This document shows positions 1 through 35,114 of a DNA stretch of 35,114 nt, in pieces. The notes under the pieces are model-generated. The model did no database searches and had not been told where the DNA came from. It worked only from the letters and a program-made list of their open reading frames with translations. Source of the stretch: a virus. How positions within the stretch are numbered: the first letter of the stretch is position 1; each line of letters opens with the position of its first letter. The translations under genes were made by a program, and so were the position numbers. The stretch lies in IMG/VR virus record IMGVR_UViG_3300044765_000178, positions 1 to 35,114 of that record. One strand, written 5' to 3'.

Positions 1-126
1 TGGCCGGCGCGGTCTCCCAGCTGATGCCCGGGATCCAGGCCGTCGTCCAGGCGGCCGGACCGGTGATCGGCGCGCTCGGCGACGGCATCGCCTCGCTGGG
101 CGCCGGGCTGAGTGATTTCCTGACGG
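1..126. repeat. terminal direct repeat, left copy (circular contig overlap)
   Basis: These 126 bases are identical to 34977-35102. The repeat lies inside the tape measure reading frame and restores it when the ends are merged, so it is an assembly overlap of a circular or circularly permuted molecule and not a true terminal repeat. Confidence 0.95.
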
Positions 127-1715
127 GGGTCGCCGGCGGGGCGGGCGGCGCCGAGCAGGCGATCACAGCGCTACTGCAGGGCGTGTCGGCGATCCTCGGC
201 CCGCTCGGTTCGCTGGTCGGGGCGCTGGCCCAGGTCGGCGGTCCGATCGTCGCGGCGCTGATGCCGATCGTGCAGCAGCTCGTGTCCGACCTGGTGGGCA
301 CGCTGATCCCGGTCATCCAGCAGCTCGGCCCGGTCGTGGCCACGACGCTAACGGCGTTCGCGCCGCTGGGCCAGGCCCTCGGCCAGCTCGCGGCCGCGGC
401 CGCGCCCGTGATCGTCCAGATCGGACAGCAGCTCGGCGGTGTGTTGCAGGCACTCGCGCCCATCCTGGTGCAGGTCGTCGACGCGGTGATACCGCTGATC
501 CCGGCGTTCCTGAACCTGTTGTCGCCGCTGACTCCGCTGGTGCCGGTGTTCGCGGCGATCATCGGTCAGCTGGCTACCGGGCTGTCGCCGGTGCTGCAGC
601 AGCTGCTGCCGATCGTCGCGCAGCTCATCGGCGTCTTCCAGGGGATGCTGGCGCAGGCGCTGATGACCGTGCTGGGCGCGGTGGTGCCGCTGCTGCCGGT
701 GGTCGGTCAGCTGGTGGCCACCCTGGGCACGGCGCTGCTGGGGGTGCTGACCGCGCTGGCGCCGGCGTTCGTGCAGATCATCGCCGCGCTGGTGCCGATC
801 CTGCCGCCGATTGTGCAGCTGATCGGCGCTCTGCTGCCGCCGCTGGTCACCTTGATTCAGGCCCTGACGCCGGTGCTTCTCGTTGCGGCACAGGCGATCG
901 CGGCGTTGCTGCCGGTTCTGGTGCCGGTGATCAACCTGATCGCGTCGCTGCTGATACCGATCATCAACGCGCTGCTTCCCGTGGTGCAGACCGTTTTCGG
1001 GTTTGTCAAGGACACGATCACGAATGTGATGCACGCGGTGCAGGGCGTGATCGACATCGTGATGGGCATCATCACGGGGAACTGGTCGCGTGCCTGGCAG
1101 GGCGTGAAGGAGCTGCTCGGCGCGGCCTGGGACCAGGTCAAGACCACCGTGTCGTCGGCGATCAACGCGGTGGTCGGCCTGGTGTCCGGGCTCGGTGGCC
1201 TGGTGCTCCGCGCGCTCAGCGGCATCGGCTCGTGGCTGGTCAACGCCGGCTCCGACCTGATCTCCGGTCTGTGGCGCGGAATCCAGTCGATGGGCTCGTG
1301 GCTGGCCGGCAAGATCGTCAGCTTCGTCAAGTCGTTCGTGCCGGGTCCGGTGCTGCAGTTCCTGGGCATCAGCTCGCCGAGCCGGCTGTTCGCGGACATC
1401 GGCCAGTGGATCCCCGCCGGCCTCGCGCAGGGCATCGACGGCGCCGCTGGAATGGCCGCTGACGCCGCTGCGCGCATGGCCGCGCAGGTCGGCGCCGCCG
1501 GCGGCACCACGGTGGACTACGGGGCCAACGGGGCGCCGTTCGCCGGCAACGCCCGGCCACCCGCCGCCGGCGCCGGCGGCGGTGGCGGGGCAGCCGCCGG
1601 CGGCGGCCAGGCGGCCGTGCTGCACATCGAGCACTTCCACGCAGCGCCGGACACGGACACGCCGGAGCTGGCCGAGGAGCTCTACTGGCTGTCGCGTCGA
1701 GGAGGTGGCCGGTGA
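1..1715 (+). CDS. tape measure protein, C-terminal part (gene continues from window end)
   Basis: The tape measure protein sets tail length and is packed inside the tail tube until DNA ejection. This is the last 563-plus codons of a gene that starts at 34466. The frame is open from base 3, and the 126-bp end overlap joins the two parts in frame to 741 codons. The middle is a long run of hydrophobic, Ala/Leu/Val/Pro/Gln-rich helical segments with a recurring Pro-(Ile/Val)-x-Gln-(Leu/Ile) spacing. A region with two Trp-containing motifs (NWSRAWQGVKE and GSWLAGKIVSFV) precedes a Gly/Ala-rich linker and an acidic C-terminus. The stop overlaps the next GTG start. By the usual rule of about 0.15 nm per residue the tail would be near 110 nm (inference). 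Confidence 0.93.
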   Translation, partial: AGAVSQLMPGIQAVVQAAGPVIGALGDGIASLGAGLSDFLTGVAGGAGGAEQAITALLQGVSAILGPLGSLVGALAQVGGPIVAALMPIVQQLVSDLVGTLIPVIQQLGPVVATTLTAFAPLGQALGQLAAAAAPVIVQIGQQLGGVLQALAPILVQVVDAVIPLIPAFLNLLSPLTPLVPVFAAIIGQLATGLSPVLQQLLPIVAQLIGVFQGMLAQALMTVLGAVVPLLPVVGQLVATLGTALLGVLTALAPAFVQIIAALVPILPPIVQLIGALLPPLVTLIQALTPVLLVAAQAIAALLPVLVPVINLIASLLIPIINALLPVVQTVFGFVKDTITNVMHAVQGVIDIVMGIITGNWSRAWQGVKELLGAAWDQVKTTVSSAINAVVGLVSGLGGLVLRALSGIGSWLVNAGSDLISGLWRGIQSMGSWLAGKIVSFVKSFVPGPVLQFLGISSPSRLFADIGQWIPAGLAQGIDGAAGMAADAAARMAAQVGAAGGTTVDYGANGAPFAGNARPPAAGAGGGGGAAAGGGQAAVLHIEHFHAAPDTDTPELAEELYWLSRRGGGR

Positions 1716-2590
1716 CCGCCGGGGACCTGATCACCGCCGATGGCCAGCTGGAGTGGCGCTCGACGCTGCTGGGCACCGGCACCGCCTACGGGATGACCAA
1801 GCTGGAGGGCTGGCTCGGAGACCTGCCGCCGTTCAGGGGCGATGACTTCGACCGGCCCTCCCGGCACGGCATGTTCCCCGGCGCCTCGGAGATGTCCAAG
1901 CGCACGATCACCTGGACGGGCCGGATCGTCGCCAACCCGGCCTCGCAGCTCGGTTCGCTGCGCAACCAGCTGCAGGTGATGACCGCGCCCGCCGAGGTCC
2001 CGGTCGAGGAACCGTTGGTGATCCGCGACATCGGTGGTGTGGCGTGGATGTGCATGGCACGGTGCAAGCGTCGCTCGGTGAGCATCGACGTCTACACGCC
2101 GCTCGGGTACGCCGATTACGCGATCCAGTGGGAGGCCACCGACCCGCGGCTGTACTCGCCGGCGCTGCACACGGCGTCGACGGGCCTGCCGTCACCGCCG
2201 ACCACCGGCCTGCAGTTCCCCCTGCAGTTCCCGCTCGATTTCGGGGCCGGCCCGGTCGGCGGCAACCTGACCGTCACCAGCGCCGGCTCTGTGGCCGCCT
2301 GGCCCACGTTCACCATCGCCGGCCCCGTCACCGGGCCGGTGCTGACCAACCACGCCACCGGCGACCAGCTGCTGTTCAACCCCGCGTTCACCATCACCGC
2401 CGGACAGAGCTTGGTCATCGACACCGACCAGAAGCAGGTCACCCTCAACGGCGTCCCTGCGAACAACCTGCTGTTCACCCGCGGCTGGTTCCCGCTGCTG
2501 CCGGGAACGACCCGCGTGGATTTCACCTCGGCCGGCACGTACGACCCGGCGGCCGCCCTGTCCGTGAGCTGGCGCGACGCCGCCGCCTGA
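1712..2590 (+). CDS. distal tail (Dit-like) protein
   Basis: The 292-aa product is a putative siphovirus distal tail protein, the ring that joins the tail tube to the tip hub. The support is its place directly after the tape measure gene, its size, and its two-part layout. An N-terminal half carries the Dit-type stretch ending QWEATDPRLYSPA (about residues 138-150), where the family typically has a W-x-x-x-D-P motif. A beta-rich, Thr/Gly-rich C-terminal half follows. GTG start with a GTGA overlap to the tape measure stop implies translational coupling. The call rests on family pattern and synteny, not on a search. Confidence 0.72.
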   Translation: MTAGDLITADGQLEWRSTLLGTGTAYGMTKLEGWLGDLPPFRGDDFDRPSRHGMFPGASEMSKRTITWTGRIVANPASQLGSLRNQLQVMTAPAEVPVEEPLVIRDIGGVAWMCMARCKRRSVSIDVYTPLGYADYAIQWEATDPRLYSPALHTASTGLPSPPTTGLQFPLQFPLDFGAGPVGGNLTVTSAGSVAAWPTFTIAGPVTGPVLTNHATGDQLLFNPAFTITAGQSLVIDTDQKQVTLNGVPANNLLFTRGWFPLLPGTTRVDFTSAGTYDPAAALSVSWRDAAA

Positions 2591-2608
2591 CCTACCTGGA
2601 GGCTGACC

Positions 2609-3877
2609 GTGGCCGACCGCAACCCGCTGTGGGTGAGCCACACCGGCGGCGTCGTCACCATCGACGACGCGCGCATCGGCATCAGTTCCGTGTGGACGCC
2701 CGGATCGTCGAACGTCAACGCCCGCAAGGGCTTGCGCCCGGGCGGCTCGACGGCGGTCGCGTCGCCGGGCCTGGTGTCCGCGCAGGCGACGCCGAACACG
2801 ACGGTCAAGGTCAATGCTTTCCAGGGCACGATCCCGGCTAGCCGCGCCACCGGTTCGTTCATCGTCACGCACGATGCCGCGAACAACCTGGATCTGCTGA
2901 CCGCGCATCCGGCGCATGCCAGCCTGCAGCGCAACGATCTGATTGTCGCTCAGGTCTCCGACGAGACGTTCGACGGCTCGAACGGGTTCTGGGTCGGGCA
3001 GATCGTCGGCACCCCGTCCGGCACGCCCACCGACCCGGCCGTCAACACGACCAACGGCGCCCCGACCAACAGCCCGGACTACATCATCCTGGCGAGGGTC
3101 CGGGTCACCGCGGGCGCGCTGACCATCACCGCGTCGATGATCGACGACCTGCGGCCGCCGTGGATGGTCGCACTCGGCGGCGTGCTGCCGGTCATCAACT
3201 CCACCGACCGGGCCACGCTCACCCCCTACGACGGCATGGCGATCTGGCGAATCGACCGCCAGTGGCAGGAGAACTTCAGCATCGCCGCCGGCGGCTGGCT
3301 CGTCCAGGGCATCGGCACCTGCTCCTCGGCCGCCGACGCGACCTCGGCGATCACCACGCCGATCACCGGCCAGAAGATCTACCGCACCGACACCCGGTCC
3401 TACTACCGGTGGGACGGCAGCGCGTGGATCCACGAGCGGGTCATCGGCGCCGTGCGCGTCGTCGCGGCCGGCATCATCACATCGAGCGGCGCCACCAACA
3501 CCGAGATTCAGGTTCCGCGCCTCACCATGAGCGGCAAGCGGGTCAGGGCGAACACCTACTACATCATCTACCTGAACATCGCCGGGCAGTCCTCCGTGGT
3601 GTCCGACGACTATCAGATCCGCGTTCGCGAGGACAGCACGAGCGGAAACGTCGCCGCCGACTTCCGGTGGATCGACGGCGACGAGCAGGTCGTCAACTCG
3701 CAGCGTTCGTGGCATATGCCGTGGAAGTGCTCAGCTGACAACACAAACAAGACGTTCGTGGTGACCGTGACGCGCCTTCTCGGAACCGGGCAGCTCGACA
3801 TCCAGGGCGACAGCAAGACCGCGTTCTGGATCGAGGAGCACACCGCGGACACGTCGGTGTGGGCGGACGTCTCGTGA
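2609..3877 (+). CDS. minor tail / baseplate protein
   Basis: 422 aa, GTG start 9 bases after CTGGAGG. The N-terminal ~160 residues (ISSVWTPGSS, KVNAFQGTIPAS, PDYIILARVRV) resemble actinophage minor tail proteins that open with a small beta-sandwich. The middle contains WRIDRQWQE and YRWDGSAWI, a pattern of short aromatic beta-repeats seen in tail fibre and adhesin regions. The C-terminal part is beta-rich and ends in SVWADVS. It lies between the Dit-like and hub-like genes and overlaps the next start by 4 bases. A tip protein that contacts the host surface is an inference from position. Confidence 0.6.
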   Translation: MADRNPLWVSHTGGVVTIDDARIGISSVWTPGSSNVNARKGLRPGGSTAVASPGLVSAQATPNTTVKVNAFQGTIPASRATGSFIVTHDAANNLDLLTAHPAHASLQRNDLIVAQVSDETFDGSNGFWVGQIVGTPSGTPTDPAVNTTNGAPTNSPDYIILARVRVTAGALTITASMIDDLRPPWMVALGGVLPVINSTDRATLTPYDGMAIWRIDRQWQENFSIAAGGWLVQGIGTCSSAADATSAITTPITGQKIYRTDTRSYYRWDGSAWIHERVIGAVRVVAAGIITSSGATNTEIQVPRLTMSGKRVRANTYYIIYLNIAGQSSVVSDDYQIRVREDSTSGNVAADFRWIDGDEQVVNSQRSWHMPWKCSADNTNKTFVVTVTRLLGTGQLDIQGDSKTAFWIEEHTADTSVWADVS

Positions 3878-5019
3878 CAGCCCAGTACAGCTACGTGATC
3901 GCCGATCTGGCGACGAACGCCAAGCTGGGCGAGTTGCCCCTGACCGGTGTCACCTACACCAAGAAGTTGTGCGACGCGGGCACGTTCAGCGCAACGTTGG
4001 ACCTGTCCCTGGAGTTCGACGGCGACCCGTATGACCTGACCAGCCCGGTCATGCGGGTGCTGTACGTGATGCGCGGGAACACCCCCGCGTTCGGCGGGAT
4101 CATCTGGACCCGCAAGTACGACAGCGCCAAGCGCACGGTGCAGATCGCCGGCGCGGACTGGTGGTCCTACTACGACCACCGCAAGATCTTGCCGGTGCTG
4201 AGCGGAGCTCAGAACAGCGACCCGACCTACGTCGCCGGGTTGTCCGTGGGCTGGACCGCAACCGACCAGAACCAGATCGCGCGGAACCTGATCAGCCTGG
4301 CGCACTCGCACACGGGCGGGAACATCCTCGTCGACGTCGTGTCCGACACCACGGTCAGCAACATCTTCCACGACCGCACCTGGTACGGGTACAAGCTGAC
4401 CGATGTCGGCGCGGCACTGCGGGATCTCGCGAACGTGCTGGGCGGCCAAGACATGGCATTCGACGTCGCGGGCGTGGATTCGCAGGGCCGGGTGCGTCGG
4501 GTGCTGCGGCAGGGAACGCCCTACCTCGGCCAGCAGGGCAGCGCACACGTGTGGGAGGTCGGTGGCAACGTCTACAGCTACCTGTGGCCCTCGGACGGCT
4601 CCAAGATGGACACCAGGGCGTTCGCGACGGCCGACGGGACCGCGGAGGGAACGCCGATCGCCGCGGCCGAGGACGCCACCCTGTACCCGCTCAGTTGGCC
4701 GCTGCTGGAGTCGGACAGCAACTACAGCAACGTGTCCGACACCGCGACCCTGTACGCGCACGCGCAGTCCGATCAGCAGATCAGCCGGCTGCCGGTCGTG
4801 CTGCCGGTGCTCAACGTCGACAGCGACAAGTCACCGACGCTGGATGAGATCAGCGTGGGCGACGACGCGCGGTTCGTCGTGCAGGCCGGAAGCGACCTGT
4901 TCCACACCCGGGGCCTGGACACCTCGATGCGGATCATCCAGATCAACGTCAGCCCCTTGGACGCTGGCGGCGAGAACACCTCGGTCGTGATGGCGCCTCT
5001 ACTCGACGACGTGTACTGA
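3874..5019 (+). CDS. tail tip hub protein (ReqiPepy6 Gp37-like / Tal-like)
   Basis: 381 aa from a GTG that overlaps the preceding stop (GTGA). The N-terminus (YSYVIADLATN, LGELPLTG) followed by FSATLDLS, PAFGGIIWTRKYD and TVQIAGADWWSYYDHR is the typical pattern of actinophage Gp37-like tail proteins, related to the gp27/Tal hub that closes the tail tube. The C-terminal third has LDEISVGDDARFVV and LFHTRGLDTSMRII, matching the OB/beta part of such hubs. No peptidase motif was seen, so a structural role is favoured. Upstream starts in the same frame lack a ribosome site. Confidence 0.68.
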   Translation: MTAQYSYVIADLATNAKLGELPLTGVTYTKKLCDAGTFSATLDLSLEFDGDPYDLTSPVMRVLYVMRGNTPAFGGIIWTRKYDSAKRTVQIAGADWWSYYDHRKILPVLSGAQNSDPTYVAGLSVGWTATDQNQIARNLISLAHSHTGGNILVDVVSDTTVSNIFHDRTWYGYKLTDVGAALRDLANVLGGQDMAFDVAGVDSQGRVRRVLRQGTPYLGQQGSAHVWEVGGNVYSYLWPSDGSKMDTRAFATADGTAEGTPIAAAEDATLYPLSWPLLESDSNYSNVSDTATLYAHAQSDQQISRLPVVLPVLNVDSDKSPTLDEISVGDDARFVVQAGSDLFHTRGLDTSMRIIQINVSPLDAGGENTSVVMAPLLDDVY

Positions 5020-5030
5020 CAGGAGGGGCC

Positions 5031-5774
5031 GTGGGGCAGCAGAACCTGCCGAGCAACATCCTCGACCAGGTCGCCGAGCTGCGTCGCCAGATCGCCGACC
5101 TGCGCGGCGCGGTCGGCCTGTCGTCGGCGACCATCAGCCGTGGTGGACTCACCATCAAGAACAACGCGTTCTTCGAGATGGACGACGGCTCGGGCCGGCT
5201 CGTCGTCTACATTGGACCGGACGGAAGCGGTAACCAGATCTTTCAAATCTGGAGGCCGGGCGGCCAGGCCATCATGGCGACCCAGCTCGATATCCCGTCC
5301 GGTAGGTACTTCTTCGCCATCCACGACTTCATTGGCAACCAGATCGTCGCCGATGACGTGCAGACCGGCGGCCTGGCCAAGCCCTACCTCGCGGTGCCGA
5401 TGTACCCGCTGTTCACCACCAACGTGGCGGCCGGGTCGATCATCGCGTACAACACGGTCAACGCGAGCTCGATCACGAGCGAGACGGCGCTGTGGGAAGG
5501 CCGGATCCCATTCGGGAGTCATCCGCGGATCAGCATTGACGGCATCTGGGGCCAGGGCAGCGGCAGCAACAACACGACGTTCAAGCTCTATGTGGCCGGC
5601 ACGGTCGTCGGCACGTGGACGGAGAACGGCACGCTGGAGGTCGCCCGCAAGGGTCCGTTCGATATCAGCAGCGTGTTCGGTAACGAGAGCGTCCAGGTGC
5701 AGCTCAAGGCGGTGTCGTCCGGCACCGGCGTCGTGGGCTGCCAGGTGTTCGGCTGCTACCTGCGGCAGTCCTGA
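5031..5774 (+). CDS. tail tip / receptor-binding protein candidate
   Basis: 247 aa, GTG start behind a strong AGGAGGGG. Residues 5-25 (ILDQVAELRRQIADLRGAVG) predict a short coiled coil, which fits trimerisation. Next comes the beta-hairpin pattern GGLTIKNNAFFEMDD and RLVVYIGPDGSG, common in actinophage minor tail proteins. The second half is beta-rich with Gly/Ser/Asn-rich turns and resembles a jelly-roll carbohydrate-binding tip. It is the last clear tail gene before the lysis genes. Receptor binding is inferred from architecture and position. Confidence 0.58.
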   Translation: MGQQNLPSNILDQVAELRRQIADLRGAVGLSSATISRGGLTIKNNAFFEMDDGSGRLVVYIGPDGSGNQIFQIWRPGGQAIMATQLDIPSGRYFFAIHDFIGNQIVADDVQTGGLAKPYLAVPMYPLFTTNVAAGSIIAYNTVNASSITSETALWEGRIPFGSHPRISIDGIWGQGSGSNNTTFKLYVAGTVVGTWTENGTLEVARKGPFDISSVFGNESVQVQLKAVSSGTGVVGCQVFGCYLRQS

Positions 5775-5803
5775 TCTCCCTACCCTGCAAGGAGAGTCGC
5801 AAC

Positions 5804-6169
5804 GTGAGCACACCCGCGCCGGAGCCACACGTCGTGATCTCCGTGGAGGAGTTGCGAGAGATCCGCGGCGACATCAAGGCACTCTCGGAGTCGATGCGTG
5901 GCGAGATCGCCGGCCTGGCAGCGCAGATGCAGACGTTCATGCTGCACCAGAGCCCGCTGGTCGCCGGCCTGCTCGAACGGATCAACGCCGCCGAGCGGGA
6001 CCTCAAGAACGTCCGCCGCGACCAGGAACGCGAGATCAGCGAGATCCGCTCGGACCTGGCCGCCGAGCGGCAGCTGCGCGCGAATGCCCGCAACACGGCG
6101 ATCACCGCACTCGTCGGCGCCGTCGTCGCGCTCCTGACTGCCGTGCTGCCGTTGCTGGTCCACCACTGA
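5804..6169 (+). CDS. coiled-coil protein with C-terminal membrane anchor (XhlA/holin-accessory type)
   Basis: 121 aa, GTG start behind AAGGAGAG. Residues about 14-95 are heptad-rich and charged (VEELREIRGDIKAL, INAAERDLKNVRRDQE), so coiled coil is likely. Residues 99-119 form one membrane helix (ITALVGAVVALLTAVLPLLV). This layout resembles XhlA-type proteins and other lysis-cassette accessory proteins, and the gene sits directly before the lysin and holin. A tail-linked role is the alternative. Confidence 0.55.
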   Translation: MSTPAPEPHVVISVEELREIRGDIKALSESMRGEIAGLAAQMQTFMLHQSPLVAGLLERINAAERDLKNVRRDQEREISEIRSDLAAERQLRANARNTAITALVGAVVALLTAVLPLLVHH

Positions 6170-6180
6170 AAGGAGGCGCT

Positions 6181-7086
6181 GTGCGCCGCATGGCTGACTC
6201 GGTCACCCCGACCGACATCCCCGTGCTCGACCCGGCCACCGGGCGCCCGTGGGACCTCGTCGCCGGCTACATCGACGGCGTCCCGCGCTGGCCGGCCGAC
6301 GCCTGGGACCGGTTCCCCGACAGCGTGCACGTCCGGATCGCCCTGGACCCGGCGACCAACGACGGCGACGTGCTCGATATCGAGCGCGGCGCGGCCAACC
6401 CGGACCAGGCGCCAGGCTGGACGCAACGCCGGCGGGCCGCCGGCGCCGACCCGACCAACTACTGCAACGCATCCACCTGGCCGGCCGTACGCGCCGCCTA
6501 CGCGGCCGCCGGTGTGCCGGAACCGCACTGGTGGATCGCGCAGTACGACGGCGTCGCCGAGCTGCTGCCCGGCACCGTCGCCAAGCAGTACGCCGACCCG
6601 CCGGGCTCCGGCGGCCACTGGGACCTCACCGCCGCGGCCGACACCTGGCCCGGCATCGACAAGGAGGACAGCGTGACCATCACCTGGGACGACCAGATCA
6701 GCCCCGACGGCCTGGTGGACGCCACCGGGAAGCAGATCACCGACAAGCCGAAGAACTTCCTCGGCTACGGCGACACCTTCGCCAAGCAGGCCAAGGACAT
6801 CGGCGTGTCCAACGGCGCGAAGCTGGACGCGGTCCTGGCGCAGCTCGGCGCTGCCGTGACCGCCGAGCAGCAGCGCGACGCCGAGCTGCTCGCCGCCGTC
6901 AAGGGACTGGCGATCACGCCAGTCGACCCGACGGCGCTGGCGAACGCGCTCACCGCCTCCGGCCTGCCGGCCGCCGTCGTGCAGGAGCTGCTCGACGTGC
7001 TGGCCAAGGCCAGCAACACGACGTCGATCCCTGCCACCCCGCCCAACTCGGCCGCGCCGGCGACGCCGGCCGCGCCGCAGAGCTGA
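6181..7086 (+). CDS. GH25-like putative endolysin
   Basis: 301 aa; the start is the GTG after AAAGGAGG, and the open frame upstream is coding for other genes in other frames. Residues about 25-160 look like the lysozyme-type (GH25/DUF1906-like) TIM-barrel half. Visible are VRIALDPATNDGDVLDIERG (an Asp and Glu strand end), a CNASTW strand, WWIAQYDG, and VAKQYAD. The remaining ~140 residues are helical and end in a Pro/Ala tail, with no recognisable cell-wall-binding repeat. It would cut peptidoglycan at the end of infection. The neighbour downstream is a holin. Catalytic competence is not proven from sequence, since the canonical N-terminal Asp-containing motif is not obvious. Confidence 0.62.
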   Translation: MRRMADSVTPTDIPVLDPATGRPWDLVAGYIDGVPRWPADAWDRFPDSVHVRIALDPATNDGDVLDIERGAANPDQAPGWTQRRRAAGADPTNYCNASTWPAVRAAYAAAGVPEPHWWIAQYDGVAELLPGTVAKQYADPPGSGGHWDLTAAADTWPGIDKEDSVTITWDDQISPDGLVDATGKQITDKPKNFLGYGDTFAKQAKDIGVSNGAKLDAVLAQLGAAVTAEQQRDAELLAAVKGLAITPVDPTALANALTASGLPAAVVQELLDVLAKASNTTSIPATPPNSAAPATPAAPQS

Positions 7087-7098
7087 AAGGCCACGAGC

Positions 7099-7335
7099 AT
7101 GAGCAACGCCCCGATCGAGGCCAAGGTCACCGCGGCGACCGGCACCGCGCTGGTCGTCGGGTTCATCGTCAGCTGGCTCGGCGCCAGCGTCTTCCACGGC
7201 ACCGTGCCGGACGCGGTGGCCGGCATCGTCGAGGCCGCGGTCACCGCGGCCGCCACGTTCGGCGCCGGGTGGCTGGCCAAGCACACCGCGCGGCCCACCA
7301 GCTCGACGGCGAGCGTGCCGCCGCCCGCGGCCTGA
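7099..7335 (+). CDS. holin, two transmembrane helices
   Basis: 78 aa. Two hydrophobic segments (about residues 12-32, TGTALVVGFIVSWLGASVF, and 38-60, VAGIVEAAVTAAATFGAGWL) are followed by a short polar tail. Size, topology and position right after the lysin gene and before the terminator are those of a small actinophage holin that opens the membrane for the lysin. A ribosome site (AAAGG) lies before the ATG. Sequence families of holins are too diverse to name one. Confidence 0.75.
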   Translation: MSNAPIEAKVTAATGTALVVGFIVSWLGASVFHGTVPDAVAGIVEAAVTAAATFGAGWLAKHTARPTSSTASVPPPAA

Positions 7336-7350
7336 TCCACCCCGCACAGC

Positions 7351-7395
7351 AACCGGCCCCGTGCTCTCCCCTCTGGGAGCACGGGGCCGGTTTTT
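7351..7395 (+). terminator. strong rho-independent terminator after lysis genes
   Basis: A perfect 16-bp stem (7351-7366 with 7377-7392), a 10-base loop, and a run of five T. It ends the late/lysis transcript and separates it from the leftward genes that converge on it. Confidence 0.93.
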
Positions 7396-7407
7396 GCGTG
7401 TCCGGGT

Positions 7408-7572
7408 TCAGTCGCCGCTCGGCGCCGGACGGTCGTCGCCCATGAGCTCGGCCAGCGGCGGCCAGGTGCGCCGCTCCTCGGGCAGCACGGGTGCGGGGAC
7501 GGCGCCGCCGTCGTGGCACCACGGGCAGCGGTCCGCGCCGTGGGAGCAGGCGTTCGTTCTGCGCTCGGCCAT
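7408..7572 (-). CDS. small Cys/His-rich protein, probable zinc binder
   Basis: 54 aa, too short for most gene finders. ATG at 7572, three bases after the stop of the upstream leftward gene. The sequence begins MAERRTNACSHG and holds C-x-H, C-P-W-C-H clusters (ACSHGADRCPWCHDGG), a likely single zinc site. It then has a Pro/Glu-rich tail. Function unknown. It shares the CPWC/CPxC style with its neighbour, so the two may be related small metal-binding proteins. Confidence 0.55.
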   Translation of the reverse strand: MAERRTNACSHGADRCPWCHDGGAVPAPVLPEERRTWPPLAELMGDDRPAPSGD

Positions 7573-7575
7573 GAG

Positions 7576-7692
7576 TCAGTGCGGCTGTCTCGTGTCCTGC
7601 GGGCACCACGGGCGTCCGCACGCGGGGCACGGCGAGCCGTCGCTGCCGTCGCTGGTACCGGTGGTGTCGTCGGTCTGCGGTTCGTTCGTCAT
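7576..7692 (-). CDS. small Cys-rich protein
   Basis: 38 aa from the ATG at 7692, which has AAGGACG upstream; a longer in-frame reading to 7800 has no better start. The C-terminus carries CPACGRPWCPQD, a compact zinc-knuckle-like arrangement, after an acidic Thr/Ser/Asp-rich N-terminus. Function unknown. It lies in a leftward group with 7408-7572. Confidence 0.5.
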   Translation of the reverse strand: MTNEPQTDDTTGTSDGSDGSPCPACGRPWCPQDTRQPH

Positions 7693-7844
7693 CGCTCCAT
7701 CGTCCTTCGTCGTCGTGTTGGGGATCCGCCGGGCCGCAGGTACGGCAGCGCTTGAGCAGCGCCTCAGGCCGTCCTTCGCTCCATCGCCGCGTGAACACAA
7801 CCGCTAAAGCGCGGCGGCGGTGACGTTGACGGCCCGGCGGAAGA

Positions 7845-8177
7845 TCAGCGGCCCGGTTCGGGGCGGGGCGGGCAGTGCCCGCAGTCGCAGTTCAGGTCGT
7901 GGACCAGAGCACCCACGGCGTCCACCTCCCCTCCGGTCAGGCCACGCATGATCGTGTCGACGAGCATCGCCGCTAACTCCCGGGACAGCACGAGTTGCAG
8001 GGGGATGTCCTCGCCGCCGAGCCAGGGCATCCGCGGCTGGTCGAGCACGCGCTGGTCGGTGAGGGCGACGGTGATGTGGTGCTCGCTGGCGTCGACGATC
8101 GCCATGCGCGTGCTGGGTGCGGCGATGCCCAGGACGAGGGGCTGGCCGGTGAGGCGTTCGCGGTGCACGTACATCAC
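7845..8177 (-). CDS. hypothetical protein with C-terminal Cys cluster
   Basis: 109-110 aa. The start is the GTG at 8177 or the ATG at 8174; both follow GGCAGGTG, and the region overlaps the stop of the upstream gene, suggesting coupling. The body is a mixed alpha/beta sequence with alternating hydrophobic strands (TRMAIVDASEHHITVALT). It then has a helix (LQLVLSRELAAMLVDTIM) and a terminal CDCGHC cluster. No family was recognised. It lies in the leftward accessory operon that starts near the palindrome at 8704. Confidence 0.6.
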   Translation of the reverse strand: MMYVHRERLTGQPLVLGIAAPSTRMAIVDASEHHITVALTDQRVLDQPRMPWLGGEDIPLQLVLSRELAAMLVDTIMRGLTGGEVDAVGALVHDLNCDCGHCPPRPEPGR

Positions 8178-8590
8178 GCACCTGCCGGGTGGTGCACGGC
8201 GCCGGCGAGGCTCGGGGGTTCACTCGCCGGCGCCGCGAGCTGGTGGCCACCCTGCCCAGGGCTCGTGGGCAGGGTGGCCGTGTCCGCCTCGACCTGGGGG
8301 TGACACCGGAGGCCGGCGGCGTCGAGGTGGACGGCTGGAACCCCGACCGGCGTCCGGCGGTTGCCGGGGGCTCCGCCGGCCGGGGCGTCCCCGGCACGAC
8401 GAGGCGCCGGGGGCCTGCGAGGAGAGATGGTGTGCCCCCAGGCTGTCGCGACCAGGCGGGACGTGCCCGTCGTACGAAGGACGCGCTCTTGCACCCATTC
8501 GGTCCAGTAGAGCCGGCGACAGGTTAGGCCGATCAGTGGGAGTACAAACGGAGATCCCAGGATGATCAGCCCAATGGCCGAGTGGTCCAT
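8174..8590 (-). CDS. small membrane protein with long polar C-terminus
   Basis: 138 aa, ATG at 8590 with GGGAGG seven bases upstream. One membrane helix near the N-terminus (IGLIILGSPFVLPLIGLTC), then a basic Pro/Arg/Ala-rich tail of low complexity. The tail is poorly supported as folded protein, and its base usage is less clearly coding than the first 50 codons. It is the first leftward gene of the accessory cassette and diverges from the DUF5753 regulator across the perfect palindrome. A role in envelope modification or superinfection exclusion is only a guess. Confidence 0.5.
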   Translation of the reverse strand: MDHSAIGLIILGSPFVLPLIGLTCRRLYWTEWVQERVLRTTGTSRLVATAWGHTISPRRPPAPRRAGDAPAGGAPGNRRTPVGVPAVHLDAAGLRCHPQVEADTATLPTSPGQGGHQLAAPASEPPSLAGAVHHPAGA

Positions 8591-8703
8591 ACCATCCTCC
8601 CGGGACGTGAGGTCATGGCCCGCCCCACCAACCTGCGAGGGCCCGGTGGGGCGGGGTCGCCCGGATCGGAATGCTGCGCACCTCACCGAGACGACGTCCA
8701 TAC

Positions 8704-8731
8704 GGTACCCAGGAAACGTTTCCTGGGTACC
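8704..8731. promoter_or_regulatory. perfect 28-bp palindrome, likely operator
   Basis: The half-site is GGTACCCAGGAAAC, followed directly by its exact reverse complement with no spacer. It lies in the 220-base divergent region between the leftward membrane protein gene (start 8590) and the rightward DUF5753 regulator (start 8811). The centre GAAACGTTTC is like LacI-family operators, although no LacI gene was seen in the genome. A regulator of phage or host origin binding here would control both directions. Confidence 0.7.
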
Positions 8732-8810
8732 TGTCCGATCGGGTGAAACTTCGAGATCTTGCCCGGAACCGTGCACACTGATCCCGGCACGAAGACCACA
8801 GGGAGGATCG

Positions 8811-9728
8811 ATGCCGGTCAGTCCGACACTGCGGCAGCGCAAGCTGGCGCGGTCGCTCAAGCAGGCCCGGATCGCCGCTGGCCTGTCGGTGGCCGAGTGT
8901 GCGAAGCGGGCCCGGCTCCAGCCCGGCACCATCTCGAAGATCGAGAACGAGCGGCAATCGATCCTCGCCAGGACCGCCCAGCTGATCCTGCAAGCGTGCG
9001 GCGTCGGTGCGCCGCTGCTCGACACCCTGCTCCGGATTGCCGACGAGTCCGAGACGGTGAGCTGGTGGCTCGCCTACTCCGACAGCGTGCCGGACTGGTT
9101 CCGCGACTACGTCGAGCTGGAGTCGGACACCGACGAGATCTGGACCTACTCCAGCGAGCTCGTCGACGGCCTACTCCAGACCCCGGCCTACGCGACGGCC
9201 ATCACCAAGCTGAACCCCGACCTGACCACCGCCCAGCTCGAGCGCGCAGTCAGCCTGCGCGAGGCCCGGCAGGCGCAGCTGGACCGGAACACGCCGCCGC
9301 GGCTACGGATCGTGCTGAACGAGGCCGTGCTCCGGCGCCCGGTCGGCGGCCCCGAGGTGATGCGTGAGCAGATCCGGCACCTGGCCGCGATGAGCCGGCG
9401 CCCGAACATCGACCTGCGGGTCTTGCCCTTCTCCGCCGGCGCCCACCCGGGCATGAAGGGTTCCTTCACCTTGCTCCGATTCCCTGGCGATTTCGCCGAC
9501 ATGGACTGCGTCTACGTCGAATCGGAGACCGGCGCGGTGTGGCAGGAACGCCCTGGTGACATCGGCCGGTACACGACGATCTTCGAGCAGATGGTCTCGC
9601 GGTTCGCCCTGCCCCGGAAAAAGACGACTGCCCTGCTGGATAGCCTGGGAGGTGACCCAACCTGCGAGGGCGAAGGGAGCGTGGATGACCGCAACCGATC
9701 AGGCCATCCGCTGGAGAAAGAGCAGTAG
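8811..9728 (+). CDS. XRE-family regulator with DUF5753 domain
   Basis: 305 aa; the ATG at 8811 has GGGAGG upstream. Residues 8-65 are an XRE helix-turn-helix (LRQRKLARSLKQAR, LSVAECAKRA, GTISKIENE). Residues from about 96 to 285 are the DUF5753 domain (DWFRDYVELES, LVDGLLQTPAYA, VLRRPVGG, LPFSAGAHPGM). Such proteins are very numerous in actinomycete chromosomes and rare in phages. They are paired with DUF397 partners, as here. The last 44 bases overlap the DUF397 gene in another frame. It is likely a DNA-binding regulator acting with its partner; the palindrome upstream is a plausible target (inference). Confidence 0.93.
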   Translation: MPVSPTLRQRKLARSLKQARIAAGLSVAECAKRARLQPGTISKIENERQSILARTAQLILQACGVGAPLLDTLLRIADESETVSWWLAYSDSVPDWFRDYVELESDTDEIWTYSSELVDGLLQTPAYATAITKLNPDLTTAQLERAVSLREARQAQLDRNTPPRLRIVLNEAVLRRPVGGPEVMREQIRHLAAMSRRPNIDLRVLPFSAGAHPGMKGSFTLLRFPGDFADMDCVYVESETGAVWQERPGDIGRYTTIFEQMVSRFALPRKKTTALLDSLGGDPTCEGEGSVDDRNRSGHPLEKEQ

Positions 9729-9876
9729 AAGCGGATCTTCAGGGCAGTGCGTCGAGCTCGCGTACGGCTACGGCGTGCGCGACTCGAAGGACCCGAAGGG
9801 CGTCGTCGTGAGGCTCGGTCGAGACGAGTTCGACCGATTCATTGCGGCAGTAAAGGAAGGGCACTTCGGGCGGTAG
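9685..9876 (+). CDS. DUF397 protein, partner of the DUF5753 regulator
   Basis: 63 aa, ATG at 9685 behind GAAGGGAG. It has the family signature in order: IRWRKSSRSG, then QCVELA, VRDSKDPKG, and a terminal DEFDRFIAAVKEG. DUF397 proteins sit next to XRE-DUF5753 genes and are reported in Streptomyces to act with or against them (WhiJ-like and Scr1/Scr2-type pairs). It overlaps its partner by 44 bases and ends at a terminator, so the two form a closed two-gene unit. Confidence 0.93.
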   Translation: MTATDQAIRWRKSSRSGSSGQCVELAYGYGVRDSKDPKGVVVRLGRDEFDRFIAAVKEGHFGR

Positions 9877-9882
9877 AACGAG

Positions 9883-9915
9883 CAGGACCCCCGGCGACGA
9901 GTGCCGGGGGTCCTG
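9883..9915. terminator. bidirectional terminator-like hairpin
   Basis: A perfect 13-bp stem (CAGGACCCCCGGC with its complement), a 7-base loop and only a short T-rich flank. It lies between the convergent DUF397 gene and the leftward gene ending at 9947. Confidence 0.85.
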
Positions 9916-9946
9916 TCGTAGGTCGACCTGCGGTGAGGCTACGCGA

Positions 9947-10123
9947 TCAGCTGTACTTGGTCACGGTGCGCTTGCGAGGCCCGAATTTGTGCCAGAGCGT
10001 CAGCGGCAGCCAGACGAACAGGCCCCACATGCCAACCGTGCAGATGGTCAGCACGAGGTGCAATCCGTGCGAGGTCTTCTTGCGGGTCTTGCTGACGGCG
10101 CGGTGCGGGAAGTCGGTCGTCAT
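9947..10123 (-). CDS. tiny membrane protein
   Basis: 58 aa, ATG at 10123 with an ideal AGGAGG six bases upstream. The N-terminus is basic (VSKTRKKTSHG), followed by one helix (LHLVLTICTVGMWGLFVWLPLTLW) and a basic tail. This arrangement is that of a single-pass inner membrane protein. Function unknown. It is the last of three tandem leftward membrane-protein genes. Possible roles in lysogen physiology or superinfection exclusion are inferred from position beside the integrase only. Confidence 0.65.
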   Translation of the reverse strand: MTTDFPHRAVSKTRKKTSHGLHLVLTICTVGMWGLFVWLPLTLWHKFGPRKRTVTKYS

Positions 10124-10132
10124 GGTCCCCTC

Positions 10133-10324
10133 CTACTGGTCGATGTCGGACGGATCGCCGGTGGATGCGCCGGCGTTACTGCGCGCAGCCCAGACCGCCC
10201 CTGCGAGCGCGACGACGGCCACGCCGACCCAGAACCACCAGTGGCCGGCGCTGTAGGCGATGGGCGAGAGGACCCGGTCGGCGAAGGCAGCCAGGAGCGT
10301 CAGGATGTCCACGAGGGAGTTCAT
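10133..10324 (-). CDS. tiny membrane protein
   Basis: 63 aa, ATG at 10324, 4 bases after the upstream gene stop. A hydrophobic N-terminal stretch (LVDILTLLAAFADRVL) and a clear membrane helix (WWFWVGVAVVALAGAVWA) are followed by an acidic tail. Its stop lies just before the ribosome site of the next gene, so the three small genes are one transcript. No family recognised. Confidence 0.6.
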   Translation of the reverse strand: MNSLVDILTLLAAFADRVLSPIAYSAGHWWFWVGVAVVALAGAVWAARSNAGASTGDPSDIDQ

Positions 10325-10328
10325 CGGC

Positions 10329-10559
10329 TCAACGGCCGATCAGCTGAACAGGCACCTGGGTCGGCGCGGCCGGGTCGTCCGGGGTGATGGCGACGCTCGA
10401 CGTGGGCACGGGGGTGTCCGGCGGCGACGGCCACGCGGTGCCGGCGGCGATGACGAAGCACAGGCCGATGATCAGCAAGCCGATGATGACGCTGGCGCGC
10501 GGTACGTTCGTGACGCGGTCCGTGGCGGCCGTAGCGGCGGCGGGGCGGTGCGCGGGCAT
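10329..10559 (-). CDS. small membrane protein, first of three
   Basis: 76 aa, ATG at 10559 with AGGGGACC upstream. The N-terminal 20 residues are Ala/Arg-rich and polar, then one helix (VIIGLLIIGLCFVIAAGTAW) and a Pro/Thr-rich tail likely exposed outside. An inverted repeat at 10577-10593 lies 18 bases upstream of the start. Function unknown. Confidence 0.6.
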   Translation of the reverse strand: MPAHRPAAATAATDRVTNVPRASVIIGLLIIGLCFVIAAGTAWPSPPDTPVPTSSVAITPDDPAAPTQVPVQLIGR

Positions 10560-10576
10560 GATGGGGTCCCCTCGGG

Positions 10577-10593
10577 TCTGACAGGCTGTCAGA
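10577..10593. promoter_or_regulatory. 17-bp inverted repeat upstream of the small membrane operon
   Basis: TCTGACAG and CTGTCAGA flank one central G. It is placed just before the leftward gene start at 10559 and would be an operator or a 5-prime leader hairpin. Confidence 0.5.
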
Positions 10594-10798
10594 GGCGATT
10601 CGGGGACCTGACTACTGAAGGATATTGCACCTCAAGCTGTCGGCGTCCACATGCGGCAACGGCACGTGGCACAACGCTTGGGGCACTAGTAGTGGTCCAC
10701 TACCGTCGTTCGCTACGGCTTCCCGTGGCGCCTCTGGCCAGCTGTTTTGTTGGCGAGCGTGGCCACGGTAGCCCCGAATAACGGTCCTAGTCAAGATA

Positions 10799-10828
10799 TT
10801 GCCGAGGCGGCCAGGTCGCACGTACGGT
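10799..10828 (+). promoter_or_regulatory. putative leaderless promoter of the integrase
   Basis: TTGCCG at 10799-10804, an 18-base spacer, and TACGGT at 10823-10828, six bases before the integrase ATG. There is no ribosome site, so a leaderless message starting at the ATG is predicted, as is common in actinomycetes. Confidence 0.55.
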
Positions 10829-10834
10829 GCCCGC

Positions 10835-11752
10835 ATGGCCCATCTCCGCACCGCGTACGACCTGGCAGCCGGCGAACTGGCTGACCTGCTCGACGACTGG
10901 GTGCTCCAGCTGCGCGCGGACAACAAGTCGAAGCAGACCGTCGCCTCGTACCGGCAGGGCGTGAGGCGGTTCCTCACCTGGGCCGAGCAGCAGAAGCGCG
11001 TGCCGACGCTCGACCGCAACACGGTCAACGAGTTCATGGTGTCCATGAAGGACGCTGGGCTGCAGGCGACCACCATGACCGCGCGGCAGCTCGCCCTGCG
11101 CCAGTTCAGCGCCTGGCTGGCGAAAGAGCGGGAGATCGAGCAGGACCTTCTGACCGGCCTGACGGTGCCGAAGATCGACGAGCAGCCGCTGAAGCCGCTG
11201 AACGCGGAGGAGCTGAAGGCACTGTTCGCGGCCTGCCAGGGCGACTCCTTCGTCGACCGGCGCGACGAGGCGCTCGTGCGGTTCATGGCGGAGACGTTCG
11301 CGCGGGCCAGCGACACGCTGAGCATGACGATGAAGGACACCGACCTGAAGGCCGGCGAGGCCGTCCTGATCGGAAAGGCGCACCTGCCGCGGGTTGTCGC
11401 CTGGGGCCCGCAGACCGGTGTGTGCATGACGCGCTACGCCCGCGCCCGCAGGACACATCGCCTGGCGTCGGCGGATGCGTTCTGGCTGGGCGGAAACGGC
11501 CGTGGGTTCGGCTACCGCGGCCTGTACTACGCGCTGTCCCAGCGGGCCGAGCGCGCCGGCATCGATGACTTTCATCCGCATCGGCTGCGGGCGACGGGGG
11601 CGACACGGTGGCTGGACGCGGGCGGCAGCGAGTCGGGCCTGCGGGCCGCGGGCGGCTGGGCCAGTATGCGCATGGTGATTCGGTATACGAAGTACACGAG
11701 TCAGCGTCGGGCGGCGGACGAGAGTCGGCGGCTGAACCTCGGCGACCTGTAA
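10835..11752 (+). CDS. int: tyrosine integrase
   Basis: 305 aa. The N-terminal ~115 residues form the SAM-like core-binding domain (LQLRADNKSKQTVASYRQGV, TARQLALRQFSAWL). The catalytic domain carries Arg157 (FARASD), a probable Lys181, the box HRLR at 249-252 (HPHRLRATGATRWL), Trp275 where many members have His, and nucleophile Tyr284 (VIRYTKYT). The spacing from 275 to 284 is canonical. The ATG at 10835 is preferred over TTG at 10799 because a -10 box falls between them. It recombines attP with the host attB. An excisionase was not recognised. Confidence 0.93.
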   Translation: MAHLRTAYDLAAGELADLLDDWVLQLRADNKSKQTVASYRQGVRRFLTWAEQQKRVPTLDRNTVNEFMVSMKDAGLQATTMTARQLALRQFSAWLAKEREIEQDLLTGLTVPKIDEQPLKPLNAEELKALFAACQGDSFVDRRDEALVRFMAETFARASDTLSMTMKDTDLKAGEAVLIGKAHLPRVVAWGPQTGVCMTRYARARRTHRLASADAFWLGGNGRGFGYRGLYYALSQRAERAGIDDFHPHRLRATGATRWLDAGGSESGLRAAGGWASMRMVIRYTKYTSQRRAADESRRLNLGDL

Positions 11753-11755
11753 GCA

Positions 11756-11795
11756 AAGGCCGGCCCCGGTCTACAGGAAGATCGGGGCCGGCCTT
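11756..11795 (+). terminator. integrase terminator
   Basis: A perfect 13-bp stem (AAGGCCGGCCCCG with its complement) and a 14-base loop, starting four bases after the integrase stop, followed by TTCCTCG. Confidence 0.87.
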
Positions 11796-11841
11796 CCTCG
11801 TCGTCAAGGCTCACCACCTGTTCAGGTTCACCACCGTGCCG

Positions 11842-12105
11842 TCATGGCTGTCGTCGAGCCGACCGACGGCTGTCGTCGGTGGCGATCGACTTGGCGATAG
11901 TCGTGGCGTGAGCTAGCTTCGCCTGCCGCTCGTGGAGCGCAGCGATCGTGAAGATCACCCAGGACGCGGCGCCGGCGCGGCCGGCGAGATCCATAACCCA
12001 CTGGAACGCGTCGATCGGGTTGCCGGTCAGCTCGAACAGCCAGATGTAGCCGTACGCGACGGACATCGTGATCGCGATGATCAGCATCCCCACTTTGAGA
12101 GACAA
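11842..12105 (-). CDS. small membrane protein next to the immunity region
   Basis: 87 aa. The TTG start at 12105 is chosen because GGGAGGGAG lies at the right distance; the ATG 18 bases later has none. Residues 5-27 form a membrane helix (VGMLIIAITMSVAYGYIWLF), and a second weak one spans about 45-57 (AASWVIFTIAAL). The C-terminus is basic. It lies downstream of the repressor in the same direction and may be expressed in the lysogen, which would suit a superinfection exclusion role. That is inference. Confidence 0.6.
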   Translation of the reverse strand: MSLKVGMLIIAITMSVAYGYIWLFELTGNPIDAFQWVMDLAGRAGAASWVIFTIAALHERQAKLAHATTIAKSIATDDSRRSARRQP

Positions 12106-12281
12106 CTGTGCTCCCTCCCCGTCGAGGCTGCCGAGCCCAAGCAGCGCGTGTCACAGGCGGTATCGCTGCGAGAATCACGCTGCGTTAGCTGTTTAGGCCG
12201 GTCGATCGATGCGGCTGTCACATACCACTCGGATGGCCTATCCAGCTGCCCGTCCGTCCCGTCGAGGTGCCTGATCGTCCT

Positions 12282-12674
12282 TCAGCCTTGGCGTCGGAGT
12301 TCGAGCGCCCGGCGGAGGAATCTCTCGGCCTCTTCGGTACCCAGCTCGTCCTCGACGAGCAGGTACATCTCGGCGAGCTTCTCGGGACTAGATGCGACGA
12401 TACGTTCCCTGGTTGCGCGCGATGCAGGGTCAGTTGGCAGCCCCTCATGCTCGGCAGGAACAGGCTCGCCAGCCGCCAAACTGCCCTCCACGAACAGCAA
12501 GGCTCGTTCAAGTCCGGCCGCGGCGACGTCAGTCAGGCCGATCTCGCCCTTGCGGATCCGCGCCAGGTTTCCGGCCGTCATGCCCGCCTTGCGGGCCACT
12601 TCGCTCCAGCGCAGGCCCAGCTTTAGTCGTCGCTTGTTCAGTGCGTCGGTCAGGTGTGTGTGGTCAGCGTCCAC
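12282..12674 (-). CDS. XRE-family phage repressor (immunity)
   Basis: 130 aa from the GTG at 12674, which has GGGGAGC upstream. The open frame continues to 12827 but that part lies in the operator region. The N-terminal 60 residues are an XRE fold (LTDALNKRRLKLGLRWSEVA, MTAGNLARIRKGEIG). A linker and a helical, acidic C-terminus follow (SPEKLAEMYLLVEDELGTEEA), probably for dimerisation. It has no LexA-type peptidase motif. It is transcribed divergently from a second XRE gene, the classic lysogeny switch layout. Confidence 0.82.
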   Translation of the reverse strand: MDADHTHLTDALNKRRLKLGLRWSEVARKAGMTAGNLARIRKGEIGLTDVAAAGLERALLFVEGSLAAGEPVPAEHEGLPTDPASRATRERIVASSPEKLAEMYLLVEDELGTEEAERFLRRALELRRQG

Positions 12675-12702
12675 TTGCTGCTCCCCGGTCAGGAGTGAAC
12701 AT

Positions 12703-12792
12703 CTTCGCACATCTACGACGCACAGAGTAGTGCATGCGTTGCCTTGCGAAGTTCCGTGACAGATCTGCACGCGCATGCATTGCTTTGCACGC
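12703..12792. promoter_or_regulatory. operator-like repeats of the lysogeny switch
   Basis: The divergent region between the two XRE genes carries a 20-base repeat, GCATGCGTTGCCTTGCGAAG (12732-12751) and GCATGCATTGCTTTGCACGC (12773-12792), 41 bases apart, about four helical turns. TGCGAAG recurs inverted at 12703-12709. The second copy overlaps the promoter of the rightward gene, so binding would block it. Confidence 0.6.
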
Positions 12793-12808
12793 CTCTGCGG
12801 CTTAGTGT
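12780..12808 (+). promoter_or_regulatory. putative leaderless promoter of the Cro-like gene
   Basis: TTGCTT (12780-12785), a 17-base spacer and TAGTGT (12803-12808), ending six bases before the ATG, the same distance as at the integrase. No ribosome site lies before the ATG, so the message probably starts at it. Confidence 0.55.
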
Positions 12809-12814
12809 GCGTGC

Positions 12815-13066
12815 ATGCCCCAACCACTCCTTCGCCTCCCGTTCAGCAGGGAGAAGCTGCGCGACTTGCGCGAGCGCAGGGGACTGACCAAGGCCGGCCT
12901 CTCTCGACGGTGCGAGGAGATCGGGCACCCGGTCACCGCCGCTCACCTGAGCCGTGTTGAGAACGGCCCGAACGTCCCGACTCCGCCGTTGCTCAAGGCA
13001 CTCGCCGACGCTCTCGCCGTGACGGTTGACGACCTGCTCGACCAGACCAAGGCCGGCGCGGCATGA
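12815..13066 (+). CDS. XRE-family Cro-like regulator
   Basis: 83 aa, nearly all one XRE helix-turn-helix domain (REKLRDLRERRGLTKAGLSR, VTAAHLSRVENG, LLKALADALAVTVDDLL). It is the first gene of the rightward early operon and diverges from the repressor. It should act as the Cro-type switch that favours lytic growth, or as an excision control factor. The stop overlaps the next ATG (ATGA). Confidence 0.85.
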   Translation: MPQPLLRLPFSREKLRDLRERRGLTKAGLSRRCEEIGHPVTAAHLSRVENGPNVPTPPLLKALADALAVTVDDLLDQTKAGAA

Positions 13067-13320
13067 GCACGCCGGCGCAGCGCAGCCTCAACGCTCAGGT
13101 CGCGGTCCACACCTCGTGGGCCAAGACCGTCGACCGCTCGGCTCGGACGGCGCCCGGACGGCAGGCGTTCGCGGACCGGTTCGAGCGCCAGGTCGACCCG
13201 GACGGCGTGATGGATCCCGACACCCGCGCCAAGGCCGCCGCGAACGCCCGGCGGGCCTACTTCCTCAGCCTCGCCGCGAAGTCGGCGAAGGTCCGCGCTC
13301 GGCGCAAGCGCAGCGCCTGA
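13063..13320 (+). CDS. conserved-type small basic protein
   Basis: 85 aa, ATG overlapping the upstream stop. Highly charged and helical (GRQAFADRFERQVDPDGVM, ARRAYFLSLAAKSAKVRAR) with a very basic C-terminus. Proteins of this pattern are frequent in actinomycete genomes and mobile elements and remain without function. It is the second gene of the early operon. Confidence 0.7.
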   Translation: MSTPAQRSLNAQVAVHTSWAKTVDRSARTAPGRQAFADRFERQVDPDGVMDPDTRAKAAANARRAYFLSLAAKSAKVRARRKRSA

Positions 13321-13389
13321 TCCCCATCAACAGGGCGGGCCGCCCGGATGGACCCCGGACGACCCGCTGACCACGGAGAGGACACCTCC

Positions 13390-13542
13390 ATGACCGAGAA
13401 GACCGTACAGCCCTCGCCGGGTGGCCGGCACCGCGCGCCCGAGTGGCCGACCCAGGAGCCCGACGGGGAGCGGACCGCCCGCTACCCCGAGGTGCAGGCC
13501 GTGATCGACCAGTTCGAGCAGTTGTTCCCGAAGGAGGCGTGA
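13390..13542 (+). CDS. small hypothetical protein
   Basis: 50 aa. The ATG at 13390 has GGAGAGG upstream and is preferred over an earlier in-frame start without one. Polar, with Pro-rich N-terminus and a helical end (VQAVIDQFEQLFPKEA). The sequence AAGGAGG at its end serves the next gene. Function unknown. Confidence 0.55.
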   Translation: MTEKTVQPSPGGRHRAPEWPTQEPDGERTARYPEVQAVIDQFEQLFPKEA

Positions 13543-13545
13543 CCG

Positions 13546-13695
13546 ATGCCGATCCGGAACTACGGCGGCCCGGAGAACGCGCCGCAGAACAAGCAGCAGT
13601 GCAAGGCCACCCGTGAGGACGAGACCCGCATGAAGGCGGTCGAGGGCCAAGACACCCAGGGGTTGAAGGCTGCGGCGAAGGGGGGCAAGAAGTGA
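13546..13695 (+). CDS. small Lys/Gln-rich protein
   Basis: 49 aa, ATG three bases after the previous stop, with AAGGAGG upstream. Very polar (ENAPQNKQQCKATREDETR) with a Lys/Gly-rich end. The stop overlaps the next GTG. Disordered and of unknown function, but supported by spacing, ribosome site and coupling. Confidence 0.5.
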   Translation: MPIRNYGGPENAPQNKQQCKATREDETRMKAVEGQDTQGLKAAAKGGKK

Positions 13696-14084
13696 GCACG
13701 AAGGACGTGTTCTCGGCTGCCGTGGCGGCGATGTCGACTGCGGTCGAGGTGCCGCTCGCCGGCGAGGTGGTGAAGCTGGACGCCTGGGCCGATGAGGTGA
13801 ACATCTTCCTGCACCGCGAAGCGCAATCGGCGCAGGCGTTGTTGGCGTGGCTGTGGTGGCTGCCCGGCGCGCGGTTGGTGCATCGCCACTCGACCGATGC
13901 CCACCTGTACGTGAACGTGCGGGCATCGGTGGGTGGCGTGAAGTGGGACGTGTGGTCGGCGTTCGATGGCGCGGACGCCGAGCTGCTGTGCGAGCACGAG
14001 CACGACGGCAATCAGCCGTTGTCGGTGCATCGGTTGCGGTGGTTGCAGATGCGGCAGACCGCCGCGCTGGTCGGCGCGCCGTGA
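13692..14084 (+). CDS. hypothetical protein
   Basis: 130 aa, GTG start in a GTGA overlap. Mixed alpha/beta, with EVVKLDAWADEVNIFL, a Trp-rich helix (LLAWLWWLPGARLVHRH), and beta strands around VGGVKWDVWSAFDG. Both ends overlap neighbours by four bases, the hallmark of this operon. No family recognised. Confidence 0.68.
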   Translation: MSTKDVFSAAVAAMSTAVEVPLAGEVVKLDAWADEVNIFLHREAQSAQALLAWLWWLPGARLVHRHSTDAHLYVNVRASVGGVKWDVWSAFDGADAELLCEHEHDGNQPLSVHRLRWLQMRQTAALVGAP

Positions 14085-14146
14085 GTGGGTACACGCGGCC
14101 GCCGTTCGGCCGGGAGCCGTTGCGCGGTGGTGGATTCGGTGGCTGA
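14081..14146 (+). CDS. possible 21-residue peptide
   Basis: GTG in a GTGA overlap with the upstream stop, reading SGYTRPPFGREPLRGGGFGG to a TGA. Coupling supports translation, but there is no other evidence. It may only carry ribosomes to the next start. Confidence 0.3.
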   Translation: MSGYTRPPFGREPLRGGGFGG

Positions 14147-14534
14147 CCGTCGTCTGGTCGGAGCGGCCCGGGCGCTCACGGTGTTGTTCGCCGTGGCGCT
14201 CGGCGTCGCCGCCGCGCTGTTCGCGCGGGCCGCCTTCGGTGGCCTGGTGGCGGTTCTCGTGGTGTGGCCGTGGATGTCGACCGTGGCGATCACGATCGCC
14301 TATGCCGTCGGGAGGTCAAGCCGTGTCAGGTCCCGTGCGCTGCTGGGTGTGGTTCGCCGGCCGGTGGCGCACCGGCACGCGGTTGGAGCCGGACGCCGGC
14401 CTGTCGCTGGTGCGGGTGCTCGTCGACGGGCTGCGGCCGGCGCAGCTGTTCCATCCGGCCGACGTCCGCAGCACCGATCCGGGATCGGCCGGCCGGCTTT
14501 CCCTTTGACCGCTGGAGGATTGACATGGACGTGA
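14127..14534 (+). CDS. membrane protein with an overlapping 3-prime end
   Basis: 135 aa from the GTG at 14127; GTG at 14130 and 14139 are alternatives. The first 60 residues predict two membrane helices (ALTVLFAVALGVAAALFA and LVAVLVVWPWMSTVAITIAY). After about codon 65 the frame becomes Arg/Ala/Gly-rich and loses the GC pattern of coding DNA, because the gene at 14323 is the real frame there. Either the gene truly overlaps its neighbour by 186 bases, or the real product ends earlier through a frameshift or sequence error. Confidence 0.45.
   Translation: MVDSVADRRLVGAARALTVLFAVALGVAAALFARAAFGGLVAVLVVWPWMSTVAITIAYAVGRSSRVRSRALLGVVRRPVAHRHAVGAGRRPVAGAGARRRAAAGAAVPSGRRPQHRSGIGRPAFPLTAGGLTWT
14323..14508 (+). 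CDS. small hypothetical protein
   Basis: 61 aa, GTG at 14323 preceded by GGGAGG. Third codon positions are almost all G or C in this frame, unlike the overlapping frame, so it is the coding one. Sequence SGPVRCWVWFAGRWRTG, then LVRVLVDGLRPAQLFHPADV. No family recognised. Confidence 0.55.
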   Translation: MSGPVRCWVWFAGRWRTGTRLEPDAGLSLVRVLVDGLRPAQLFHPADVRSTDPGSAGRLSL

Positions 14535-14821
14535 AGACGGAGCTTTCCCCTCTGTCGAAGGTGAAGCACCCGCCGCTGACTGTCGTGGTCGACGAGGCGC
14601 GGGCGGCCGAGCTCGGCATGACGGAGACCGAGGCGAGGCATGTGCAGCAGCTGGCCGCCGGCTGGAAGCAGCCAGAGATGGCGCGCGAGGCCTGGGTCAC
14701 CAACAACGGGATGAACATGAGGTTCTACCGGATTCGTAACCGGTACGGCATCCGGACGACTGAGCAGTTGATCGCGTGGGCGTATCAGCACGGCGTGCTG
14801 GTGGTGGCGTCTCGTGGCTGA
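14525..14821 (+). CDS. small LuxR-type (GerE-like) HTH protein
   Basis: 98 aa, ATG behind CTGGAGG. The C-terminal ~60 residues follow the GerE/LuxR HTH pattern: MTETEARHVQQLAAGWKQPE, EMAREAWVTNNGMNMRFYRI, RNRYGIRTTEQLIAWAYQHG. This aligns by eye with the usual T-x-x-E-x-x-V-x-x-L-A-x-G ... I-A ... V ... Y-x-K-x-x-V-x-x-R-x-x-A pattern. There is no receiver or other sensor domain. It is probably a stand-alone DNA-binding regulator of phage genes. The last bases overlap the next start by 8. Confidence 0.6.
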   Translation: MDVKTELSPLSKVKHPPLTVVVDEARAAELGMTETEARHVQQLAAGWKQPEMAREAWVTNNGMNMRFYRIRNRYGIRTTEQLIAWAYQHGVLVVASRG

Positions 14822-15341
14822 GGTGCACGTGATCATGGTCGGCGGTCGCGGGTGGACGCTGCAGCACCCGCAGGCCTGTAGGCCGAACCTGTTCGCCTGT
14901 CCGGTGAGCGCGGCCGCCCAGGGCCTCACGGAGCCGTTGGCGTGCGGGCTCGGCGTGTTCGTGGTCGAGCTCAACGACAAGGCCGAACTGGTGGCCCGTC
15001 GCGAGGCCGAACCGGCGGACCTCATCGCCGAGCCCGGAGAGCTGGCGACCGTCGCACTGCGACAGATCGCCGCCGAGCGGCTGCTGCAGGACGCGAAGTG
15101 GGGCGAGCAGAACCACCCGGACGGCACCGGCGGCAACAAGGTGACCGCGGACCTTGCCCGGCTGGTGTGCCAGCAGGCGGCCGCGGATGGGCGCCTGACG
15201 TGGCGTCAGGTGCTCGACGAGGAAGTGCAAGAGGCGTTCGCCGAGCGGGATCCCGCGCGGCTGCGGGCCGAGCTCGTCCAGGTCGCCGCCGTGGCGGTGG
15301 CGTGGGTCGAGTCGATCGACAGGAGGGGTGATCGTGGCTGA
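14814..15341 (+). CDS. MazG-like nucleotide pyrophosphohydrolase-type protein
   Basis: 175 aa, GTG at 14814. The N-terminal ~70 residues (VHVIMVGGRGWTLQHPQACR, NLFACPVSAAAQ, FVVELNDKAELVARREAEP) resemble an actinobacterial domain I would compare with DUF6085. The C-terminal part (AERLLQDAKWGEQNHPDG, LTWRQVLDEEVQEAFAERD, RLRAELVQVAAVAVAWVES) has the all-helical MazG-like layout with EExxE and ExxD-type acidic positions for metal. Such enzymes hydrolyse nucleoside triphosphates or alarmones. In phages they may tune nucleotide pools. The activity is inferred. Confidence 0.65.
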   Translation: MAEVHVIMVGGRGWTLQHPQACRPNLFACPVSAAAQGLTEPLACGLGVFVVELNDKAELVARREAEPADLIAEPGELATVALRQIAAERLLQDAKWGEQNHPDGTGGNKVTADLARLVCQQAAADGRLTWRQVLDEEVQEAFAERDPARLRAELVQVAAVAVAWVESIDRRGDRG

Positions 15342-15927
15342 GGCGACGATGAGCACGCCGGCGGCCGACGTGGCGCTGCATCCGCTGGTGGCCTTGTGCT
15401 CCAAGCTGCTGGCGCAGTTCTTGACCGGCGAGCGCGGTTGCCCGGGCCGGGAGGCGCGCCGGTCGGGCTGGGTGGACGTGGCCATCTTGGAGCGGTGGCA
15501 GGACGAGTTGGCGGCCCAGGCCGCGGCGTTGGGCGGTGTCGAGCGGGACGTCGACGACGTCGACTGCGGCCAGCTGGACGACACGCCGGCGACGGGCGGC
15601 CAGCTCGTCGAGGTGCCGGTCGATGCCGCGCACCGGCTGTCGCTGGCCGTGCTGATGCCGCCGCACGGGCACACGATCACCGAGAGCCTGCTGGCGGAGA
15701 TCGCCGGCTGGGCCCGGCCGGCGCCGACGGTAGTGCCGCGGCCGACGCGGCGGTGGTTGTCGGACAAGATCGTGACCACCCGAACGCGGTCGGGGATGCC
15801 GTGGCGCGGGCTGCTGCAGGTGGTCGTGACGCCGGAGGGCGATCCGGTGGTGGCCGTACGGAACGCCCTGGTGGTGCTGCCGGTGGCGATGGCCGAAGTG
15901 GGCGGGCAGGCGGTGTCAGATGCCTGA
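15334..15927 (+). CDS. hypothetical protein
   Basis: 197 aa from the GTG at 15334, behind AGGAGGGG. The N-terminal helices (LHPLVALCSKLLAQFLTG) lead to an acidic middle (ERDVDDVDCGQLDD) and a beta-rich C-terminus (LLQVVVTPEGDPVVAVRNAL). No family recognised. It overlaps the MazG-like gene by 8 bases and the next gene by 8. Confidence 0.65.
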   Translation: MAEATMSTPAADVALHPLVALCSKLLAQFLTGERGCPGREARRSGWVDVAILERWQDELAAQAAALGGVERDVDDVDCGQLDDTPATGGQLVEVPVDAAHRLSLAVLMPPHGHTITESLLAEIAGWARPAPTVVPRPTRRWLSDKIVTTRTRSGMPWRGLLQVVVTPEGDPVVAVRNALVVLPVAMAEVGGQAVSDA

Positions 15928-16444
15928 GAGCAAGCCACCGTCCCCGGCGCAGAGCGTGGATCTCGTGACGCTGCTGACCATGTCGGCCGCCAACAGGGTC
16001 GGCCGGGCGCTGGGTGAGTTCGTCCGCGGCTCGTGGGCGGACGCCGGGACGACTACAGCCAAACTGGACAGTCCCGACGATGAGATCTTCCGGCTGCGGC
16101 GGCTGGTCGGCGACGAGGACGTTGACACCCAGTGGAGGGGTCTCAGCCGGTCGGACGTGATCGCTCTGGCCGAGGAGCACTACGCGGCGGCCGAGGCGTT
16201 GCGCGCGGATCGGGCAGCGTTGTGGGAGCTACTGAAGCTGGCGGTCCGGACGTACCGCGAGAACGACGAGTTGGCGCTGGCGGAGTGGCGGCAGGAGTCG
16301 GCGGAGCAGCGGGCGCAGATCGAACGGCTGCAGGCGCAGTGGGTGGTCATGCGCGAGGCGTTCGTGACGTTCCAGGCGGTTCTCACCGGCACCGAGCGGC
16401 GGCTCGCCGAGACGCGTTGGCAGAAGGTGAGCGCCGATGCCTGA
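15920..16444 (+). CDS. helical, coiled-coil protein
   Basis: 174 aa, ATG at 15920. Residues about 80-165 are almost entirely charged heptads (VIALAEEHYAAAEALRADRA, ESAEQRAQIERLQAQW), so a long coiled coil is predicted. The first 60 residues are less ordered. Function unknown. Both ends overlap neighbouring genes by 8 bases. Confidence 0.65.
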   Translation: MPESKPPSPAQSVDLVTLLTMSAANRVGRALGEFVRGSWADAGTTTAKLDSPDDEIFRLRRLVGDEDVDTQWRGLSRSDVIALAEEHYAAAEALRADRAALWELLKLAVRTYRENDELALAEWRQESAEQRAQIERLQAQWVVMREAFVTFQAVLTGTERRLAETRWQKVSADA

Positions 16445-16694
16445 CATGGTGGATGTGGATCCGCACCCGCTGTTCGTGCTCGTGCTGGGCTTCTGCGCCG
16501 TGCTGGTGCTGCTCGGTGTGGTGGGCCACGTCGCCGAGCGGGCCGTCGAGCGCGAGCGCCTGGCGGACGACCTGAGGCCGGACGAACTGGCCGAGCCGGG
16601 CCGGCACTGCGAGGCGACTGGCCGGATCCGAGCGACGACGCTGCTGTTCGTCGAGTACCAACGCGGTCAGCGGGATCGGCTCGGTGGCGGATGA
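16437..16694 (+). CDS. small single-pass membrane protein
   Basis: 85 aa. One N-terminal helix (LFVLVLGFCAVLVLLGVVGH), then a charged cytoplasmic helix (AERAVERERLADDLRPDELA) and a basic tail. It overlaps the next ATG by 4 bases. No function assigned. Confidence 0.6.
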   Translation: MPDMVDVDPHPLFVLVLGFCAVLVLLGVVGHVAERAVERERLADDLRPDELAEPGRHCEATGRIRATTLLFVEYQRGQRDRLGGG

Positions 16695-16936
16695 AGCCGG
16701 CGATGCCTTCGCCTCAGGCGACGTTGGTGCACGAGCGGGACTGTGCCCCCTGCGCCGCGGCCCGCGAGGTCGTCGAGGAGCTCGCCGCGGCGCTGGACCC
16801 GCTCGACAACTGGCCTGATGTCGAGGTCGCACCTGGGCTCACCGTCGAACGGTGGCTTGTGGCCATGGCCGCGGCCGTGCTGCACCGCTACCCGACACCG
16901 CGAGCCAGGGAGGAACCCGATGCCGGACGAGGATGA
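16691..16936 (+). CDS. small protein with CAPC motif
   Basis: 81 aa, ATG in an ATGA overlap. Residues 14-22 read HERDCAPCA, a C-x-x-C pair at a helix start that recalls thioredoxin-like or metal sites. A helix (REVVEELAAALDPL) and a second helix (VERWLVAMAAAVLHRYP) follow. Too short for a thioredoxin. Function unknown. Confidence 0.6.
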   Translation: MKPAMPSPQATLVHERDCAPCAAAREVVEELAAALDPLDNWPDVEVAPGLTVERWLVAMAAAVLHRYPTPRAREEPDAGRG

Positions 16937-17171
16937 CGTCGCCTACGAGTGGGACGACGACTACTACGAGTACTGGAAGGACCCGCTCTACGGCTACGAG
17001 CCGGATCCGGAGCCGGACTACCCGTGTTGCTGGGACGGCTCGGGCCGGTGCTGCAACCCAACGTGGTGGGACCGGCTCCGGTGGGGCGTGCGCCGGCGCC
17101 TGGGCCGCGTGTGGCGCCGGGTGAAGACGGATGACCCGTGGGGCCTGTCCGGCGACGAGGGCCCGTTCTGA
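16920..17171 (+). CDS. small acidic/basic protein with Cys pairs
   Basis: 83 aa from the ATG at 16920, with AGGGAGGA upstream. The N-terminus is very acidic and Tyr-rich (DEDDVAYEWDDDYYEYW). The middle holds CCWDGSGRCC. The C-terminus is Arg/Trp-rich (RWGVRRRLGRVWRRVK), which suits nucleic acid or membrane contact. Such polarity is unusual. No family recognised. Confidence 0.6.
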   Translation: MPDEDDVAYEWDDDYYEYWKDPLYGYEPDPEPDYPCCWDGSGRCCNPTWWDRLRWGVRRRLGRVWRRVKTDDPWGLSGDEGPF

Positions 17172-17178
17172 GCCGCCG

Positions 17179-17430
17179 ATGGCGACCCTGCTGATCGTGG
17201 GCAACTCGGAGGGCTCGCGGCGTTGTGACGCCAAGTGTCATGACGCCGCCGAGTCCGAATGCGACTGCGTGTGCGGGGGCCGCTATCACGGCCGCGGCAC
17301 GGCCGGTGCTCGTGAACTGATCCAGCGCGACGTCACCGACGGCCGGTTCGGTGCCGAGCTGGCGCACATCGCGCAGCACCTGACGACCGAGGCGCTGCAA
17401 GAGGAGCTGTTCGAGAGGAGCGACCCGTGA
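17179..17430 (+). CDS. small Cys-rich protein
   Basis: 83 aa, ATG at 17179. The N-terminus reads TLLIVGNSEGSRRCDAKCHD, followed by ESECDCVCGGRYHGRG, giving C-x3-C and C-x-C-x-C groups plus His, a likely metal site. The same GNSEG...CDAxC...CxCxCGGxxHG pattern is frequent in small proteins of actinomycetes and their mobile elements. Function unknown. The stop overlaps the next GTG. Confidence 0.68.
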   Translation: MATLLIVGNSEGSRRCDAKCHDAAESECDCVCGGRYHGRGTAGARELIQRDVTDGRFGAELAHIAQHLTTEALQEELFERSDP

Positions 17431-18161
17431 CGATCCGCGTGCTGACCAGTCACCTGGTCCCTATGTTGGCCGATCTGCTGCACACCGCGGAGTCCGACGC
17501 TGAGGGCGGCGCGGTCGCCGGCGTGCTGCTGCACTCCGATCAGGGCCCGTTCGGTGTCGAGCCGGGCAAGACCAGCCTGCTGGTGGGGACGAGCACGGAC
17601 ACGACCGTGGTGGGCCACACCTGGACGCAGGCGTCGGGCTCGCTGCCGCCGATGCTGTGGGGCATCGAGGATGTCCGCGCGGTGATCGCGGTGTGCAAGC
17701 CGTTGTTCAAGGCGGAGAAGACCCATGTGACGATCCTCGACCGCGAGGGCGACCGGATCGTGGTGCGTGAGGATCCGAAGCTGTTCGGCGAGGGCTCGGA
17801 GCTGTCGTTTCCGGCAGGCAACCTGAACGACTTCCCTCGCTCCCTGTGGCGCCTGCTGTCCGATGTGCACTTGCGCCCGGCGGTGAAGGGCGACGGCGGC
17901 CAGGTGGTGCCGCCGGCGGCGCGCACGGACTTCTTGCCGCGCCGGCTGACGCCGTTCCTCAAGGTGGCCTCGGCCCGCGGCGAGAACCTCTCGCTCTACA
18001 CCTACCACCAGTTCCTGCCGGTGCTGGTGCAGATCGGCGAGACCTACCGCGGCGCGGTGGTCCCGTCGCGCTGGCCGGAGTCGTTCGGCGGCGGCGAGCC
18101 GGACGCCGACCTGTGGCCGGCGGATCTGCCGCCCATCCCGCCGGCGACCAACGCCGCCTGA
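17427..18161 (+). CDS. sliding-clamp-like protein (DNA polymerase III beta type)
   Basis: 244 aa, GTG in a GTGA overlap. The pattern fits two clamp domains. One has AVAGVLLHSDQGPFGVE with strands to TTVVGHTW, then IEDVRAVIAVCKPLF, THVTILDREGDRIVVRE and SFPAGNLNDFP. The second has RRLTPFLKVASARGENLSLY and HQFLPVLVQIGETYRGAVV, PSRWP, which matches the end of beta clamps (RPVLI...YLYLLMPVR). Bacterial clamps have three domains and ~370 aa, so this would be a shortened form. It would tether host polymerase to phage DNA. Recognised by eye only. Confidence 0.5.
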   Translation: MTIRVLTSHLVPMLADLLHTAESDAEGGAVAGVLLHSDQGPFGVEPGKTSLLVGTSTDTTVVGHTWTQASGSLPPMLWGIEDVRAVIAVCKPLFKAEKTHVTILDREGDRIVVREDPKLFGEGSELSFPAGNLNDFPRSLWRLLSDVHLRPAVKGDGGQVVPPAARTDFLPRRLTPFLKVASARGENLSLYTYHQFLPVLVQIGETYRGAVVPSRWPESFGGGEPDADLWPADLPPIPPATNAA

Positions 18162-18164
18162 CCC

Positions 18165-18202
18165 GCCGGTCCGCGCCCTACTTCCCCGGGGCGCGGGCCG
18201 GC
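18165..18202 (+). terminator. hairpin followed by a pyrimidine-rich tail
   Basis: A 14-bp stem (one G-T pair) formed by 18165-18178 and 18189-18202, followed by TTCCTTCT. It lies in the longest gap of the early operon, between the clamp-like gene and the HNH gene, so it may stop or attenuate transcription. Confidence 0.55.
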
Positions 18203-18229
18203 TTCCTTCTACCCCAAGGGGGTGACCCT

Positions 18230-18889
18230 GTGTCCCGCACGCCTTCATCTGGCCGCCAGCCGGCCGATGTCGCCGTGTCCGGCCGGCAGACCGTTGAGCT
18301 CGCGATGGCCGGTCGGATCGGCTTCTCGTTCCTCGACGAGCCGGAGCGCCTGGCGGCTGTCCGCAAGCTCGCCAGCACCGGCATGAGCGTGGGCGGTATC
18401 GCTGACCGGCTCGGCACGAGCACACGCCAGATCCGGGCCTACCTGCCGCGCCGCACGCCGGCCGAGATGGACGACAGCGAGTCCGCCGCGCGGGCCCGGG
18501 TGCAGCAGCGCTCAGGCGGCGTGTGCGAGCGCTGTGGAGCCCGTGAGGCCGAGTCGTTCAGCCACCGCATCCCGGCCGCGCAGGGCGGCCGCTACACCGC
18601 GGCGAATGGTCTGGACACGTGCGGCGACGGCACGACCGGATGCCACGGCTGGATTGAAGCCAACCCGGCCGAGGCGCGGCGGCACGGCTGGCGGCTGAGC
18701 CCGCGCCAGAAGCCGGAGAAGGTGCCGGCCCTGATCTACCACGGCGGCGCGCTGGTTCGCGTGCTGCTGCACGACGACGGGCAGGAGCCGACCGTGCTGC
18801 GTCGGCTGCCGGCCCGGCACGAGGAGGGCACATGGTCACCCGACTCCACGTCCACTTCGGATCCGCGCCGGTCCCCGGACGGCCGCTGA
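18230..18889 (+). CDS. HTH-HNH nuclease-like protein
   Basis: 219 aa from the GTG at 18230, behind AAGGGGGTG. Residues 40-73 form a helix-turn-helix (LAAVRKLASTGMSVGGIADR, LGTSTRQIRAYL). Residues 97-145 carry an HNH-type zinc fold: C99-x2-C102, His112 (FSHRIPAAQGG), Asn126, C131 and C138-His139. The tail is basic and unstructured. The HTH would bind DNA and place the nuclease. HNH domains in phages support packaging, recombination or homing. No intron or intein was seen around it. Confidence 0.75.
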   Translation: MSRTPSSGRQPADVAVSGRQTVELAMAGRIGFSFLDEPERLAAVRKLASTGMSVGGIADRLGTSTRQIRAYLPRRTPAEMDDSESAARARVQQRSGGVCERCGAREAESFSHRIPAAQGGRYTAANGLDTCGDGTTGCHGWIEANPAEARRHGWRLSPRQKPEKVPALIYHGGALVRVLLHDDGQEPTVLRRLPARHEEGTWSPDSTSTSDPRRSPDGR

Positions 18890-19116
18890 CCGACCGGCGC
18901 CTGTTCGCCCTGTGTCTGGCCGGCCGCGAGCCGGCCGAGCTGCTCGACGACCGACTGCGAGAGGACCTCGTGCACCACCTGCATTGCCTCGGCTGGTCCG
19001 TGGTGGAGATCGCCACGCACACCCGGCTGAGCACGTACACGGCCGGCCGGATCCTGACCCGGCTCGGTCTGGACCACTACCCGGCGCCGCCGGCCGACGT
19101 GCCGGCGGGTGCGTGA
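18832..19116 (+). CDS. small HTH-like protein
   Basis: 94 aa. The ATG at 18832 lies 58 bases inside the 3-prime end of the HNH gene. The C-terminal half reads LREDLVHHLHCLGWSVVEIA and THTRLSTYTAGRILTRLGL, a helix-turn-helix of the sigma-70-region-4 or WhiB-binding style. The GAGGAGG before the start is strong. A DNA-binding regulator is likely, target unknown. Confidence 0.62.
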   Translation: MVTRLHVHFGSAPVPGRPLTDRRLFALCLAGREPAELLDDRLREDLVHHLHCLGWSVVEIATHTRLSTYTAGRILTRLGLDHYPAPPADVPAGA

Positions 19117-20171
19117 TGCCGTTCTTCTTGGTGTCCGACACGCACGCGGACGACCCGATCTGGGAGGTGCTCGGCGGCGGCCGGCTGCCGCAGATCGACG
19201 CGGTGCAGGCCGCGTGGGGCAACCTGATGGCCAAGGCGAGCCTGATCAAGGGCAACGGCTATCTGACGCGCTCGGCGGCGTTGGAAGCCTGCCGCGGCCG
19301 CAAGCGGCTGCTGGACGCGTTGACGCGCTCGGTGCTGGACCGACCGCCGCGGCTGCACCGGCGCGGCGATGAGTGCGAGTGCCTGGCCGGGTCGGAGTGG
19401 ATCGAGGGCTACGAGTACCGCCTGCACGCGTTCCTGCGGAGGAATCCGTCCCGGCGGGAGTACGACCGCAACCGCGCGCAGAAGGCTGATCTGCGCGACA
19501 AGCAGCTGCGCGACCTGGTCTATGCCCGGGACGGTGGCTGCTGCCGCTACTGCCGCAGTGGCCCGCTCAACCCCAAGGCGGCCCGGGCCCGGGATCGCCG
19601 GCGCGTGCTGCAGTTCGACCACGTCGACCCCGACGCGTCGGCCGGGCCGGAGGGCGTCAACTTCGTCACGTCGTGCGCGCGGTGCAACGAGCACAAGGGC
19701 CACCGCACGCCGGACGAGGCCGACATGGTCCTGCTGCCCGTGCCGACCGACGCGGAGCGCGCCGAGTGGGCCGCGCGCCCCGAGGAGGCGCGACGGCTGG
19801 ACCGGCCGACCGCCGATCAACGACAGATCAACGACGAAACACCGACAGATCATCACCGCGACGGCGATCAGGTTGCTGATCCGATCACTGATCCACCGAA
19901 CGGATCATCCACACCAGACACCGACACCGCCGGCGATGACGCACGCCCTGACCAGGTCAACAACGGCGACGATCAACGGCGAGCGAGGCCTGCGCAGGGT
20001 CTGGGATGGGGCGGGCAGCCGGCCCCTGGTCAACACCCTCCAGCCAGCATCCGCGAGCACCCCGACCGGCAGCCGGACCGACCACCCGTCTACCCGGACG
20101 TCTACCACCGCCGGTCCCGATACAGCCCACCGTCCACCCCACCAACCGATTCCCCGGGCGGCAGACCATGA
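19116..20171 (+). CDS. replication initiator-like winged helix fused to HNH nuclease
   Basis: 351 aa, ATG in a TGATG overlap. Residues 1-125 follow the actinophage replisome-organiser pattern: MPFFLVSDTHADDP, AVQAAWGNLMAKASLIKGNG, YLTRSAALEAC, then GYEYRLHAFLRRNPSRREYD. A canonical HNH domain follows: C143-x2-C146, the FDHVDPD strand with Asp168-His169, Asn182, C187-x2-C190 and NEHKG. The last ~125 residues are disordered (Asp/Thr/Pro/Arg-rich). The gene for this tail contains a GATC cluster. It likely starts phage replication by nicking or recruiting host factors (inference). Confidence 0.72.
   Translation: MPFFLVSDTHADDPIWEVLGGGRLPQIDAVQAAWGNLMAKASLIKGNGYLTRSAALEACRGRKRLLDALTRSVLDRPPRLHRRGDECECLAGSEWIEGYEYRLHAFLRRNPSRREYDRNRAQKADLRDKQLRDLVYARDGGCCRYCRSGPLNPKAARARDRRRVLQFDHVDPDASAGPEGVNFVTSCARCNEHKGHRTPDEADMVLLPVPTDAERAEWAARPEEARRLDRPTADQRQINDETPTDHHRDGDQVADPITDPPNGSSTPDTDTAGDDARPDQVNNGDDQRRARPAQGLGWGGQPAPGQHPPASIREHPDRQPDRPPVYPDVYHRRSRYSPPSTPPTDSPGGRP
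19815..19974. other. GATC-rich, lower-GC tract, candidate replication origin
   Basis: Eight GATC sites occur within 92 bases (19815, 19826, 19848, 19866, 19878, 19883, 19890, 19903) and a ninth at 19971, mostly as GATCA. By hand count 19841-19920 is about 56% GC, well below neighbouring DNA. It lies in the disordered C-terminal coding part of the initiator-like gene, as the lambda origin lies inside gene O. Confidence 0.45.
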
Positions 20172-20701
20172 CCCAGACCCAGCGACAGCACGAGCAGTCC
20201 CTCACGTGGATGGCTGACCGGGACCTGGCCCTCACGGTGCCCTGCCCGGACCCGAGGTGTGCGCAGCCGGCCGGGAGCCTGTGCATCCGCGACGGCGGCG
20301 AGCTGCTCGTCGGACCGCCGGCGCACGCCAACCGGCTGCGCGACGCCAGCCGGGCCGCCGGCGAGCGTCGGCCAGCGCCGGCACCGATGCCATCCGAGCG
20401 GGGGCCGGCCGCGATGGAGCCGGCCGAGCTGGACATGCAGAGCCGGCCGTGCAACCACTGCCATGCCCCGATCCTGTGGGCCCGCACGACGGCCGGCCGG
20501 CTGATGCCCGTCGACGCCGAGCCGCACGCCGAGGGCAACGTGCTCCTCACCTCGGCCGGCCGCCATCTGGTCGCCGGCGTGCTCGGCGCGAACCAGGCCG
20601 CCGGCGCACGCGACCGCGGGCAGCGGCTGCACCGACACCACAAGCTCACCTGCCCGCACGCCTCGCGGTGGTGCGGGCCCGACCGACGGAGGCGCAGATG
20701 A
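20168..20701 (+). CDS. double zinc-finger protein
   Basis: 177 aa; the ATG at 20168 is internal to a longer frame that has no coding support upstream. The first finger is CPDPRCAQPAGSLCIRDGG followed by GPPAHANRLRDA, the phage zinc-finger pattern C-x4-C-x7-C...H-x3-R. The second part has PCNHCHAPILWARTTAGRLM and VDAEPHAEGNVLL, and ends in CPHASRWC. Both types are common near replication genes of actinophages. DNA binding is probable. Confidence 0.7.
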   Translation: MTQTQRQHEQSLTWMADRDLALTVPCPDPRCAQPAGSLCIRDGGELLVGPPAHANRLRDASRAAGERRPAPAPMPSERGPAAMEPAELDMQSRPCNHCHAPILWARTTAGRLMPVDAEPHAEGNVLLTSAGRHLVAGVLGANQAAGARDRGQRLHRHHKLTCPHASRWCGPDRRRRR

Positions 20702-21096
20702 CCGCCGACGACCCGACCCCGCAGCAGCTCGTGTCCAACGCGGCGATCCGCGCCGGCGAGACCGCCCGACTGGTGTCGCTCGCCGCGCTGCAGGTGCGAC
20801 CGGTTCCGCAGCTGACCGTCGAGCAGCAGGCGGAGCTGCGCCGTCAGGCCGACCTCGCCGCCAGCGCGCTGCACACGCTCGGCGTGCACCTGCTGCGCGC
20901 GTGGCTGCCGATCGTCGAGGCCGCGATCACCGCAGTGGCCCAGTTTCATCGCGAGTTGGTGGAGGCCGGGCTCGTCGACGACGTCGAGCCGGCCGACCCG
21001 GCGGCGCGGGCGCTGCATCGGCGGCGGCATCGCAACACCGGGCCGCAGCAGCGCCAGCGGGCGCCGCGCCGGATCGATCCCAGGGGGTGTAAGTGA
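20698..21096 (+). CDS. helical hypothetical protein
   Basis: 132 aa, ATG in an ATGA overlap. Four or more helices (QLVSNAAIRAGETARLVSLA, VEQQAELRRQADLAASALHT, VEAAITAVAQFHRELVEA) and an Arg-rich tail. Phages of this kind often carry such a protein between the zinc-finger and zinc-ribbon genes. Function unknown. Confidence 0.65.
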   Translation: MTADDPTPQQLVSNAAIRAGETARLVSLAALQVRPVPQLTVEQQAELRRQADLAASALHTLGVHLLRAWLPIVEAAITAVAQFHRELVEAGLVDDVEPADPAARALHRRRHRNTGPQQRQRAPRRIDPRGCK

Positions 21097-21983
21097 ATCT
21101 CTTCGGCGCGGGCAGCCTGCGCAGCGAGCGGGCCCGGCTGAATCGGCTCGTTCGTGAGCTCACCGAGCGGCGCACGGCCCGAATCATGCGAGACGACCAG
21201 ACCATCACCACGCACACCGGGCCGGCTCTCCTCGAGGAGCTGCGCGCCGCGGTGGCAGTGGGCGGCGAATCGACCGGCATGGGCGCGGCCGAGCCGGGCT
21301 CGAAGCTGCCGCTCGCCCCGAACGCGGCCGACACGCTGGCCATTGTGGAGCGGCGCGTCATCCAGATGCAGCTGCAAGCGAGCAGGGCCGATGGCGTCTC
21401 GATCGAGTCGCGGCTGCAGCTGGTGCAGGGCATCGTGCTCGGCTGGTCGCGGCCCGAGGATGTGGTCTGGGCCTGCGAGCAGCTGCAGCAGGTGGCCGAC
21501 CTAATCGCCGACACGCTCGCGCCGGCGCGCCGGTTCACGTTGCGTCGGCCGTGCCCCTCGTGCGGAGTGCAGGCTGTGGCGCGGCTCGACGACCTCGGCG
21601 AGACGGTGATGGTGCCGGCGTTGACCGTCGACGATCGGCAGGGCGCGCACTGCGCCGCGTGCGGGCTGCGGTGGACGCCGGCGCAGATCGAGCTGCTGGC
21701 GCGCCTGTTCGAGCAGCAGGACCAGGACGCACGCGGGCGGTACGAGCAGGCCCGTGCCGAGCAGGACCCGGTCGAGGCTGAGGCGAACTGGCCGGAGTGG
21801 GAGGAGCTCGACGAGGACACCCGCAAGGCGTGGCGCGAGTGGCAGCCGGACAGCGCGGACGAGGCCGTCGACGGCGAGGTCGAGCCGGCGCCGCAACCCG
21901 TCGACGAGGTGCGGTGCCGGGTGACCGAGCTGATCGCGTCGCAGTGCGCGCACTGCAAGGCGGGCGCACCATCGACGACGTGA
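21093..21983 (+). CDS. zinc-ribbon protein, early operon
   Basis: 296 aa, GTG in a GTGA overlap. The N-terminal half is helical (RSERARLNRLVRELTERRTA, LLEELRAAVAVGG). Residues 155-195 form a zinc ribbon (CPSCGVQAV and HCAACGLRWTP, two C-x2-C knuckles). A long acidic helix and a terminal C-x2-C (CAHCKAG) follow. This layout is recurrent in actinophage early regions without a known role. A DNA- or RNA-polymerase-binding role is possible. Confidence 0.68.
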   Translation: MNLFGAGSLRSERARLNRLVRELTERRTARIMRDDQTITTHTGPALLEELRAAVAVGGESTGMGAAEPGSKLPLAPNAADTLAIVERRVIQMQLQASRADGVSIESRLQLVQGIVLGWSRPEDVVWACEQLQQVADLIADTLAPARRFTLRRPCPSCGVQAVARLDDLGETVMVPALTVDDRQGAHCAACGLRWTPAQIELLARLFEQQDQDARGRYEQARAEQDPVEAEANWPEWEELDEDTRKAWREWQPDSADEAVDGEVEPAPQPVDEVRCRVTELIASQCAHCKAGAPSTT

Positions 21984-22315
21984 CCAGCACCAGGCTCGGG
22001 CAGGCCGACGCCCGCAAACGCGTCGCCGCCGCCTCCGAATACGTTCGCGCCCTCGGCCGCCAAGCTCCGCCCTGGACGCGGAGCGACAACGCCGACGGAA
22101 CCGTGACCTTCACCGCCGCCGACGGCGAGCACCTGTTCACCATCGACGGCATGTGGGCGCGGCCGGTCGCCGACTACATCGACGCCTTCCACCCGCACGT
22201 CGGCGTGGGCATCGGCGAGGTCTTCTGGCAGCTCGGCATCGGCAAGGACCCAATCGACACGGCGGCCGGCGTCGCCGATCGGTTGCTTCGGACTCGGCGT
22301 GTCGACGGGACCTGA
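21980..22315 (+). CDS. hypothetical protein, last gene of the early operon
   Basis: 111 aa, GTG in a GTGA overlap. A helical N-terminus (ADARKRVAAASEYVRALG) leads to strands (GTVTFTAADGEHLFTIDGMW) and a helical end (EVFWQLGIGKDPIDTAAGVA). No family recognised. About 110 bases without a gene follow. Confidence 0.62.
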   Translation: MTSTRLGQADARKRVAAASEYVRALGRQAPPWTRSDNADGTVTFTAADGEHLFTIDGMWARPVADYIDAFHPHVGVGIGEVFWQLGIGKDPIDTAAGVADRLLRTRRVDGT

Positions 22316-22346
22316 TTGGACAATCGCCAGGTCGTGATCACATACT
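22316..22346 (+). promoter_or_regulatory. weak promoter candidate
   Basis: TTGGAC (22316-22321) and CATACT (22341-22346) with a 19-base spacer, including the palindrome GTGATCAC. It lies in the only gap after the early operon and could drive 22428-22697 or the tRNA. Low certainty because the spacer is long. Confidence 0.28.
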
Positions 22347-22427
22347 GACCCCGCTCAGGTGACGTGTGCCCAACGGCCGTCACCGACACCGAAGCCCGGA
22401 CCATCCCGCGCGGGAAATGAGCACCGA

Positions 22428-22697
22428 ATGCCCTACCAGCCCGGCACCGTCACCATCCCGGCCGACGCCTTCGCCAAGAGCGCCACCAACCAGGCCATCG
22501 GCACCATCCGGATGGCCGTCGAGGCCAGCGAGACCGAGGACATGGGCTACGTCGCCCACATCCTCGCGACCCACCTCAACAGCTTGCTCAGGCAGTTGTG
22601 GATCCACGAGGGCGAAAACGCCACCGTCGACGACCTGGTCACGCTGGCCGCCGACAACGGTCTATCGCCCATGGGGTTCCGCGACCCGCGGATCTGA
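22428..22697 (+). CDS. hypothetical helical protein
   Basis: 89 aa; the ATG at 22428 is used because the longer frame lacks coding pattern. Helices TNQAIGTIRMAVEASETED and YVAHILATHLNSLLRQLWIH are followed by a short polar end. A terminator and tRNA follow. Function unknown. Confidence 0.58.
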   Translation: MPYQPGTVTIPADAFAKSATNQAIGTIRMAVEASETEDMGYVAHILATHLNSLLRQLWIHEGENATVDDLVTLAADNGLSPMGFRDPRI

Positions 22698-22723
22698 CGA
22701 GACGCATGGCCTGATCAACAAAC

Positions 22724-22761
22724 CCGAAGCCCCGACCAGCATGAGCTGGCCGGGGCTTCGG
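22724..22761 (+). terminator. terminator-like hairpin before the tRNA
   Basis: A long stem, CCGAAGCCCC and GGGGCTTCGG, extended by CCAGC/GCTGG with a small internal irregularity and an ATGA loop. No T run follows. It isolates the early operon from the tRNA, and may also bound the tRNA precursor. Confidence 0.7.
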
Positions 22762-22768
22762 CATACGC

Positions 22769-31205: not shown

Positions 31206-31805
31206 ATGGTGAACACGCTCTACACCGACCTGCCGACGCTGAGGCTCGCCGTGGGCGTCCAGGACGCCAGCAGTGACACGCTGCTCAACCAGGCGCTGTC
31301 GGCGGCCTGCCGCTCGATCGACAAGCACTGCGGGCGCCGGTTCTACAAGGACGACGCGCCGTCGGCCCGGATCTACCGGCCGGGCCGGCGCGTCACCTGG
31401 GACCGCGACGGGGAGCTGCTGCTCGTCGACGACATCGCCGACACCACCGGCATGATCGTCGAGAGCGGCACGCCGGTGGGCAACAGCTGGACGGCGTTCA
31501 CCGACTACGAGACGCACCCGGACAACGCGCTGGCCCTGGGTGAGCCGGTGACGGGGTTGCTGCGGCTGGCCTGGTGGTTCGGCGGCTACGGGCTCCGGAT
31601 CCGGGTGACGGCGATCTGGGGTTGGCCGGCGGTGCCCGACAACGTCGTGCAGGCCGCGCTGATCCAGGCCGCGCGGTTCTACCGGCGCAAGGACAGTCCC
31701 GAGGGCGTGCTCGGCTCGGCGGACTGGGGCGCGATCCGTGTGTCCCGTCTCGATCCGGACGTGCAGGAGCTGCTCAGCGACTTCTGCGAACCGGCCATCG
31801 GCTGA
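31206..31805 (+). CDS. head-tail connector (gp6-like adaptor)
   Basis: 199 aa, ATG at 31206. The helical bundle pattern of HK97 gp6-like adaptors is present: LPTLRLAVGVQDASSDTLLN, QALSAACRSIDKHCGRRFY, then VVQAALIQAARFYRRKDSPE with a typical DS-PEGV loop and a final LDPDVQELLSDF. It would bind under the portal. Confidence 0.82.
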   Translation: MVNTLYTDLPTLRLAVGVQDASSDTLLNQALSAACRSIDKHCGRRFYKDDAPSARIYRPGRRVTWDRDGELLLVDDIADTTGMIVESGTPVGNSWTAFTDYETHPDNALALGEPVTGLLRLAWWFGGYGLRIRVTAIWGWPAVPDNVVQAALIQAARFYRRKDSPEGVLGSADWGAIRVSRLDPDVQELLSDFCEPAIG

Positions 31806-31824
31806 GAGAGACGGGTGGTCCACT

Positions 31825-32235
31825 GTGGATGTCGAGGCGGTGTTCACCGGCCTGCGGAACGCGGCCGGCACGATCACGGGGCTGAACGTGTTCGAGTACG
31901 TACCCGACTCGATCAGCCCGCCGTCCTTCTTCCCGGTCGAGGTCGAGATCGACTATGACCTGACCTTCGCCCGCGGCATGGACGCCTTCACCGTCACCGC
32001 GAGGCTGCTGGTCTCCCAGGCCGACGACCGGGCCGGGCAGCAGACGCTCAAGTCCTACCTGGTCGGCAGCGGCCCGCAGTCGCTGAAGCAAGCGCTACAG
32101 GCCGATCGGACGCTGGGCGGCGCGTGCGACGCGCTGCAGGTGAAGTCGGTGCGCGGCTACGGCCGGTACGAACACGCCGGGCAGCACTTCTACGGCGCCG
32201 AGTTCTCGATCTACGTCATCGGCCAGGGAGGCTGA
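31825..32235 (+). CDS. neck / tail completion protein candidate
   Basis: 136 aa from the GTG at 31825. It has an alpha/beta pattern (VEAVFTGLRNAAGTI, FFPVEVEIDYDLTF, DAFTVTARLLVSQADDRAGQ, LKSYLVGSGPQSLKQAL) and ends in YGAEFSIYVIGQGG. Position and pattern fit a tail terminator or head closure protein. No exact family is claimed. Confidence 0.6.
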   Translation: MDVEAVFTGLRNAAGTITGLNVFEYVPDSISPPSFFPVEVEIDYDLTFARGMDAFTVTARLLVSQADDRAGQQTLKSYLVGSGPQSLKQALQADRTLGGACDALQVKSVRGYGRYEHAGQHFYGAEFSIYVIGQGG

Positions 32236-32240
32236 ACGCG

Positions 32241-32975
32241 GTGAGTCACTTCATCATGACCGACGTCCGGCTGTTCACCGGCGGCGCGGATCTGACCGCC
32301 GCGACGAACAAGGTCGAGCTGGCCGCGACCGTGGAGGACAAGGACGCCACGACGTTCGGCTCCGCCGGCTGGAAGGAAGTCCTCGGCGGCCTGGCGTCGA
32401 CCTCGATCGATGTCGAGGGGCTGTGGGAGGCCAGCGATCCGAGTCTGGTCGACGACAACCGGTGGGCCGCGCTCGGCGGTGCGAGTGCCTGGTCGGTGTG
32501 CCCGCAGCTGGCCAACGTCGGTTCCCTCGTGTACCTGACCAATGCGTTGGACGCGAGCTACCAGCTCGGCGGCCAGGTCGGCGACATCGCCCCCTACCAG
32601 GCCAAGGCCATGTCCACGTGGCCGCTGGTACGCGGCCAGATCGCGCATCCGCCCGGCACTCCCCGCACCGTCACCGGGACGGGCACCGGCGTGCAGCTCG
32701 GCGCGATCGGCGCCGGGCAGCAGCTCTACGCCGCGCTGCACGTGCTGTCGGTGGCCGGCACGGGCACGCCGACCATCACGGTGGCGGTCGAGTCCGACGC
32801 TGACAACACGTTCGCCTCGCCGGTCACGGCGGTCACGTTCGGCGCGGCGACCGCGATCGGCGGCCAGATCCTTCGGGCGCCCGGCCCGAACACCGACCCC
32901 TGGTTCCGTCCAAAGTGGACGATCTCGGGCACGTCGCCGAGTTTCCTGTTCGTCGTCGCTCTCGGAGTGAAGTGA
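32241..32975 (+). CDS. tail tube-like protein with extra C-terminal domain
   Basis: 244 aa from the GTG at 32241. Residues 25-60 read NKVELAATVEDKDATTFGSA then GWKEVLGGLASTSIDVEGL, close to the next gene. Residues from about 130 to the end form a separate beta-rich domain (VQLGAIGAGQQLYAALHV, TPTITVAVESDADNTF, FRPKWTISGTSPSFLFVVAL), possibly Ig- or carbohydrate-binding-like. It may be a decorated tube form or a tube-initiating ring. Confidence 0.7.
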   Translation: MSHFIMTDVRLFTGGADLTAATNKVELAATVEDKDATTFGSAGWKEVLGGLASTSIDVEGLWEASDPSLVDDNRWAALGGASAWSVCPQLANVGSLVYLTNALDASYQLGGQVGDIAPYQAKAMSTWPLVRGQIAHPPGTPRTVTGTGTGVQLGAIGAGQQLYAALHVLSVAGTGTPTITVAVESDADNTFASPVTAVTFGAATAIGGQILRAPGPNTDPWFRPKWTISGTSPSFLFVVALGVK

Positions 32976-32985
32976 GGTAATCCCC

Positions 32986-33396
32986 ATGGCACACATGGTT
33001 CTGCTGGCCGAGTTCGTGTCGATCGGCGGCAACGATCTGAGCACCCACGCCGAGAAGTGCGAGCTGCAGATCGACGTCGAGGACAAGGACGCGACCACCT
33101 TCGGATCGCTGGGCTGGAAGGAAAGCCTCGGCGGCCTGAAGTCCGGCAAGTTGAACGTGACGTTCAAGCAGGACGTGGCGGCCGCCTCGCTGGACTCGAT
33201 CATGTGGCCGCTGCTGGGCACGGTCGTCGCGTTCGAGGTCCGCCTGTCCAACGCCGCCCGGGGCACCAGCAACCCGTCCTATACCGGCAACGTGCTGGTC
33301 AACGGGTGGAAGCCCGCATCCGGCAGCGTCGGCGACGTCGCTTCCAGCGACGTGGCGTTCCCGACCACCGGCGCGGTGTCCCGGCTGACCGCGTGA
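32986..33396 (+). CDS. major tail tube protein candidate, paralogue of the preceding gene
   Basis: 136 aa, ATG behind GAGGTAA. EKCELQIDVEDKDATTFGSL then GWKESLGGLKSGKLNVTFKQ matches the upstream gene in a stretch of about 35 residues. SIMWPLLGTVVAFEVRL and SSDVAFPTTGAVSRL are common to siphovirus tube proteins. Its compact size suits the hexameric tube subunit. The upstream larger paralogue is unusual. Confidence 0.75.
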   Translation: MAHMVLLAEFVSIGGNDLSTHAEKCELQIDVEDKDATTFGSLGWKESLGGLKSGKLNVTFKQDVAAASLDSIMWPLLGTVVAFEVRLSNAARGTSNPSYTGNVLVNGWKPASGSVGDVASSDVAFPTTGAVSRLTA

Positions 33397-33402
33397 CGCG
33401 CC

Positions 33403-33897
33403 ATGCCGTTCAACCTGGTCATCAAGCCGGACACGCTGATCGCGCTCGGCCGCGCGCTGAAGGCCGAGGATGACGGCAAGCAGCTGAAGAAGGATCTCCT
33501 GCGCAACCTGCGCCAGGCGCTCAAGCCCGTGCAGGACGAGGTCAAACGCGAGATCAACAGCATGGGCAGCCACGGCGGCGAACACGGCATGGCGCTGCGC
33601 CGCACGGTGGCCCGCAAGGTCGTGGTGCAGACCAGGATGTCCGGCCGCAGCGCCGGCGTGCGGCTGATCGCGAAGAAAACGCCGGGCCTGCGTGGGTTCC
33701 GCAACGCGCCGAAGCGGCTCAACAGCAAGAAGGGCTGGCGACACCCCGTGATGGGTGACCGCGAGGACTGGGTGCACCAGATGGGAAAGCCGGACTGGTT
33801 CGACGGCCCGGTCCGTGCCCGGCGTTCGGAGTTCCGCAAGGCGGTCGCGGACGTGCTCGACGAGATGGCAGACCGGATCAGACGGAGAGTGAGATAG
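33403..33897 (+). CDS. HK97 gp10-like protein (head-tail/neck)
   Basis: 164 aa, ATG at 33403. Helical, basic N-terminus (LGRALKAEDDGKQLKKDLLR, VQDEVKREINSMG), then KGWRHPVMGDREDWVHQM and KPDWFDGPVRARRSEF, the gp10-like HPV-G...WV-Q...P-W-F pattern. Usually placed before the tube gene; here it lies after it. It may be a neck or minor tail protein. Confidence 0.72.
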   Translation: MPFNLVIKPDTLIALGRALKAEDDGKQLKKDLLRNLRQALKPVQDEVKREINSMGSHGGEHGMALRRTVARKVVVQTRMSGRSAGVRLIAKKTPGLRGFRNAPKRLNSKKGWRHPVMGDREDWVHQMGKPDWFDGPVRARRSEFRKAVADVLDEMADRIRRRVR

Positions 33898-33899
33898 CG

Positions 33900-34310
33900 G
33901 TGATCATCAACTACCGGCCGGACGGGCAGCCGGCGCAGCAGTGGGATTGGCACGCGGACCAGGTGCGGTCCAGCGAGGCCGAGCTGATCGAGAAGCGGTT
34001 CGACGGCACCTGGGACGCGTTCCTGCTGGCGGTGACGCAGGGATCCATGCGGGCCCGGCGGATCCTGCTGTGGCACCTGCTGCGGATCGAGCACCCCACC
34101 CTCAAGCCCGAGGACGTCGATCCTCTCGCCGGCGAGCTGGTCGTCGAGTTCGACAAGGGCGAGTTGCAGCAGATGTACGACGCCGCCGTCGCGCAGGCCG
34201 ACCGGATCCCCGAGGACAAGCGCGACATGGTGCTGGGCGTGCTGAAAGCCGAGCTGGACAAGGCCGGCGGTGTGGCACCGGGAAAAGCGCGCTCGAAGAA
34301 GCGCGCGTAG
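33900..34310 (+). CDS. tail assembly chaperone, short form (gpG-like)
   Basis: 136 aa, GTG start; the frame ends at a TAG. Helical, acidic (SEAELIEKRFDGTWDAFLLA, GELQQMYDAAVAQADRIPED) with a Lys/Arg/Ala tail. It lies between the tube and tape measure genes, where siphoviruses keep the chaperone pair, and contains the slippery site at 34280. It binds the tape measure protein during tail assembly. Confidence 0.85.
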   Translation: MIINYRPDGQPAQQWDWHADQVRSSEAELIEKRFDGTWDAFLLAVTQGSMRARRILLWHLLRIEHPTLKPEDVDPLAGELVVEFDKGELQQMYDAAVAQADRIPEDKRDMVLGVLKAELDKAGGVAPGKARSKKRA

Positions 34311-34441
34311 CCCGCTCGATGCTGATGTCGGAGATCCTCCACATCAGACCGTGGGAGCAGCGGGAGCTGCTGACGGTACCTGAGCTGCGGGCCGCGATCG
34401 CCCACGTCGACGAGGTGCTCAAGGCGCGCCGCAACAACTGA
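33900..34441 (+). CDS. tail assembly chaperone, frameshifted long form (gpGT-like)
   Basis: A -1 slip at GGGAAAA joins the 129 codons ending at 34286 with the other frame from 34286 to the TGA at 34439-34441, about 180 aa. The added part reads SALEEARVARSMLMSEILHI, RPWEQRELLTVPELRAAIAH, then VDEVLKARRNN, a typical helical T domain. The second frame has no good independent start, which supports frameshifting. Confidence 0.85.
34280..34286 (+). promoter_or_regulatory. programmed -1 frameshift site GGGAAAA
   Basis: The heptamer G-GGA-AAA is in the zero frame (codons GGA at 34281, AAA at 34284), fitting X-XXY-YYZ. It lies 22 bases before the zero-frame stop codon. GGGAAAA and GGGAAAG are known slip sites of phage G/T genes. 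Confidence 0.9.
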
Positions 34442-34465
34442 ATCAGGGCAGGGAGGTGACCCCCC

Positions 34466-35102
34466 TTGTCGGACACCTCCCTGCTGTTCAACCTGCTCGG
34501 GCTGGACGGCCTGTCGCCGGTGCTGGCCAAGATCCGCGCCGAGGTGATCGCGACCGCGAGCACGTTCAAGGCGGCCAGCGACGCCACCGGGTCCGCGGCG
34601 CAGTCGGCCGGGAACTACCTGCTCGGCCAGGCGAAGTCGAGCGCTGACGGCATCCTGTCGCTGACCAAGTACATGGCGATGTTCGGCGGCGCGGCCGCCG
34701 GCGCGTCGCTGATCGCCGGCGGCGCGCTCGCCGCGGTGCCGGTCGCGTTGGCCGGCATCGGCATCATGGCGATCAAGAGCAACGCCCAGGTGCAGGCGTC
34801 GTTCACTGGGCTGGCGCAGCACGTGCAGACCAGCCTCACGCAGATGGCCGCGCCGCTGGTGCCGGTGCTGACCGGCGTCGCGAAGCTGGCCGGGCAGACG
34901 TTCGACTACATCAAGCCCGCGCTGACGAGCATCTTCGCCTCGGTCGGGCCGATGATCACCGACCTTGCGCACGGGCTGGCCGGCGCGGTCTCCCAGCTGA
35001 TGCCCGGGATCCAGGCCGTCGTCCAGGCGGCCGGACCGGTGATCGGCGCGCTCGGCGACGGCATCGCCTCGCTGGGCGCCGGGCTGAGTGATTTCCTGAC
35101 GG
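34466..35102 (+). CDS. tape measure protein, N-terminal part (continues at window start)
   Basis: TTG start at 34466 with GGGAGGTGA upstream. The first 178 codons carry LSDTSLLFNLLGLDGLSPVL, a helical stretch, and a hydrophobic region (YMAMFGGAAAGASLIAGGAL, VPVALAGIGIMAI) that may insert into the host membrane. Merging the 126-bp overlap continues in frame to 1715. The frame after 35102 is artefactual. Confidence 0.92.
34977..35102. repeat. terminal direct repeat, right copy
   Basis: Identical to bases 1-126; the circle is 34,976 bp. See the left copy. Confidence 0.95.
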
Positions 35103-35114
35103 CCCCCGTCAGGA
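35103..35114. other. fold-back end, probable artefact
   Basis: CCCCCGTCAGGA is the exact reverse complement of bases 118-129. Both coding frame and circular continuity break here, so it is a chimeric end and not genome sequence. Confidence 0.9.

Follow-up and report, generated by a model that had tools for sequence, protein, structure and literature searches.

What controls an XRE-DUF5753/DUF397 pair that is carried by a phage, and how do the palindrome and the divergent membrane-protein gene beside it enter into that control? XRE-DUF397 pairs rank with the most abundant regulators in actinomycetes that make antibiotics, and a genome has tens of paralogues. The window, by which we mean the whole stretch of 35,114 bases analysed here, is a virus record with genes of the tail, lysis, integrase, repressor-like, terminase, portal and capsid classes.

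The locus and its phage setting

The pair and the repeat that follows it are laid out as follows:

8811–9728, plus strand: gene of the XRE-HTH and DUF5753 regulator, 305 aa (Pfam DUF5753, 6.2e-58; HTH_3, 1e-8; PHROG 9908, 1.5e-63)
9685–9876, plus strand: DUF397 gene, 63 aa (Pfam DUF397, PF04149, 7.8e-18; PHROG 10815)
9883–9915, plus strand: GC-rich 13-bp perfect inverted repeat 3' of DUF397, with a 7-nt loop and no T-run

Pfam thus places an XRE HTH and a DUF5753 domain (over the cut-off) in one gene and DUF397 in the adjacent downstream gene, which overlaps the xre 3' end. The pair is flanked by a holin-like gene (7099–7335) and a tyrosine integrase (10799–11752), and a small repressor-like HTH gene lies at 12815–13066. 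A preliminary description of this DNA had reported three genes, a 28-bp perfect palindrome and a 3' hairpin, all of which we find where it had placed them. Its view that the pair is closed by its own terminator holds as far as the perfect inverted repeat at 9883–9915 is concerned, but without a T-run this repeat is only a possible terminator, at best a GC-rich ‘I-shaped’ one. The pair does lie outside the integrase and switch region, as had also been noted, although the distance is merely 1–3 kb. Three more small ORFs with hydrophobic stretches occupy the interval between DUF397 and the integrase (9947–10559, minus strand).

A hairpin loop complementary to the DUF397 leader

Our reading of the locus turns on a hairpin and a distant repeat that were absent from the preliminary description:

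8619–8655, minus strand: hairpin in the predicted leftward leader RNA, with an 11-bp perfect stem and a 15-nt loop (dG -29.4 kcal/mol)
8630–8644, minus strand: loop of this hairpin, antisense to the DUF397 leader by sequence complementarity
9657–9671, plus strand: target copy CCAACCTGCGAGGGC, an exact 15-nt match to 8628–8642

The hairpin sits between the palindrome and the leftward membrane-protein gene. Its loop-region sequence CCAACCTGCGAGGGC has exactly one other occurrence within the window, at 9657–9671, where it ends 13 nt before the DUF397 ATG, directly before the Shine-Dalgarno sequence GAAGGGAG. The predicted accessibility of the target is only average (0.42 unpaired). Rfam returned no match over the gathering score at the hairpins and a chance-level match elsewhere in the region (E=0.51). 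Interpretations of the hairpin as a recombination site or a terminator were dropped because of the loop-target identity, the covariation of the stem and the absence of a T-run.

Loop and target diverge together across relatives

Viral contigs, named genomes and Pseudonocardiaceae genomes supplied the loci, together with a class-wide control, and loop-target matches were scored by a DUF397-anchored scan, since a simple longest-common-substring test misses the window, where the target lies inside the xre coding end. The automated scan accepted 26 of 118 non-redundant DUF5753 loci, with two wrongly placed matches set aside; five further loci are clear by eye (L015, L014/L128, L045, L098 and L116) and two more came from a later viral search (L158, L159). 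In total, about 33 loci display the same arrangement. About 15 loop sequences can be told apart among them, and every one matches the DUF397 leader of its own locus; examples are AACCTGCGAGGGC, ACGGGCGAACGAG, GCCCAGGGCAG, GGGCAAGCGA, AGAACCCGGGCG, CTTGTGAGGGCCAC, GCAACTGTGACG and TTGTGACTGCAACC. Among loci with a hairpin, a score of at least 11 was reached against the own leader in 23 of 56, against its reverse complement in 0 of 56 and against random windows of the own xre in 1 of 336, while the 99th percentile of scores against the leaders of other loci is 10.7. The target immediately precedes the DUF397 Shine-Dalgarno, both where it falls within the xre coding sequence and where it does not, and in all 24 loci scoring at least 10 it ends 33–49 nt before the conserved DUF397 W codon.

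The viral contig L001 carries the same G-to-T change in both the loop and the target copy, and the stems of the window and L001 differ at three pairs, all three of them compensatory. Chromosomal loci of Actinophytocola sp. (L002), Amycolatopsis antarctica (L003) and Lentzea fradiae (L004) contain the element with other sequences, the loop-target identity reaching 18 nt in L003. Predicted loop:target duplexes average -32.6 kcal/mol for cognate and -22.7 kcal/mol for non-cognate combinations. The direction of the putative antisense RNA can also be judged from the rare mismatches: in a leftward RNA, C/T and A/G differences between loop and target would still pair as G.U, and the opposite ones would not. 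All five independent interior differences (one in L139/L141, one in L104, two in L131/L132/L045 and one in L116) are G.U-compatible only for a leftward antisense, a small sign test (5/5, p ~0.03). The pattern, seen in this phage and in many chromosomal relatives from soil actinomycetes, suggests an antisense RNA that controls the partner gene and whose sequence diverges locus by locus with the match being kept.

The element has a limited distribution. It was found in 0 of 29 loci of the class-wide control, which are mostly more distant, and several close relatives possess DUF397 without a matching loop (L046, L050, L051, L057, L094–L097), so the element is not essential to the pair. In L044 (= L126) and L056 the scan found no clear DUF397, and the hairpin element is absent there too. 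Apparent matches in L052 and L025 were rejected for a wrong position or a weak match.

Related loops share CTGTGAGAG-type cores, and paralogues within one genome may therefore cross-talk. Genome G114 encodes several paralogous pairs (L045, L153, L154, L151) with different but partly overlapping loops, of which CCTGTGAGAGA is common to L153 and L154, making cross-talk possible. L052 and L055/L146 have a strong hairpin at the usual place with a loop, CTGCTGGAGATCGGGGA, that is unmatched to the DUF397 leader; this loop shares TGGAGATC with the ribosome-binding region of xre itself and is perhaps a variant aimed at xre. The xre-DUF397 junction of L057/L152, a locus without a matching antisense loop, contains a 14-bp perfect inverted repeat (CTGGTCAGTAGGGT...ACCCTACTGACCAG) that folds the DUF397 leader itself.

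Probable operator and predicted promoters

Three elements between the divergent genes bear on how a leftward RNA could be controlled:

8704–8731, no strand assigned: perfect palindrome of 28 bp, GGTACCCAGGAAACGTTTCCTGGGTACC, probable XRE operator, with positional counterpart palindromes in relatives
8702–8707, minus strand: TACCGT, -10-like box of a predicted promoter for the leftward RNA; it overlaps the edge of the probable operator, and its position is conserved in relatives
8774–8779, plus strand: -10-like box CACACT of the presumed xre promoter, proposed from aligned upstream regions (CAGACT in relatives)

Such palindromes are expected by chance about 1e-4 to 1e-3 times in 35 kb, as estimated from base composition. 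Nearly all relatives have a palindrome in this position. It behaves like an operator in this respect, in line with the preliminary description, which had put it forward as a site to be tested for binding of the DUF5753 protein, and we consider it the probable operator of XRE. The palindromes are wholly different between loci (GGAAACGTTTCC, CACGTAATTACGTG, ATGTGTACACAT, CTGCACGTGCAG), and a search of viral contigs for the exact palindrome of the window gave no match. On the leftward strand, 18 of 23 loci have TANNNT at that edge of the best palindrome which faces the hairpin. At the edge facing xre it occurs in 1 of 23, and the frequency in shuffles is 12%; by eye, the palindrome centre lies 9–11 bp before this box in most loci. 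With the TANNNT box at the operator edge, the palindrome is placed as a repressor site of a leftward promoter would be.

A candidate feedback circuit

How might these parts work together? We think it probable that this XRE-DUF5753/DUF397 pair has an antisense RNA of its own to control DUF397, the whole being arranged as a feedback circuit. The leftward promoter (-10 box 8707–8702) would stand under the palindromic operator, and the leftward RNA would start with a leader (~8695–8591) bearing the stable hairpin, whose loop could pair with the xre-duf397 mRNA just upstream of the DUF397 Shine-Dalgarno. Free XRE on the palindrome would keep the leftward promoter off, allowing DUF397 to be made; DUF397 would relieve XRE, as in the published WhiJ/SCO4542 model, and the leftward RNA would appear; this RNA would pair with the mRNA and shut off DUF397 translation, whereupon XRE would recover and the feedback loop would be closed. 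The downstream small membrane protein would be expressed only while XRE is relieved. For the protein part of the circuit, whiJ genetics in S. coelicolor, as summarised in PMC4255298 and PMC6262351, suggest that the DUF397 protein relieves its XRE repressor; the antagonism of DUF397 to its own XRE is known only from whiJ/SCO4542 genetics (PMC4255298).

Considering the sampled loci as a whole, we incline to the view that the XRE-DUF397 pairs of Pseudonocardiaceae and of their phages are controlled by cognate antisense RNAs which diversify fast and form a class not described before. Every locus would have a loop-target ‘key’ of its own, the antisense promoter would stand under the pair's own operator, and the RNA would double as the leader of a small membrane-protein gene. 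Operator, leftward promoter and complementary hairpin appear to be conserved with the pair. A built-in antisense switch, if true, would explain how the dose of the partner is set and would constitute a directly testable circuit; the relatives would then be a natural set of a dozen or more distinct loop-target pairs, and the phage-borne regulator would be coupled to a small membrane protein by a defined mechanism.

Relation to known systems

The supposed novelty of phage-borne pairs could not be upheld, as public records already contain annotated pairs from more distant phages. The phages of PHROGs 9908 and 10815 (Streptomyces phages Samy, Darolandstone, Picard, Success and Ididsumtinwong; Saccharomonospora phage PIS 136) have adjacent XRE-DUF5753 and DUF397 genes, in many cases close to integrase or lysis genes and accompanied by a small gene in divergent orientation. 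Their XRE proteins are 26–35% identical, and the scan found no matching hairpin in them, the five Streptomyces phages included. The WhiJ/SCO4542 and Scr1/Scr2-type pairs of Streptomyces likewise consist of the same two proteins in the same order, often with a third divergent or neighbouring gene, and DUF397 has been proposed to relieve XRE there (PMC4255298, PMC6262351). An antisense hairpin is not described for these pairs in the consulted parts of the open-licence literature on them, nor is such an RNA in those of the open-licence DUF397 papers (PMC10364602, PMC6262351, PMC8269248, PMC2701414, PMC4255298, PMC7159879). The protein pair is known; what appears to be new in the XRE-DUF397 family is an antisense control with co-diversifying loop-target pairs.

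The closest functional analogue is IstR-1/TisB together with the other divergent antisense systems (ShoB/OhsC, Zor/Orz, DinQ/AgrB), in which a divergent RNA with short complementarity to the target leader blocks translation (PMC4147584). The window resembles them in a predicted divergent RNA complementary to the target leader over 15 nt, a likeness of sequence only. Their targets encode small hydrophobic toxic peptides, whereas the target here stands second in a regulator operon and encodes a soluble 63-aa DUF397 protein without a hydrophobic stretch. In addition, the antisense loop is here carried by a hairpin in the leader of another gene, the antisense promoter would be under the operator of the operon's regulator, and loop and target co-diversify.

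The divergent gene and alternative readings

Two genes follow the hairpin on the leftward strand:

8174–8590, minus strand: divergent gene for a small membrane protein of 138 aa, which has a hydrophobic stretch at its N terminus (Kyte-Doolittle maximum 2.14); the RBS is GGGAGG
7845–8177, minus strand: second leftward gene, 110 aa, with C-terminal CDCGxCPxRP and an L001 homologue at the same place (E=4e-17)

The membrane protein has no Pfam or PHROG match, a homologue search with the protein alone was also empty, and a search of the phage collection for distant DNA matches to the region returned nothing. L001, an IMG/VR viral contig, nevertheless has the same layout: its XRE is 73% identical, DUF397 is there, a palindrome occupies the corresponding position, and both the divergent membrane-protein gene and the second gene are present. 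Its membrane protein shares the core VQxxVLRxTGxSRxV, a likeness visible only in a MAFFT alignment and not by BLASTP. A profile search added four more closely related viral contigs (L156–L159), each encoding a divergent small membrane protein of 58–104 aa. The three-gene linkage that the preliminary description had put forward is thus conserved, since L001 and L156–L159 share the divergent membrane gene. Such a gene is present in 6 of 6 closely related viral contigs and at many Pseudonocardiaceae chromosomal loci, and a small membrane protein is found in 10 of 25 positive loci with an ORF against 0 of 18 in the class control. It is not universal: other chromosomal loci have zinc-ribbon-like or other small genes instead, or no ORF. 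In L156 and L157 the proteins are mutually similar, of 58–59 aa with a single hydrophobic segment (MSD...VADAVRD[SA]DWWVI.RG), encoded on the minus strand ~220 nt upstream of xre; their size resembles that of type I toxins, and a matching hairpin loop was looked for at these two loci and not found.

The prevalence of small membrane proteins next to the element raises the question of whether the pairing acts in the opposite direction, the xre-duf397 mRNA binding the leader hairpin and controlling or sponging the leftward membrane-protein mRNA in the manner of an RNA antitoxin. In the window, L001 and L013 the hairpin does lie ~28–70 nt ahead of the leftward start codon, and type I toxins are small hydrophobic proteins (PMC2701414). 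Yet the scan detected no leftward ORF in L131, L132, L139, L140, L141, L104, L098 and L045, of which several show a second hairpin downstream; moreover, the partner gene is unrelated between loci, whereas the match is always at the DUF397 Shine-Dalgarno. We therefore regard the reversed direction as unlikely. The preliminary description had instead raised the possibility of a module captured from a host, serving lysogenic conversion or defence or resembling a toxin-antitoxin system, with the membrane protein as its effector; the palindrome would then be its operator. The position in a temperate phage between a holin-like gene and the integrase and the conserved divergent gene would suit such a module, and Makarova (2009) predicted a DUF397-Xre toxin-antitoxin system of type II, the DUF397 toxin being neutralised by XRE (PMC2701414). 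That prediction is contradicted for S. coelicolor pairs by PMC6262351 and PMC10364602, where DUF397 proteins are non-toxic and their overexpression harmless; at the present locus nothing points to harm or defence, and many chromosomal loci have something else in place of the membrane gene. A captured module of this kind seems to us quite improbable.

It might also be supposed that both copies act as DNA sites: XRE or a different protein could bind them as direct repeats, or they could serve for recombination on either side of xre. On DNA the copies are indeed direct repeats, and they diverge together as the operators of a diverging regulator would. Sites of this kind do not account for one copy always being the loop of a stem with compensatory covariation, nor for the other always being tied to the DUF397 Shine-Dalgarno in or out of the xre coding sequence; all interior differences are G.U-compatible, and a separate palindrome, the probable operator, is present at the predicted promoter. 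We consider DNA sites very unlikely, and antisense control of DUF397 by the leftward leader is the reading that we prefer.

Further structure is apparent in the leftward unit. Two tandem GC-rich perfect hairpins (8197–8235 and 8245–8279) lie where the membrane ORF ends at its 3' side, with the second gene following immediately; they seem to be present in both phages, the L001 counterparts lying at ~4290–4390.
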